Below are positions 1 to 64,000 of a DNA stretch of 64,000 nucleotides, one piece after another. The notes under the pieces were generated by a model, which was not told the DNA's origin, did not search any database, and saw only the letters and a program-made list of their open reading frames with translations. Location: positions 1 through 64,000 of the forward strand of contig JAQWIT010000010.1 in NCBI GenBank assembly GCA_029248745.1, written 5' to 3'. This DNA comes from Gammaproteobacteria bacterium (lineage in GTDB: Bacteria > Pseudomonadota > Gammaproteobacteria > Nitrosococcales > Methylophagaceae). How positions within the stretch are numbered: the first letter of the stretch is position 1; the number at the start of each line of letters is the position of its first letter. A program made the position numbers and the translations under genes.

Positions 1-227
1 GGTGCATGAAGGCAAACAGAAACATGACCGTCTGCCTTGGCAATGCGTTGGCCTTTTAATACGGTATCGCCTACCTCGACGATGGGTACGGCAGCGGCAC
101 CGATATGCTGTTGCAATGGTAAAACGAGCTTTTTACTTAGCGGTGCTTTGCGAATAGGGAGTTGTGTTGAACGGTTTTTTTGGCCATTTAAGACTAAGCC
201 ACCTGGAAATGAACCTAATTGCCTCAT
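1..227 (-). CDS. rnfC: Electron transport complex subunit RnfC (N-terminal part)
   Basis: RnfC is the soluble NADH-binding subunit of the membrane Rnf complex, which couples NADH/ferredoxin electron transfer to ion movement. The window holds only the first 75 or so codons; the gene runs off the left edge. The start reads [11 protein letters not shown], followed by a stretch with '[11 protein letters not shown]' and '[11 protein letters not shown]', which is the conserved RnfC N-terminal barrel-sandwich-type region before its FMN/NADH and 4Fe-4S parts. The ATG (227-225) overlaps the rnfB stop by four bases (ATGA), so the two genes are translationally coupled in an rnfA-rnfB-rnfC operon. Identification is firm; integrity beyond the edge cannot be judged. 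Confidence 0.9.
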
Positions 228-784
228 GTTGGTGTCACCTGTTTAGGTGTTGGTTCATTTGGGTCTGGCCAGCACCAGTTATTTGGGCTAATCGGGACTT
301 CAACCATGTCAATACAATCAACTGGACAAGGCGGCAAGCAGAGATCACAGCCGGTGCATTCATCAGCAATGACGGTATGCATTTGTTTAGCAGCACCGAG
401 TATAGCGTCGACAGGACAAGCTTGGATACAAAGTGTACATCCTATGCAACGTTGTTCATCAATTACAGCTAAGGTTTTTGTTTGTTCGACACCACATTTT
501 TCATCAAGCGGTTTGACATCAACTTCTAATAAATTGGCAAGTGCTTGGATAGTGGCTTCACCGCCAGGAGGGCATCGATTGATATCGACTTCACCTTCAG
601 CGATGGATTCAGCATAGGGACGACAGCCTGCGAAACTGCATTGGCCACACTGTGTTTGTGGCAATAGTTTGTCAATTTGTTCAACAATTGGATCGCCTTC
701 GACTTTAAAGCGTAATGAGGCAAAGCCGAGTAATAGACCGAAGATAAGGGCGAGGACTGTGATTGCGAGGATGGCTGTTAACAT
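224..784 (-). CDS. rnfB: Electron transport complex subunit RnfB (ferredoxin subunit)
   Basis: RnfB carries electrons through iron-sulfur clusters in the Rnf complex. The 186-residue protein has one N-terminal membrane anchor (about residues 3-24). A first cluster-binding set follows at Cys46, Cys49, Cys54 and Cys71. Two ferredoxin-type CxxCxxCxxxCP motifs then begin at Cys113 and Cys143. Length and motif order match the gammaproteobacterial RnfB family. It starts two bases after rnfA ends and overlaps rnfC, so the three form one operon. Nothing is truncated and all cluster cysteines are present. Confidence 0.96.
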
Positions 785-786
785 AT

Positions 787-1368
787 CTAAACTTTGACGA
801 GCCCAGTAAAGCCCATAAATGCCATAGACATAAGCCCAGCAGTAATCAGGCTAATGGCGGTACCTTGGAAAGGGGCAGGCACATCGGAGACGGCAAGTCT
901 TTCTCGCATAGCAGCAAAGATAATCAATACAGCTGAAAAACCAATGGCTGCCCCAAAGCCATATAGCGCAGATTCAATAAAACCATGTTGTTGTTGAACG
1001 TTAAGTAAAGCGACACCCAACACAGCGCAGTTAGTAGTGATTAGGGGTAGGAATATGCCTAAGACTTGATACAACAAAGGACTGGTTTTATGTACCACTA
1101 GTTCGGTAAATTGGACAACAACTGCAATGACGAAGATAAAGCTAATTGTTCGTAAGAATTCTATTTCAAGTGGTATGAGTAGATATTCGTTAACGAGGTA
1201 ACTAGTGAGTGATGATAGTGTTAGTACGAAGGTTGTCGCGAGGCCCATTCCGAGAGCCGTCTCAAGTTTGCGTGAGACACCCATAAAAGGGCACAAGCCT
1301 AAGAATTTAACTAGGACTATGTTATTGACTAGAATGGTACTCACCAAGATGAGGGCATAATCTGCCAT
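787..1368 (-). CDS. rnfA: Electron transport complex subunit RnfA
   Basis: RnfA is an integral membrane subunit of the Rnf complex, homologous to NqrE. The 193-residue protein is hydrophobic throughout, with about six predicted helices. It has the family features '[18 protein letters not shown]' near the N-terminus and '[10 protein letters not shown]' in the middle, which include the conserved cysteines thought to bind an intramembrane iron centre in RnfA/RnfD-type proteins. It is the first gene of the minus-strand rnfABC operon visible here. A TATAAT-like element lies about 80 bases upstream. Confidence 0.96.
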
Positions 1369-1444
1369 GCAATAACCTACTAAATTAATCGGAAATACGA
1401 TGATGTAAGCGTTTGGAGCTTATGTACACTTATTTAACTTATTA

Positions 1445-1475
1445 ATTATAGCCGATTTTTGGGTGTTTCTGAAAC
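1445..1475 (-). promoter_or_regulatory. Candidate promoter of the rnfABC operon
   Basis: On the minus strand a perfect TATAAT (complement of 1445-1450) lies about 80 bases upstream of the rnfA ATG. Only weak -35 matches lie 17-18 bases further upstream. Support is the -10 match and its position alone. Confidence 0.35.
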
Positions 1476-1498
1476 TCCCAATGTCTGTAGGTTTAGTG

Positions 1499-2563
1499 TT
1501 ATTTTACTTGCTGTTGACGTCGGTCACGAACGGCTTGTGCTAATTCGTGGAGTAATGGCTCGGTGTTGTCCCATGCCATGCAAGCATCAGTGATACTTTG
1601 ACCATAGACAAGTTTTTTCCCTGACTCTTGATTTTGACGGCCAGCTACCAAGTTACTTTCTAACATGAGTCCCATAATGCGATTTTCGCCTTCGGAAAGT
1701 TGCTGTGCAATATCATGGCAAACCGTTTCTTGTTGGATATGATTTTTACCACTATTTGCATGGCTGCAATCGATCATAAAACGTGCTGCTTGTCCTGATA
1801 GGCCTATTTGTTCTGCAGTGGTCTGAACACTTTCTGCATCGTAGTTTGGCTTTTTGCCACCGCGTAAAATGACATGACAATCTGAATTTCCAGTAGTGGA
1901 GAAAATAGCAGATTGTCCTTCACGTGTGAGTGACATAAAGTGATGCGGCTTTGAAGCTGATATGCAGGCGTCAATAGCAATTTGTAGGCCACCATCAGTT
2001 GCGTTTTTAAAGCCAACAGGACAGGATAGACCTGATGCCAGTTCACGGTGTGCTTGGCTTTCTGTCGTACGTGCACCTATAGCACCCCAAGAGATAAGGT
2101 CTGAAATATATTGTGGACTGATGAGGTCTAAGTATTCTGTTGCGGCAGGGATATGTGATTCTGCTAAGTCGAGTAATAGCTTGCGTGCGAAGTGAAGACC
2201 ATCATTAATTTTGAAGCTGCCATCTAGGTAGGGATCGTTAATTAGACCTTTCCACCCCACTACCGAACGTGGTTTTTCAAAGTAGACTCGCATGATGATA
2301 TGGAGTTCATCTTTGAGTTCTGTGATTAGAGGGGCAAGTTTTGCAGCGTATTCACGTGCTGCTTCTGGATCGTGGATAGAACAGGGTCCGACAATGACAA
2401 CTAGTCGATCATCTTCACCCTGAAGGATAGCCTGTGTTTGCGTACGCGCATTAAATATCGTTTCAGAAGCGGCATCGGTGATCGGCAATTCTAGGTGCAA
2501 TTTTGCCGGCGGCAAAACTTCTTGCGTGCCGACAATACGCAAATTATCAGTGCTGTATAGCAT
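1499..2563 (-). CDS. 3-deoxy-7-phosphoheptulonate (DAHP) synthase, class I
   Basis: This enzyme condenses phosphoenolpyruvate with erythrose 4-phosphate, the first step of the shikimate pathway. The 354-residue protein has the class I (AroF/AroG/AroH) signatures: 'VGPCSIHDPEAA' near residue 60, 'RVYFEKPRSVVGWKG' near residue 95, 'GARTTESQAHRELASGL' near residue 170 and 'IDCSHANSGK' near residue 265. Length matches the E. coli isozymes. Which amino acid inhibits it cannot be read with confidence, so no symbol is given. It is a single gene on the minus strand. The 196-base region upstream separates it from the divergent MaoC-type pseudogene and would hold its promoter. Confidence 0.95.
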   Translation of the reverse strand: MLYSTDNLRIVGTQEVLPPAKLHLELPITDAASETIFNARTQTQAILQGEDDRLVVIVGPCSIHDPEAAREYAAKLAPLITELKDELHIIMRVYFEKPRSVVGWKGLINDPYLDGSFKINDGLHFARKLLLDLAESHIPAATEYLDLISPQYISDLISWGAIGARTTESQAHRELASGLSCPVGFKNATDGGLQIAIDACISASKPHHFMSLTREGQSAIFSTTGNSDCHVILRGGKKPNYDAESVQTTAEQIGLSGQAARFMIDCSHANSGKNHIQQETVCHDIAQQLSEGENRIMGLMLESNLVAGRQNQESGKKLVYGQSITDACMAWDNTEPLLHELAQAVRDRRQQQVK

Positions 2564-2759
2564 GGAGCGAGATACTCATGGGTAGTTTATTATCCCTATT
2601 CTACCTGTTGGTGCGGGTTTGATCTATGTTCTATGTCATTACTTTGCTTTGCATTAAGGCTTAATAATTATTGGTACGTTAAATACTGTGTTTTTAAATG
2701 TAATTTGAGTTAATTTATTTAGTGTTTGTCATGCCGTTTTGATGAACAGGAGTTCAAAA

Positions 2760-3435
2760 ATGTCCTTGAAAGGGAATTTACCAAAATATGGTGCAAGTTC
2801 AGAAGAAGCTTCCAGCCTTATAGAGCTTTTAGAATCTAAAATCCGTCATTTACCGACTTCATTCAATGAGAAGGTTATTAATTCTTTTAATACACCTTCC
2901 TATCTGGCTAATTATTTACACTTTTTTGACTCTGAATCACGATAACAAGAGGTTTTTATTCGTGAATGTTTGCCTCTTCAACGAAGTTATTTGCAATTGC
3001 ATAGCACACTGGGTGAAGAGACATTTATTGATGATTGGTTTGAAATTGATCAGGCGTGTATCGATAACTTTGCTGCTGTAACAGGTGATGAGCAGTTGAT
3101 TCAGACTGATCCGGAACGTGCGAAACAGGAACCGCCCTTTAAAACGACTATTTCACAAGGTTTTTAACGTTGGCCTTAATTCCGATATTAATTAAAAGTA
3201 TTGATCCGACTCATTCAGTTTATTCAGGGACGTGATTGGTGGTGAATTATGGCCTCAAAAAAGTCCACTTCCCTTTCCGGTGAAAGTAGGTAAACGAATC
3301 AGAGCGAGATCACGTGTAGTGTCTTTAACACCGATGAAAAGAGGTTTAGAGGTTGTGAGTGAAGTGTCGGTGGAAATTGAAAATAGTACTAGGCTAGCTT
3401 GTGTAGCTGAGCCTGTTGTGCGGTTGTATTTTTAA
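2760..3435 (+). pseudogene. Broken MaoC-like (R-hydratase/dehydratase) gene
   Basis: The first ATG with a good ribosome-binding site (AGGAG at 2748-2752) is at 2760. Translation gives an unfamiliar N-terminal region, then a MaoC hotdog-fold core recognisable from 'DDWFEIDQ', 'FAAVTGDEQLIQTDPERA' and 'TTISQGF', and later 'VKVGKRIRARSRVVSL' and 'VSVEIEN'. The frame is broken at least four times: TAA at 2943-2945, loss of one T in the run at 3161-3165, TGA at 3233-3235, and another -1 shift near 3271-3280. MaoC proteins hydrate or dehydrate acyl-CoA substrates. The lesions are spread along the gene and no single piece keeps a complete fold, so it is scored as a decayed gene. Confidence 0.8.
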
Positions 3436-3563
3436 GGGATTATCGAATAGTTCTCTACTGAGCCAATGATATTCAGGAATGCTGCGGGGTAAATTAATGT
3501 CCACAATGTTTTGATTGAGCCTAACTTTGGTCCCAACAGTTTGTCGCTAACAGAGAATAGCTT

Positions 3564-4031
3564 TTAGAGGACTGCGTCTAGAAAACCGTCTGATGCAACT
3601 TCGACTAAGTCAAAAACATGATCGAAACCATTTTGTCCGCCATAGTATGGGTCGGGCACATTACGTTCATCTTGTTCAGGAGCAAAATCTAAAAATAGTT
3701 TGATTTTATGTTGGTGTTCAGCAGGGCAATCAGCTCTTAGGATATTCGCATTATCAGTATCCATAGCCAGAATATGATCAAAGTGTTCGAAGTCATCGAC
3801 ATTAACTTGACGGGCTCGAAGAGAGTGTAAGTCGACACCACGTTGTTTTGCTGTTTGACTCGCCCGACCATCTGGGCTGTTACCAACATGGTAGGCGTGT
3901 GTGCCTGCAGAATCGATTAAAAATCTATCACTTAGCTGCCTATCTTCGAGTAATTTATTGAATACACCTTCAGCAGTGGGTGATCGACAGATATTGCCCA
4001 TGCAGACAAAGAGTACTTTTATTTGACTCAT
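3564..4031 (-). CDS. Low-molecular-weight protein-tyrosine-phosphatase family protein
   Basis: The 155-residue protein is a complete member of the LMW phosphatase family. The P-loop C-x5-R runs from Cys10 to Arg16 (CMGNICR) followed by S-P, and the general acid is Asp127 in 'VPDPYYGG'. There is no signal peptide, so it is cytoplasmic. The gene lies 14 bases downstream of the fructosamine-kinase-family gene on the same strand, so the two form an operon. Members of this family act on phosphotyrosine proteins. Some that neighbour bacterial fructosamine-kinase homologues are known to dephosphorylate ribulosamine 5-phosphate or erythrulosamine 4-phosphate. The context favours that small-molecule/deglycation role, but this is inference. 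Confidence 0.93.
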   Translation of the reverse strand: MSQIKVLFVCMGNICRSPTAEGVFNKLLEDRQLSDRFLIDSAGTHAYHVGNSPDGRASQTAKQRGVDLHSLRARQVNVDDFEHFDHILAMDTDNANILRADCPAEHQHKIKLFLDFAPEQDERNVPDPYYGGQNGFDHVFDLVEVASDGFLDAVL

Positions 4032-4045
4032 GTGAGTGTGATTCC

Positions 4046-4927
4046 TTAAGTTTTAGAGAGTAATTGGTCAAGCATATTATCGGCTTGATTGACATAGCTA
4101 CCGCCAAATAGGTTTACGTGGTTTAGAATGTGATAGAGATTATAAAGGATTTTTCGAGCTGAATAGCCAGGGTCTAAAGGAAAATTTGCATCGTAACTTT
4201 CATAAAAGGCTGGGCTGAACCCGCCAAATAATTCTGTCATTGCGATATCGGTTTCTCTATCACCATAATAACAAGCCGGATCATAAATGATAGGTTTGCC
4301 GTTAGGGTCTGTAGCGGCATTGCCACCCCATAAGTCACCGTGGAGCAGTGATGGTTTAGCCTGATAGCCTTCAAAGAAAGCAGGTAGACTTTCGATGAGA
4401 TGCTGGCCTTTATCTTGTAGCTGTTTTCCATAGCCGTTTTGTTGGAGAAAGGTCAACTGTTCTTGCAGGCGGTGTTGTTGCCAAAAATGTAGCCAGTCTT
4501 GTTCGCGTGGATTATATTGTGGTGTGCTGCCAATTGTATTATCGATATGCCAACCGAAAAACGGTTGTTCTACTTGATGGAGTTGAGCTAATTGTTCGCC
4601 AAATATACGACTTGATGTGATATCGAAGGATTGGCAGGGAATATATTCAAGGACGAGGTAACTATCTTGTTGTGTTTGACCAAAACAAATGACACTAGGA
4701 ATGCGCAAACACTGCATAGTAGCTAGCTCATTAAGGCCTTGAGCTTCAGCTTCAAACATGGCTTCTCTATCAGGGGTGTTGAGCTTAACAAAATAGGCAT
4801 GGTCATGATTACTTAAGTGATAAGCTGCATTAATGCCACCACCACTGATGGCTCTGTGATTGAATTCTTTGAAAACATGCCCAGTGATTTGTTGAATATG
4901 TTCTACAATTGCATCGAAGTTGGTCAT
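4046..4927 (-). CDS. Fructosamine-3-kinase family protein (probable ribulosamine/erythrulosamine 3-kinase)
   Basis: The 293-residue protein is a full-length FN3K-family kinase with an aminoglycoside-phosphotransferase fold. A lysine in 'YFVKLN' (Lys48) fits ATP binding, the catalytic loop is 'HGDLWGGN' with Asp198, and the metal-binding motif is 'IYDPACYYGDRE' with Asp216. Bacterial members phosphorylate ribulosamines or erythrulosamines on glycated protein, which makes the adduct unstable so that the amine is freed. It is first in an operon with a LMW phosphatase and faces rpiA across 84 bases. AAGGA lies a few bases upstream of its ATG. The family is clear; substrate choice is inferred from context. 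Confidence 0.93.
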   Translation of the reverse strand: MTNFDAIVEHIQQITGHVFKEFNHRAISGGGINAAYHLSNHDHAYFVKLNTPDREAMFEAEAQGLNELATMQCLRIPSVICFGQTQQDSYLVLEYIPCQSFDITSSRIFGEQLAQLHQVEQPFFGWHIDNTIGSTPQYNPREQDWLHFWQQHRLQEQLTFLQQNGYGKQLQDKGQHLIESLPAFFEGYQAKPSLLHGDLWGGNAATDPNGKPIIYDPACYYGDRETDIAMTELFGGFSPAFYESYDANFPLDPGYSARKILYNLYHILNHVNLFGGSYVNQADNMLDQLLSKT

Positions 4928-4943
4928 ACTGTATTCCTTGATG

Positions 4944-4961
4944 TTGAATTCAATTCAATTG
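4944..4961. promoter_or_regulatory. Overlapping palindromes between the FN3K operon and rpiA
   Basis: The 84-base divergent region contains a perfect palindrome TTGAATTCAA (4944-4953) directly followed by CAATTCAATTG (4951-4961), also palindromic around its central base. Such nested symmetry in a short divergent promoter region could be an operator. AT-rich chance symmetry is the alternative. Confidence 0.3.
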
Positions 4962-5011
4962 GGTTCGATAATACTGAATTTCATCGTTTTAGTCTGTAAG
5001 GAGCGTGTCAG

Positions 5012-5698
5012 ATGTTAACAGAGCTCAACGCAAAACAGCGTGTGGCACAGCATGCTGCTGATTTGATAGAAGACGATATGGTTGTTGGTCTCGGTACAGG
5101 GTCAACGGCTAATTATTTCATAGAGGCATTGGCTAAGCGACAAGAAATGGGTTTACGTTGCACGACAGTTGCCAGCTCAGTAGTTAGTACGATTAAGGCG
5201 AAAAGTTTAGGATTGCCACAAATGAGCATGGAACACCTAGATCACATCGATATATATGTGGATGGCGCCGATGAAGTTACTGAAGACAAAACCTTATTAA
5301 AAGGGCGAGGTTCGGATTTAGTTCGTGAAAAATTATTAGCACGTGCCTGTGATGAATTTTATGTGTTGGTTGATCAAAGTAAGCTAGTAACACGTATTGG
5401 CCAACTTTATCCTATTCCTATTGAAGTGATGCCTTTTGCTTGGCAGATGGTGTTGCGAGATTTGGAAGCACTCGGGGGAGAAGGGCAACTTAGGCCGAAT
5501 GCATATGGTGATGGCTTGGCTATGACGTCACATGGTAGTCTGGTTCTAGATATGACATTCGAAAATAGCGATGCCTTAGTTTTGGACACGACATTAAATG
5601 CACTGCCGGGTGTGGTTGAACATGGCATTTTTGCACATTTAGCGACAGCCGTGTTTATTGCAGATGAGTCAGTCGATGTGATTGAGCAACGCCGCTAA
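5012..5698 (+). CDS. rpiA: Ribose-5-phosphate isomerase A
   Basis: RpiA interconverts ribose 5-phosphate and ribulose 5-phosphate in the non-oxidative pentose phosphate pathway. The 228-residue protein has the phosphate-binding 'GLGTGSTA' (about residues 26-33), 'YVDGADEV' (about residues 80-87) with the catalytic acidic residues, and 'KGRGSDLVREKLLA' with the catalytic-site lysine region. Length is usual for bacterial RpiA. AAGGAG (about 4999-5004) precedes the ATG at good spacing. It is divergent from the FN3K/LMW phosphatase operon, whose probable substrates arise when ribose 5-phosphate glycates proteins. Confidence 0.97.
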   Translation: MLTELNAKQRVAQHAADLIEDDMVVGLGTGSTANYFIEALAKRQEMGLRCTTVASSVVSTIKAKSLGLPQMSMEHLDHIDIYVDGADEVTEDKTLLKGRGSDLVREKLLARACDEFYVLVDQSKLVTRIGQLYPIPIEVMPFAWQMVLRDLEALGGEGQLRPNAYGDGLAMTSHGSLVLDMTFENSDALVLDTTLNALPGVVEHGIFAHLATAVFIADESVDVIEQRR

Positions 5699-5733
5699 GA
5701 AAATGCGCTTAGAGACGTTGCTTTATGCCTTAT

Positions 5734-6240
5734 TTAAAGTTGCTCTAGAATGGTTTCTGCTTTTGAAACACCAAACTCACCAGAACCCTCGACGCCAATA
5801 TATTTAACAAAGCCATCGTCGACAATCATGGCAAAACGGAAACAACGAACGCCCATGCCACCAGCAGTTAAATCACGGTCAAGACCTAGGGCTTTGGTGT
5901 AAATAGCACTACCATCGGCCATCATTCTCACTTTTCTACTGGCTTGGTTATCACGTCCCCATGCTGCCATTACAAAAGCATCGTTGACAGAGAGGCATAA
6001 AATATCATCAACCCCCTTGGCTTTAATTTCATCAGCCAATGCGACATAACCGGGTAAATGTTGTGCAGAGCAGAGCGGGGTAAAGGCACCTGGTACGCCG
6101 AAAATCACAATCTTTTTACCTTTACTCATGGCAATGACGTCTTGTGCTTGCGGGTTGGTTGGGCAGCCGTTAGCTGGATCGAATTCATTACATTCTGTTA
6201 ATTCGCCCGCAGGTAGTGTTTGGCCTACTTCAATGGTCAT
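5734..6240 (-). CDS. Peroxiredoxin, Prx5/AhpE-like thiol peroxidase
   Basis: This 168-residue cytoplasmic peroxiredoxin should reduce hydrogen peroxide and organic hydroperoxides. The active-site segment 'PGAFTPLCSAQHLPGY' carries the peroxidatic cysteine (Cys57) with the family threonine two residues before the final proline-leucine step. 'CLSVNDAFVMAAWG' and 'ALGLDRDLTAGGMG' are typical of the Prx5 subfamily. Extra cysteines at about positions 17 and 26 could act as resolving residues. It converges on rpiA and stands alone on the minus strand. No fused glutaredoxin domain is present, so the reductant must come from elsewhere. Confidence 0.95.
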   Translation of the reverse strand: MTIEVGQTLPAGELTECNEFDPANGCPTNPQAQDVIAMSKGKKIVIFGVPGAFTPLCSAQHLPGYVALADEIKAKGVDDILCLSVNDAFVMAAWGRDNQASRKVRMMADGSAIYTKALGLDRDLTAGGMGVRCFRFAMIVDDGFVKYIGVEGSGEFGVSKAETILEQL

Positions 6241-6394
6241 AATTGATTCCCTATATTTGTTATTCTGAGTGGTCTTGCTGTAATCATAGGTGAAAAAAGC
6301 ACTGAGATAAATAGATCTAGTTGATGTTTTTATCGGATTGAAATCAGTGCTCTAATGTCGGTATGATAGCAGCAACTATTTTTAGGATGTGATC

Positions 6395-7405
6395 ATGACT
6401 GAACAGAAGGTATTACGTTGGGGTATTTTGGGTGCAGCGCGCGTTACCGAACGTTTGATGCCAGCCATTGTTGAGGCTGAAAATGCACGACTAGTCGCGA
6501 TAGCTAGTAGGCGCCCGGGTGCTGCAGCGGAGACTTTGGCGAAATATGCTCCGGATGAACAAGGTGTAGTGGCATTCGATGACCTCGATTCAGTATTGAA
6601 CCATGCTGAGATTGATGCGGTATATTTACCGATGGCAAATGAAGAACACACTGAATGGGCCATTAAAGCGATTGAACAAGGGAAACATGTCTTAATTGAG
6701 AAACCTATGGCGTTATCGGTTGAGGATATTGATACGATTATTGCCGCGGCAGACCAGCATCAAGTGACAGTGATGGAAGGATTTATGTATTGTTTCCATC
6801 CCCAACATGATTATGTAACAGATTTGATTGCGTCAGGTGCTATTGGTGATGTAAGAACGGTCAAAACATGTTTTTCATTTCGAATGAAGCCCGCTCGATT
6901 GTATCGAATAGAGCGAGATATTAATCAAGGTGGTGGTGCAATGTGGGACATTGGTCCTTATGCTATTCATACTGCACGTAAGTGGTTTGAAGGCTTGCCA
7001 AAATCAGCGATGGCTATGGCCAAATTAAATGATTTTGGTGCAGATACTTGTCTAAGTGGTGTGTTGGATTATGATGATGGCCGTTTCGCTCATTTTGATA
7101 TAAGTTTTGAGCGAGCTCGCCGTAGCGAATACGAGATTATTGGTACCTTAGGTGGGATTAAATGCGATACCGTTTGGCAAAACCCTGATAATGCGCCTGT
7201 CATACATTGGTGGACAGATGCAGGGGAACAACATGAAGTCGCTTTACCAGTGGCTAATCATTTTGTGGAAGAAATTAAACACTTCAGTGATTGTGTCTTG
7301 AATGGAAAATCGCCCGCGTTATCGGTTCTAGATGCAAGAGAAAACTGTCAGGTGATTACAGCTGCCTTACGCTCGGTACAGAGCGGCCAAAAAGAAAGGA
7401 TTTAA
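6395..7405 (+). CDS. Gfo/Idh/MocA family NAD(P)-dependent oxidoreductase
   Basis: A 336-residue two-domain dehydrogenase. The N-terminal Rossmann fold shows 'WGILGAARVTERLMP' with the dinucleotide-binding glycines, and the family motif 'EKPMALS' near residue 100 supplies the catalytic-site lysine. The C-terminal alpha/beta domain has 'GGGAMWDIGPYAIHTARKW', usual for sugar or trans-dihydrodiol-type dehydrogenases of this family. The ATG at 6395 is preferred to an upstream GTG because AGGA (6384-6387) is spaced seven bases from it. Substrate cannot be assigned from sequence. Neighbouring genes are unrelated, so context does not help. Confidence 0.92.
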   Translation: MTEQKVLRWGILGAARVTERLMPAIVEAENARLVAIASRRPGAAAETLAKYAPDEQGVVAFDDLDSVLNHAEIDAVYLPMANEEHTEWAIKAIEQGKHVLIEKPMALSVEDIDTIIAAADQHQVTVMEGFMYCFHPQHDYVTDLIASGAIGDVRTVKTCFSFRMKPARLYRIERDINQGGGAMWDIGPYAIHTARKWFEGLPKSAMAMAKLNDFGADTCLSGVLDYDDGRFAHFDISFERARRSEYEIIGTLGGIKCDTVWQNPDNAPVIHWWTDAGEQHEVALPVANHFVEEIKHFSDCVLNGKSPALSVLDARENCQVITAALRSVQSGQKERI

Positions 7406-7422
7406 AGTTAGAGAAACAGGCT

Positions 7423-7656
7423 CTATGCTTTACTGCTAAAAGTTGTACGTCTGTGATCAAATGAGACGTGACGCTCGATTTGCTGTTTGCCATCTTGTGT
7501 TGCTGGCATACGGCTGGAGGGTGTGCGACGGCGTTCTTCAGCAAGAATAGGTGGTTGCTCTTCTTCTGCGATGACTTGAAACCGGACAGCCTTATTTGTC
7601 GAGTTACTCGTAGTGGGTACAGTCGATGTTACAAAATCCCTTGGCATGTTGATCAT
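7423..7656 (-). CDS. Possible small hypothetical protein (77 aa)
   Basis: This reading frame encodes a basic, proline- and glutamate-rich protein with 'VIAEEEQPPILAEERRRTP' in the middle and an Arg/His/Ser-rich tail. It has no membrane segment, signal peptide or motif that I recognise. No convincing ribosome-binding site precedes the ATG. The composition (acidic patch, then basic tail) looks more like a real small protein than a random reading frame, but the region is also open in another frame on the same strand. It could be the remnant of a longer gene. Treat it as unproven. Confidence 0.3.
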   Translation of the reverse strand: MINMPRDFVTSTVPTTSNSTNKAVRFQVIAEEEQPPILAEERRRTPSSRMPATQDGKQQIERHVSFDHRRTTFSSKA

Positions 7657-7775
7657 AAATATGAACCATTTTGTTTTACAGTTAAGTTATCGCCAAAAAA
7701 ACAAAAAGATTTAATTCCATGGTGTTAAAGTTATTCCACTACAATTTTAATGGCTTTACAGACTGTATAAACGCG

Positions 7776-7799
7776 ACTTTTGTCGCAAAAGTGTTTTTT
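7776..7799 (+). terminator. Rho-independent terminator-like hairpin
   Basis: A perfect 7-bp stem, ACTTTTG (7776-7782) and CAAAAGT (7786-7792), with a 3-base loop is followed by G and six T residues on the plus strand. It would end transcription coming from the Gfo/Idh gene or any plus-strand transcript through the gap. Confidence 0.55.
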
Positions 7800-7832
7800 A
7801 GACTTAGAAAAGCTGATTCAAAATGAAACTAT

Positions 7833-8868
7833 TCAAACGGGGTGAGGTTGGAAAAGTTCACAATTGAGTTGGTTCGGTTTTTGGGTGAGTCGATTTTTTT
7901 GACGGGCTAATTTGAAACGTTGGCTGATCATATCTGCAATATGGCCATGTCCTGAGGCACGGTGTTCAAAGCTGGCAACATAATGCTTACGATGTCTCCT
8001 CTGTTGTATTTGCTGGATGACGTGGTTGGCTCTGTCAGGATAATGTTGCTGTAGCCATTCGGTAAAAAATGCAAGGAGTTCTCCCGGCAGCCGTAACAAT
8101 ATGTAGTTGGCGGTATCAGCACCAGCTTGCGCTACTGCTTGTAATATCATTTCCATTTCGCGATCAGTCAGGACAGGGATGACAGGTGCCAAAAGGATAT
8201 TCAGAGGAACACCAGCTTGTTTGAGCGTTCTAATTGTTTTCAAACGATGTGACGGTGCTTGCTCGGGGTTCTAGATTGCGATTGAGTGTTGTATCCAACG
8301 TGGTGAAGGATAAATTGACGTGGATGAGCTGTTTCTTAGTCAAGTCAGAAATGATATCTAGATCGCGTTCGACAAGTGATGACTTGGTGGTGATTGTGCA
8401 TGGGTGGTCAAGCTCTTGGAGTACTAATAATAGTTTACGTGTCATGGCGTAATGACGTTATATAGGTCGGTAAGGATCTGTGTTAACGCCCAAAGAGATG
8501 GGTTTACATTGATAGTTTGGTGACAGTAATTGTTTTTTAAGATATCAGCGGCAGGCGTTTTGCGGTTACTTTTGTTTCGAAGTCTAAGCCAAGTAAGAGG
8601 TCTAAATAGGCATGACTTGGTCTAGCGAAGCAATAGATACAACCATGTTCGCAAGCCACGATAGGGATTAATTGATTGTTCAAATCGTACGTCGGGTGAT
8701 TGGTTTTGTGAAATGATGGTTTTTGGTGTTTCGATATAGACCTGTGTTTTGTGAGATCGCTGACTTTGCGCGTAGTCTTGATACCAGCGGTTGTCAAATT
8801 GTTCTCGTTACTGTTCGCTAAAACGACTATCGCGCTGACTGAGTGCACCACAGCCTCTGATGGCATTG
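7833..8868 (-). pseudogene. Broken PA0069-family (SPL-like) radical SAM gene
   Basis: Minus-strand fragments in different frames together spell a PA0069/Rv2578c-type radical SAM protein. The order is an N-terminal part ('GALSQRDSRF', 'SQNQSPDVRFEQSINPYRG'), the cluster motif 'CEHGCIYCFARPSHAYL', 'LGVNTDPYRP', 'TKSSLVERDLD', 'LEPRAS' and the C-terminal 'LAPVIPVLTD', 'YILLRLPGEL'. Frames change near 8660-8690 and 8240, with internal stops near 8478 and 8800. The CxxxCxxC cysteines are intact, but no single frame can make the enzyme. It starts just downstream of the mfd stop and was probably co-transcribed with mfd. The family is uncharacterised and related to spore photoproduct lyase. Confidence 0.85.
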
Positions 8869-11800
8869 CTATTCGCTGTTTTTTTGTAGCTCATCGAGTA
8901 GCTTATTGAGTGCGAGTAGACGATCGTCAGCTTCAGGCATAAGTTCGGTGAAACGTAATTTATCTTGGCCATCTAGTTTATATCGGTTGACTTGGGATTG
9001 AATCAATTGGATGATCGTCATTGGCTCTATATTGGGTTCTTGTTCGAAGATAATTCGACCACCTTGATCGTAGACATCAATTTTACGAATGCCTATTGCT
9101 TTGGCTTTGAAGCGTAGCTCGTGAATGGCAAATAAGGTTTGAACTTGTTCGGGTAAAAGGCCGAAACGGTCGATCATTTCGACTTGGAGCTCTTTTAAAG
9201 CATTATTATCTTGTGCTGCTGCGATGCGTTTGTAGAGGACCAGCCGGGTATGTACGTCGGGTAGGTAATCATTTGGAATCAAGGCGGGGACATGTAGATC
9301 AATTTCGATGAAATGGCGATCGGCCATAGTCATGCTAGGCTCTTGTCCTGACTTGAGGGCATTGACAGCACGTTCGAGTAATTCGTTATATAAGCCAAAG
9401 CCGATTTCTTGCATTTGACCGCTTTGGTCATCGCCGAGCAATTCACCCGCACCCCGTATTTCCATATCATGGGTGGCAAGGGTGAAACCCGCTCCGAGAT
9501 CTTCGATCGATTCGATAGCTTCGAGCCGTTTGATGGCATCTTTGGTCATGGCTTTTTGAGGTGGTACGAGTAAATAAGCGTACGCTCGGTGATGTGAGCG
9601 ACCCACACGGCCACGGATTTGATAAAGTTGTGCGAGGCCTAGTTTGTCTGCACGGTCGATGAAGATGGTGTTGGCTGAAGGAATATCGATTCCTGTTTCT
9701 ATAATGGTGGTACAGACTAGGATATTAAAACGTTGGTGGTAGAAGTCCAACATTACTTGCTCGAGCTCTCGCTCACGCATTTGTCCATGTGCGACTGCCA
9801 CTTTGGCTTCAGGCATGATTTGTTCAATGTCGCGGGCAATGCGATCAATATCTTCGACTTTGTTATGTAAGAAGTAAACTTGTCCACCTCGCTTTATCTC
9901 ACGCAGCATACCTTCACGGATGGTTTCCATTTTCCATTGTTGGACAAATGTTTTGATGGCTAAACGTCTTGCTGGTGGTGTGGCGATAATTGATAGATCA
10001 CGAATACCAGAGATAGACATATTCAATGTGCGAGGAATAGGCGTTGCAGTTAGAGTAAGGACATCTATCTCAGCACGATAATTCTTGATTTTTTCTTTTT
10101 GAGTGACGCCAAAACGATGTTCCTCATCAAGAATAAAGAGGCCTAAGCGTTTGGGATTGATATCTTGTTGTAATAGTTTATGCGTCCCAATAATGATATC
10201 GGCAGTGCCATCCGTCATGCCCTGTTTAACACTCTCGAGTTGTTTTTTGGAACGGAAGCGTGACATGACTTCAATATTGACGGGCCAATCTGCAAAGCGA
10301 TCTTTGAAGTTTTCGTAATGTTGTTGGGCGAGTAAGGTCGTTGGCACAAGCACTAATACCTGTTTGCCAGATTGCGTTGCTAAAAAGGCGGCACGCATGG
10401 CCACTTCTGTTTTACCGAACCCGACATCACCGCAGACGAGTCGATCCATGGGTGAATCAGACGTCATGTCTTTGACAACGGCTTCTATGGCATCATGTTG
10501 ATCAGGTGTGGCTTCGAATGGAAAGGCAGCTGTAAAAGCGGCATATTGTTCGTCAGGTGATTCAAGTGGTGCTTTCTTATAGGCAGCACGTTGGGCATAG
10601 ATATCGAGTAGTTCAGCTGCGACATCACGTACTTTTTCAGCGGCGCGGCGTTTGGCTTTCTCCCATTGACCGGAACCCAATTTATGTAATGGGGCCAGCT
10701 CTGGTGCAGCACCGGAATAACGGCTGATTAAATTAAGGGCTGCGACGGGCACATAAAGTTTATCATCTTTGGCATATTCTAATGTAACGTATTCTGTCGT
10801 GACGTCACCAACATCGAGCGTTTGTAGCCCTAAGTAGCGACCGACACCATGATCTTCATGGACAACAGCATCGCCAATGTTGAGTTCGGCAAGATTACGA
10901 ATAACAGCGTCGGAGTCACGTTTTTTTCGACTACGGCGACGGCGTTGCATGACTTGTTGGCCGAAGAGCTGTGGTTCTGCAATGATGGCTAACTGCTCAT
11001 TAATAAGAATCAAGCCTTGTTCAAGCGGGGCAACGGTAATAGCTAAGGGAGTATCATCCTTTAAAAACTGATCCCAGTTTGCAACGGCTTTTGGTCCTAT
11101 GCCGTTATCACGGAGTATCTCTAGTAGTGTTTCGCGTCGCCCTGCTGTTTCAGCAGCGAAAAGAATGCGACCATCGAAGTTGTCGATGAACCTGTTTAGT
11201 GCTTCGCAAGTATTGTCTTGTTGAGCGGTGAGAGTGAGTTGTGCTGGTAGTGTTGTGAGATAATTATCTTTGCCTTGTGCTTGCTCTAATTCGAAGCTTT
11301 GGCTGACTAGACGTGGATAATCTTTGAATTTACTGAATAAGGCTTCAACCTGAAAAAAAATTTGGTTTGGAGGTAACAAAGGTCTTTCTGGATCGACGGC
11401 ATGTTGCTCATAACGCTGGTTAATTTCTTGCCAAAAATCTGTTGCAGCCTGATACGGATTATTGATATTGAAGATCAGGGTGTTATCAGGTAAATAATCA
11501 ATCAGGCTGTTCGTTTTAGGAAGGAATAAGGGTAAGTAGTATTCAATGCCTCCTGGCATATTGCCTTCACTGACTTCACGGTAGATAAGACTTTTTGAGG
11601 GATCACCTTCAAACTGTTGCCTAAATTGTTGGCGGAAATGTTGGATACTGTCATCATTAACCGGAAACTCACGTGCGGGGAGTAGTTCGAGCGATGTTAG
11701 GGATTCTATGGAGCGTTGTGTTTCTGGATCGAAGGTTCTGAGGGTATCTATTTCATTGTCGAAAAGATCGATTCGGTAGGGTAATTTACTCCCCATGGGG

Positions 11801-12339
11801 TAAAGGTCAATAATTGCACCACGAACAGCGAATTCACCATGTTCCATTACTTGAGAAACATAGCGATAGCCTGCTTTATCAAGGCGGTTACGCCATTGTT
11901 CTATATCGAAAATATCGCCTGTTTTTAGAAATAAAGTATTACCTTCTAGAAACTCACGCGGTGCGATTCTATGCATGAGAGTAGAGATCGGGACAAGTAG
12001 AATGCCGCGTTTGAATGTAGGCAGTTGGTGTAATGTTTCTAAGCGTTCAGAAATAATGTCCTGATGTGGGGAGAATGTGTCGTATGGTAATGTCTCCCAA
12101 TCGGGAAAATGTAAGATGGGAAGATCAGATTCTCCAAGATAAAACTGGGCCTCTGTCTCCAGTTTATGTGCATTGGCGGCATCGTTAGTAAGCACTAAAA
12201 TTGGACCATCATGCTGTTGTGCAGCTTTGGCTAAGAGTAGGCCTTGTGCACTCCCATAGAGTTGTCCTGCTTCGAAGAGCGTATTGGCTTTTTGGGGCAG
12301 TTTAGGTTTAAGCGGACTGAGTGTGGTCGATGGTGGCAT
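8869..12339 (-). CDS. mfd: Transcription-repair coupling factor Mfd
   Basis: Mfd removes RNA polymerase stalled at DNA damage and recruits UvrA/UvrB. The 1156-residue protein has every expected part in order: the UvrB-homology N-terminal module, the RNA-polymerase-interaction domain ('GDAVVHEDHGVGRYLGL'), a superfamily 2 translocase with Walker A 'CGDVGFGKTEVA', DEEH-box 'LDEEHRFG', 'LTLTATPIPRTL' and 'QIRGRVGRS', and the C-terminal TRCF domain. Length matches E. coli Mfd. It is divergent from uvrC across 144 bases, so two nucleotide-excision-repair genes share an upstream region. I found no clear LexA-type box there. Confidence 0.98.
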   Translation of the reverse strand: MPPSTTLSPLKPKLPQKANTLFEAGQLYGSAQGLLLAKAAQQHDGPILVLTNDAANAHKLETEAQFYLGESDLPILHFPDWETLPYDTFSPHQDIISERLETLHQLPTFKRGILLVPISTLMHRIAPREFLEGNTLFLKTGDIFDIEQWRNRLDKAGYRYVSQVMEHGEFAVRGAIIDLYPMGSKLPYRIDLFDNEIDTLRTFDPETQRSIESLTSLELLPAREFPVNDDSIQHFRQQFRQQFEGDPSKSLIYREVSEGNMPGGIEYYLPLFLPKTNSLIDYLPDNTLIFNINNPYQAATDFWQEINQRYEQHAVDPERPLLPPNQIFFQVEALFSKFKDYPRLVSQSFELEQAQGKDNYLTTLPAQLTLTAQQDNTCEALNRFIDNFDGRILFAAETAGRRETLLEILRDNGIGPKAVANWDQFLKDDTPLAITVAPLEQGLILINEQLAIIAEPQLFGQQVMQRRRRSRKKRDSDAVIRNLAELNIGDAVVHEDHGVGRYLGLQTLDVGDVTTEYVTLEYAKDDKLYVPVAALNLISRYSGAAPELAPLHKLGSGQWEKAKRRAAEKVRDVAAELLDIYAQRAAYKKAPLESPDEQYAAFTAAFPFEATPDQHDAIEAVVKDMTSDSPMDRLVCGDVGFGKTEVAMRAAFLATQSGKQVLVLVPTTLLAQQHYENFKDRFADWPVNIEVMSRFRSKKQLESVKQGMTDGTADIIIGTHKLLQQDINPKRLGLFILDEEHRFGVTQKEKIKNYRAEIDVLTLTATPIPRTLNMSISGIRDLSIIATPPARRLAIKTFVQQWKMETIREGMLREIKRGGQVYFLHNKVEDIDRIARDIEQIMPEAKVAVAHGQMRERELEQVMLDFYHQRFNILVCTTIIETGIDIPSANTIFIDRADKLGLAQLYQIRGRVGRSHHRAYAYLLVPPQKAMTKDAIKRLEAIESIEDLGAGFTLATHDMEIRGAGELLGDDQSGQMQEIGFGLYNELLERAVNALKSGQEPSMTMADRHFIEIDLHVPALIPNDYLPDVHTRLVLYKRIAAAQDNNALKELQVEMIDRFGLLPEQVQTLFAIHELRFKAKAIGIRKIDVYDQGGRIIFEQEPNIEPMTIIQLIQSQVNRYKLDGQDKLRFTELMPEADDRLLALNKLLDELQKNSE

Positions 12340-12483
12340 GATGACGTGGGAGTAATGTGTATTAAGAGAGTTATTTTCACATAGATTGCTGTGATAAAAC
12401 CAGTTAAAAGCACTTTTATGATGACATTTATCGATTTAAATGAATATGTAATAATAAACGTCCCATTTTGCTGATGAGACTAT

Positions 12484-14319
12484 ATGACTGAAAAGTTGGA
12501 ACAAAAACAAATGTCATTTGATTCGGCGGCTTTCTTGAAGACCTTGACTAGTCGACCTGGCGTTTATCGCATGATCGATATCACAGATACGGTTATCTAT
12601 GTTGGGAAGGCAAAAAATCTCAAAAAGCGCGTATCAAGCTACTTTCGAAAAATGGGTCTGACATCTAAAAACCGGGTTATGGTTGCCCAAATAGCGCACA
12701 TCGAAACGACCGTGACGCATACTGAAAATGAAGCATTAATTCTCGAGAATAATTTAATCAAAGAGTTGATGCCGCGTTATAACATCTTACTTCGAGATGA
12801 TAAGACGTACCCTTATTTGTTTATTTCTTCTGACGCTTTTCCGCGTATTGGTTTGCATCGAGGTGCTAAACGTAAGAAAGGCCGTTATTTTGGCCCTTAC
12901 CCTAGTGCGGGTGCTGTTAGGGAAAGTTTACATTTATTACAAAAACTATTTCCGATTAGGCAATGTGACGACAGCTATTATCAAAACCGTTCACGACCCT
13001 GTTTGCAGTATCAAATCAAACGATGCACAGCCCCGTGCGTTGGTTTGATTTCTGAGGCCGATTATCAAAAAGATTTGCAACATACTATTTTGTTTTTGGA
13101 AGGGAAAAACCAGCAAGTATTGGATGACTTGTCTGAACAAATGACACTTGATTCAGCGGCTTTAGATTTTGAAAAAGCAGCATTGATTCGCGATAAAATC
13201 ATCAGTTTGCGAAAAGTACAAGAGCGTCAATATGTGAGTGCAGAGCAGGGCGATTTAGATGTGCTTGCTGCGATTGTCCGAGATGGTCTATCGGTTGTCG
13301 AAGTGAGCTTTATTCGAGGTGGCCGGAGCTTAGGGAGTAAAAGTTATTTTCCAAAAGGAACTGCTGCAGGATCGGCTGAAGAATTATTAGCTGCTTTTAT
13401 TCCACAGCACTATTTGGGCAAGAATATGCCTGCAGAAGTTTTAGTCAGTCACAGATTTGAGGATCTCACGTTACTAGAAGAAGTATTAAGGTCAGATTCT
13501 GATCATCGTGTAATAATACGATGCCCACAGCGCGGTCCTAGCGTGCGATGGATGAAAATGGCGATGACGAATGCCGAGATTAGTTTGGTTCAGCGTTTAA
13601 GCAGTCGCTCTAATCTATTACAACGTTTTGAATTACTCCAAGAAGTACTTGAAATGGAAGAGATGCCAAAGCGTATTGAGTGTTTTGATATTAGCCATAC
13701 CCGTGGTGAAAAAACAGTGGCCTCGTGTGTTGTTTTTGGCCTCGAAGGACCATTAAAAGCCGATTATCGGAAGTTTAATATTGAAGGTATCACACCAGGT
13801 GATGATTATGCAGCGATGAATCAGGCACTGACGAGACGTTATACGCGATTACAAAAAGGCGAAGGCAAGCGTCCAGATTTATTGTTGATAGATGGTGGTA
13901 AAGGGCAATTGACTGAAGCTAAAGCTGTGATGGCAGATTTACAGCTAGATATTGATATCTTGGGGATTGCAAAGGGGCCTGCACGTAAACCAGGAGAAGA
14001 GACTTTATTTTTAGTCGGGCGAGCAGGTGAAATTGATTTATCAGCTGATTCTCCAGCACTACATCTATTGCAACAGGTGCGTGATGAAGCGCATCGCTTT
14101 GCCATAACAGGACATCGACAGCGACGTGCTAAAGCAAGAAGAACATCACCTTTAGAATCAATTGAGGGTATGGGGCCAAAACGTAGGCAGAAGCTACTAC
14201 AGCAATTTGGTGGATTGCAGGCGATACAACGTGCAGGGGTTGAGGACCTTTCAGGGGTTGAGGGTATTAGTCCAAATTTGGCCCAAAAAATTTATGATGC
14301 CTTTCATGACGAGAAATAA
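12484..14319 (+). CDS. uvrC: Excinuclease ABC subunit UvrC
   Basis: UvrC makes both incisions flanking a UvrB-marked lesion. The 611-residue protein shows the GIY-YIG nuclease ('PGVYRM', 'VIYVGKAKNLKKRV') near the N-terminus and the Cys-containing 'RPCLQYQIKRCTAPC' segment. A UvrB-interacting UVR motif lies around residues 210-240, the RNase H-like endonuclease core has 'IECFDISHTRGE' and 'LLIDGGKGQL', and helix-hairpin-helix repeats close the C-terminus. The first ATG (12484) is used, though ATG 12511 would also leave a complete protein. pgsA follows 49 bases downstream, the uvrC-pgsA order being common in gammaproteobacteria. Confidence 0.98.
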   Translation: MTEKLEQKQMSFDSAAFLKTLTSRPGVYRMIDITDTVIYVGKAKNLKKRVSSYFRKMGLTSKNRVMVAQIAHIETTVTHTENEALILENNLIKELMPRYNILLRDDKTYPYLFISSDAFPRIGLHRGAKRKKGRYFGPYPSAGAVRESLHLLQKLFPIRQCDDSYYQNRSRPCLQYQIKRCTAPCVGLISEADYQKDLQHTILFLEGKNQQVLDDLSEQMTLDSAALDFEKAALIRDKIISLRKVQERQYVSAEQGDLDVLAAIVRDGLSVVEVSFIRGGRSLGSKSYFPKGTAAGSAEELLAAFIPQHYLGKNMPAEVLVSHRFEDLTLLEEVLRSDSDHRVIIRCPQRGPSVRWMKMAMTNAEISLVQRLSSRSNLLQRFELLQEVLEMEEMPKRIECFDISHTRGEKTVASCVVFGLEGPLKADYRKFNIEGITPGDDYAAMNQALTRRYTRLQKGEGKRPDLLLIDGGKGQLTEAKAVMADLQLDIDILGIAKGPARKPGEETLFLVGRAGEIDLSADSPALHLLQQVRDEAHRFAITGHRQRRAKARRTSPLESIEGMGPKRRQKLLQQFGGLQAIQRAGVEDLSGVEGISPNLAQKIYDAFHDEK

Positions 14320-14323
14320 CTGG

Positions 14324-14342
14324 CTTATGGTGCTACCATAAG
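14324..14342 (+). other. Intercistronic hairpin between uvrC and pgsA
   Basis: A perfect 8-bp stem CTTATGGT (14324-14331) and ACCATAAG (14335-14342) encloses a 3-base loop, beginning four bases after the uvrC stop. No T-run follows, so it is more likely an mRNA stability or partial-termination element than a full terminator. Confidence 0.5.
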
Positions 14343-14368
14343 TAGCGTCGTTATGTTGAAGAAGTGTC

Positions 14369-14920
14369 ATGCCTAATATACCTAATATATTAAGTTTATT
14401 GAGAATTGGATTGATTCCTGTCTTAATTGTTGTTTTTTTATTGCCTTATGAATCTGCTCCGACATGGGCGACTGTCATTTTTATTGTTGCAGCTTTTACT
14501 GATTGGCTTGATGGCTATTTGGCAAGGAAGTGGGATCAAACCTCTCCATTCGGGGCATTTATTGATCCAGTTGCCGATAAATTAATTGTTGCAGTCGCGC
14601 TGTTATTGATTTTATATAAAACACCCTCTTGGTATATTTTGCTACCGGTTGTAGTGATTATTGGACGTGAAATAACGGTATCCGCTTTACGTGAATGGAT
14701 GGCTGAATTGGGTCAGCGTAGTGCCGTTAAAGTGTCATATGTTGGTAAATTGAAAACGGCATTTCAGATGTTATCTATCGCCTGTTTGATCTATTATTCG
14801 CCAGTTTTAGATTTACCGACTTTTGAGATTGGTGTGACTTTGTTATATGTTGCTGCAGCACTGACAATCAGTTCAATGTTGAGTTATTTGAAAGCGGCTT
14901 GGCCAATGTTAACTTCTTAG
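14369..14920 (+). CDS. pgsA: CDP-diacylglycerol-glycerol-3-phosphate 3-phosphatidyltransferase
   Basis: PgsA makes phosphatidylglycerol phosphate in the inner membrane, the committed step toward phosphatidylglycerol and cardiolipin. The 183-residue protein has several hydrophobic helices and the CDP-alcohol phosphatidyltransferase signature, D-W-L-D-G-Y-L-A-R followed by 'GAFIDPVADK', with all four aspartates present. The early 'IPNILSLLRIGLIP' is also typical. It follows uvrC and precedes a tRNA-Gly gene that has its own promoter. Confidence 0.97.
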   Translation: MPNIPNILSLLRIGLIPVLIVVFLLPYESAPTWATVIFIVAAFTDWLDGYLARKWDQTSPFGAFIDPVADKLIVAVALLLILYKTPSWYILLPVVVIIGREITVSALREWMAELGQRSAVKVSYVGKLKTAFQMLSIACLIYYSPVLDLPTFEIGVTLLYVAAALTISSMLSYLKAAWPMLTS

Positions 14921-14930
14921 TTTTCATAGC

Positions 14931-14958
14931 TTGACTTATATTCTTAAAGCCCTATAAT
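14931..14958 (+). promoter_or_regulatory. Sigma-70 promoter of the tRNA-Gly/tRNA-Cys pair
   Basis: TTGACT (14931-14936) and a perfect TATAAT (14953-14958) are separated by 16 bases, and the tRNA-Gly gene begins 13 bases after the -10 element. Confidence 0.75.
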
Positions 14959-14971
14959 GACCACCTTCAAA

Positions 14972-15047
14972 GCGGGAATAGCTCAGCTGGTAGAGCGCAA
15001 CCTTGCCAAGGTTGAGGTCGCGAGTTCGAACCTCGTTTTCCGCTCCA
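14972..15047 (+). tRNA. tRNA-Gly (anticodon GCC)
   Basis: A complete 76-base cloverleaf with encoded CCA. The acceptor stem pairs GCGGGAA with TTTCCGC-type sequence, the anticodon stem is CAACC/GGTTG with loop TTGCCAA (anticodon GCC at 15005-15007), and the T-arm contains GTTCGAAC. The identity is unambiguous. Confidence 0.97.
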
Positions 15048-15054
15048 AACAACA

Positions 15055-15085
15055 AAAAAGCCGTGGTTTTATCTACGGCTTTTTG
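15055..15085 (+). terminator. Terminator-like hairpin between tRNA-Gly and tRNA-Cys
   Basis: The A-run plus AGCCGTGG pairs with CTACGGCT plus a T-run around a loop of about six bases. It lies between two tRNAs that otherwise share the upstream promoter, so it may lower tRNA-Cys readthrough or act as a processing hairpin. Confidence 0.7.
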
Positions 15086-15109
15086 GTTTTTGGGTACTGT
15101 TTATATTTA

Positions 15110-15183
15110 GGCTGAGTGGCAGAGTGGTCATGCAGCGGACTGCAACTCCGTGTACGCCGGTTCGATTCCGACCTCAGCCTCCA
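15110..15183 (+). tRNA. tRNA-Cys (anticodon GCA)
   Basis: A 74-base cloverleaf with encoded CCA. The acceptor stem GGCTGAG pairs with CTCAGCC, the anticodon is GCA (15142-15144) and the T-arm contains GTTCGATTCC. No separate promoter is evident between it and the terminator-like hairpin upstream. Confidence 0.96.
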
Positions 15184-15213
15184 TATATCTTTCTTGTGTT
15201 TTCTTTCCTCTTT

Positions 15214-15810
15214 CTAGCTCATGATTGTACCGCTGAATAAGACAGCCGAAAGTGCTATCCAGCTTACTAGGGTACAAAGTCCTGCCATAATAATGGATGT
15301 TGAAAACATAAAGCCTCTACCTTCAGGGATACTCATGAAGACAGGTATCCCTACATAGAGTAGATATAGGCTGTAAATGACGGCTGTGAGGATAACGAGT
15401 ACGACTAGCCATACGATAGGGACGAGTGCTACAACTCCTGCTAGATACATTGGTAGAGCTGTGTAAGTGATAAAGTTGACACAATGTTCGAAATCAACTT
15501 TGGCGTCATAGGTTTTTTCTAGCCAAAAGATGAAGTAGGCCATGGATAAGGCACCGATTATCATTGAACAATAAAAGCCAAATGATAATAGAAAGGCTTT
15601 GTCGACACTAAAAAGGTGGAATTCCTTACCGGATAAGCTCCAACCCGTCAGGGTCAGCCCAAAAAATAATGAGATAGCAGGTATGGCAGCTAGAATGCTA
15701 AGTCGTTTACAGCAGAGTTGTGTGAGGCTGGTGTGTTCGTTTTTAATCGTTAGCCAACCTAAGCGGGGATGAGCTAGTAAGCCGCGGGCATGTTGTAAGT
15801 ACATAAGCAA
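15214..15810 (-). CDS. Yip1-domain family membrane protein
   Basis: The 198-residue protein has about five hydrophobic segments and the Yip1-domain pattern seen in bacterial proteins. An N-terminal amphipathic stretch with 'GLLAHPRLGW' is followed by helices that contain 'GALSMAYFIFWLEKTYDAKVDF' split by loops and a C-terminal 'VGIPVFMSIPEGRGFMFSTS'. It should sit in the inner membrane. Function is not established for bacterial members. It lies 126 bases downstream of ctaB on the same strand and could be read through from the oxidase cluster. Family call is fairly secure, role unknown. Confidence 0.75.
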   Translation of the reverse strand: MLMYLQHARGLLAHPRLGWLTIKNEHTSLTQLCCKRLSILAAIPAISLFFGLTLTGWSLSGKEFHLFSVDKAFLLSFGFYCSMIIGALSMAYFIFWLEKTYDAKVDFEHCVNFITYTALPMYLAGVVALVPIVWLVVLVILTAVIYSLYLLYVGIPVFMSIPEGRGFMFSTSIIMAGLCTLVSWIALSAVLFSGTIMS

Positions 15811-15936
15811 TAATCCTTGTCGAGCATTAATGGCTTGATAAATATGCTTACTTATTAGCCAATAAGGGTGTAATTAAAAAACCAATTCGGGGGCCTTTTT
15901 AGTTTTTAGCATGCTTAGGGCTTGTCGAACATCTTA

Positions 15937-16851
15937 TTAGCCTATGATCCTACTCGCGATGGTGTAATGATCAATGAGGATAAGTACGAATAACCAGAGG
16001 AGATACTGGATTGAGTACTTGAATAGTTCCATTGGCGCTTTTTCATTAGTTTCATCAAAGATGAGTTTAACCATCCAAAATTGGCGTGCATTAAGGAGTA
16101 GCATGCCGATAAGATATAACCAGCCACTCATTCCTGTAATAAAGGGCATGAGCGTGGAGGCAAACATAAGCAGGCTATAGAGCACAATGTGTATTCGGGT
16201 GAAATGATTACCATGTGTAACAGGTAACATTGGGATATTAGCTTCTGCATATTCGTCTTTTTTATGGATTGCTAAAGCCCAGAAGTGAGGAGGCGTCCAA
16301 GCGAAGATGATTAAGACGAGTAGTAAGGCATTTGGGTCTACTTGTCCTGTCATAGCTGTCCAGCCAAGCAGTGGCGGCATGGCGCCTGCTAAACCACCAA
16401 TGGTGATGTTTTGTGGTGTGGCGCGTTTTAAGAACAGCGTATAAATCACAGCATAGCCCAGTAGTGATGCAAGGCTTAATAGTGCTGTTAAAGGATTAAC
16501 GACAAACCATAGCAGAGCGAAGCCTCCGATGCCTATAAGCAGCGCAAAAATGAGACCTTGTTCAGGGCTTACACGTCCTTTAGCTATGGGACGATTTTTC
16601 GTTCTAGCCATTTTGGTGTCAAGACGGTGATCAATGATGTGATTAACAGCTGCACCACTTCCGGCACAGGCGCCAATACCGATTAAGGCGACGGTCAATA
16701 TCATCATATCAGGCCATGAAGGCACTGCTAGTAGTGCACCGACTAAAACGGTGACTAACATTAGAACGACCACTTTGGGTTTACATAAGACAAGGTAGTC
16801 TTTCCAGGTAGAGCCTTGCTGTGCGGTTACTGTACTCATGGATTCCATCAT
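15937..16851 (-). CDS. ctaB: Protoheme IX farnesyltransferase (heme O synthase)
   Basis: CtaB/CyoE adds a farnesyl group to heme b to make heme O, the precursor of heme A. The 304-residue protein has about nine hydrophobic helices and the UbiA-type prenyl-diphosphate motif N70-x3-D74-x3-D78 (NHIIDHRLD), followed by 'MARTKNRP'. Its start lies two bases from the ctaA stop, and AGGTGA overlaps the ctaA end; ATGs at 16851, 16848 and 16839 are all possible. It is the last oxidase-related gene of the minus-strand cluster. Confidence 0.97.
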   Translation of the reverse strand: MMESMSTVTAQQGSTWKDYLVLCKPKVVVLMLVTVLVGALLAVPSWPDMMILTVALIGIGACAGSGAAVNHIIDHRLDTKMARTKNRPIAKGRVSPEQGLIFALLIGIGGFALLWFVVNPLTALLSLASLLGYAVIYTLFLKRATPQNITIGGLAGAMPPLLGWTAMTGQVDPNALLLVLIIFAWTPPHFWALAIHKKDEYAEANIPMLPVTHGNHFTRIHIVLYSLLMFASTLMPFITGMSGWLYLIGMLLLNARQFWMVKLIFDETNEKAPMELFKYSIQYLLWLFVLILIDHYTIASRIIG

Positions 16852-16852
16852 A

Positions 16853-17833
16853 TCACCTATGAATTTGCTGTGCTATTGGCGAGGTAGGCTGATTTTTTGC
16901 TTTAAAAACACTGTAATTGATATAAACAACAGCGAGCAATAATAATGCTGCACCTGTGTTATGTAACAGTGCAAGTGATAACGGCAGCATCATGACTGCT
17001 GTCGCAATACCAATACCAATCTGTAAGAAAGTTAATCCAAGTAAAATATTGGCTTTGGGTTTGAATTGTTCTGTTTTTCTCAGCTGTTTTACGAGTAGTA
17101 AAATGCTGATCAGAACGAATAATGCCATTACACGATGGGTATATTGAATCGTGATGCGTTCTTCAGGGGCGAGCAAACCACCTTCGTAATTACGATCACT
17201 GAATTCCGTGAGGTGGAAAGACTGTGCAATATCCATCGGTGGTAAATAGTGACCATCGCAGGTGGGGAAATCTGTGCAAGCGAGTCCGGAATAGGTACTA
17301 CTCGTCCAACCACCCAACGCGATTTGGCCTGTTAATAAAACCAAAACAAATAACGATAAGAATTTGGGTTTATTGGGGGTGGCAATATCGGGCTCTTTGC
17401 GTAACATCAGTACCATCAGGAATATCGTGGCCAAAATAGACATGCCGCCAAGTAAATGGAGTGTGACAACTTGGGGAAGAAGCTTAAGCGTGACGGTCCA
17501 CATCCCAAAAATGCCTTGGACGATGACAAGGGCAAGTAAAAAACGGCTTAGCCATTTTATCTTCGATGAAACATTAGGGGTACTGTGTACGGCTAGTGCA
17601 ATGATGACGATGATGAACCCTAACGCGGTTGCAACATAGCGATGGATCATTTCCATCCAAGCTTTGCCTTCCTCGACAACATCATGTTCATCGGCACTGG
17701 GCGGGATAATTTGGCCATAACAACCAGGCCAGTCCGGACAGCCTAACCCAGCGTCAAGCAGGCGTGTTAAAGCGCCTAGTGTTACTACGATAAAGGCCAT
17801 TACAAAAGTGAGTTTACATAATTTATAAGTCAC
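16853..17833 (-). CDS. ctaA: Heme A synthase (COX15/CtaA)
   Basis: CtaA oxidises the C8 methyl of heme O to a formyl group, giving heme A for the aa3 oxidase. The 326-residue membrane protein has eight predicted helices in the COX15/CtaA arrangement. It shows the motif 'RLLDAGLGCPDWPGCYGQ' after helix 1, the mirrored 'GLACTDFPTCDG' in the second half, and the paired histidines in 'MIHRYVAT' and 'YTHRVMA' that bind heme. It sits between a SCO-like gene and ctaB, with short spacings on both sides. Confidence 0.97.
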   Translation of the reverse strand: MTYKLCKLTFVMAFIVVTLGALTRLLDAGLGCPDWPGCYGQIIPPSADEHDVVEEGKAWMEMIHRYVATALGFIIVIIALAVHSTPNVSSKIKWLSRFLLALVIVQGIFGMWTVTLKLLPQVVTLHLLGGMSILATIFLMVLMLRKEPDIATPNKPKFLSLFVLVLLTGQIALGGWTSSTYSGLACTDFPTCDGHYLPPMDIAQSFHLTEFSDRNYEGGLLAPEERITIQYTHRVMALFVLISILLLVKQLRKTEQFKPKANILLGLTFLQIGIGIATAVMMLPLSLALLHNTGAALLLLAVVYINYSVFKAKNQPTSPIAQQIHR

Positions 17834-17859
17834 GCTAATTTTTTCCTATGCTTATTGAG

Positions 17860-18468
17860 TTAACCGAGACGTGAGGCTTTTAGGAGCCATTTGATATCTG
17901 ACATTATGTCGCGGCCTGGTAATTCGGGGTCGAAACGTAAGACGAGTATGCCATTGGGATCTATAAAAAAAATACTGTTATCTTGCCAAGGTATTTGGTT
18001 ATCGTTAAACCATTGAAATGCTGCATTGTCGTTTATTTGCGCCATTTTTTTAAATTCTGTTTCCATAGTGATACGTCCAGTTGATTGACTAGCTTGTTCA
18101 CCCGGTTTTTTAAACGCAACGTTAACCGTGAGCTCCGTTGTTTCTCGTCTTGTATCATTGGAGACCCAGACTGTTTGTAAGCGCTCAGCATGTTTGCCCA
18201 TAGATAAATAGAGCTGCTGGGCTCGATAGACTTGCTGTTGGCAGAGATCATTACATTGGTCACTTACAACGACTATGCCCCAGTGACTCTGTTGTGCATC
18301 AATCAATTGTTGCGGCACTACCAAGCCTGATGGCATGAGTTCACCTTTATTTTTGGTCGACCCCGGTAACCCTATTCCAGTAAAAGCCATGTACCATGCG
18401 AGAGCCAACGGTACAATGGTAATTAACCAAATTGAATTAATTAACCAATTCTTTTTCTTTGCGCTCAT
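17860..18468 (-). CDS. SCO-like thioredoxin-fold protein of the oxidase cluster (PA0111 type)
   Basis: The 202-residue protein has one N-terminal membrane anchor (about residues 10-32) and a periplasmic thioredoxin-like domain. 'WGIVVVSDQCNDLCQQQ' carries a C-x3-C pair like the copper-binding CxxxC of SCO proteins, and 'IFFIDPNGILVLRFDPE' matches the SCO/thioredoxin C-terminal strand. In Pseudomonas an equivalent gene sits between surf1 and ctaA. It overlaps the end of surf1 by 32 bases and precedes ctaA by 26. A role in CuA delivery or redox maintenance is inferred; no separate senC/sco gene is present after ctaB here. Confidence 0.8.
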   Translation of the reverse strand: MSAKKKNWLINSIWLITIVPLALAWYMAFTGIGLPGSTKNKGELMPSGLVVPQQLIDAQQSHWGIVVVSDQCNDLCQQQVYRAQQLYLSMGKHAERLQTVWVSNDTRRETTELTVNVAFKKPGEQASQSTGRITMETEFKKMAQINDNAAFQWFNDNQIPWQDNSIFFIDPNGILVLRFDPELPGRDIMSDIKWLLKASRLG

Positions 18469-19168
18469 TTTCTTTGTACTCTTTTCGAGAGAAAACTATA
18501 AAACTGATGATGCCGGCGAGGCCTATTAATAGCCACTGGATGGCATAACCAATGTGCATGTAGTATTTATTTTCTATTTTTATCGGTGCAGGGATGAGCT
18601 GACCGACTTGGTTTTCTGCATAGAGTACGAAAGGAGATAATTCATTCTCTATATGTCTGTTAAGCAGCGGTATATCTATTTGCTGCATGAGCTTAGGCCA
18701 CTTTGGATCTAACTCTGCTTCTTGTAACATAAAGCCTGCTTGAGGCTTTTTAATTAGACCCTGGACTTCAATGAAGTTAGGTAAGGGCATTTGTAAGACT
18801 AATTTTTTTTGTTTTGGTTGCCAACCAAGGTTAACTAAAACTAAAAACTTTTTTGTTTGCACTTCTGCAAGTACATGCCAACCATTCTGCCCTTGAAAAG
18901 TCCTATTATCGAGAAAGTAGTGGTTTTTAACCTGCCCAGAAAAAGTCACTTTTTGATAGGCTTCAGGGGAGGCTGATAATACAGATTCAGGTCTTGATTC
19001 TTGCGTCTCATAGTCATGATAAAGTGCATCGGCAAGTTGGGCACGTTGCCATTGCCAGTAGGAAAGGCTAGAACAGACTATTAAAGCAAAACAAGCGAAG
19101 AGCAAAAAAGGGATTTGGACTGATATTTTCCAATTAAAGAATGACCAGATGAATCGATTTTTTGCCAC
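18437..19168 (-). CDS. SURF1 family cytochrome oxidase assembly protein
   Basis: SURF1 (Shy1) helps insert heme A into subunit I. The protein has the usual two-helix topology, an N-terminal helix ('PFLLFACFALIVCSSLSYWQWQR' split at residue 20 or so) and a C-terminal helix ('WLLIGLAGIISFIVFSRKE'). Between them lie the conserved 'LDNRTFQGQNGWHVL' and 'VLVNLGWQP'. I place the start at GTG (19168-19166) because GAGGAG lies at ideal spacing; an in-frame ATG at 19201 would add eleven residues but has no comparable ribosome-binding site. The end overlaps the SCO-like gene. Confidence 0.88.
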   Translation of the reverse strand: MAKNRFIWSFFNWKISVQIPFLLFACFALIVCSSLSYWQWQRAQLADALYHDYETQESRPESVLSASPEAYQKVTFSGQVKNHYFLDNRTFQGQNGWHVLAEVQTKKFLVLVNLGWQPKQKKLVLQMPLPNFIEVQGLIKKPQAGFMLQEAELDPKWPKLMQQIDIPLLNRHIENELSPFVLYAENQVGQLIPAPIKIENKYYMHIGYAIQWLLIGLAGIISFIVFSRKEYKENERKEKELVN

Positions 19169-19248
19169 TTCGCTTCTCCTCAAATATAGCTCCATATTCA
19201 AGCATTATTTAAGGAACAATATTTCTTTTAATATCGGTTGTTGACCTT

Positions 19249-20142
19249 TTAGAAAACGTAAACAACTAAGAATAGTAATAACCAAACAACATCAACGAAA
19301 TGCCAGTACCAAGAACCTGCTTCAAAAGCGAAGTGGTTATCTGGTGTGAAATGACCTTTCATGACACGTATGAGCAACACAATTAGAATAATTGTTCCGA
19401 GTGTTACATGGAAGCCATGAAAGCCAGTTAGTAAGAAGAATGTTGCACCGTAGATACCTGAATTCAGTGTTAAGTCTAAGTTAGTATAGGCTTCTACATA
19501 TTCGTAGCCCTGGACGTATAAGAAAATAACAGCTAATGCGATGGTTATAGCAAGCCAAATCTTAATCTTAGCGCGTTCACCATGACGTAAGGCGTGATGA
19601 GCAAAGGTTACTGTTACACTCGACGCTACAAGTAATACAGTATTGAGCAAAGGTAATGTCCATGGGTTCATTACTTCTTTGATAGGTTGGAACATTTCTG
19701 GATTTGGTGGCGTCAATAATGGCCATGTCGCTTCAAAATTAGGCCATAACATGTTTGCGAGACCTTTATCACCTTCGCCACCTAACCAAGGCACCGAGAA
19801 AGCGCGTGCGTAGTAAAGGGCGCCGAAGAAGGCTAAGAAGAACATGACTTCAGAAAAAATAAACCATGTCATGCCGTAGCGGAATGAAAGGTCAACTTGT
19901 GGTGAATAAGCACCACGACGTGATTCTGAGATTACATTACCAAACCAACCGAATAACATGACTATAAGAATGGCCATACCTGAGTACATGATGGTTGAAC
20001 TGCTTTGCGATGCATGGTCAGCTGTTTGAAGATCGACCAAGGTTAACCCAGTACCGCCTAACATTAAGAACATGGCAATAGCACCAACAATTGGCCATAT
20101 GCTTTGATCTGGGACGTAATATGAGTTTGAAGAATGTTCCAT
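19249..20142 (-). CDS. coxC: Cytochrome c oxidase subunit III
   Basis: Subunit III of the aa3 heme-copper oxidase, in the inner membrane. The 297-residue protein has seven predicted helices with the family stretches 'GMTWFIFSEVMFFLAFFGALYYAR', broken by loops, 'VTFAHHALRHG', 'GFHGFHVTLG' and the C-terminal 'GSWYWHFVDVVWLLLFLVVYV'. It follows cox11 with a one-base overlap. In related bacteria a small DUF2909 membrane gene sits between coxC and surf1; only about 80 bases are available here, so that gene is missing. Confidence 0.97.
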   Translation of the reverse strand: MEHSSNSYYVPDQSIWPIVGAIAMFLMLGGTGLTLVDLQTADHASQSSSTIMYSGMAILIVMLFGWFGNVISESRRGAYSPQVDLSFRYGMTWFIFSEVMFFLAFFGALYYARAFSVPWLGGEGDKGLANMLWPNFEATWPLLTPPNPEMFQPIKEVMNPWTLPLLNTVLLVASSVTVTFAHHALRHGERAKIKIWLAITIALAVIFLYVQGYEYVEAYTNLDLTLNSGIYGATFFLLTGFHGFHVTLGTIILIVLLIRVMKGHFTPDNHFAFEAGSWYWHFVDVVWLLLFLVVYVF

Positions 20143-20702
20143 TAATTATCTACCTTTTTAACTTTATGTGGGTCACTTGCTGGTGCAGTTGAATTTGTAA
20201 TATCAAATAATGTATATGACAGTGTGATTTTATCGATGCCTTCAGGCAATTCTGGGTCAACAACGAAAGTGAGAGGCATATCTACAGCTTGGCCTGCTTC
20301 TAAGGGTTGTTGCTCAAAACAAAAACATTCAATCTTATGCAAATATTCAGCAGCAGCAGATGGTGAAACACTCGGTACTGCTTGAGCCACAGCAGCTGTA
20401 TTGTATGTGTTTCTTACACGATATGTTGTGTCTTTTCTTTCTCCAGTTGCAACTTTCATTTGAACATCATTTGGCTTGAACTCCCATGGCAAATTATCGT
20501 TTTTATTGACAATAAATTGCATGGTGACCTGTCTAGATTGGATGTTTTCACCACTGGCCAGCTCGCCTTCATATTGACCAGCAGTTTTACCATTTAAACC
20601 AGTTATTTCGCAAAAAACATCGTACAGAGGAACTAGCGCAAAGCCGAAACCGAACATTAATACGACTAATACGACTAGCCCTCTGGGGGTTGATAAATTC
20701 AT
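20142..20702 (-). CDS. Cytochrome c oxidase assembly protein Cox11 (CtaG)
   Basis: Cox11 delivers copper to the CuB site of subunit I. The 186-residue protein has one N-terminal membrane helix and a periplasmic immunoglobulin-like domain. The copper-binding 'IECFCFEQQPL' motif with its Cys-x-Cys pair is at about residues 122-132, and 'PLYDVFCEITGLNGKT' follows the membrane anchor. Overlap of single bases with both coxA and coxC shows tight coupling within the operon. The name CtaG is also used for an unrelated family in Gram-positives. Confidence 0.96.
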   Translation of the reverse strand: MNLSTPRGLVVLVVLMFGFGFALVPLYDVFCEITGLNGKTAGQYEGELASGENIQSRQVTMQFIVNKNDNLPWEFKPNDVQMKVATGERKDTTYRVRNTYNTAAVAQAVPSVSPSAAAEYLHKIECFCFEQQPLEAGQAVDMPLTFVVDPELPEGIDKITLSYTLFDITNSTAPASDPHKVKKVDN

Positions 20703-22297
20703 TATTTATGCTCAATCACCGGTGGTGTAGTGAACGTATGGTACGGAAGTGGTGTTGGTAATGTCCACTCCAGACCTTCTGCTGATTCCCAAGGTACTTG
20801 TGCTGCTTCTTTACCACTACGTACTGTTTTAATAACAAGGTATACGAAGACTAATTGTGATGTACCGAATAGGAAAGCACCCATACTTGCCATCATGTTA
20901 AAGTCTGCGAATTGTAGTGCGTAATCAGGAATACGACGAGGCATGCCCGCTAGGCCAACAAAGTGCATTGGGAAAAAGGTTAGGTTTAAGCCAACAAAGG
21001 ATAGCCAGAAGTGCATTTTACCTAATGACTCATCATACATTTTTCCTGTCCATTTCGGTAACCAGTAGTAAACACCGGCTACGATACCAAAGACGGCACC
21101 TGGGACTAATACATAGTGGAAATGGGCGACAACAAAGTAAGTATCTTGATATTGGAAGTCAACAGGAGCAATTGCAAGCATAATGCCTGAGAACCCGCCT
21201 ACAGTAAATAGCACAACAAAAGCAACAGCAAACAACATGGGCGTTTCAAAGGTCAGTGACCCTTTAAACATCGTTGCTACCCAGTTGAAGACTTTTACGC
21301 CTGTTGGGACAGCAATTAACATGGTTGCATACATGAAGAATAGTTGACCACCAATCGGCATACCAACTGTAAACATGTGATGAGCCCATACGACGAATGA
21401 CAACAAAGCAATTGCGATAAGGGCATAGACCATTGAGTGGTAACCGAACAGCTTTTTACGTGAGAATGTAGGGATGATTTCTGATACAACACCAAATGCT
21501 GGCAAGATCATGATATAGACTTCAGGGTGACCGAAGAACCAGAAAATATGTTGGAAAAGAACTGGGTCACCACCACCGGCAGCACTAAAGAAACTTGTCG
21601 CAAAATGGATGTCCATTAACATCATCGTTACTACGGCAGCAAGTACAGGCATAACAGCCACTAGCAAGAATGCTGTAATCAGCCACGACCATGCAAACAT
21701 AGGCATTTGCATTAAGCCCATGCCAGGTGCACGCATATTAAATAGTGTGACGATAATGTTCATCGCACCCATGATTGATGAGATGCCCATCATATGAATT
21801 GCAAAGATGAAGAACGTTACGCTTGGTGGTGCGTATGTAGTAGAGAGTGGGGCATAGAATGTCCAACCGAAGCCTGGGGCACCGCCTTCCATAAATAATG
21901 TAGATAACAACATTGTGAATGCAAAAGGAAGGATCCAGAAGCTCCAGTTATTCATACGTGGGAGAGCCATATCAGGCGCACCCACCATGAGGGGGATCTG
22001 CCAGTTGGCCAAGCCAACGAACCCTGGCATAACTGCCCCGAACACCATGATGAGTCCATGCATGGTCGTCATTTGGTTAAAGAAGCCTGGGTCAACAAGC
22101 TGCATACCCGGTTGGAATAACTCTGCCCTGATGACAAAAGCCATCATGCCGCCAATTAAGAACATGACTAAGCTGAAGATAAGGTACATCGTACCAATAT
22201 CTTTGTGATTCGTAGTAAAGACCCATCTTAGGAAACCCTTAGCAGGCCCGTGTTCGTGATGATCGTGGTCGTCTAGTGTTAATGTTTGTTCGCTCAT
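20702..22297 (-). CDS. coxA: Cytochrome c oxidase subunit I
   Basis: The catalytic subunit of the aa3-type oxidase reduces oxygen to water and pumps protons. The 531-residue protein has twelve predicted helices. Key sites are visible: the low-spin heme histidine in '[12 protein letters not shown]', the CuB and Tyr-crosslink motif '[14 protein letters not shown]', the paired CuB histidines in '[11 protein letters not shown]', and the heme a/a3 histidines in '[12 protein letters not shown]'. The N-terminus is histidine-rich (DDHDHHEHG). It follows coxB by ten bases and overlaps cox11 by one. Confidence 0.98.
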
Positions 22298-22307
22298 GAT
22301 GGCCTCT

Positions 22308-23426
22308 CTATTTGCTCATGTATGCTTTGACATCAGCAGGTGAAATCACTTCACCCGTTTTGTTATCCCATGTATTTCGCTTATATGTGATAACAGCTGC
22401 TAATTCGACTGCAGAAAGTTGTTTACCGTATGCTGCCATCGCTGAACCAGGCACACCGTTGACCATGATATCCATATGTTTTTCGATATCACCGAGCACA
22501 ACGTCATTACCATTTAGTGCTGGGAAGGCAGGCGGTAGGCCTGAGCCATCAACCATATGACATCCTGCACAGTTCTTTTGATAGACCGTTTCACCTTTGG
22601 CAACAAGATCTTCAATCGACCATTCTTGGTTTGCTGCAGCAGCTACTGCTTGTGCAGTCGCTTTTTGCTCGGATATCCAGATATCGTAATCTGCTTGTGT
22701 GACTGCCTTGACAACGATAGGCATAAAGCCATGGTCTTTACCACATAATTCTGCACATTGGCCACGATAAGTGCCGACTTCGTTAATGCGAGTCCATGAT
22801 TCGTTGATGAAGCCTGGGATAGCGTCTTTTTTGACAGCCAGTTCTGGCACCCACCAAGCGTGGATTACATCATTAGCTGTAAACAGAAAACGAACTTTCT
22901 TATTGATTGGAACGACAAGTTCGTTGTCAACTTCGAGTAAGTAATTTGGGTTTTTTTCCTGCTCGTTTGCGATTTCTACTTTTGGTGTAGTCATGGTGCT
23001 GAAGAAATCGATATCTTCATTTAAGTATTTGTACTGCCATTTACACTGGTAACCAGTGACTTGTATATCGATATCAGATTCACTTGAATCGTACATATCT
23101 ATCAAAACAGATGTTGAAGGAACCGCCATACCAATTAGAATGAGAAAGGGGATAACGGTCCAGATGACTTCGACGGTTGTACTTTCATGGAACTGGGCAG
23201 CTTTAGCACCTTGAGATTTGCGGTGGTAAATGATTGACCAGAACATGACACCAAAAACAACGACCCCGATAGCTACACATATCCATAGGATAAGCATGTG
23301 TAAATCGTAGACGGTGTTACTCGTATCGGTTACCCCTCTCGGCATGTTTAGTTCCCATGCAGCGTACACGCTACTAGGAATTAGGAACGCAAGAGTTATA
23401 CAAAACTGATGCAGGAATCGTTGCAT
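22308..23426 (-). CDS. coxB: Cytochrome c oxidase subunit II with C-terminal cytochrome c domain
   Basis: Subunit II accepts electrons and passes them through CuA to subunit I. The 372-residue protein starts with a signal peptide (cleavage likely after 'SVYAA'), then two membrane helices and the CuA cupredoxin domain. The CuA ligands are visible in 'VIHAWWVPE' and '[15 protein letters not shown]'. After the CuA domain comes an extra cytochrome c domain with '[14 protein letters not shown]' and a distal methionine region, so this is a caa3-like fusion also known from pseudomonads. It is the first gene of the cluster, and AAGGA lies eight bases before the ATG. Confidence 0.97.
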
Positions 23427-23956
23427 GAATAGTTTTCCTTAGATTTCGTCATGCCCACTCTTTAGTCTAAAGGTAGGCAACTTCTTAAATATAGATTTTA
23501 ATGAGTCCACTCTGAGATGCATTTACCTTAGATGGACCGGGCGTTTAACAGGGCGCATTATATAGGATCATTTGTTGTTGGTCATGTGTTTTTTGTTAAT
23601 TTTTTTGGGTTGCATAATTATTTGTTTGTCGTTAACGGATCTTAAAAAAAATTGTTTTTCTGTTAAAAAATTTATAGATATCAATGTATTGAACCATTAC
23701 CTTTATCTAGACATTTGATTATATCCTCGTGTTTTAATGCCATTTAAGTGGCTGATCTAACTTAACATTATAATACCATATTAATTTTGTGGTATTTGTT
23801 GTTTTTTTATGGGTTTGGTACATATTTCGTTGTCCAATCTGTGTTTATTGTCTGTATGACTCATTTCTGTTGCATAAGTTTCACTGTTTTGTGTCATGAT
23901 TTGTAGTAATTTCGGCAAGGTATGAAACGTAAACATTAATGTCTTTGGGATGATAA
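23427..23956. other. 530-base AT-rich divergent region between coxB and the symporter gene
   Basis: No gene is recognisable. A TATAAT on the minus strand (complement of 23558-23563) could serve the cox operon, with only a weak -35 match. A perfect palindrome TTTAGTCTAAA occupies 23461-23471, inside the coxB leader. A hairpin TAATACCA/TGGTATT (about 23771-23796) followed by T-rich sequence lies closer to the symporter gene and could be an attenuator or operator. Confidence 0.4.
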
Positions 23957-25246
23957 ATGAGTTTGACAATTAAAGTACTTTTAGGGGTTTTACTGGGTAT
24001 TATGCTCGGACTGACAATTAATCTAATGGGCCTCAATACCAGTGGCTATTGGGTTAAGGAATACATCGTTGATGGATTGTTTTTAGTTGTCGGGAAGATG
24101 TTCATTAACGGACTTAAAATGTTAGTTGTTCCCTTGGTATTTTTTTCTTTAATTTGTGGTGTTTGTGGGATAGGGAATATCAATACACTAGGTCGTGTTG
24201 GTGGAAAAGCATTTTTACTATATTTAATGACAACAGCGATTGCCATTGTTGTCGCTATCACTATTTCAGTTAGCGCTGGGTTGGGTGATGGGATGGTTAT
24301 TGAATCTGAGTCTGGTTTTTCTGCAAAGCCAACCCCGCCTTTGACAGATGTGCTGATTAATATTATTCCTTCAAACCCTATTCAGGCCATGGCAAATGGC
24401 GATATGTTGCCATTGATATTTTTTGCAATTTTATTGGGGATTAGCATTTTATTGGTGGGAGAAAAAGCAAAGCCTTTTATTCAGGCGGCAGAAATTGCTA
24501 ATGAAATTATGATGAAAATGGTGATGGTTGTGATGGCCGTTGCCCCATATGCTGTTTTTGTTTTGATTAGTCGATCGATTGCAGAGTTGGGTTTAGATTT
24601 GTTAAGCCAATTAGCTGGCTATGTGTTGGTTCTGGTCGGAGCTTTGTTTTTTCATTTATTTGTGACGTTGATGGTTGTTTTGAAATTATTTTCAGGCCTA
24701 AATTTACGCACTTTCTTACGTAAGGTAAGAGGGGCCCAAGTTTTTGCTTTTAGTACAGCGAGTTCGAATGCCACTATTCCGGTGACTTTACACGCTGTGA
24801 TTCAGCGATTAGGGGTTAACAATTCAGTTGCGTCATTCACGGTTCCTTTTGGGGCGACCATCAATATGGATGGTACGGCTATCATGCAGGGTGTTGCAAC
24901 GGTCTTTATTGCAAATTTATATGGTGTTGAGCTTGGAATGGCCGGTTATTTGACGGTGATTATGATGTCTGTTTTAGCGTCAATTGGTACAGCAGGAGTG
25001 CCTGGTGTTGGATTGATTATGTTATCAATGGTGTTCACTCAAGTTGGCTTACCTGAGGAGGGGATTGGTTTGATATTGGGTGTTGATCGTTTGATGGACA
25101 TGATTCGAACTTCAGTAAATGTAACAGGGGATGCTGTTGTGAGTACGATTGTTGCTAAAAGTGAAGATAGCTTGGATATGGCTTTGTATGATGATTTTTA
25201 TACGGGCGCTGTTGATACAAGTGATTTACACATTGGATCAAAATAA
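23957..25246 (+). CDS. Dicarboxylate/amino acid:cation symporter (GltP/DctA family)
   Basis: A 429-residue inner-membrane transporter of the SLC1-like DAACS family, importing glutamate/aspartate or C4-dicarboxylates with protons or sodium. The serine-rich re-entrant hairpin appears as 'FSTASSNATIPVTL', the family signature as 'FGATINMDGTAIMQG', and the second hairpin as 'ASIGTAGVPGVG'. Near the C-terminus 'GVDRLMDMIRTSVNVTGDAV' supplies the substrate-binding Asp/Arg/Asn region. Whether it prefers amino acids or dicarboxylates cannot be fixed by eye. It is a single gene ending in a probable terminator and converging on galU. Confidence 0.94.
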   Translation: MSLTIKVLLGVLLGIMLGLTINLMGLNTSGYWVKEYIVDGLFLVVGKMFINGLKMLVVPLVFFSLICGVCGIGNINTLGRVGGKAFLLYLMTTAIAIVVAITISVSAGLGDGMVIESESGFSAKPTPPLTDVLINIIPSNPIQAMANGDMLPLIFFAILLGISILLVGEKAKPFIQAAEIANEIMMKMVMVVMAVAPYAVFVLISRSIAELGLDLLSQLAGYVLVLVGALFFHLFVTLMVVLKLFSGLNLRTFLRKVRGAQVFAFSTASSNATIPVTLHAVIQRLGVNNSVASFTVPFGATINMDGTAIMQGVATVFIANLYGVELGMAGYLTVIMMSVLASIGTAGVPGVGLIMLSMVFTQVGLPEEGIGLILGVDRLMDMIRTSVNVTGDAVVSTIVAKSEDSLDMALYDDFYTGAVDTSDLHIGSK

Positions 25247-25278
25247 AGGTCCTATTGAATAAACAATAGAGCTTTTTG
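25245..25278 (+). terminator. Terminator after the symporter gene
   Basis: The stem CTATTG (25252-25257) and CAATAG (25264-25269), extended by AAAG and CTTT, is followed by a T-run. It overlaps the stop codon of the symporter gene. Confidence 0.6.
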
Positions 25279-25297
25279 TTTTGGCAGCTTGGCGTAA

Positions 25298-26149
25298 TTA
25301 ATCAGAGTAGTGGTTTTCGTAATAGTAATTGGTTGCTTCAACAAAGCCTTCTATGCTGCCACAATCAAACCTTTGTCCCTTGAACTTAACAGCGAGTACT
25401 TGTCGGTTTTGGGCTAATTGCTTCAAAGCGTCAGTAATTTGAACTTCGCCGTTGGCACCGGGAGCGGTTTGCTTGAGGTAGCCAAAGATCTCGGGCGTTA
25501 AAATATAACGACCAATTATGGCCATGTTGGTCGGAGCATCTTCAGGTTTTGGTTTTTCAACCATATCATTAACTTGGTAAATACCTGGGGCAATTTCATC
25601 GCCAGAGATAATACCGTAGCTAGCCGTATCTTCTTTGGGCACTTCTTCGATAGCGATAACGCTACACTGATAGCGTTCATAAAGTTCAGCTAGTTGTGCC
25701 AGTGCGCGCTTCTCGTCGCTGTCTGTAGGAGCAGCGCAGAGATCGTCAGCTAATATAACTGCGAAGGTTTCAGCCCCAATCATGGGCTCACCCGTTAAAA
25801 TAGCGTGACCAAGCCCTAACATTTCTCTCTGTCGCATAAAAACAAAATCGCAGCTATCCATGACTTGTCTGATGTCATCGAGGTGACTTTCTTTTGAAGT
25901 GCCAAAAATTTGGTGTTCAAGTTCAAAGCTAGTATCAAAATGATCTGCTATGGCACGTTTACCTCGACCGGTAATAAAACCAATCTGTGTCATCCCTGCT
26001 TCCATTGCCTCTTCAACCCCATATTGGATAAGGGGTTTATTCACAATCGGGAGCATTTCTTTGGGCATGGCTTTAGTAGCTGGCAAGAATCTTGTACCGT
26101 AACCAGCAGCTGGAAATAAACATTTACGAATAGTCGGGGCTTTTGCCAT
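25298..26149 (-). CDS. galU: UTP-glucose-1-phosphate uridylyltransferase
   Basis: GalU makes UDP-glucose for envelope polysaccharides. The 283-residue protein shows the nucleotidyltransferase start 'FPAAGYGTRFLPATKAMPKEMLP' (split here at the lysine), the base-binding 'QYGVEEA', 'FAVILADDL' with the metal-site aspartate, and 'MVEKPKPEDAPTN'. Length and motifs match bacterial GalU. It is divergent from a truncated manC, so the two sugar-nucleotide genes once shared a control region that still contains two strong palindromes. Confidence 0.97.
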   Translation of the reverse strand: MAKAPTIRKCLFPAAGYGTRFLPATKAMPKEMLPIVNKPLIQYGVEEAMEAGMTQIGFITGRGKRAIADHFDTSFELEHQIFGTSKESHLDDIRQVMDSCDFVFMRQREMLGLGHAILTGEPMIGAETFAVILADDLCAAPTDSDEKRALAQLAELYERYQCSVIAIEEVPKEDTASYGIISGDEIAPGIYQVNDMVEKPKPEDAPTNMAIIGRYILTPEIFGYLKQTAPGANGEVQITDALKQLAQNRQVLAVKFKGQRFDCGSIEGFVEATNYYYENHYSD

Positions 26150-26184
26150 GGTGAACCTGTTCCTTAGTTTGAAGAATTGAGATC

Positions 26185-26209
26185 AATACCGGTATTACCT
26201 TGTCAAGGT
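26185..26209. promoter_or_regulatory. Two adjacent palindromes in the galU/manC divergent region
   Basis: A perfect 12-base palindrome AATACCGGTATT (26185-26196) is directly followed by ACCTTGTCAAGGT (26197-26209), palindromic around its central T. A TATAAT follows at 26217-26222. They look like operator sites or a short stem pair, but no regulator is known. Confidence 0.4.
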
Positions 26210-26277
26210 TAGTGGCTATAATAGCGGGACTTTAAAAGGCTGTAAAAGCAAAACAAACAATAGATGAAGGTTGGTTC

Positions 26278-26676
26278 ATGATTCCGGTAATAATGTCTGG
26301 CGGTAGTGGTACAAGATTGTGGCCTTTGTCACGAAAAAACAAGCCAAAGCAGTTTTTACGTTTATTTGGGAATAAGTCATTATTTCAAAATACGTTGATT
26401 CGCTTATTTGATCTTTCGGATTTGGAAGCCCCTATTGTTGTTTGTAATGAAAGTCATCGTTTTATGGTGGCAGAACAATTACAAGAAATTACTATTCCTG
26501 AATCAGATATTTTGTTGGAGCCCTGTGCCAAAAATACAGCCCCTGCTATCGCATTGGCTGCGTTGCAGGCGTTAGAGAGAGGTGACGGAAGAACAAGCCG
26601 TGAAATTGAATCAAGACTGTATTACACGGATGAAGACATGGTGTTGAATTGGCTCTGTTTTTTCTTAATAGTATAA
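26278..26676 (+). pseudogene. Truncated mannose-1-phosphate guanylyltransferase (ManC/AlgA) remnant
   Basis: The first hundred residues are a clear ManC/CpsB N-terminus, with the nucleotide-binding 'VIMSGGSGTRLWPLSRKNKP' motif, 'LVVCNESHRF'-like sequence and 'LLEPCAKNTAPAIALAAL'. Homology stops at about codon 102 ('ERGDG'), before the catalytic 'PADH' segment. A 30-residue tail of unrelated sequence follows to a stop at 26676. The full family protein is about 470 residues, with a C-terminal phosphomannose isomerase domain that is wholly absent. A deletion has joined this stub to sequence beside tRNA-Thr. The product cannot be catalytic. Confidence 0.88.
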
Positions 26677-26708
26677 AAAAAGCCCTAACATTTCTGTTAG
26701 GGCTTTTT
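26674..26708. terminator. Bidirectional terminator between the manC stub and tRNA-Thr
   Basis: A perfect long stem, A-run plus AGCCCTAACA pairing with TGTTAGGGCT plus T-run around a 4-base loop. It has T-runs for both strands and would end transcripts of the plus-strand stub and of the minus-strand tRNA-Thr. Confidence 0.9.
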
Positions 26709-26714
26709 AAAACC

Positions 26715-26790
26715 TGGAGCCGGAGATAAGACTTGAACTTACGACCCTCTGATTACAAATCAGATGCTCTACCAACTGAGCTACACCGGC
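26715..26790 (-). tRNA. tRNA-Thr (anticodon TGT)
   Basis: A 76-base cloverleaf on the minus strand with encoded CCA. The acceptor stem GCCGGTG pairs with TCTCCGGC-type sequence, the anticodon loop is TTGTAAT (TGT, complement of 26755-26757) and the T-arm contains GTTCAAGTC. The transcript would end at the adjacent strong terminator. Confidence 0.96.
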
Positions 26791-26993
26791 TAAGAAAGGC
26801 AAAATTATACGGGGTGAACTGTTTTATAGCAAGAAAAAAATAAGCTGACTAGGACTCTATTTCTTGATACAGATTGTTGTGATATCAACCAGCCATATCG
26901 GACTTCATCTGTTTGACTTCTTCATCCCATATTAATAATTCAGATACTGAACTTGGCCAATCTGCCCAACACTTTTTAGATGCTGGAGACGAA

Positions 26994-27178
26994 ATGAGTG
27001 TTTCAGGAGTAATACTTTCCTTATTATTAATCAGGATGTCAAAGTACATGTTTTAGGTGTGGGTGGTAATCAGATTAGGATTGGCGTTGAAGCACCTAAA
27101 GAAGTGACCGTACACAGGGATGAAGTCTAGAAGCGGATAAAGAATGCTAGCGCCAGTGATAAAACAGGTGACTCTTAG
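26994..27178 (+). pseudogene. csrA remnant (broken carbon storage regulator)
   Basis: CsrA is a small RNA-binding global regulator of metabolism, motility and biofilm. Here one frame reads '[20 protein letters not shown]' followed by [14 protein letters not shown], an unmistakable CsrA core including the RNA-binding 'VTVHRDEV' strand. The gene is broken twice: the initiating ATG (26994, with GGAG upstream) is out of frame with the core, and an in-frame TAG sits at 27128-27130 just after 'HRDEV', followed by a CsrA-like 'KRIKNA' tail to TAG 27176. It lies between tRNA-Thr and tRNA-Asn. Whether a second csrA exists elsewhere cannot be known. Confidence 0.85.
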
Positions 27179-27209
27179 TGAGTGAGATGTGAGTTATTGA
27201 GAAAGACAA

Positions 27210-27250
27210 TAAAAAAAAGCCCAAAAGCATGATGCTTTTGGGGCTTTTTT
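27210..27250. terminator. Strong terminator between the csrA remnant and tRNA-Asn
   Basis: A long stem with A-run, GCCCCAAAAGCA-type left arm and TGCTTTTGGGGC right arm, then a T-run. The symmetry lets it act on both strands, ending the former csrA transcript and the minus-strand tRNA-Asn transcript. Confidence 0.88.
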
Positions 27251-27258
27251 GAATTCTT

Positions 27259-27334
27259 TGGCTCCCCGAGCTGGACTCGAACCAGCGACCCAATGATTAA
27301 CAGTCATTTGCTCTACCAACTGAGCTATCGGGGA
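27259..27334 (-). tRNA. tRNA-Asn (anticodon GTT)
   Basis: A 76-base cloverleaf on the minus strand with encoded CCA. The acceptor stem TCCCCGA pairs with CTCGGGGA-type sequence, the anticodon loop is CTGTTAA (GTT, complement of 27299-27301) and the T-arm contains GTTCGAGTCC. Confidence 0.96.
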
Positions 27335-27393
27335 ATAGAAAGTGGGGTATGATAGAGGCTTGGCCTTGCTGGGTCAAGCTTCATCTTACTTTT

Positions 27394-28581
27394 TTAGTTA
27401 TTTATAAATCGGGCGATACGATCCAATGCGTTGTTCAGGTTTTCTTCATCGGTAGCAATGGATAGACGCATATGATTTTTAAGCCCGAAAGCTGTACCAG
27501 GGACGACAGCAACCCCTTTATCAGCAAGTAGTGCCTCTGCAAATTCTAAGTCGTCATTGACACCGTCCATATTGCCAATAGCGCCGCTGATGTCAGGAAA
27601 GACGTAGAAGGTACCATCGCTGTGTAGTGAATCGACACCAGGAATGGCATTGAGTTTTTCAACGACCATATCGTGACGTTTTTTGAACTCTGCAAGCATA
27701 TCTTGTACACATTGCTGATCGCCGTTCAGCGCTTCGACAGCAGCAGCTTGTGAGATAGAAGCCGGGTTGGATGTGCTTTGAGATTGGATCTTTTTCATCG
27801 CACCGATTAACGGCGCTGGACCTGCGGCGTAACCAATACGCCAACCTGTCATTGAATAGGCTTTAGATACACCATTGAGGACGATAGTACGGTCGTGTAA
27901 GTCAGGGCAGGCAGTGACAATGTTGTGGAAGCCGATATCAGCCCAAAGGATATGTTCATACATATCGTCAGTAGCGATAAGGACATGTGGGTGTCGTCGT
28001 AATACGTCACCGAGGGCTTTCAGTTCAGGTTCACTGTACGCTTTACCTGACGGATTTGAAGGGCTGTTAATCACGAACAAACGTGTTTTTGGTGTAATGG
28101 CTGCTTCGAGTTGTTCCGGTGTGATTTTGAAGTGTTGGTCCTGCCGAGCCTCAATAATCACAGGTACCCCTTCAGCTAATAACACCATATCAGGGTAGGA
28201 GACCCAGTATGGTGCGGGAATAATCACTTCGTCGCCTTGGTCTAATAAGGCTTGGCTGAGGTTGAAGAAACTTTGCTTACCACCGACAGAAACTAGGATC
28301 TCATTGAGCTGATACTTAAGGTCATTATCACGGGCTAGTTTATCAATAACGGCTTGTTTTAAGGCGACGGTGCCATCAACCGCTGTGTACTTTGTTTCAC
28401 CATTATTAATGGCGGTAATGGCAGCTTGTTTAATGTGTTCTGGGGTATCAAAGTCAGGTTCACCTGCGCCAAGTCCAATGACATCTTTACCTTCGGCTCT
28501 TAGGGCGGCGGCGCGTGCTGTGATGGCTAAAGTTGGAGAGGGTTTAATGCTTTGAACGCGTTGTGATAGCTTGATATCCAA
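27394..28581 (-). CDS. Class I pyridoxal-phosphate aminotransferase (aspartate aminotransferase type)
   Basis: A 395-residue cytoplasmic aminotransferase of the AAT Ib subgroup. It has the N-terminal 'GLGAGEPDFDTPEHI', the substrate/PLP region 'VSVGGKQSFFNL', 'INSPSNPSGKAYS' with the PLP-contacting asparagine, and the Schiff-base lysine in 'NGVSKAYSMTGWRIGYAAG'. The C-terminal arginine in 'NHMRLSIATDEE' binds the substrate carboxylate. Members use aspartate or, in some bacteria, prephenate; which applies here cannot be told. It is divergent from uvrB with a 76-base spacer. Confidence 0.94.
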   Translation of the reverse strand: MDIKLSQRVQSIKPSPTLAITARAAALRAEGKDVIGLGAGEPDFDTPEHIKQAAITAINNGETKYTAVDGTVALKQAVIDKLARDNDLKYQLNEILVSVGGKQSFFNLSQALLDQGDEVIIPAPYWVSYPDMVLLAEGVPVIIEARQDQHFKITPEQLEAAITPKTRLFVINSPSNPSGKAYSEPELKALGDVLRRHPHVLIATDDMYEHILWADIGFHNIVTACPDLHDRTIVLNGVSKAYSMTGWRIGYAAGPAPLIGAMKKIQSQSTSNPASISQAAAVEALNGDQQCVQDMLAEFKKRHDMVVEKLNAIPGVDSLHSDGTFYVFPDISGAIGNMDGVNDDLEFAEALLADKGVAVVPGTAFGLKNHMRLSIATDEENLNNALDRIARFINN

Positions 28582-28657
28582 AATCTTTCCTTCTTACAAA
28601 AACAAATTACACTTATGTCATGTAATATACGCCAAAGACAAATAATGCAGAAGATGT

Positions 28658-30673
28658 ATGGCTAAACAATTTGAATTACAAAGCGAGTTTGGACCAGCAG
28701 GAGACCAACCTGCGGCGATTAAAGCGCTAGTGGATGGTATATACAGTGGCGAGATGTGGCAGACCTTGCTAGGCGTAACTGGCTCGGGCAAAACATTCAC
28801 GATTGCCAACGTTGCTCAGCAGATCCAAAGACCCGTGATGGTACTTGCGCCAAATAAAACGCTGGCGGCTCAACTTTATAGTGAAATGAAAGAGTTCTTT
28901 CCGAATAATGCGGTGGAATACTTCGTGTCTTACTATGACTATTATCAGCCAGAAGCCTATGTTCCTTCATCTGATACCTTTATAGATAAAGATGCCTCGG
29001 TGAATGAGCAGATTGAGCAAATGCGTTTATCGGCAACGAAGGCGATGCTAGAGCGACGAGATTCTATTATTGTTTCCAGTGTGTCGTGTATCTATGGCTT
29101 GGGTGATAAAGACTCCTACCTTGAGATGGTCTTGCATATTAGTGTGGGCGAAACGATCAATCAGCGAGATATTCTGCGTCGGCTGACGGAACTGCAATAT
29201 TCGCGAAATGATGTAGAGTTACATCGTGGTACTTATCGTGTTCGTGGTGAGGTAATTGATATCTTCCCTGCAGAATCTGAGCGTGATGCGATTCGCGTTG
29301 AATTGTTTGATGATGAAGTGGAACAGATCAGTTTTTTCGATCCGTTAACAGGTGAGGTCTTCCAGCGCGTTAGCCGAACAACGATTTATCCCAAAACGCA
29401 TTATGTGACGCCACGTGAGCAATTGTTGGCAGCGGTAGAAGGCATTAAGGCAGAATTACGGCTGCGTTTGACTGAACTGACTGAGCAGAATAAGTTGGTT
29501 GAGGCACAAAGGTTAGAGCAACGAACGCGGTTCGATATCGAAATGATTATGGAGCTGGGCTATTGCAACGGGATTGAAAATTACTCTCGTTACCTATCGG
29601 GGAGAAAAGCAGGGGAATGTCCACCAACCTTATTTGATTACCTGCCAGATGATGCTTTATTGGTGTTGGATGAAAGTCATGTCATGGTGCCACAGATCGG
29701 TGCGATGTATAAAGGGGATAGATCGCGTAAAGAAACCTTGGTGAATTATGGTTTCCGTCTACCTTCGGCATTAGATAATAGACCGTTGATGTTTGAAGAA
29801 TGGGAACGTCTTGCACCACAAACTATTTTTGTATCAGCAACACCTGCCGCGTATGAACAAGAACATGCTAGTTCTATTATCGAACAGGTGGTTCGGCCGA
29901 CGGGTTTGATTGATCCCGAAATAGAAATTCGCCCTGTGGCAACACAAGTAGATGACATATTATCAGAGGTCAATAAACGAGCTGAAATCGGTGAGCGGGT
30001 GTTGGTCACAACCTTGACCAAGCGGATGTCAGAAGATCTAACCGAATACCTAAGTGAACATGGTGTGAAAGTGCGATATCTCCATTCAGATATTGATACG
30101 GTAGAGCGCGTTGAGATATTAAGAGATCTAAGGTTAGGAGTTTTTGACGTGCTAGTTGGTATTAACTTACTTCGGGAAGGGCTCGATATTCCTGAAGTTT
30201 CATTAGTCGCTATTTTAGATGCAGATAAAGAAGGTTTTCTTCGTTCTGAACGTTCTTTAATTCAAACTATAGGTCGAGCAGCGCGTAATTTAAATGGTCG
30301 TGCGATTCTCTATGCCGATGAAATTACCGGTTCAATGCGTCGTGCAATTGATGAAACAGATCGTCGTCGCACCAAACAACAAGACCATAATAAAGAACAT
30401 GGTATTACACCAACGGGGGTTAAAAAAGCGATTCGAAATAGTATTGATGATAAGCAAACAGAAGATAGAGAGCAGCATCAATACATTGCAAAAGTCGCTG
30501 AAGAACAGGCGAAATATGCGGCGCTAACACCAAAGCAATTAGCCAAGCGAATTAATCAAATGGAACAGGAAATGTATCGTCATGCTCAGAATCTAGAGTT
30601 TGAGGAAGCGGCACAATTACGCAATGAAATTCAGCATATTCGTGCGATGACGATTGGGCCAGAAACGGCATAG
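28658..30673 (+). CDS. uvrB: Excinuclease ABC subunit UvrB
   Basis: UvrB verifies DNA damage and loads UvrC. The 671-residue protein shows Walker A '[14 protein letters not shown]' near residue 40, the beta-hairpin region '[19 protein letters not shown]', '[11 protein letters not shown]' as the DEAD-type box, the helicase motif 'QTIGRAARN', and the C-terminal UVR motif '[20 protein letters not shown]' that contacts UvrC. Length matches E. coli UvrB. With mfd and uvrC, the window holds three of the four main nucleotide-excision-repair proteins; uvrA is not here. Confidence 0.98.
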
Positions 30674-30697
30674 GATTTGTTAAGAGGAAGGGAATCG

Positions 30698-31499
30698 ATG
30701 AGTCAGATTATAGATAGCGAAATAGAAAAAATACTTTGGAGTGATTGTAAACCAGAATAAAATTTTCCTGATAAGAGGCCACTTCTTGCACATTACACCT
30801 CTTAAGTTACCTTATAGAAAATGATGTCTATTGATGAACCTTGACTTCCTAACTCATTGAATATGAATGATATTGAAGAATTAGTGTTTGGAGTTAATCA
30901 AGGCGCTACTGAATTTAGAAGTAATGAACTTTTAAAGAAGGCTTGTGGCAATGAAAATTATTTTTCTTTAATATTATTTTTTAATTTTTATTATGAAAAT
31001 TATGGTGAAAAGCATGTATTTGATACTTATGTTACGTGTTTTTCCGAATATGAATCAGGCGATAACGTTGGTCTGCTATCTATGTGGCGAGGGTATGGCG
31101 AAGATGGGGAGGGGGCAGCGATTGTTTTTGATACGGCTAAACTTGCTGTTATATAAGGGCGAGCTCGATTTTTGCTAGCAAAAGTAGAATATGGAACTCG
31201 GGATAAGCGACTTCATTGGATTAACTAGAAAATATTAGAGATCACTAATTGGTTAGAATCTCAGCAACTTACGTAGACTATTTTACATAGTGTTGCTTGG
31301 TTTTTTTGAGAGAATAAAGCTCTTAGCGATATTCAGTAAACATGATCGCTTCAGTGAGGAAAGAGAATGGAGATATGTTTATCTAAAGGATGGAGACGAA
31401 GGTAATGTTCTTGAGAGCATGTTGTATGTTGTGTCGGGTTCGAGTGTTCAGCCGGAGCATAAACTAAATCTAGTAGTGTTAGATAATAACCACTTCTAA
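30698..31499 (+). pseudogene. Broken DUF2971-family gene
   Basis: Fragments across 0.8 kb read in one direction as a DUF2971 protein: an N-terminal start with GAGGAAGGG before ATG 30698, 'LLAHYTSL', then 'MNDIEELVFGVNQGA', 'TYVTCFSEYESGDNVGLLSMWRGYGEDGEGAAIVFD', broken here after the first twenty residues or so, and 'FSEEREWRYVYL'. In-frame stops and shifts occur near 30758, 30800-30855, 31155 and 31225-31290. DUF2971 proteins are accessory proteins of unknown function, often in variable regions. The gene lies directly beside tRNA-Val, a common place for acquired genes. Confidence 0.8.
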
Positions 31500-31670
31500 G
31501 TGAGTTAGTTAGTCATATTATTTTGGGTCCAACTACTTCGTTTAACTTGCAAAGAAGAACAACTGAAAGGTTGCTAGATCACAAAGATAAAGAAAGCCCC
31601 AAGGAAAAACTTTATTCTTCTACAATCCCATACGGCCATGAGTTGATGAAGGCTCTGTTCTGATTTTTTC

Positions 31671-31698
31671 TTGCCTTATTAACAGATCCCCGTATAAT
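31671..31698 (+). promoter_or_regulatory. Sigma-70 promoter of tRNA-Val
   Basis: TTGCCT (31671-31676) and a perfect TATAAT (31693-31698) are separated by 16 bases and lie 16 bases upstream of the tRNA-Val gene. Confidence 0.7.
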
Positions 31699-31714
31699 TT
31701 CAACGCTTAACGGC

Positions 31715-31791
31715 AGGCGCGTAGCTCAGTTGGTTAGAGCACTACCTTGACATGGTAGGGGTCGGTGGTTCGAATCCACTCGTGCCTACCA
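31715..31791 (+). tRNA. tRNA-Val (anticodon GAC)
   Basis: A 77-base cloverleaf with encoded CCA. The acceptor stem AGGCGCG pairs with CGTGCCT (one G-T pair), the anticodon stem is CTACC/GGTAG with loop TTGACAT (anticodon GAC at 31749-31751), and the T-arm contains GTTCGAATCC. Confidence 0.96.
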
Positions 31792-31876
31792 ATATATCGA
31801 AAGCACCTTTTTCTAGTATTGGTGCTTTTTTGGTTTTTAAGGCCCTTTGTATCGGTCACAACCAGAGAGACTATTT

Positions 31877-33802
31877 ATGATTTCTGTAACACTTCCTGAT
31901 GGCAGCCAACGCCAGTTCGATCACCCCGTTTCTATTCATGATGTTGCTTTTAATATTGGCGCAGGATTGGCCCGTGCTGCTCTGGCAGGCAAGGTCAATG
32001 GCGACTTAGTCGACACCAATCACATCATCGAACAAGATGCTGATATTGCGATCATAACTGAGCGAGATGAAGAAGGCTTAGATATTATTCGTCATTCGAC
32101 ATCACATTTGATGGCGCAAGCGGTGAAGCAACTATACCCTGATGCACAAGTGACTATCGGTCCTGTGATCGAGGATGGCTTCTATTACGACTTTTCTTAT
32201 AAGCCTGGTTTTACACCAGAAGATCTCACTAAAATTGAAAAGCGTATGCATGAATTGGTTAAGCTGGATATTCCTGTTGTGCGTGATGAGATTTCTCGTG
32301 AAGCAGGGATTGCAAAATTCCGTTCTATGGGTGAGGAATACAAAGCGGAAATTTTAGAAGATATTCCCAAAGGTGAAACTTTATCCCTATACGGTCAAGG
32401 TGATTTTGTTGATTTATGTCGTGGGCCTCATGTGCCGAGTACGGGTAAGTTAAAGGCATTTAAGCTAATGAAATTAGCCGGTGCGTATTGGCGTGGTAAC
32501 TCTGATAATGAAATGTTACAGCGTGTTTATGGCACAGCTTGGCCTGATAAAAAAGCGTTAAAACAATATATACATCGTCTTGAAGAGGCAGAAAAACGCG
32601 ATCATCGGAAGATTGGTAAAAATTTAGATTTATTCCATTTGCAAGAAGAAGCATCGGGTATGGTGTTTTGGCATGACAATGGCTGGCGTATCTACCGTGA
32701 GGTGGAAAATTACATGCGTGGTACTTTACTGAATCACGGTTATTCAGAGATAAGAACGCCGCAAGTAGTAGACCGGACATTATGGGAAAAATCGGGTCAT
32801 TGGGATAAATTCGGGGACATGATGTTCACGACTGCATCGGAAAATCGCGATTATGCGATTAAACCTATGAACTGCCCTGGCCATGTGCAAGTTTATAACC
32901 AAGGTTTGAAAAGTTACCGTGACTTACCTTTACGTATGGGGGAATTTGGTATCTGTCATCGTAATGAGCCGTCTGGGACATTACATGGTTTAATGCGGTT
33001 ACGCAGCTTTACTCAAGATGACGCTCATATTTTTTGTACTGAAGAGCAAATTCAATCTGAGGTCTCTGACTTAATTGATCTATTACAAAACGTGTATGCC
33101 GATTTTGGTTTTGATGACATTTTGGTTAAGTTATCAACACGTCCTGAAAACCGAGTAGGCAGTGACGAGGTGTGGGATAAATCAGAAGCAGCCCTAGAAA
33201 CAGCGTTAAACGCCAAAGACCTTGATTGGGAGCTACAACCCGGAGAAGGCGCTTTTTATGGGCCTAAAATTGAGTTCTCATTAAAAGATTGTATTGGTCG
33301 TGTTTGGCAATGCGGTACGATTCAAGTTGATTTTTCAATGCCAGGCCGTTTAGATGCGAAATATATTGCTGATGATGGTTCGAAACAAGTCCCAGTCATG
33401 ATCCACAGAGCAATATTTGGTTCACTTGAGCGTTTTATTGGTATTTTGATTGAAGAATACGCGGGTTCCTTCCCAACCTGGCTGGCACCACGACAAGTTG
33501 TGGTGATGGGAATCAGTGAACATCAAGCCGATTATGCTAAGAAAATCACAAAAGAATTGCAAAATAAAGGGTTTAGAGCCGATATAGACTTGAGAAATGA
33601 GAAGATAGGCTTTAAAATACGCGAGCACACATTGCGCCGGGTACCTTATTTAGTTGTTGTAGGGGACCGTGAAGCGCAGGATAACGCCGTGGCGGTGCGG
33701 ACTCGTAAGGGTGAAGATTTAGGTGTCATGACACTTGATAAATTTGCGCAAACCTTACAGAAGGACGTTGCTAGCCGCGGTCGACTTATTTTAGAGGATT
33801 AA
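31877..33802 (+). CDS. thrS: Threonine-tRNA ligase
   Basis: ThrRS charges tRNA-Thr and edits mischarged serine. From ATG 31877 the protein is 641 residues, close to E. coli ThrRS. It has an N-terminal TGS domain ('[18 protein letters not shown]'), the editing domain with '[14 protein letters not shown]', and a class II core with the zinc-site '[10 protein letters not shown]', motif 2 '[20 protein letters not shown]' and 'TQDDAHIFC'. An anticodon-binding C-terminal domain closes it. An upstream in-frame start would add ten residues without a better ribosome-binding site. The stop overlaps the infC start region, the usual arrangement. Confidence 0.97.
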
Positions 33803-33806
33803 AAAG

Positions 33807-34322
33807 ATCGCTACTGATGAAAAAAGGCTTAATGGTGAAATCACAGCCAGAGAAGTACGTCTAACCGGCGCTGATGGTGAACAAGTAGGTATTGTTCCGT
33901 TGGCAAAGGCCATGCAGCTTGCAGAAGAAGCAGATTTGGATTTGGTGGAGATATCTGCACAGGCATCGCCACCGGTTTGTCGTGTGATGGATTACGGCAA
34001 GTATGTGTTTGAAGCTAATAAGCAAAAGCAAATTGCTAAGAAAAAGCAAAAACAGATACAAGTCAAGGAAGTAAAATTTAGACCAGGGACAGAAGAAGGG
34101 GATTATCAGGTAAAACTACGCAACCTGACACGTTTCCTTGAAGATGGGAATAAAACCAAAGTCAGTCTTCGCTTTCGTGGACGTGAAATGGCACATCAGG
34201 ACTTAGGATTGAAGTTACTCCAACGAGTAGCGGAAGATCTGAAAGAATTGTCTGTTATTGAGCAACACCCGAAAAAAGAAGGAAGACAAATGATTATGGT
34301 TTTAGCACCCGGTAAGAAGTAA
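33807..34322 (+). CDS. infC: Translation initiation factor IF-3 with non-AUG start
   Basis: IF-3 keeps ribosomal subunits apart and checks the start codon. The coding frame reads '[20 protein letters not shown]' at its N-terminus, and its C-terminal domain has '[19 protein letters not shown]' and '[14 protein letters not shown]'. No ATG or GTG occurs before the conserved N-terminus, and an in-frame TAG at 33792-33794 limits the choice. AUC 33807 sits nine bases after GAGG (33794-33797); AUU 33798 is the other option but directly abuts that site. Rare AUU/AUC starts are characteristic of infC and allow IF-3 to repress itself. A TTG at 33900 would remove the conserved N-terminus. Confidence 0.92.
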
Positions 34323-34359
34323 ATAACTATTAATTAAAATTACGAATGCGGAGTTCGAA

Positions 34360-34557
34360 ATGTCAAAGTTAAAAACACATAGTGGTGCTGCAAAGCGCTT
34401 CAAAAAGACCGGAAGCGGTAGATTTAAGCGTTCACAAGCGTTTACTAGCCATATCCTTACCAAGAAAAGCACGAAGCGAAAACGCCAATTGCGTTCGACA
34501 TTAATGGTCTGCAAAGCTGATCATATGTCTGTTCGCAAGATGTTGCCTAATCTTTAA
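34360..34557 (+). CDS. rpmI: 50S ribosomal protein L35
   Basis: L35 is a small basic ribosomal protein of the large subunit. The 65-residue product begins '[20 protein letters not shown]' and has the conserved '[16 protein letters not shown]' block. GGAG lies seven bases before the ATG. It lies between infC and rplT in the universal infC-rpmI-rplT order. In E. coli this operon is repressed by L20 binding its mRNA; the same is possible here but no structure was modelled. Confidence 0.98.
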
Positions 34558-34574
34558 ATTTAAGGAATTAAAAA

Positions 34575-34934
34575 ATGCCTAGAGTAAAACGCGGCGTCAC
34601 AGCACATGCGCGCCACAAAAAAGTTATCAAACAAGCCAAAGGTTATAGCGGTCGTCGAAAGAATGTATACCGTGTAGCTGTCCAAGCCGTCACAAAAGCA
34701 GGTCAATATGCTTACCGTGATCGTCGCCAGAAAAAACGTGTATTCCGTCAATTATGGATTGCCCGTATTAATGCTGGTGCACGTGAATGTGGTTTGTCAT
34801 ACAGCCGTTTAATCAATGGCCTTAAGAAAGCAGAGATCGAGATCGATCGTAAAGTACTTGCTGATCTTGCTATGAACGATATGGCAGCCTTTACAGCGGT
34901 TGCTGAGAAAGCGAAGACGGCACTAGCAGACTAA
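34575..34934 (+). CDS. rplT: 50S ribosomal protein L20
   Basis: L20 binds 23S rRNA early in large-subunit assembly. The 119-residue protein starts '[20 protein letters not shown]' and includes '[13 protein letters not shown]' and '[18 protein letters not shown]', all conserved. AGGAAT precedes the ATG. It is the last gene before a strong hairpin-terminator that separates it from pheS. Confidence 0.98.
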
Positions 34935-34979
34935 AACTTATTACTCTAAACATTAAGAGTTGTAAATCAGTTTTGTTAA

Positions 34980-36074
<1,095 letters not shown>

Positions 36075-36089
36075 GCTTGGGATATCACG

Positions 36090-38468
36090 ATGAAATTTAG
36101 TGAAAAATGGTTACGTGAATGGGTCAACCCAGCTTTATCGAGTGATGACTTGGTAGCACAGTTAACGCAAGCTGGTCTTGAGGTTGATGGTACTGAGCCG
36201 GTTGCCGGTGATTTTAGTGGTGTCGTCGTAGGCCAAGTAGTGTCTGTTGAAGCCCATCCTGATGCGGATAAATTACGTTGCTGCCAAGTTAATGTGAATG
36301 GCGATGAATTGCTGTCTATCGTCTGCGGCGCATCGAATGTACGCCAAGATTTGAAAATTCCTGTTGCCGTTGTGGGTGCGGTGTTACCGGGTAATTTCAA
36401 AATAAAGAAAGCCATACTCCGGGGCGTACCCTCTTTTGGCATGTTATGTTCAGCGAGAGAGCTAGGTATGGTCAACAACATTGATGGTCTGATGGAACTG
36501 TTTGATGATGCACCTGTTGGCATGGATATTAGAGATTATTTAGATCTAGATGATCTGTCTATTGATGTTGATTTAACACCTAATCGTAGCGATTGTCTTG
36601 GAATTGCCGGTATTGCTCGTGAAGTCGGTGTATTAACTGGATCTGATTTAACACAGTGGCCAGAAGACGAGATCGCTATTACAAGTCAGAAGCAGTTGCC
36701 GGTTGTTGTGAGTGATGTTGCTGCTTGTCCTCGTTACATAGGACGTGTGATTGAAAATGTGAATGTGACAGGAGAAACGCCGTTATGGATGCAAGAGAAA
36801 TTACGCCGTAGTGGCTTGCGTGCTATTAGTCCTGTTGTCGATGTGACTAACTATGTCATGTTGGAATTGGGCCAACCGATGCATGCGTTTGATTTGGATA
36901 AAATCGATGGTGGCATTAACGTTAAAATGGCAACGCCAGGCGATCAAATTACCTTGCTTGATGGTCAAGAAATACGTATAACGGGTGAAACACTATCGAT
37001 TACAGATGATTCATCAACTTTGGCCCTAGCGGGCATTATGGGTGGTGAAGCGTCTAGTGTTAGCGATGATACCCAACATCTTTTTTTAGAATCTGCATTT
37101 TTCACCCCGACGGCAATAGCGGGCCGTGCTCGTCGTCATGGACTACATACTGACTCTTCTCACCGTTTTGAACGGGGTGTGGATCCAGAGTTGGCTGGTA
37201 AAGCCATTGAACGTGCTACGTCTTTATTATTGTCTATTGTTGGTGGCGAAGCAGGTCCAGTCACAGAAGTTGTATCAGAAGTCGACTTACCTCAACAGGC
37301 GACGATTAATTTACGTGCAGCAAGAATTAAACGCGTACTTGGGATTGAAATTGATGCTAAGCAAGTGGTCGATCAATTAACAAGGCTAGGTTTAGGTGTG
37401 ACACCTCAAGCAGAAGGTTGGGAAGTTACTGTACCAAGTTTCCGTTTTGATATTGCGATTGAGGTCGATCTGATTGAAGAGTTGGGTCGTTTGTATGGCT
37501 ATGACAAATTGCCTGAAACACGGCCGCAAGGAACCGTGTTAACGGCAAATATTTCCGAACATCGTCTGGCAACATCACGTCTGCAAGCGTTATTAGTGGA
37601 TCGCGGTTATCAAGAAGCGATTACCTATAGCTTCGTCGATCCAGAGTTTCAAAAACATTTAGCGGTTGAGGATGAGAAAGCCATTATCTTGGCCAACCCA
37701 ATTTCAGCTGATTTATCGGTGATGAGAACGTCATTGTGGCCGGGACTTGTTCAGGCCTTGGCACATAATTTAAATCGTCAGCATGACCGTGTGCGTCTAT
37801 TTGAACTCGGCCGTATTTTTAGCGGGACACATGACAATGTTGAGCAACATCGTCATATTGGTGGTGTGGTATGTGGTCCACGCTATGCTGAGCAGTGGGC
37901 CGAAAAACAGCGGTCTGTCGACTTTTTTGATGTTAAAGCAGATGTTGAAGCGTTATTAGCCTTAGGGGGTAGAACAGATATCCACTTTGTCGCTGAAGTG
38001 CATCCTGCATTGCATACTGGGCAATCAGCGCGGATTTATATGGGCAAAGAAGCGATCGGTTGGGTTGGTGCTGTTCATCCTCAATTACATAAGGCTTTGG
38101 GCCTGAACGTGACGGCATTTGTATTCGAATTGTCATTATCTTCAGTTTTAATATCAGATATTCCTGCCTTTTCTGCTTTGTCGAAATTTCCTGCCATACG
38201 TCGTGATTTGGCATTAGTTGTTTCTGGCACAATAACTGCTGGAGAAATCAAGCGTTGCTTGAATGACGTAAGATCTGATATTCTTAAAGAAATTCAAGTA
38301 TTTGACGTATATAGCGGAGATGGAGTCGAGCAGGGGCAGAAGAGTGTCGCTGTCGCATTCCACATGCAACATACGGAAAGAACGTTAACGGATGATGAGG
38401 TCAATGATCTTATTTTGCGGATAACGACACAGTTAGAACAAGAAATTGGTGCTACGATACGTTCGTAA
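36090..38468 (+). CDS. pheT: Phenylalanine-tRNA ligase beta subunit
   Basis: PheT is the large non-catalytic subunit, with editing and tRNA-binding roles. The 792-residue protein contains, in order, an EMAP/OB-fold tRNA-binding domain ('VVVGQVVSVEAHPDADKLRCC'-type, shortened), the B3/B4 editing domain with 'SVDVTNYVMLELGQPMHAFD'-like motif, the B5 domain, a class II-like core and the C-terminal FDX-ACB domain ('FSALSKFPAIRRDLALVV'). Length matches E. coli PheT. ihfA lies 31 bases downstream, as in other gammaproteobacteria. Confidence 0.97.
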   Translation: MKFSEKWLREWVNPALSSDDLVAQLTQAGLEVDGTEPVAGDFSGVVVGQVVSVEAHPDADKLRCCQVNVNGDELLSIVCGASNVRQDLKIPVAVVGAVLPGNFKIKKAILRGVPSFGMLCSARELGMVNNIDGLMELFDDAPVGMDIRDYLDLDDLSIDVDLTPNRSDCLGIAGIAREVGVLTGSDLTQWPEDEIAITSQKQLPVVVSDVAACPRYIGRVIENVNVTGETPLWMQEKLRRSGLRAISPVVDVTNYVMLELGQPMHAFDLDKIDGGINVKMATPGDQITLLDGQEIRITGETLSITDDSSTLALAGIMGGEASSVSDDTQHLFLESAFFTPTAIAGRARRHGLHTDSSHRFERGVDPELAGKAIERATSLLLSIVGGEAGPVTEVVSEVDLPQQATINLRAARIKRVLGIEIDAKQVVDQLTRLGLGVTPQAEGWEVTVPSFRFDIAIEVDLIEELGRLYGYDKLPETRPQGTVLTANISEHRLATSRLQALLVDRGYQEAITYSFVDPEFQKHLAVEDEKAIILANPISADLSVMRTSLWPGLVQALAHNLNRQHDRVRLFELGRIFSGTHDNVEQHRHIGGVVCGPRYAEQWAEKQRSVDFFDVKADVEALLALGGRTDIHFVAEVHPALHTGQSARIYMGKEAIGWVGAVHPQLHKALGLNVTAFVFELSLSSVLISDIPAFSALSKFPAIRRDLALVVSGTITAGEIKRCLNDVRSDILKEIQVFDVYSGDGVEQGQKSVAVAFHMQHTERTLTDDEVNDLILRITTQLEQEIGATIRS

Positions 38469-38499
38469 ACCAAAGATTGAACATTGATTAGAGGTATAC

Positions 38500-38796
38500 A
38501 TGGCACTTACTAAAGCCAATATGACTGAGCAACTATACGATGAGCTTGGTTTTAATAAACGTGAAGCGAAAGAATTAGTTGAAATGTTTTTCGAAGAAGT
38601 CCGCAGCGCATTAGAGGCGGGCGAAAATGTAAAATTGTCAGGGTTTGGCAATTTTGAATTACGAGATAAAAGCGAAAGACCTGGTCGTAACCCAAAAACC
38701 GGAGAAGAGATTCCTATCACGGCACGCCGTGTAGTGACTTTTAGACCGGGTCAGAAGCTTAAAGCAAGGGTAGATAGCTATGCTAGAAGCGAGTAA
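38500..38796 (+). CDS. ihfA: Integration host factor subunit alpha
   Basis: IHF-alpha pairs with IHF-beta to bend DNA at specific sites. The 98-residue protein begins '[20 protein letters not shown]' and has the DNA-intercalating '[19 protein letters not shown]' arm and '[15 protein letters not shown]'. AGAGG lies several bases before the ATG. It overlaps the following MerR-like gene by 17 bases, the normal ihfA-merR arrangement. Confidence 0.97.
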
Positions 38797-39136
38797 TAAC
38801 AACGAACTTCCTGTTATTCCGGGTAAGCGTTATTTCACTATCGGTGAAGTGAGCGAATTATGTGGTGTTAAGCCACATGTATTAAGATACTGGGAACAAG
38901 AATTTTCACAGCTAAAACCGGTTAAACGCCGCGGTAATCGGCGTTACTATCAGCGTCATGATGTGGTTTTGATTCGTGAGATTCGCGGCTTATTATACGA
39001 GCAGGGTTTCACCATTGGTGGTGCTCGTCAGTGTTTAGAAAATGAAGCTAAGCCTGAAATGGCAGCCGTCGATAAAAAACAAGTAATTAAAGAAGTGTTG
39101 GAAGAGTTAGCTGAGATTCGCGCTCTGCTCGTTTAA
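38780..39136 (+). CDS. MerR family transcriptional regulator
   Basis: A 118-residue MerR-family regulator. The winged-helix DNA-binding domain is clear from '[20 protein letters not shown]' (residues about 18-37) followed by WEQEF, and '[13 protein letters not shown]'. The rest is a short C-terminal helix without an effector-binding domain. The conserved position after ihfA and before tRNA-Pro is shared by many gammaproteobacteria, but the target genes are unknown. Its start lies inside the end of ihfA, so translation is probably coupled. Confidence 0.95.
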
Positions 39137-39260
39137 TCAATTTATTTGTTACATCCTTGAAACCCATCACGACATTGTATTGTTTAGCTGGGGTTTAGTC
39201 ATTCTAAGGTTTCTAAATAGTTAATTTCATTTTCTATTTTCCCTATGCAAGTTACACAGT

Positions 39261-39337
39261 CGGGGTATAGCGCAGTCTGGTAGCGCACTTCTCTGGGGGA
39301 GAAGTGGTCGCAGGTTCAAATCCTGCTACTCCGACCA
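39261..39337 (+). tRNA. tRNA-Pro (anticodon GGG)
   Basis: A 77-base cloverleaf with encoded CCA. The acceptor stem CGGGGTA pairs with TACTCCG, the anticodon stem is CTTCT/AGAAG with loop CTGGGGG (anticodon GGG at 39295-39297), and the T-arm contains GTTCAAATCC. It closes the pheST-ihfA-merR block, as in many relatives. Confidence 0.96.
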
Positions 39338-39388
39338 ATTACTTCTTTAAACTATTTTCTATAGTCATTCCCTAACGTTTTCCACAAC

Positions 39389-39706
39389 CAATGAGTAAAG
39401 TTGGCCTGGGTGATTGCACAGTTGTGGGGTGAACAAAATAAGTATCTTTTTCTTGACGAGCTAACATCAGCGTTAGATCTCAAACATCAGCATCAAGTGT
39501 TAAAACTCGTACGTGATTTGGCGATGAATAAAGGGATGCTGATTACACTGGTATTTCATGATCTTAATTTGGCATTGAGTTATGCCGATCAGGTGTTACT
39601 TATGAAAGAGGGTAGTATAGTTGCCTCGGGCAATACCCTTAAACTACTAAGTCCTGAGAATATAGAAATGGTCTTTGAGGTCCCAATGGCCGCGATTTTT
39701 TTATGA
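39389..39706 (+). pseudogene. Truncated heme/siderophore ABC-transporter ATPase (HmuV/FecE type)
   Basis: Only the C-terminal third remains. The frame shows 'VKLAWVIAQLW' (from the segment after the ABC signature), the Walker B 'YLFLDELTSALDLKHQHQVL' with Leu in place of the usual Pro after the Glu, the H-loop 'LVFHDLNLALSYADQV' and 'KEGSIVASG'. The Walker A and signature motifs are missing. An in-frame TGA at 39392-39394 falls where the family has Arg, fitting CGA to TGA, and the next Trp fits CGG to TGG. A start at TTG 39401 would give 101 residues that cannot bind ATP normally. It lies right after tRNA-Pro. Confidence 0.82.
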
Positions 39707-39812
39707 TAAAGAGACATTATTAGCCAGTTAATTTATTTGTGATTTTATCTGTGGGTATGGCTTTGCTAATATGGGGCTGAAGTTATTATCAGCTTGTTAT
39801 TAGGAGAGGGCC

Positions 39813-41090
39813 GTGAGCCAAAAAATCATATTAAATGATGACGATAAAGTCTCATGTCCCGCATGCGAGACGGCATTTCCTGTACAAGCGGGTTTATCTC
39901 ATCATTTGATTGAGCAATATGAAGCTGAATATTCGGCTATGTTGGATAAAGAACGCGAATCGCTCGAGAAACGTGTTATCCAAGAACAGCAACGTAAAAT
40001 AGCGAAAGTCCATGAGTCTGAACTACAGGTTTTAAAACAGCAGCTTAAAGACAGTCAATTAGCGGAAGCGCATTTTAAAAAACAAATAGAAGCAGCGAGT
40101 CAAAAAGCGGCTGAGCGCATTCGAACTGAAACGTCGCTTGAATTGAAATCTTTAAAAGACGAAATGGCCAGTAAAGATAAACGTTTGAGTGAGTTTCGTG
40201 ACATGGAGTTATTGTTACGTAAGGAAAAGAAAGCGGTAGAGCAACAAAAAGAAGAATTGACGCTGGAAGTTGAACGAAAATTGGATAAAGAACGTTTACA
40301 GCTTGAGCAAAAGATTAATGCTAATTTTTCGTTAAAAGAAGCGGAACTGAAGAAAAAAATCAGGGACGCTCAAAAAGCCAATGATGAATTAACACGCAAG
40401 TTAGAGCAAGGTTCTCAACAGCTGCAAGGTGAGGTATTGGAGCTCGAACTAGAAGCTTTGTTGGGCCAAAGTTACCCTTTTGATGTTATCGAGCCAGTAA
40501 AGAAGGGTCTGCGAGGTGCCGATGTCATTCAACGGGTCAAATTACGCTCTGGTGTTTTGTGTGGCACGATTGTTTGGGAGACTAAGCGAGCTGAAAATTG
40601 GTCAAATAATTGGGTTCCAAAATTAAAAGAAGATATGCAGCGTGAAGCAGGTGATATTGCTGTTTTGGTGAGTACGGCTTTTCCGGCCAATCTGGATGAA
40701 TCGATTACGCAACATGATGGTGTGTGGTTAGTTCGACCTGAGGTTGTCTCTGGCCTATCAGCAGCATTGAGAACGGTTTTGATTGAGTCTCAACGGCAGA
40801 AGTCAGTCAGTGTTGGTAAAAATGAGCAGATGGAGGCAATGTTTGATTATGTGACCAGTAATCAATTTGCTCAGCGAATTCGTGCTGTAGTAGAAAATTA
40901 TGAATCCATGCGTAGCGACTTAGAAAAAGAGAAAGCGGCGATGCAGCGGTTATGGAAAAAACGTGAAATGCAGATTAACCGCATTTCGGATCAAATGTTG
41001 GCTGTCTGTGGTGAGTTACAAGGAGTTTCATCAAATTCGATGTCAGTGCTTGATTCGATGGCAAACTTGGATTTTTTCACTGAGAATTAA
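39813..41090 (+). CDS. DUF2130 domain-containing coiled-coil protein
   Basis: A 425-residue soluble protein. The N-terminus has a zinc-finger-like 'CPACETAFPV' pair (residues about 15-18). Residues about 35-215 are a long, charged coiled coil rich in Glu, Lys and Gln. The C-terminal DUF2130 domain contains 'GADVIQRVKLRSG', 'GTIVWETKRAENWSNNWV' and 'DIAVLVSTAFP'; its E-x-K beside the strand resembles a PD-(D/E)xK nuclease core, though activity has not been shown as far as I know. The GTG start (39813) follows GGAGAG. It is a single gene. Function is unknown. Confidence 0.9.
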   Translation: MSQKIILNDDDKVSCPACETAFPVQAGLSHHLIEQYEAEYSAMLDKERESLEKRVIQEQQRKIAKVHESELQVLKQQLKDSQLAEAHFKKQIEAASQKAAERIRTETSLELKSLKDEMASKDKRLSEFRDMELLLRKEKKAVEQQKEELTLEVERKLDKERLQLEQKINANFSLKEAELKKKIRDAQKANDELTRKLEQGSQQLQGEVLELELEALLGQSYPFDVIEPVKKGLRGADVIQRVKLRSGVLCGTIVWETKRAENWSNNWVPKLKEDMQREAGDIAVLVSTAFPANLDESITQHDGVWLVRPEVVSGLSAALRTVLIESQRQKSVSVGKNEQMEAMFDYVTSNQFAQRIRAVVENYESMRSDLEKEKAAMQRLWKKREMQINRISDQMLAVCGELQGVSSNSMSVLDSMANLDFFTEN

Positions 41091-41497
41091 ATAACCTGAA
41101 ATCTGGAGAAGAATAGTCATCCAGCCCAGTTGATTTAGCCGCTCTCTGCGTTAGGTTTACTTGCAAAAGAATGACTATTGCTGCGCAAAGCCGCCTTGAT
41201 AGCGGTTAAATCAAATGCACTGGCTAGATTTGTTCACTCTTTCTCATTGTCATTAGACCATGTTTTTAAACAATAACCAGAATATTAATGAATTGCTGAC
41301 TATTCTTATCCAGATTTTAGGTTAAATAATCATTCAAAATCATGTGTTTATAAGTCCTACTGTTCTATCATAGCTTTCTTGACTAAATGCTAACGTTTTT
41401 TCTCATTGTTTAAAGCGGTGAGGGATGGGATGATTTTTTAAGCAGTATTTTTGAGTGCTTTATCACTATCGTTAATTAAACCGAGTTGGAGAAAGGA
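41091..41497. other. 407-base gap with interlocking inverted repeats
   Basis: Between DUF2130 and sodN no gene is recognised. The stretch 41112-41223 holds two inverted repeats whose arms interlock (described separately). The remaining sequence to 41497 is AT-rich, with TTGACT near 41380 as a possible -35 element of sodN but no convincing -10. Confidence 0.5.
41112..41223. repeat. Interlocking imperfect inverted repeats
   Basis: AATAGTCAT (41112-41120) is matched by ATGACTATT (41171-41179). The adjacent 23 bases 41121-41143 (CCAGCCCAGTTGATTTAGCC and on) are the near-complement of 41201-41223, with 'TTGATTTAGCCGCT' against 'AGCGGTTAAATCAA' mismatched once. The arms alternate left-left-right-right, so both stems together would be a pseudoknot. 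Confidence 0.65.
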
Positions 41498-41962
41498 ATG
41501 AGACAAGAATTAAGAACCGTATTTGCTTTAGCCATTTTCACATTGGGTACTTCTGTTATTTTCCCTGTTACCTTGCAAGCACACTGCCAAGTACCATGTG
41601 GCATTTATGATGATCATGCCCGTGTTAATGCGATGTTGGAAGATGTGGTAACGGTTGCTAAAGCAATGCGACAAATGGCTGAATTAGCTGGTAAAACAGA
41701 TGCTCAATCGCAGAACCAGATGGTGCGATGGGTAATGAATAAAGAAAAGCATGCACAAAATATTATTTCGACGATCAGTGATTATTTTCTGACACAACGG
41801 GTTAAATCAAAGCAAGAAGATTATGCTGAGCGTTTGATGAAACATCATGCGGTGATCGTGTCAGCTGTGAAAGCAAAGCAGAACAGTGATTTAAAATATG
41901 CTGATACCTTGGAAGCGGATGTTGCAGCTTTATTGGCCTATTATCCTGAACATAAACACTAG
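41498..41962 (+). CDS. sodN: Nickel superoxide dismutase with signal peptide
   Basis: Ni-SOD converts superoxide to hydrogen peroxide and oxygen. The 154-residue precursor has a typical signal peptide: Arg-containing n-region, hydrophobic core 'TVFALAIFTLGTSVIFP' and 'LQA' before the cleavage point. Cleavage there would leave a mature protein beginning HCQVPCGIYDDHARV, the nickel hook H1-C2-x2-P-C6-G-x-Y that supplies His1 N-terminal amine, Cys2 and Cys6. The remaining 126 residues are helical, with the family's 'WVMNKEKHAQ' and 'ISDYFLTQR'. ATG 41498 follows GGAG. No sodX maturation protease is beside it; downstream is a broken RND gene. Confidence 0.93.
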   Translation: MRQELRTVFALAIFTLGTSVIFPVTLQAHCQVPCGIYDDHARVNAMLEDVVTVAKAMRQMAELAGKTDAQSQNQMVRWVMNKEKHAQNIISTISDYFLTQRVKSKQEDYAERLMKHHAVIVSAVKAKQNSDLKYADTLEADVAALLAYYPEHKH

Positions 41963-42006
41963 GTCTAATAGCATGAATATGTGGTTGAACACATCAGCCA
42001 CATAGC

Positions 42007-43364
42007 TTAGGAATCATTTGTTTTACTGAAGTCAACTCTAAAAAATAGTCTGTATAAAACAGGGACAAGAATAAGGGTAATGATGGTCGCAAAGGCCAGT
42101 CCAAAGATAATCGAGACCGCCATTGGTCTGAACATAGCTGTTGTTGCCCACCAGAGTGGCATCATGCCGAGTACCGTCGTTGCAGTGGTCAGTAATACGG
42201 TCTAAGCCCTGTTGGCAGGCTGCTACCACTGCTGTGTGAGCGGCTCTGCCTAGTTCTTCGATTTCGATTTTAATGTGATCGATGAGTACGATGGCATTAT
42301 TGTTAATGATACCTGCTAGGGACAAGATCCCTAGGATGGTGAAAAAACCGAAAGAAGAATTAGCTAACAGTAATCCAACGACGAGACCTATAACGCCCAG
42401 TGGAACGGTGGTGAGAATGATGAGAGGACCTTTAATAAAGTTAAACTGACCGACGAGTAGTAACAGAACAATCATTCCTGCAATAGGCAGCTTTTCGACA
42501 ACAGTGGCATTGCCAGAGTTTTCGGCTTCGCCGTCAAGTTCATATTGGTAATCTGTTGGCCAGTCTGTTGAAACTACTCTAACCAAGGGACCAATGTGTT
42601 GTTAACTTGTGTTGCTGTCGTTCCCGGCATTAATTGGGCTTTTAATGTGAGCCTGCGAGATCTACCTCTACGTTCGATAATACCTAGTTCAAAGGCCATA
42701 CTGAGATCGGCTGCTTGCATAAGGGGTAGCGATTCTCCGGTGCTTTGTGAATAGATACTGGTGCCATCGAGTTTTTGAATATCCTGCCGATCAGCTGCAA
42801 CAGAACGGAGGGTGATTGGGATGAGTTCTTCGTCTTCACGGTATTCGAACATTTCAATACCGCTGAGACTAGCTTTGAGTCAATAATCAACATCATCAAT
42901 GGTGATGCCAGCTCGTGTAGCACGTTGCTGGTCTACAGTGACCAGAAGCTTTTTGGTTTTTTACCCCAAGTGTTTTTGACTGACAAAATAGCGCTATCGT
43001 CGTAAAGCTTGGCGGTCACTTCATCAGCAAGTCAATAAAGGGTATTAGAGTCTGGCCCGGATAGGAGGACTTGAATGGGGTATCCTACAGGCGGTCCATT
43101 TTCGATGAGTCCGGCTACAATCACGGACTCACTGGTTCCTTCAAATGTGATCACGTTTTTTTCAATTGAATAGTCGAGCCAGACACTGCCTGACAGCCAT
43201 AAAACTGTTTTTTTCACGACATGGACATTGTTTGACATTAGTTTTTTACTCAGGTCAATCAAGCAAACATATTTGAGCTGCCAATCAGGCATTGCCTCTA
43301 AATTGTTTATGATGTTCAGTTTTTCGATATTTATATCCTTTAATTGTCTTTTTTGTACTGCCAT
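42007..43364 (-). pseudogene. Decayed RND efflux permease (HAE1/AcrB type), C-terminal half
   Basis: Minus-strand fragments in several frames match the second half of an RND permease. They include 'NGPPVGYPIQVLLSGPDS' of the porter domain, 'LKAQLMPGTTATQVN', the transmembrane segments with 'GPLIILTTVPLGVIGLVVG' and 'TILGILSLAGIINNNAIVLI', and in another frame at the end 'TTATTVLGMMPLWWATTAMF' and 'LILVPVLYRLFFRV' to a stop at 42007-42009. Shifts occur near 42195-42210, 42580 and 42850-43030. The N-terminal half is missing entirely. Such permeases export drugs, solvents or metals; the specificity of the ancestor cannot be named. Confidence 0.87.
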
Positions 43365-43684
43365 ATCTTGGATTTTTATTCGGTTTAATAGGATATGATG
43401 TAACGTATCATTATTGTGTGTTGTCGGCTAGTCTACATGATATGTGTTGATTGAATAGGGTGACTTTTGAAATAGCAGGTATAAATACTCGAAACAATCG
43501 AGCGTGTACAGAGGACATTTTAGAATAAGATTCGTTTGAGTTGTTTTTACGCATTGACATTAAATCAGACTTCGTTCTACTATCAGTTGGGTTAAGCAAG
43601 TAGTACGGCACTATACAGTTTCACAATGTTGGAATTGTTAATGATTTTGAGACAGACCTAATTAACATTTAACGGACGGTGTTT
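43365..43684. other. 320-base gap upstream of the MetX-like gene
   Basis: No gene seen. A promoter-like pair, TTGACA at 43554-43559 and TACTAT at 43578-43583, faces the MetX-like gene, and a short perfect inverted repeat CTCGA/TCGAG lies near 43488-43502. The rest is AT-rich sequence without recognisable features. Confidence 0.4.
43554..43583 (+). promoter_or_regulatory. Candidate promoter of the MetX-like gene
   Basis: Perfect TTGACA (43554-43559) and TACTAT (43578-43583, four of six consensus) with an 18-base spacer, about 100 bases before the ATG. Confidence 0.45.
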
Positions 43685-44737
43685 ATGATCAGTAACGACT
43701 ATTATGCCCAGGAAAATCAGGGGCCTTATGAGTTTTTTGATATTCAAAACTTTGAGTTGGAAAGCGGCGGTAGCATTGCGAATCTGCGAATAGCTTATTC
43801 GACACACGGTACTTTAAATGAGGCTAAAGACAATGTGATTTTATTTCCACATATGTTTTCAGGCACGAGCAAAAGTTTGGAAGCGTATGTAGGTGAAGGT
43901 AAAGCCTTAGATCCTACTAAATATTTTATTATTTTTCCGAATCAAATTGGTAATGGTGTTTCAACGTCGCCTCATAATACAGATGATGCCGCCATTTCAA
44001 TGTGTGATTTCCCTCAAATTACGATTGGTGATGATGTGCGTGCACAACATGCACTATTAACAGAAGTCTTTGGTATTACTGAGCTTCAGTTAGTATTGGG
44101 TTGGTCTATGGGCGCACAGCAAACATATGAATGGGCGGTACGTTACCCTGATATGGTCAAACGTGCTGCACCAATAGGGGGTACGGCTAAAACATCGGAT
44201 CATAATACAGTGATGGTCGAAGGCTTGATTGGTGCTTTGCGCACGGCAGTGAATTTTAATGATGGTAACTATGCAAGTTGTGAGGATTTAGATAAAGGTT
44301 TATGTCATTTAGCTATTATGTTTGCGGCAATTGGTGTGAGCCGAGAGTTTTATGCTGAGGAACATTGGCGTGATGCTGGCTTTGAGTCGGTTGAAGATTT
44401 CTTAGTTAATTTCTGGAAGGCGTGGTTCAGGCCGATGGATCCGAATGCATTGGTTTGTATGTTGGATAAATGGCAACATGCTGATGTTTCAAAACATGCT
44501 GGCGGTGATTTAGCCGCTGCACTAGGAAGTGTTAAAGCTATAGTACACAATATGCCATTCGAGCAAGATATGATGTTTACAGAACTGGAATGTCGCGATG
44601 ATTCGGCAATGATACCGAATTGTGAGCATAAGCCTATTCCAAGTTCGTGGGGACATTTTGCGATGTTTGGTGTTTTCCCTCAAGACTTTGGCTTTCTAGA
44701 TAACCAATTAAAGGATTTATTAGCAATACCTGCTTGA
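43685..44737 (+). CDS. MetX-like alpha/beta-fold hydrolase
   Basis: A 350-residue cytoplasmic protein of the homoserine O-acyltransferase-like alpha/beta-hydrolase group. The nucleophile elbow is 'LGWSMGAQQTYEWAVRYP' with Ser near residue 140; the late 'SSWGHFAMFG' supplies the catalytic histidine. Early 'LRIAYSTHGTLNEAKDNVIL' is the MetX-family start, where 'YSTHGTLN' replaces the 'YETYGTLN' of true MetX. It lacks the usual 'HALTGD' oxyanion segment (here 'PHMFSGTS'), so homoserine acylation is not assured. ATG 43685 is preferred over GTG 43679. It ends in a strong terminator and is a single gene. Confidence 0.85.
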   Translation: MISNDYYAQENQGPYEFFDIQNFELESGGSIANLRIAYSTHGTLNEAKDNVILFPHMFSGTSKSLEAYVGEGKALDPTKYFIIFPNQIGNGVSTSPHNTDDAAISMCDFPQITIGDDVRAQHALLTEVFGITELQLVLGWSMGAQQTYEWAVRYPDMVKRAAPIGGTAKTSDHNTVMVEGLIGALRTAVNFNDGNYASCEDLDKGLCHLAIMFAAIGVSREFYAEEHWRDAGFESVEDFLVNFWKAWFRPMDPNALVCMLDKWQHADVSKHAGGDLAAALGSVKAIVHNMPFEQDMMFTELECRDDSAMIPNCEHKPIPSSWGHFAMFGVFPQDFGFLDNQLKDLLAIPA

Positions 44738-44751
44738 GTTTAAATTGATGT

Positions 44752-44793
44752 CAAAAGCCCGTATCAGTCTTTATATTGATGCGGGCTTTTTTT
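44752..44793 (+). terminator. Terminator after the MetX-like gene
   Basis: AAAAGCCCGTATCA pairs with TTGATGCGGGCTTTT (one G-T step) around a short AT loop, followed by a run of T residues, directly after the MetX-like stop. Confidence 0.88.
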
Positions 44794-44852
44794 GGGCTGT
44801 ATCACTAGTCCTTGTATAGAAAGCTTGCTTTTAATGTTTGTTGCTCTACTTT

Positions 44853-45624
44853 TTAATTGAGTTTAAGTGTGTCTCGTTTTAACTTACGAGTGCTTGTGGC
44901 GTAAATCGGGTAGGCAAATAATAAGAATAACGTCGAGATGAGAATGGAACTGCAAACCTGCTTGTTGATTATTTCCTGTATGTGTGGAACTGGAAGATCA
45001 GTACCTGTGATATGAAAGGTTCTATCTGGAGAATAACTTGGAATAAAAACACTGCGAAAAGTCCTCCCATTGGTCGGTATATTGTAAGAAAGAAGTCTTT
45101 TTAGTCTTAAAAACCTCGAAAACGCGGGGAGCGACTTCGTCATAGTGATCGTAATAAAAACTCAATTGTTCACCTGATTCTCTTTCTTCAGGTGTGGCAC
45201 TGGATGAGGTGAAGAGAATTTTATCGTGACGTTTAATTGGGGAGTAGACATAGGTGATATCGCGTTGATCGGTAAAGTCAGACAGAGCGTGGATGTGAGC
45301 CATTTTTTGATCGTCATTAAGAGCATATTGGGTAATATTGTGGTGATGCAATGGACTTGGCAAAAGTGATTCAGTCACTCTAGCAGCATCTTTGAGTTGA
45401 TTATCAAGTTGTTGGTAGAGTGCGGCTTTTTCGTTGAGTACGGTAAGGTATGTAAAACCAAGAACAAATAAGATACAAAGTAGGTTTGTGAGCACTACTT
45501 TTTGATTTGCAGATAAGGATGCTATTCGGTTTTTTATTACGTTAAATTCATTACCGTAGAATCGGTCTAGGCCTGTATATTGGATGTTAAAAATAGAATA
45601 GGCTTTGTCGTTGCTAAGCGCCAA
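44853..45624 (-). pseudogene. Frameshifted, truncated membrane sensor protein
   Basis: The longer frame (45624 to 45022) begins with a cytoplasmic lead, then a membrane helix ('VVLTNLLCILFVLGFTYLTV') and a periplasmic sensor region of about 120 residues with 'DQRDITYVYSPIKRHDKILF'. One extra T near 45060 shifts the frame; the neighbouring frame continues smoothly with 'RSVFIPSYSPDRTFHITGTD' and a second membrane helix, then stops at 44853. The arrangement is that of a histidine-kinase, diguanylate-cyclase or chemoreceptor input module, but no output domain remains. The lead reads open upstream of the TTG start, so the true N-terminus is uncertain. Confidence 0.7.
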
Positions 45625-45736
45625 TAAGCCTTGGTTGAGAGATGAGAATTGGGTAGCATTTCTCGATAAAATAGTGCTTAAAACAGGTTAAATTAGAAGA
45701 TTTCTAGAAATTAAGTCGTCATTTCGGTAGGGAACC

Positions 45737-46711
45737 ATGAACCAAGGTAAAATTATTAAAAGTCAATTTAAGACAGCATGCTGGTTGCCAGATCAGCATA
45801 GTCAGACGCTGTTTCCGACCTTATTTAGACGGCAAATACCGCTAGCATTAACTGAGGAAATATTAGAGTTGCCTGACGGTGATTTTGTTGAATTGTCGTG
45901 GACACCTTCAACAGAGTCAGGTCCCATTATTGCTTTGTTTCATGGCTTAGAAGGGTCAGTTGAATCCGGCTATGCTCAAGGTGTATTAAATGTGGTGCGC
46001 GATTTGGGTTGGCAGGGTGTGCTAATGCATTTTCGCACTTGTGGTAAAAAAGGAAATCGATTACCTCGTTGGTATCATTCTGGTGATAGTCCAGATATTG
46101 ATTATTTTATCGAGTTTTTAAAAGCGCGGTACCCAGAACGGCCTTTGGGTGCTTTTGGTGTGTCATTAGGTGGTAATGCCTTATTGAAGTATTTGGGCGA
46201 AAAAGGTGATAACAGTCCGCTTTCTGCTGCGATGGCCGTGTCGGTTCCTTTTGATTTGGCTAATACGGCGGAGCATCTGACTACAGGTTTTTCACGTATT
46301 TATCAGCGTCACCTGATCAGATTAGTACGTAAAAAAGTACTAGCCAAGCATAGAGAGATGCCTTTGCCGATGGATTTAGAGGCATTTAATCAAGCGAGGA
46401 CGTTTTATCATGTGGATAATATGGCAGCGAAATTACATGGTTTTGACAGTGCAGATGATTATTATGAAAAGGCCAGTGCACGTCAGTTTTTAAAGACGAT
46501 TAAAGTACCCACTTTGGTATTGCACAGTGAAAATGACCCTTTCATGACACAAGCTGCGATTCCAAACCAATCTGAATTATCAACGGATGTGACATTAGAA
46601 TTAACGCAAAGTGGAGGACATGTCGGTTTTGTTTATGGTACTAACCCTTTAAAGCCGAAGTATTGGATCGATAAGCGTTTCCGTGAGTTTTTTAGTAAGG
46701 TGGTCATTTAA
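45737..46711 (+). CDS. YheT-family alpha/beta hydrolase
   Basis: A 324-residue protein of the YheT/UPF0017 hydrolase family (COG0429), related to ABHD1/3 lipases. It has 'ALFHGLEGSVESGYAQGVLN' near residue 75, the nucleophile elbow 'GAFGVSLGGNALLKYLGE' with Ser near residue 147, 'LHSENDPFM' with the catalytic aspartate and 'TQSGGHVGFV' with the histidine. No signal peptide. Substrate is unknown; an esterase or lipase role is inferred from the family. AGGGA precedes the ATG. Confidence 0.93.
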   Translation: MNQGKIIKSQFKTACWLPDQHSQTLFPTLFRRQIPLALTEEILELPDGDFVELSWTPSTESGPIIALFHGLEGSVESGYAQGVLNVVRDLGWQGVLMHFRTCGKKGNRLPRWYHSGDSPDIDYFIEFLKARYPERPLGAFGVSLGGNALLKYLGEKGDNSPLSAAMAVSVPFDLANTAEHLTTGFSRIYQRHLIRLVRKKVLAKHREMPLPMDLEAFNQARTFYHVDNMAAKLHGFDSADDYYEKASARQFLKTIKVPTLVLHSENDPFMTQAAIPNQSELSTDVTLELTQSGGHVGFVYGTNPLKPKYWIDKRFREFFSKVVI

Positions 46712-46773
46712 GGTTTGTTAGTTTTTGTAGCAAGGTATACTGGCAATGATCTCCTAATAAAAGAAGTGATTTA

Positions 46774-47262
46774 ATGGTACACGTAGAAATTTCATTGTCT
46801 GAGCAAAGCTGTCGTGTGATAGCTGATGATGCAGCGGAAAACTATGTGTTCGAGGCCGCGGTTTCAACAGCAAAAAATGGGCCTGGCGAAGGAAAAAATA
46901 GTGAATGTACACCGAGAGGGCTACATCAAATAAGAGGTCTTATCGGTGAGGGTTTACCTGAAAACACGATCTTTGTTGGCCGCCGTCCGACAGGAGAGCG
47001 TTATACCGAGACGATGTCTATGCAGTTTCCGGAAAGAGATTGGATATTGACCCGTATTTTATGGCTGAGTGGATTAGAAGTTGGCCAGAACCGGTTGGGA
47101 AATGTTGATACAATGCAACGTTATATTTATATCCATGGCTGCCCTGATAGTTTTCCGATGGGTGTGCCGTTATCTCATGGGTGTATTCGAATGCATAACC
47201 GTGATTTGTTGCCTTTTTTTGATTTAGTGGAAGCAGGTACTCAGGTCATGATTCACGAATAA
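46774..47262 (+). CDS. YkuD-domain L,D-transpeptidase/carboxypeptidase without signal peptide
   Basis: A 162-residue protein made almost wholly of a YkuD domain. The catalytic motif is 'IYIHGCPDSFPMGVPLSHGC' (about residues 125-144) followed by IRM, with His and the Cys of SHGCIR present. The start 'MVHVEISLSEQSCRVI' has no signal peptide or membrane helix, unlike periplasmic cross-linking enzymes. It lies eleven bases before nagZ, an enzyme of cytoplasmic muropeptide recycling. Small cytoplasmic YkuD proteins of this kind (ElsL of Acinetobacter) are L,D-carboxypeptidases that trim tetrapeptides. That role is inferred here from localisation and neighbour. Confidence 0.9.
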   Translation: MVHVEISLSEQSCRVIADDAAENYVFEAAVSTAKNGPGEGKNSECTPRGLHQIRGLIGEGLPENTIFVGRRPTGERYTETMSMQFPERDWILTRILWLSGLEVGQNRLGNVDTMQRYIYIHGCPDSFPMGVPLSHGCIRMHNRDLLPFFDLVEAGTQVMIHE

Positions 47263-47273
47263 GGCGAGCGTGT

Positions 47274-48323
47274 ATGACATTAGGCCCTTTAATGGTCGAC
47301 TTAGTCGGTTTGACACTTGGTGAAGAAGAGGCTGAGATATTGCAGCACCCGCTGGTAGGTGGTGTTATCTTATTTAGCCGAAACTATGAATCGCCAGAAC
47401 AAATTACTGAATTAACAGCATCTATTCGCGCCTTACGTGATCCACATCTTTTGATTTCAGTGGATCATGAAGGGGGACGTGTTCAGCGATTTCGTAATGG
47501 TTTTACACGCTTACCGCCTGTCGGTGCTTTGGGGCAAGGGTATGAGCGTCAACCAGACTTGACTTTATCTCGTGCCGAATTGACGGGCTGGTTAATGGCA
47601 GTTGAACTACGTGCGGTGGGTGTGGATTTCAGTTTCGCTCCGGTGCTTGATTTAGATTACGGTGTTAGTGAAGTGATTGGTGACCGCTCTTTTCATAGAG
47701 ATCCAGCGACAGTGACCGCAGTGGCTAAAGCTTATATTCAAGGGATGAAACGTGCCTGGATGCCTGCAGTAGGTAAACATTTCCCTGGACATGGCGCTGT
47801 GGAAGTGGATTCCCATCTAGGGTTACCGACAGATACAAGGCATTTCGAAGATATGTTGCAATCAGATATGCTGCCCTTTAGACAGTTATGTAATAGTGAG
47901 TTGGCAGGCATTATGCCGGCCCATATTGTTTATGAAAAAAGCGATCCATTGCCAGCTGGTTTTTCGCAGTTTTGGATTCAAGAGGTATTACGAGAACGGT
48001 TGGGGTTTCAAGGTGTAGTATTAAGCGATGATCTCAGTATGGAAGGTGCTGCAGTGATGGGAGACAGTGTTGCCCGAGCTGAAGCAGCTTTATCAGCAGG
48101 GTGTGACATGGTGCTGGTGTGTAATAAGCCAGATAGCGTTGTACAAGTGATTGATGGCCTGAAAATTGAGCAAGATCCTATACGACATATGCGTTTGATA
48201 CGATTACATGGTCGCCATGGAATGAATCGAAATACTTTAATGGCAACCGATGATTGGAAACAAGCGGTGCAGACAGTCTTAGCTTATGCACCTGATCCCG
48301 AGTTGGAGTTTAATTTGGCATGA
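47274..48323 (+). CDS. nagZ: Beta-N-acetylhexosaminidase NagZ
   Basis: NagZ cuts GlcNAc from anhydro-muropeptides during peptidoglycan recycling in the cytoplasm. The 349-residue glycoside hydrolase family 3 protein contains 'LISVDHEGGRVQRF' and the catalytic loop 'KHFPGHGAVEVDSHL', where the His acts as acid/base, and 'LSDDLSMEGA' with the nucleophilic aspartate. It follows the YkuD gene by eleven bases and overlaps the MscS-type gene start (ATGA), so the three form an operon. No signal peptide, as expected. Confidence 0.96.
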   Translation: MTLGPLMVDLVGLTLGEEEAEILQHPLVGGVILFSRNYESPEQITELTASIRALRDPHLLISVDHEGGRVQRFRNGFTRLPPVGALGQGYERQPDLTLSRAELTGWLMAVELRAVGVDFSFAPVLDLDYGVSEVIGDRSFHRDPATVTAVAKAYIQGMKRAWMPAVGKHFPGHGAVEVDSHLGLPTDTRHFEDMLQSDMLPFRQLCNSELAGIMPAHIVYEKSDPLPAGFSQFWIQEVLRERLGFQGVVLSDDLSMEGAAVMGDSVARAEAALSAGCDMVLVCNKPDSVVQVIDGLKIEQDPIRHMRLIRLHGRHGMNRNTLMATDDWKQAVQTVLAYAPDPELEFNLA

Positions 48324-50062
48324 TGAGCCTGTTAATGCGTTTTATCTTTTTATTTGGGTTGCTGGCTTTTCAACCCGCACTTTATGCTGAGCAACTAACA
48401 CAGGATCCCAGTGCTGACGTTGCTGCTGAGGTTGTACCCGAAACATTGCAAAATGCCAGGGCTACCATGCAGACGTTTTTGAATGCGATGACTGCAGTTG
48501 CTGCAGGTGATAAAAGTCAGATCGAAGCTGCAATTTCAACGTTTGATTTGAGTTATTTGCCGGCTGTTATTCAGCAAGAAAAAGGTAAAACACTTGCGAC
48601 GATGTTGTTGTCTGTGATTGAGCGAAGTAAGGACGTTGTATTAAGTGATGTCCCGCGTCAGCCGAAAGGCGATAAGTATGTCTTCGGTCGTTATTCACAA
48701 GGTGAAGTCTCAATTATTAAACAGGCGGATGGGCGTTGGCTATTTAATCAAGCTTCTCTGAGTGCTTTGCCTAATATTTTAGAAGGTTTGTTGGCTGTGC
48801 CAGCCAAGAATGGCAGTAAAGACCCACAAGTAGCTTTACCGTTTTATATCCATTTGAGGGCGGCTTTGCCTGATGTCTTAAAAGAAAAGTTTATCATTGA
48901 ATATTGGCAATGGCTAGGCATCTTCATTGTTGTCATTATTGGTTTTATTACTGATAAGTTAGTCGCTTGGTTCTTATCTAAGAATGTGAAGCATTGGAAA
49001 TTATGCCATTCTGATTATAGAGATGTCGATGACACTATATTGAGGCCATTAGGTTTGATGGCCATGGCGCTGATTTGGTGGTTTTTATTGGGTTTATTGG
49101 GCTTACCTGATACAGCTTTGGCCATTTTGTCTGTGGCAGTGAAGTTGCTGGTCAGTTTATCTGCAGTATGGAGTGCTTTTAGACTGGTCGATGTTATTTA
49201 TGCTTTATTGATGCGTAAAGCCTTAGCCACTAGTAATCGCTTTGATGATTTATTAGTGCCCATGGTGACGAAAAGCTTGAAGGTTTTTGTTGTCGTAATG
49301 GGGGTGATTTTCTCAGCCGATAATCTCAATATCGATGTGACCAGTTTATTAGCTGGCTTAGGTATTGGTGGTTTGGCCTTTGCTTTGGCAGCAAAAGATT
49401 TATTGGGTAATTTCTTTGGCTCTTTAACCGTTCTACTTGATCGACCTTTTCAGATTGGTGATTGGGTTGTTATCGGTGATGTTGAAGGTTCAGTAGAGGA
49501 AGTTGGCTTTAGGAGTACTAGAGTAAGAACATTCTATAACTCATTGATAACATTGCCTAATGCAATACTGACAAATACGAAAATAGACAATATGGGCGCA
49601 CGACGTTTTCGTCGTATGAAGACAATGTTAGGTCTAACTTATGACACGCCACCAGAAAAAATTGATGCTTTTTGTGAAGGTGTCAGGGCGTTGATTCGAC
49701 TACATCCCTATATGCGTAAGGATTATTATCAGGTGTATTTTAATCAGTATAGTGCAGCTTCTTTAGATATCTTGGTGTATGTGTTCTGGGAGACACCAGA
49801 TTGGAATATGGAGCTAAGAGAACGTCACCGTTTTCTTTTGGATATTTTACGATTGGCAAAACAATTAGATGTTGAGTTCGCTTACCCAACTCAGACGCTT
49901 TACCTCAAGCAGGATGAAGGTGGCCCAGATGCTATATCAGGTCAGTTTAGTCCAATGATGTCTCAAGAGGATGCCATGGCGATGGGTCAGAAAGAGGCAC
50001 AATCTATTGTTGAAGCGACAACTGGGCTTGATAGTAAGCCTGGCCCTGTTAAGTTTCCTTAA
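48320..50062 (+). CDS. Mechanosensitive ion channel of the MscS family
   Basis: A 580-residue envelope protein. It has a signal peptide (about residues 1-23, ending 'LYA'), a periplasmic region of about 170 residues, then four or five membrane helices and the MscS pore helix 'GLGIGGLAFALAAKDLLGNF' (near residue 345). The beta domain has 'PFQIGDWVVIGDVEGSVEEV', as in MscS. The larger size places it with the mid-size MscS/YbdG-like members rather than MscS itself. Its start overlaps the nagZ stop by four bases. Confidence 0.93.
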   Translation: MMSLLMRFIFLFGLLAFQPALYAEQLTQDPSADVAAEVVPETLQNARATMQTFLNAMTAVAAGDKSQIEAAISTFDLSYLPAVIQQEKGKTLATMLLSVIERSKDVVLSDVPRQPKGDKYVFGRYSQGEVSIIKQADGRWLFNQASLSALPNILEGLLAVPAKNGSKDPQVALPFYIHLRAALPDVLKEKFIIEYWQWLGIFIVVIIGFITDKLVAWFLSKNVKHWKLCHSDYRDVDDTILRPLGLMAMALIWWFLLGLLGLPDTALAILSVAVKLLVSLSAVWSAFRLVDVIYALLMRKALATSNRFDDLLVPMVTKSLKVFVVVMGVIFSADNLNIDVTSLLAGLGIGGLAFALAAKDLLGNFFGSLTVLLDRPFQIGDWVVIGDVEGSVEEVGFRSTRVRTFYNSLITLPNAILTNTKIDNMGARRFRRMKTMLGLTYDTPPEKIDAFCEGVRALIRLHPYMRKDYYQVYFNQYSAASLDILVYVFWETPDWNMELRERHRFLLDILRLAKQLDVEFAYPTQTLYLKQDEGGPDAISGQFSPMMSQEDAMAMGQKEAQSIVEATTGLDSKPGPVKFP

Positions 50063-50090
50063 AAGAGTAGATTAGGTTTAAGTTCACGTA

Positions 50091-53000
50091 ATGAGAGCGC
50101 AATTTGTTCATTTAAATATTCACAGCGATTACTCTTTAGTCGATGGTTTAGTTCGCGTTAAGCCGCTTATTTCTGCTGTCGCTGATGCTGGCATGCCAGC
50201 GGTCGCGTTAACGGATCAACATAATTTCTTTGCGGCAGTGAAGTTTTACAGTGCTGCTATTCGAGCAGGTGTGAAACCGATTTTAGGGGCTGATCTACGT
50301 TTGAGAGACGAGGCAGGTGCTAAAGGAAATCGTCGTTTTATTGTGCTTTGCCAGAATATGGTGGGCTATCATAATTTGTCGAGATTATTGTCTCGAGCCT
50401 ATATTGAAGGACAGCATTTGGGTGTACCGATGCTGAATTTTGAGTGGTTGCAAGGACAAACAGAAGGCTTGATTTGTATTTCATCCAGTCATGAAGGTTT
50501 AGTTTCTAAAGCACTGTTAAATAATCAAAAAAAAGAAGCAGAAAGCCAAGCAAATATATGGTCTGATTTATTCCCTGACCGATTTTATTTGGAACTGGTT
50601 CGTACGGGTCGAGAAGATGATGAACGCTATTTAGAGGCTGCTTTGGCTTTGGCGGCCAAAGTCGACTTACCTGTGGTTGCAACGAATGCGGTTCGTTTTT
50701 TGGAACCAGAACAGTTTGAAGCGCACGAAGCTAAAGTGTGTATTAGTGATGGACGTCTATTAGATGATCCGCGTCGGCCGAGGCATTATTCACCTGAACA
50801 ATACTTGCGTTCACCTCAAGAGATGGCTGACTTGTTTAATGATATTCCAGAGGCGATTGAGAATACGGTTGAAATTGCCAAGCGTTGTAATGTCGAATTA
50901 ACCTTAGACCAACATTTCTTGCCTGATTTCCCTGTACCTGAAGGGATGAGCATTGCAGAATTTTTAACGCAAGAGTCATTCGAGGGGTTGGAAAAACGTT
51001 TACCTGTTTTATTTCCTGAACCTGAGACATTAGTGTCTCGTCGTGATGACTATGAAGTGCGATTACAAATCGAGCTTGATGTTATTAATCAGATGGGGTT
51101 CCCGGGCTATTTCTTGATTGTTGCCGACTTTATTCGGTGGGCTAAAAACAATGGGGTGCCGGTTGGACCTGGTCGCGGCTCTGGTGCGGGTTCGTTGGTA
51201 GCTTATGCCCTTGAAATTACCGATATTGATCCTTTGCAATATGACTTGTTATTTGAGCGTTTCTTAAATCCTGAACGGGTGTCATTGCCTGACTTTGATG
51301 TCGACTTTTGTATGGAAGGCCGTGATCGGGTAATCGAATATGTATCAGAACATTATGGTCGTGATCATGTGTCGCAGATCATTACCTACGGTACGATGGC
51401 GGCAAAAGCCGTACTGCGTGATGTTGGTCGTGTATTAGGGTTTCCATATGGTTTAGTGGATGGTTTGGCTAAATTGGTGCCTTTTGAGCTCAAGATGACA
51501 TTAACCAAGGCATTAGAGCAAGAACCATTACTCAGAGAACGTTATGACAAAGAAGAAGATGTTAAAACGCTGATTGATTTAGCCTTACAGTTGGAAGGCT
51601 TAACGCGAAATGTCGGTAAACATGCCGGTGGTGTGGTGATCGCCCCTAAAGCGTTGACGGAATATACCCCCATTTATTGTGAGCAAAATGGCGCTGGCCT
51701 GGTGTCTCAATATGATAAAGATGATGTCGAAAGTGTCGGTTTGGTGAAGTTTGATTTCTTAGGTTTGCGGACATTGACCATCATCGATTGGGCAATTAAA
51801 AATCTTGAAACGATTTTGCCACAAGAAGAGATCAACAAGATTGATATTACCAATCTGCCTTTAGACGATAAACCCAGTTATGACTTGTTAAAACGCTGTG
51901 AAACGACAGCTGTATTCCAATTAGAATCTCGTGGTATGAAGGAATTGGTCAAACGCCTACAACCCGATACGTTTGAAGATATCGTGGCTTTGGTGGCCTT
52001 ATTCCGGCCTGGTCCACTGCAATCAGGAATGGTGGATGACTTTGTAAACCGAAAACATGGTCGTGCCAAGGTGGATTACCCTCATCCGGATTTAGAGCCG
52101 ATTCTGAAGCCGACCTATGGGGTTATTGTTTACCAAGAACAAGTAATGCAAATTGCTCAAGTATTAGCCGGCTACAGTTTAGGTAGTGCCGATATGCTAC
52201 GTCGGGCGATGGGTAAGAAAAAAGCCGAAGAAATGGCCCAGCAGCGGCAGTTTTTCTTAGTGGGTGCTGCTAAACGCAATATTGATGAAAAGACGGCTGG
52301 ACCGATCTTCGATTTGATGGAGAAGTTTGCTGAGTATGGGTTTAATAAATCTCACTCGGCAGCTTATGCCTTAGTCGCTTATCAAACAGCCTGGCTAAAA
52401 GCCCATTATCCAGCGGCCTTTATGGCAGCGGTGTTATCGGCGGATATGGATAATACCGATAAGATTGTGGGGGTAATCGATGAGTGTCGGGATATGAACT
52501 TAACGGTACTGCCACCGGGTGTTAATCACAGCAAAATCCGTTTTACGGTCGCAGATGAACAAACGATTCGTTATGGCATGGGTGCGATTAAAGGCGTTGG
52601 CGAAGCAGCGCTTGCTGGTATTGTTGAAGAGAGAGAATCAGGCGAGGCCTTTGGCAGTTTGTATGATTTTTGCCGCCGTGTTGATATGAAGAAAATCAAC
52701 CGACGTGTTATGGATGCTTTGCTTAAATCTGGCGCATTGGACGAGCTAGGGGGGCATCGAGCGAGTTTAGAAGCCAGTTTAACGAAAGCAACACAGATTG
52801 CAGAACAACATCGCCGTGATATGGATAACGGTCAAAATGATATGTTTGGTTTGATGGTATCGGAACCGACAGAAACCGAAGATGAACCTTTAGTTGATGT
52901 GGCTGAATGGTCAAAAGAGCAGTTACTGATTGCTGAAAAAGAAACCTTGGGTTTGTATTTAAGTGGTCATCCGATTGATCGTTATACTGAAGAGCTAGCG

Positions 53001-53576
53001 CGGTTTATACCGAAACGGATTAATGAATTAGATGCGCCAGAGTCAAAAGGCTACCAGCGTAATGAAATTCCAGTGATTACGGCGGGCTTGATCGTTGCCA
53101 TTAGAACGATGAAAAATAAGAATGGCGGCCGAATGGCATTTATTACTTTAGATGATCGAACCGCACGACTCGAAGTACGGGTATTTGCCGATGTTTATGA
53201 GCAATATCAAGCGTTAATACAGCCAGATAAGCTAGTGGTGATTCAAGGTAGGATCAGTCAGGATAATTTCACGGGTGGTTTAGCGGCGACGGCTGAGTTA
53301 GTTTATGATGTTGCTCGAGCACGTGAAATGTGTGGCAAGGCACTGGTTGTGAGGGTTGATAATACCTCGGATGACCAAAGTTGGATAAGCTTTTTGCAGA
53401 CGGCGATGATGCCGTTTAAGAATGGTTTGATTCCTGTTGAGGTGGATTACCGAAACCAAGATGCTAGAACATTGATTTCTTTAGGAACAGATTGGAAGGT
53501 TCGGCCTGAGGATACGTTGTTGACTGATTTAGAAGCTTTCCCCATTATCACAGACGTGAAAATGAAGTATGGTTAG
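50091..53576 (+). CDS. dnaE: DNA polymerase III alpha subunit
   Basis: The replicative polymerase subunit. The 1161-residue protein has the N-terminal PHP domain ('HLNIHSDYSLVDG'), the catalytic motif 'LPDFDVDFCMEGRDRVIEY' with two metal-binding aspartates near residue 400, 'GRGSGAGSLVAYALEITDIDP', 'KFDFLGLRTLTIID', the helix-hairpin-helix region and a C-terminal OB-fold ('TAGLIVAIRTMKNKNGGRMA'). Length matches gammaproteobacterial DnaE. It lies 28 bases after the mscS-type gene. In many relatives accA follows directly; here a pilU remnant is inserted between. Confidence 0.98.
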   Translation: MRAQFVHLNIHSDYSLVDGLVRVKPLISAVADAGMPAVALTDQHNFFAAVKFYSAAIRAGVKPILGADLRLRDEAGAKGNRRFIVLCQNMVGYHNLSRLLSRAYIEGQHLGVPMLNFEWLQGQTEGLICISSSHEGLVSKALLNNQKKEAESQANIWSDLFPDRFYLELVRTGREDDERYLEAALALAAKVDLPVVATNAVRFLEPEQFEAHEAKVCISDGRLLDDPRRPRHYSPEQYLRSPQEMADLFNDIPEAIENTVEIAKRCNVELTLDQHFLPDFPVPEGMSIAEFLTQESFEGLEKRLPVLFPEPETLVSRRDDYEVRLQIELDVINQMGFPGYFLIVADFIRWAKNNGVPVGPGRGSGAGSLVAYALEITDIDPLQYDLLFERFLNPERVSLPDFDVDFCMEGRDRVIEYVSEHYGRDHVSQIITYGTMAAKAVLRDVGRVLGFPYGLVDGLAKLVPFELKMTLTKALEQEPLLRERYDKEEDVKTLIDLALQLEGLTRNVGKHAGGVVIAPKALTEYTPIYCEQNGAGLVSQYDKDDVESVGLVKFDFLGLRTLTIIDWAIKNLETILPQEEINKIDITNLPLDDKPSYDLLKRCETTAVFQLESRGMKELVKRLQPDTFEDIVALVALFRPGPLQSGMVDDFVNRKHGRAKVDYPHPDLEPILKPTYGVIVYQEQVMQIAQVLAGYSLGSADMLRRAMGKKKAEEMAQQRQFFLVGAAKRNIDEKTAGPIFDLMEKFAEYGFNKSHSAAYALVAYQTAWLKAHYPAAFMAAVLSADMDNTDKIVGVIDECRDMNLTVLPPGVNHSKIRFTVADEQTIRYGMGAIKGVGEAALAGIVEERESGEAFGSLYDFCRRVDMKKINRRVMDALLKSGALDELGGHRASLEASLTKATQIAEQHRRDMDNGQNDMFGLMVSEPTETEDEPLVDVAEWSKEQLLIAEKETLGLYLSGHPIDRYTEELARFIPKRINELDAPESKGYQRNEIPVITAGLIVAIRTMKNKNGGRMAFITLDDRTARLEVRVFADVYEQYQALIQPDKLVVIQGRISQDNFTGGLAATAELVYDVARAREMCGKALVVRVDNTSDDQSWISFLQTAMMPFKNGLIPVEVDYRNQDARTLISLGTDWKVRPEDTLLTDLEAFPIITDVKMKYG

Positions 53577-53659
53577 TCACATACAAGAATGGGTCGCTGG
53601 ACAAGCCTGATTGTTTAGAACGAGGGTGGGGTATTACATTCAAAGCTGGGGATATTGTT

Positions 53660-54756
53660 ATGGATCTGATACCGTATTTAGAGCTGATGACAGAAAAAGA
53701 TGCATCAGATATGTTCTTTTGTACGGGAACAGAACCCCAGATTAAAATCGATGGCACGATTAAGCCGGTTAGTACTAAGAAGTTGGAGCTGGGCGATGTG
53801 ACCGGAAAGGCTTCTTCATTGATGAGTAGTGAGTAGGCCAAGAAATTTGAACGGACTTTAGAGATGAACTCTGCTTTACCGTTATCCGGCTTTGGTCGTT
53901 TTCGAGTTAATATTTTTCGTCAACGTGGTGAAGCATCCATTTTAATACGCTATATTGATTCCATTATTCCGTATTTTGAAGATATGAGCTTACCGCCTGT
54001 TCTAGGCGACATTATTATGGGAAAACGGGGATTGGTGCTGGTAGTCGGTGCTATAGGCTCGGGTAATATGACAACATTAGCCGCTATGATAGGTCACCGA
54101 AATCGTCATTCTAATTCCCGTATCCAACCATCGAAGATCCACTCGAGTTTATCCATAAGCATGTTCGTTCAATTCTACAGGAACTTGAGGTAGGGATTAA
54201 TATTTTAACATGTGACAATACGTTAAAAAATGCCTTACGCGAAGCGCCAGATGTGATTTTGATTGGTGAAATTCGTGATATGAAAACAATGAAATATACC
54301 AGTGCTTATTCGGAAACCGGTCATTTATGTTTGGCGACACTACATCCGAATAATGCCAATCAAACACTGGATAGAATTTTAAATTTTTCCCTTGATGTGG
54401 CATATCGTTAATTATTGATGGATTTGTCGCTGAATATACGCGCCATTGTGTCGCAAGGTTTATTGCCTAGTGTTGATGGTGAGAGAATTCCTGCTGTTGA
54501 AGTCATGCTGATTTCTCCTTGTATCCAAGAATTCATTATAAAAGGTCATGTTGGCGAGATTAAGGAAGCGATGAAAGAGAGCCCGAATGATTGCACAGTC
54601 ACGTTTGACCAGGCCTTGTTAGAGTCATATCACGAGTGGAAAATCACCCAAGAAGAAGCATTGTTAAATGCTGACTCGAAGAATGATTTGAACTTGGCAA
54701 TTAGGATGGACAAACACGAAGCGGCTGATGAGGACAATGAATTAATTATCGGGTAG
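53660..54756 (+). pseudogene. Decayed pilU (type IV pilus retraction ATPase)
   Basis: From ATG 53660 the sequence matches PilU over its length: 'LMTEKDASDMFFCTGTEPQI', 'GFGRFRVNIFRQRGEASILI', 'GKRGLVLVVGAIGSG', 'ALREAPDVILIGEIRD', 'SETGHLCLATLHPNNANQTLDRI' split by the twenty-residue limit, and 'LLMDLSLNIRAIVSQGL'. Lesions: TAG at 53834-53836 (codon 59), loss of the Walker A lysine (GSGNMTT in place of GTGKST), a frameshift near 54125, and a stop at the start of the third fragment near 54410. The final piece reads to TAG 54756. No fragment can function. pilT is not in the window. Confidence 0.9.
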
Positions 54757-54816
54757 CTCTTTTTCTGTGTGGCACGTGTATAATTCAAGACAATTTGATT
54801 TTTAGGGTAAGCACTG

Positions 54817-55776
54817 ATGCAACAAAATTTCCTCGATTATGAGCAACCGATTGCTGAGTTAGAAGCGAAAATCGACGAGTTGCGTTATATGAGTAGTGAT
54901 AGTGATGATCTCAACATCACTGAGGAAATTCAAAAGCTACAGGATAAAACGGTTGGGCTCACAGAGTCTATCTTTGCGAATTTGACGCCGTGGCAAGTCA
55001 CTCAAATGGCACGTCATCCGCAACGTCCTTATACCTTAGATTATATTCACCGCATTATTACCGATTTTGAAGAATTGCATGGCGATCGCGTTTATGCCGA
55101 TGATCAAGCCCTTATCACGGGAATAGGTCGTTTAAATGGCCGTTCTGTGGTGGTGATTGGCCATCAAAAAGGGCGTGATACAAAAGAAAAAGTATCTCGC
55201 AACTTTGGTATGCCTCGACCTGAAGGTTACCGTAAAGCGTTACGTGTGATGAAAATGGCAGAACGTTTTGGTTTGCCTGTTCTGACATTCATTGATACAC
55301 CGGGAGCATATCCGGGTATCGATGCCGAGGAGCGTGGCCAGAGTGAAGCGATTGCACGTAATCTATTTGAAATGGCGCAATTGAAAACACCTATTATCAG
55401 CACTGTGATTGGTGAAGGTGGATCAGGTGGTGCATTGGCTGTTGGTGTAGCGGATCATTTAATGATGTTGGAATATAGTATTTATTCTGTTATTTCGCCT
55501 GAAGGTTGTGCGTCTATTTTGTGGAAAAGTGCCGACAAAGCACCTGAAGCAGCTGAAACCCTTGGCGTGACATCAGATCGTTTGAAAGAGTTTGGTTTGG
55601 TTGATGCTGTTATTCCTGAGCCATTGGGTGGCGCGCATCGTGATATGGATGAGATGGCTGAACGTGTTAAGCAAGCCATTGATGAAAAATTGACTGAATT
55701 AGAAACCATTTCTGGTGAAGGCTTGATTGAGCATCGTCAAAAACGCTTACTTAACTTCGGCGAATACGAGAACTAA
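54817..55776 (+). CDS. accA: Acetyl-CoA carboxylase carboxyltransferase subunit alpha
   Basis: AccA and AccD transfer the carboxyl group from biotin to acetyl-CoA for fatty acid synthesis. The 319-residue protein has the N-terminal helical region, then the crotonase-like core with 'RPYTLDYI', '[17 protein letters not shown]', '[20 protein letters not shown]', and '[20 protein letters not shown]' followed by '[13 protein letters not shown]'. Length matches E. coli AccA. It begins the conserved accA-tilS-pyrG block. Confidence 0.98.
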
Positions 55777-55785
55777 TCTCGTCAC

Positions 55786-57111
55786 GTGAGAGATTGGCCC
55801 CAAAGCGTTGTTGAGCAAGTCGTTGAGGCCTGTGCTGGCGGCTCAGTCTGGATTGCCTACAGTGGGGGTGTTGATTCCCATGTTTTATTGCACTTATTAG
55901 CGACGAGTGGTCAGTTTCCTACTGAACAATTACACGCGATTCATGTTGATCATGGTTTGTCCGGGCAATCTGGCCAGTGGGCTGAACATTGTCAGCAGAT
56001 AGCCGCTGATCTGACAGTCGATTATGACTGTATTAAAGTGACTGTTAAAGGCATCGCAGATCACGGCATAGAGTCTGCTGCCAGACAGGCACGGTATGGG
56101 GCTATTGCCGATCATGTTCTCCCTCAAGACACTGTATTAACGGCTCAACATCAGAATGATCAGGCTGAGACTTTATTACTGCAATTACTTCGTGGGGCCG
56201 GACCAAAAGGTTTGGCGGCGATGCCGATACAATCATCGTTGGCAGATGCACAATTGTTACGCCCTTTATTGGATGTGACACAGGCGCAGATTGTTGCTTA
56301 TGCGAGGCAACATCAACTTCAATGGATTGAAGATCCTAGCAATCGTGATGTGCAATTCAACCGTAATTATCTACGACACCAGCTATGGCCTGTATTAACA
56401 GAACGTTGGCCACAGGCGTCTGAAGTTCTGTCGCGAAGTGCTCGACACTGTGCTGAATATGATGCTTTGGCTTATGACTTAGGCGTGTTAGATCTTCAGA
56501 CGGTTATTGTCGAGGATGAAACACGGCAGTTAGCAATCAGCGCGTTAATGCTGTTATCTACACAACGGCAAAGGAATGCAATCCGGACTGCATTACAGCA
56601 ATGGGATATGCCTTTGCCATCTCAGCGAGTTTTACAGGCCTTAATTGATGAGGTGTGCTTAGCAGAACAGGATCGGGTACCTATGTTGTCCTGGTTCGGG
56701 GTAGAAGTGAGGCGTTTCCAAGATAAACTGTTTTTTGATTTTCCAATCGGAGAATGGGATCACGAGGCCAGTTACGACTGTTCTGAACCAAACCCAATAG
56801 CGTTAGCTGATGGCCGGGTGTTGGATTGGGTTGAGACAGATATGGTTGGTATTAGGCCTGCGCAGTTTGAGCAAGGTCTAATATTATCTTTTCGCCAAGG
56901 TGGAGAGTCTATTCAGTTAGTAGGACATGCTCATCATAAGTCGCTTAAACATTTGTATCAGGAGTGGGCTATCCCTCCCTGGGAGCGGATGCATGTCCCG
57001 TTGTTATTCGTTGGTGATGAATTAATTGGCGTGGTCGGTTATGGCTATAGTCAACACTGTGTATTAAGCGAGGGTGAACAGGGCTATTTACCACTTATAA
57101 AGACAGTATAA
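55786..57111 (+). CDS. tilS: tRNA(Ile)-lysidine synthase
   Basis: TilS modifies C34 of tRNA-Ile(CAU) to lysidine so that it reads AUA. The 441-residue protein has the PP-loop 'WIAYSGGVDSHVLLHLLA', 'AIHVDHGLSGQSGQWAEHC', 'HQNDQAETLLLQLLRGAGPKG' and 'EDPSNRDVQFNRNYLRHQ', and a C-terminal TilS domain. The start is GTG 55786, nine bases after accA; there is no better in-frame ATG. Length matches E. coli TilS. Confidence 0.96.
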   Translation: MRDWPQSVVEQVVEACAGGSVWIAYSGGVDSHVLLHLLATSGQFPTEQLHAIHVDHGLSGQSGQWAEHCQQIAADLTVDYDCIKVTVKGIADHGIESAARQARYGAIADHVLPQDTVLTAQHQNDQAETLLLQLLRGAGPKGLAAMPIQSSLADAQLLRPLLDVTQAQIVAYARQHQLQWIEDPSNRDVQFNRNYLRHQLWPVLTERWPQASEVLSRSARHCAEYDALAYDLGVLDLQTVIVEDETRQLAISALMLLSTQRQRNAIRTALQQWDMPLPSQRVLQALIDEVCLAEQDRVPMLSWFGVEVRRFQDKLFFDFPIGEWDHEASYDCSEPNPIALADGRVLDWVETDMVGIRPAQFEQGLILSFRQGGESIQLVGHAHHKSLKHLYQEWAIPPWERMHVPLLFVGDELIGVVGYGYSQHCVLSEGEQGYLPLIKTV

Positions 57112-57180
57112 AAGCAAAGGAATTGCTAGTTTTTCATTGAGATAAAGGCATAAATTGTATACACTGTATAGCCAATTTGA

Positions 57181-58862
<1,682 letters not shown>

Positions 58863-58863
<1 letters not shown>

Positions 58864-59699
58864 TGCAGTTATGTGGACATCAGGTTGGCGGTAAGCAGCC
58901 ATTATTTTTAATCGCGGGTACGTGCGTTATTGAAAGTGAACAGATGACCATGGATGTGGCAGGTCGTTTGAAAGAATTGACTGATAGTCTAGGTATTCCG
59001 TTCATCTACAAATCATCTTTTGATAAAGCGAACCGGACATCGACCAAGAGTTATCGTGGTCCAGGTGTTGAGAAAGGCTTGGCGATTTTAGAAAAAGTGA
59101 AAAAAGAATATGGTCTGCCCCTGTTAACGGATGTGCATGAAGATACACCGCTGGCTGAAGTGGCGAGTGTAGTTGATGTACTACAAACACCGGCTTTTTT
59201 GTGCCGTCAGACTAATTTCATTTTAAAAGTAGCTGAGCAAGGTCTACCCGTTAATATCAAGAAGGGTCAGTTCTTAGCGCCTTGGGATATGACTCATGTA
59301 GCACACAAAGCCAAATCGACAGGTAACCAACAAGTTATGTTGTGTGATCGCGGTACATCATTTGGGTATAACACCTTAGTATCCGATATGCGTGGTTTGC
59401 CTCTGATGCGCAAGATGGATTGCCCTGTTGTTTTTGATGCGACACATTCAGTTCAGCAACCAGGTGGCCAAGGCGGTTCTTCTGGTGGTCAAAGAGAATT
59501 TGTACCTGTGTTGGCACGTGCTGCTGTGGCAGTGGGTGTAGCAGGTGTCTTTATGGAGACACATCCTGATCCAGAGCAGGCGTTAAGTGATGGGGCTAAC
59601 TCATGGCCATTGGCTAAAATGGAAGCCCTATTAGAGACCTTGATGACATTGGATGCAGCTGTGAAGCAACAAGATTTTATTGAAGACTCTTTAATATGA
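58863..59699 (+). CDS. kdsA: 3-deoxy-8-phosphooctulonate (KDO 8-P) synthase
   Basis: KdsA condenses phosphoenolpyruvate and arabinose 5-phosphate for the lipopolysaccharide inner core. The 278-residue protein has '[20 protein letters not shown]', '[16 protein letters not shown]', '[20 protein letters not shown]' and '[20 protein letters not shown]', all family signatures, in the metal-independent form typical of gammaproteobacteria. ATG 58863 overlaps the pyrG stop. eno follows. Confidence 0.98.
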
Positions 59700-59729
59700 T
59701 AAAGTATTAAGTGAATATAAATTAGTTAG

Positions 59730-61052
<1,323 letters not shown>

Positions 61053-61219
61053 AGACTCGTGACCACCCAAAGTACCAATTTGTATCACAGCGACTCGTCA
61101 CCTTGGACTACGTTATCATTTCCAGCAATAGAACGACTATTACTTGAAAGTGATGCCTTGCCAATGAGACGATTAGCAATACTAAAAACCGGTACTTTGA
61201 ATGGTAACGAATATATACC

Positions 61220-61501
61220 ATGAAACCAGTGATGATCTTGTTAACGTTGATATTAGTGTTATTACAATATCGCCTGTGGTTTAGCCATGCGGGATTACCA
61301 TCGGCAATGCATTTGCATCGCAGCGTTGAAATTCAGCAAGCTGAGAATGACAAGCTTGCAGAGCGTAATCAAGTCCTTGCCGCAGAAGTTCAAGATTTAA
61401 AAAGCGGCTTGGGTGCGATTGAAGAGCGTGCTCGTAGTGAACTGGGTATGATTAAGGAAGGTGAAACTTTCTTTCAGATCATTGAAGAGTCGGATGAGTA
61501 A
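61220..61501 (+). CDS. ftsB: Cell division protein FtsB
   Basis: FtsB joins FtsL and FtsQ in the divisome. The 93-residue protein has one N-terminal membrane helix ('MILLTLILVLLQYRLWF'), then a leucine- and glutamate-rich coiled coil from about residue 28, ending with the conserved 'EERARSELGMIKEGETFFQI'. It overlaps ispD by eight bases. The order eno-ftsB-ispD matches other gammaproteobacteria. Confidence 0.96.
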   Translation: MKPVMILLTLILVLLQYRLWFSHAGLPSAMHLHRSVEIQQAENDKLAERNQVLAAEVQDLKSGLGAIEERARSELGMIKEGETFFQIIEESDE

Positions 61502-62198
61502 TCCTCAATTCTGGGCCGTTGTGCCTGCAGCCGGTGTTGGCGAGCGAATGCAAGCTGATAAGCCAAAGCAATACCTTTTATTAAATGGACAAACCGTCAT
61601 TGAGCATACCTTGCAACGTTTGGCAGCTCACCCCGATATTGCGGGCATTATTGTGGCTATTTCCCCAAATGATGACTGGTGGCCAAGCATCTCTGTCTCT
61701 TTAGATTGCCCCTTACATGTTGTTGAGGGTGGTGCCCATCGTGCTGATTCTGTCTTAAATGGCCTAATGATTTTATCTGAATATCTCGATGATGATCCTT
61801 GGGTGTTGGTGCATGATGCGGCAAGGCCTTGTCTACGCGTGACCGATATAGACAAAATGCTGACATCTCTCTCTGAGCATGATGTGGGTGGTATCTTGGG
61901 TGTACTTGTTAATGACACCGTCAAACGCACTAATTTGAATAATGAGATCATGGAGTCAGTCGATCGTCGGAACTTGTGGCGTGCAGCAACGCCACAAATG
62001 TTTCGTTTAAGACAATTGAAACAGGGTTTAGAAACTGCCTTTTCACAACAAATGACGGTGACAGATGAAGCCAGTGCTATTGAATTAATGGGTTTAAGCC
62101 CGATGATGGTAGAGGGGCATAGTGATAATATTAAAATCACTGTGCCAGAAGATTTAGCTTTAGCCTCTTGGTTTTTACAACAGCAAGGAGAAGCCTAA
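61494..62198 (+). CDS. ispD: 2-C-methyl-D-erythritol 4-phosphate cytidylyltransferase
   Basis: IspD makes CDP-methylerythritol in the MEP isoprenoid pathway. From ATG 61494 the protein is 234 residues, with '[20 protein letters not shown]' near the start, '[11 protein letters not shown]' with the catalytic-site aspartate, 'VNDTVKRT' and '[11 protein letters not shown]'. The start lies inside the end of ftsB; an earlier in-frame start would extend into it without homology. The stop overlaps ispF by one base, an arrangement common for ispD-ispF. Confidence 0.97.
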
Positions 62199-62674
62199 TG
62201 CGTATCGGACATGGTTATGATGTACATCGTTTTTGCGAAGGCGATAGCATTGTACTGGGTGGCGCTGAAATAGGGCATAGTCATGGCTTAGAGGCGCACT
62301 CTGATGGGGATGTACTGATTCATGCCATCTGTGATGCTTTATTGGGTGCGGCGGGCTTATGGGATATTGGTCATCATTTCCCTGATACCGATGATGATTT
62401 TAAAAATATCGATAGTCGCGTGTTGCTTCGGCGTGTCATTAAAGATCTCTACGCCCAAGGTTGGAAAGTAGCAAATATCGATAGCACAGTGATAGCACAA
62501 GCACCTAAGTTGGCGCCTTTTATTCCTGATATGCGTGAGAATCTAGCATCAGATTGTGCGGTCTCTGTGTCAGCAGTGAACGTTAAGGCAACAACGACAG
62601 AAACTTTAGGCTTTACAGGACGTAAAGAAGGTATTGCTGCCCATGCTGTTGCGTTATTGACTGCAGCAGACTAG
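62198..62674 (+). CDS. ispF: 2-C-methyl-D-erythritol 2,4-cyclodiphosphate synthase
   Basis: IspF forms the cyclic diphosphate of the MEP pathway. From ATG 62198 the protein is 158 residues, beginning '[12 protein letters not shown]' with the zinc-binding Asp8 and His10, then '[20 protein letters not shown]' with the third zinc histidine, and '[20 protein letters not shown]' at the C-terminus. AAGGAG precedes the start. Consecutive IspD and IspF steps are coupled in this operon; IspE is not here. Confidence 0.98.
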
Positions 62675-62684
62675 GGCCTGTTCC

Positions 62685-63728
62685 TTGTGTGACTTTGACT
62701 TCTCGGCTTTAGCCCGACTCAATACTGTTGCGGTTGACTGTTCGGCTAATATTCGCGCCAATCCCAGCCATTTTCAAGTAGATGAGCAGCTGCCGTTCGA
62801 ACCTTATGGTGAAGGCGGGCATGTATTACTGAAAATTCGTAAACGCGGTGCTAATACCGATTGGTTAGCATCACAGCTAGCAGAATTTGCACAAGTGCCT
62901 AAACTGGATGTGGGTTATGCGGGTTTAAAAGATCGCCATGCCATCACCACACAGTGGTTCAGTGTCAAAGTCGAAGGGGCGCAAGAACCAAATTGGACAG
63001 ACTTTGATAATGATGACGTGCAAGTCATCGAAATAGGCCGTCATAAAAAGAAACTCAAGCGCGGTGTACTTTCAGGTAACCATTTTAAGCTGCGGTTAAC
63101 CACGGTGACAGGTGATCGAACGCTTTGGGAACATCAACTCGAGCACATTTCACAATATGGCGTCCCCAATTATTTTGCTGAGCAACGTTTCGGTCGCCAG
63201 GGAAATAATCTGCATAAAGCACAGCAGTGGTTTTCTGAGGGCAAAAAGCCAAAAAAACGCCAACAGAAAAGCCTGATTTTATCAGCGGCACGGTCATGGT
63301 TATTCAACTTAGTGTTAGCGCAACGCGTGCAACTGGGCAATTGGGATCAACTTTTGCAGGGTGATGTCATGTTACTGAGTGGAACCAAAGCCAGCTTATT
63401 TAATACAGAACTTGATGACAGTGCGTTGAACCAACGTTTACAAGCGATGGATATACATCCTACCGGCCCATTATGGGGTAGAGGGGCATTGAGAAGTCAA
63501 GATGATTGCGCCATTTTGGAGCGGTCGGTGTTGTCTGAGTGGCTAGATTGGTGCGAAGGTCTAGAGAGACAGGGGTTGACACAAGCTCGACGTTCGCTTC
63601 GCCTTTATCCAGCGTCTTTTGAATGGCAGTGGGTAGAGCACGATCTAGAACTACAATTCTATTTACCGGCGGGGTGTTATGCCACGGCTGTGTTGCGTGA
63701 ATTGGCGATGGTGACGGATATAAGTTGA
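62685..63728 (+). CDS. truD: tRNA pseudouridine(13) synthase TruD
   Basis: TruD makes pseudouridine-13 in several tRNAs. The 347-residue protein has the catalytic motif 'VGYAGLKDRHAITTQWFSVK' with Asp near residue 86, 'KRGVLSGNHFKLRL', and 'VPNYFAEQRFGRQGNNL' of the TRUD insertion. It appears to start with TTG 62685; no closer ATG keeps the conserved N-terminal 'IRANPSHFQVDEQLPF'. It continues the ispD-ispF-truD order of gammaproteobacteria, and a partial cysG-like gene follows in place of the usual surE. Confidence 0.95.
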   Translation: MCDFDFSALARLNTVAVDCSANIRANPSHFQVDEQLPFEPYGEGGHVLLKIRKRGANTDWLASQLAEFAQVPKLDVGYAGLKDRHAITTQWFSVKVEGAQEPNWTDFDNDDVQVIEIGRHKKKLKRGVLSGNHFKLRLTTVTGDRTLWEHQLEHISQYGVPNYFAEQRFGRQGNNLHKAQQWFSEGKKPKKRQQKSLILSAARSWLFNLVLAQRVQLGNWDQLLQGDVMLLSGTKASLFNTELDDSALNQRLQAMDIHPTGPLWGRGALRSQDDCAILERSVLSEWLDWCEGLERQGLTQARRSLRLYPASFEWQWVEHDLELQFYLPAGCYATAVLRELAMVTDIS

Positions 63729-63741
63729 GGGGTTGACCAGA

Positions 63742-63759
63742 GCCATCTCAACAGATGGC
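63742..63759 (+). other. Hairpin between truD and the cysG-like gene
   Basis: GCCATCT (63742-63748) and AGATGGC (63753-63759) form a perfect 7-bp stem with a CAAC loop, ending six bases before the ATG of the next gene. There is no T-run. It could sequester the ribosome-binding region of that gene. Confidence 0.5.
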
Positions 63760-63765
63760 ATTTGG

Positions 63766-64000
63766 ATGGATAATTTACCGATATTTTTAGATTTAAAAGA
63801 CAAATCTTGCCTTGTAGTTGGCGGAGGAGTAGTTGCAGCACGGAAAATGAGTTTACTCTGTCGTGTGAAGGCCAAAATTACGGTGGTTTCTCCTGCGTTA
63901 TCAGTAACGATGAGAATACGTGTGGGCGCAGGAGAGGTCAATTGGTTGGCCACATCGTTTTCAACTGAACTTGTGATGAACTTTGTCTTAGCCATTGCCG
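63766..64000 (+). CDS. Siroheme synthase / precorrin-2 dehydrogenase N-terminus (partial)
   Basis: The frame from ATG 63766 stays open to the window end (78 codons). It reads 'MDNLPIFLDLKDKSCLVVGG' then GGVVAARKMSLL, the NAD-binding start of CysG/Met8-type precorrin-2 dehydrogenases, followed by 'VVSPALS' and 'WLATSF' at family positions. CysG-type proteins oxidise precorrin-2 and insert iron to form siroheme, the cofactor of sulfite and nitrite reductases. The middle ('SVTMRIRVGAGEV') is less conserved than in most relatives. With only this part visible I cannot tell CysG from a single-domain CysG-N protein, nor exclude later damage. Confidence 0.8.
   Translation, partial: MDNLPIFLDLKDKSCLVVGGGVVAARKMSLLCRVKAKITVVSPALSVTMRIRVGAGEVNWLATSFSTELVMNFVLAIA

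Follow-up and report, generated by a model that had tools for sequence, protein, structure and literature searches.

Ni-SODs coordinate nickel via an N-terminal histidine, according to the accessible part of PMC12537917 (2025), in which the signal peptide of the Ni-SOD of Roseiconus lacunae (WP_230780104.1) was used as a search seed and many Ni-SODs were retrieved. On the strength of that text, a Ni-SOD with a signal peptide is, as such, already in print. Ni-SOD is processed by a cognate peptidase, as stated in the accessible part of PMC3919588. In the accessible part of PMC8346466 sodX is described, cyanobacterial Ni-SOD is called cytoplasmic and ten cyanobacterial strains without sodX are said to be possibly unable to use Ni-SOD.

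The word sodX is absent from the main text of PMC12537917, and no account of two leader types was seen in its accessible part; exported Ni-SOD is likewise not described in the accessible parts of PMC7190382, PMC2667541, PMC11636452 and PMC6332867. No description of an exported Ni-SOD beyond PMC12537917 was found in the literature searched, with subscription papers mostly outside reach. Nor was a split into two routes, one using SodX and one using the signal peptidase LepB, found described in the literature searched, with the same restriction. The 2008 paper on Ni-SOD diversity by Dupont and colleagues may already describe an exported Ni-SOD. A signal-peptide Ni-SOD is not new as such, and the exported branch appears to be widespread but little studied.

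Results

The gene considered here lies in a window of 64,000 nucleotides, the whole stretch of DNA that was analysed (contig JAQWIT010000010.1, positions 1 to 64,000), from a gammaproteobacterium of the order Nitrosococcales. Its features are:

41498–41962, forward strand: sodN-like gene for a Ni-SOD precursor, 154 residues plus stop, ATG start; intact ORF, PF09055 match, TIGR02753 below cut-off
41488–41491, forward strand: GGAG, likely ribosome-binding site, 6 bases 5′ of the ATG (sequence reading)
41498–41581, forward strand: predicted Sec-like signal peptide, 28 residues, LQA at its end (leader sequence, hydropathy)
41582–41608, forward strand: nickel hook HCQVPCGIY (sequence, alignment A1)
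41582–41959, forward strand: mature domain, 126 residues, predicted four-helix bundle (AlphaFold2, PDB fold matches)

The leader, MRQELRTVFALAIFTLGTSVIFPVTLQA, is followed directly by HCQVPCGIYDDHARV. It opens with the n-region MRQELR, continues with 20 residues that include no K, R, D, E, H, N or Q and ends in LQA. Substrates of signal peptidase I have a positive n-region, a hydrophobic core, a small residue at −1 and a small or aliphatic one at −3, and the predicted leader shows these Sec features, including the −3/−1 rule. It contains no RR, the twin-arginine mark of the Tat route. An alternative TTG start four codons 5′ of the ATG is possible, but coincides with the ribosome-binding site.

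The protein scored 131.5 bits against PF09055 (Sod_Ni, cut-off 25), which places it in the family, and 47.8 bits against TIGR02753, the NCBIfam sodN equivalog, which is under the cut-off of 90. HCQVPCGIY fits the hook pattern HCxxPCxxY. The first-pass annotation had claimed a Ni-SOD precursor with a Sec-type leader right before this hook, and the ORF, the PF09055 score and the LQA-H boundary confirm this at the level of sequence.

The gene appears to be solitary: the DUF2130 gene upstream stops at 41090, and downstream the nearest ORF is on the opposite strand. A scan upstream of and through the gene gave five promoter sites, against 3.5 expected from shuffling, and no terminator. Two adjoining short ORFs occupy 42038–42852 on the reverse strand; the first has a PF00873 match restricted to positions 841–963 of 1021 and looks like the remnant of an AcrB-type efflux pump, and the second has no Pfam match. 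A further short ORF at 43032–43364, also on the reverse strand, is a partial SufE (PF02657 positions 2–71 of 121) and possibly truncated.

The genome that contains the window (20 contigs, 1.73 Mb in total, with a listed completeness of 99.99%) has one Ni-SOD. The first-pass annotation had claimed that no sodX-like gene is adjacent and had proposed that the genome be searched for sodX and for other SODs. The claim holds and extends further: no SodX was found beside the Ni-SOD gene or anywhere in this genome in a TIGR02754 search, so that the accompaniment by SodX typical of canonical SodN was not seen for the window Ni-SOD. The sole two matches, at 23 and 20.9 bits, both fall within a single ORF, which encodes LepB, signal peptidase I (L002:910–1683, 257 residues; 169.8 bits against TIGR02227, cut-off 47). 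The search for other SODs gave one Fe/Mn-SOD of 193 residues, without a leader, and no CuZn-SOD. An Fe/Mn-SOD without a leader is consistent with the two enzymes serving different compartments.

The nickel transporters NicO (PF03824) and HupE_UreJ_2 (PF13795) were not found in this genome. As NicO is present in only five of the 63 genomes of the order, and in only one (G007) of its seven carriers of a canonical Ni-SOD, its absence tells nothing about the site of nickel loading, and a nickel importer was rejected as a discriminator.

A set of 84 exported-type genes was assembled from the window, three further genes of the order (L011, L012 and L013) and the best 80 of 137 relatives from a scan of genome_contigs. 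It includes two duplicate records, one frameshifted gene and one truncated gene. The record titles of the best 80 relatives name many phyla; many are metagenome bins, with labels as deposited. Leaders were started at the ATG giving the length nearest to 27 residues. The scan patterns included PCGIYDDH and the first eight leader residues, with HC required, and conservation of the hook among the relatives is, therefore, partly a matter of selection.

The first-pass annotation had predicted the boundary between LQA and His, and this boundary is conserved: in all 84 genes (the order's four and the best 80 of 137 relatives) the residue directly before the His is small, Ala in 67, Ser in 16 and Gly in one. 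At −3 the same genes have A (44), V (16), L (11), S (5), T (4), G (3) or I (1), and hook position 3 is Gln in 81 and Glu in three, where canonical enzymes have Asp. All 40 sequences of alignment A1 have His1, Cys2 and Cys6, and at least 90% have Tyr9. The two cysteines of the hook are the only ones of the mature protein in 76 of the 82 exported-type proteins counted from this set of the best 80 of 137 and the order's four. Within it the leaders have diverged, with a median identity of 29% to that of the window (n = 81), as against 68% for the mature parts. RR is present in five of the 84 leaders (best 80 of 137 and the order's four), and these five may use the Tat route. The Veronia nyctiphanis gene (L092:5004 onwards) is of the exported type, and stops break its frame soon after the hook.

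The maximum Kyte-Doolittle value over 12 residues had a mean of 2.47 (range 1.63–3.07) in the 84 exported-type leaders (best 80 of 137 and the order's four), whereas the seven canonical leaders of the order gave a mean of 0.58 (range −0.27 to 1.10). The hydrophobic stretch does separate exported from canonical leaders. A value of at least 1.8 was reached by 99% of the 84 (best 80 of 137 and the order's four) and by 25% of 577 other ORF starts in the same loci. The window leader's own value, 2.13, was reached by 116 of these 577, and a signal peptide could therefore not be recognised from hydropathy alone. Nor does LQA by itself distinguish LepB from SodX, since endings of the form A-x-A or T/V-x-A occur in canonical SodX-type leaders too.

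Outside the hook the two types are only slightly alike in sequence. A profile comparison of the exported with the canonical alignment gave a probability of 98.9 (E 1.4e-17, 110 columns). The window protein had no match to PDB sequences at E 0.001, and with the exported-branch profile Streptomyces Ni-SOD came up at no better than E 0.2, outranked by an unrelated chain (E 0.006). The AlphaFold2 model of the mature protein has a mean pLDDT of 92.4, with residues 1–5 below 50 and the hook thus of low confidence. The top 16 rows of a Foldseek search of the PDB with this model were all Ni-SOD, the best at E 0.0054 and none at E 0.001. With VIA the top seven rows were Ni-SOD (Z 14.8–15.1) and the next fold scored 12.7; four-helix bundles match widely. 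The predicted mature domain has, in the model, the four-helix fold of Ni-SOD, with Streptomyces Ni-SOD closest (Z about 15).

Nine of the 63 genomes of the order carry Ni-SOD. They hold 11 genes, seven canonical and four of the exported type, the latter being those of the window, L011, L012 and L013, with a hydrophobic leader and an HCQ hook. The canonical genes have non-hydrophobic leaders of 20–21 residues and the hook HCD[VI]PC[GK]IYDP, and in all seven a SodX of about 100 residues is encoded directly downstream. The SodX of the order is also just under the TIGR02754 cut-off (best 62.5, cut-off 63.25), and SodX was for this reason judged by size and position. No further short SodX-like ORF was found in the 63 genomes, other TIGR02754 matches being in frames of at least 174 residues. 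Two genomes, G007 and G056, each carry one Ni-SOD of either type, and there SodX adjoins the canonical gene. A third carrier of an exported-type gene, G017, is 67% complete and belongs to the same genus as the genome of the window.

Among the seven canonical carriers an Fe/Mn-SOD was present in G004, G006 and G033 and not found in G002, G007, G026 and G056. The four exported-type carriers comprise G000, which has an Fe/Mn-SOD, G007 and G056, which have a canonical Ni-SOD instead, and the incomplete G017, which has neither. Replacement of Fe/Mn-SOD by Ni-SOD as a strict rule was rejected, because the two coexist in some carriers; there is no strict exclusion in these genomes.

Of 369 genomes sampled from the class, nine had Ni-SOD, six canonical and three of the exported type. 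Each canonical gene (L125–L130) has a short SodX-like ORF downstream. The exported-type genes are that of the window genome, L131 (with a second fragment, L133) and L132, and no short SodX-like ORF was found within the stretches examined at L131 and L132.

Further afield, SodX was sought in 50 genomes belonging to the best 80 of 137 relatives, with the proviso that a draft genome may conceal it. TIGR02754 was above its cut-off in none of these 50. Seven of the 50 (L134, L135, L136, L138, L141, L143 and L144) have a SodX-like match whose open frame spans 77–116 residues, in every case directly downstream of a second, canonical gene with an HCD hook; the remaining TIGR02754 matches in the 50 genomes are in open frames of at least 158 residues. 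Very short canonical leaders, with no more than about nine residues ahead of the hook (e.g. MFKLNEVKA), were seen at L136, L141, L143, L129 and L130.

A conserved partner gene of the exported type was looked for and rejected, none of 78 clusters of neighbouring ORFs keeping an adjacent position in more than five of 80 loci; four of the 84 (L034, L040, L056 and L074) were omitted as their Ni-SOD was lost in ORF calling, and at least 1 kb was available on both sides in only 64 of the 80. Carriage by phages was likewise rejected: 11 stretches in viral_contigs fitted the patterns, and none of them codes for a relative.

In a tree of 101 mature sequences the 80 exported and 21 canonical proteins are split by one branch (support 100/99), in an alignment of 127 columns, where the bootstrap had not settled and Streptomyces sits on a long branch. 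The root was placed at the midpoint, which does not tell which side is older. The tree omits L071 and L024 (regarded as duplicating L011 and L012), the frameshifted L092 and the truncated L084.

In 13 of 20 canonical loci sodN-sodX is directly preceded by a gene for a small protein of about 70 residues, with one hydrophobic stretch and a predicted signal peptide that ends right before H-x-G-H-x-H:

L007:1230–1448, forward strand: small HxGHxH protein
L004:1957–2166, reverse strand: small HxGHxH protein
L006:1954–2157, reverse strand: small HxGHxH protein
L005, L008, L009, L010, L125, L126, L128, L134, L135, L144: similar small HxGHxH protein

L130 has a looser version. The three proteins scanned gave no Pfam or NCBIfam family over cut-off. 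The protein was not seen in exported-type loci, where pattern matches in L043, L059 and L063 were judged by eye to be unrelated. As a candidate partner of the SodX-type enzyme, it may serve to capture metal.

In G007 (L007) the canonical cassette follows holD-rimI (names assigned from the Pfam matches DNA_III_psi and GNAT), and at that place the window genome (L014) has its Fe/Mn-SOD, an enzyme not found in G007. This is an apparent exchange in place of one cytoplasmic SOD for another between the two genomes.

Discussion

It is very likely, judging from the sequences, that the exported-type Ni-SOD leaves the cytoplasm by the Sec route, that a cut by LepB frees His1 and that nickel is loaded outside the cytoplasm. 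The first-pass annotation had proposed the same course, which the sequence checks support; it mentioned neither the printed signal-peptide Ni-SOD nor the breadth of the branch. The predicted signal peptide would thread the precursor through the Sec channel and LepB would cut after LQA. This would create the free α-amine of His1, and the amine and side chain of this residue would form the nickel hook with Cys2 and Cys6. The active site of LepB faces outwards and, as the amine would be absent until the cut, nickel would have to bind on the outer side of the membrane, most likely in the periplasm, where the mature enzyme would then remove superoxide. No SodX would be needed, and the separate Fe/Mn-SOD would serve the cytoplasm. 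It is from the features of gene and leader that we infer the export, cutting, metal, activity and location of the window Ni-SOD.

The protein might instead be exported and cut by LepB and yet be mainly a metal binder, capturing or delivering nickel or copper. Exported metal binders with an N-terminal His do exist, namely DUF4198 proteins and anglerases, as described in the accessible part of PMC12537917; moreover hook position 3 is unlike the canonical one and the rest of the protein is distant from characterised Ni-SOD. The invariance of the His and both cysteines of the hook, the near invariance of Tyr9 and a fold closest to Ni-SOD argue against this reading, which we regard as unlikely. It is very improbable that the enzyme is cytoplasmic and loses its leader to an unrecognised SodX-like or other peptidase. 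Canonical Ni-SODs work in this way, and their leaders have similar ends, but the window leader is more hydrophobic than all seven canonical ones, SodX was not found in the window genome and, where both types co-occur, it is the canonical gene that SodX adjoins.

A signal peptide could also stay uncut. It is extremely improbable that the leader acts as such an anchor in the membrane, or that the protein is a lipoprotein with its cut before Cys2. The Cys at hook position 2 is superficially like that of a lipobox; the residue before a lipobox Cys is, however, Gly, Ala or Ser, and in all 84 genes (best 80 of 137 and the order's four) it is His, HC having been required by the pattern. The small −1 residue in all of these 84 (best 80 of 137 and the order's four) points to a cut before the His, and an uncut anchor would block His1, or a cut at Cys2 remove it. 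Export by Sec with cutting by LepB remains the preferred reading.

On a wider scale, there are probably two old lineages of Ni-SOD, each on its own branch, in which related peptidases, one on either side of the membrane, free the N-terminal histidine: a cytoplasmic one with SodX, and an exported one, a lone gene found in many phyla, cut by LepB and loaded with nickel outside. For the exported branch, the inference that a Ni-SOD without sodX is unusable would be wrong. An exported Ni-SOD would defend the periplasm against superoxide without a need for copper or iron, and it raises the question of how nickel is delivered to two free thiols in an oxidising compartment.

Comparison with known systems

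Canonical SodN, known from Streptomyces, cyanobacteria and gammaproteobacteria, shares with the window protein the hook of His1, Cys2, Cys6 and Tyr9 and, by prediction, the four-helix fold. It differs in its short non-hydrophobic leader, in the Asp3 and YDP of its hook and in having SodX downstream (seven of seven in the order) and, unlike the window protein, it exceeds the TIGR02753 cut-off (171.7 bits for L007). The Roseiconus lacunae protein WP_230780104.1, as presented in the accessible part of its source, is like the window protein in being a PF09055 protein with a signal peptide, there ending in ASA; it comes from another organism, and the His after the signal peptide was appended by the authors, so that the native boundary is not displayed. 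As to the peptidases, LepB is a general membrane-bound signal peptidase (257 residues here), whereas SodX, with its roughly 100 residues, is a dedicated protease. Both match the Peptidase_S26 model, and the two routes thus use related enzymes.
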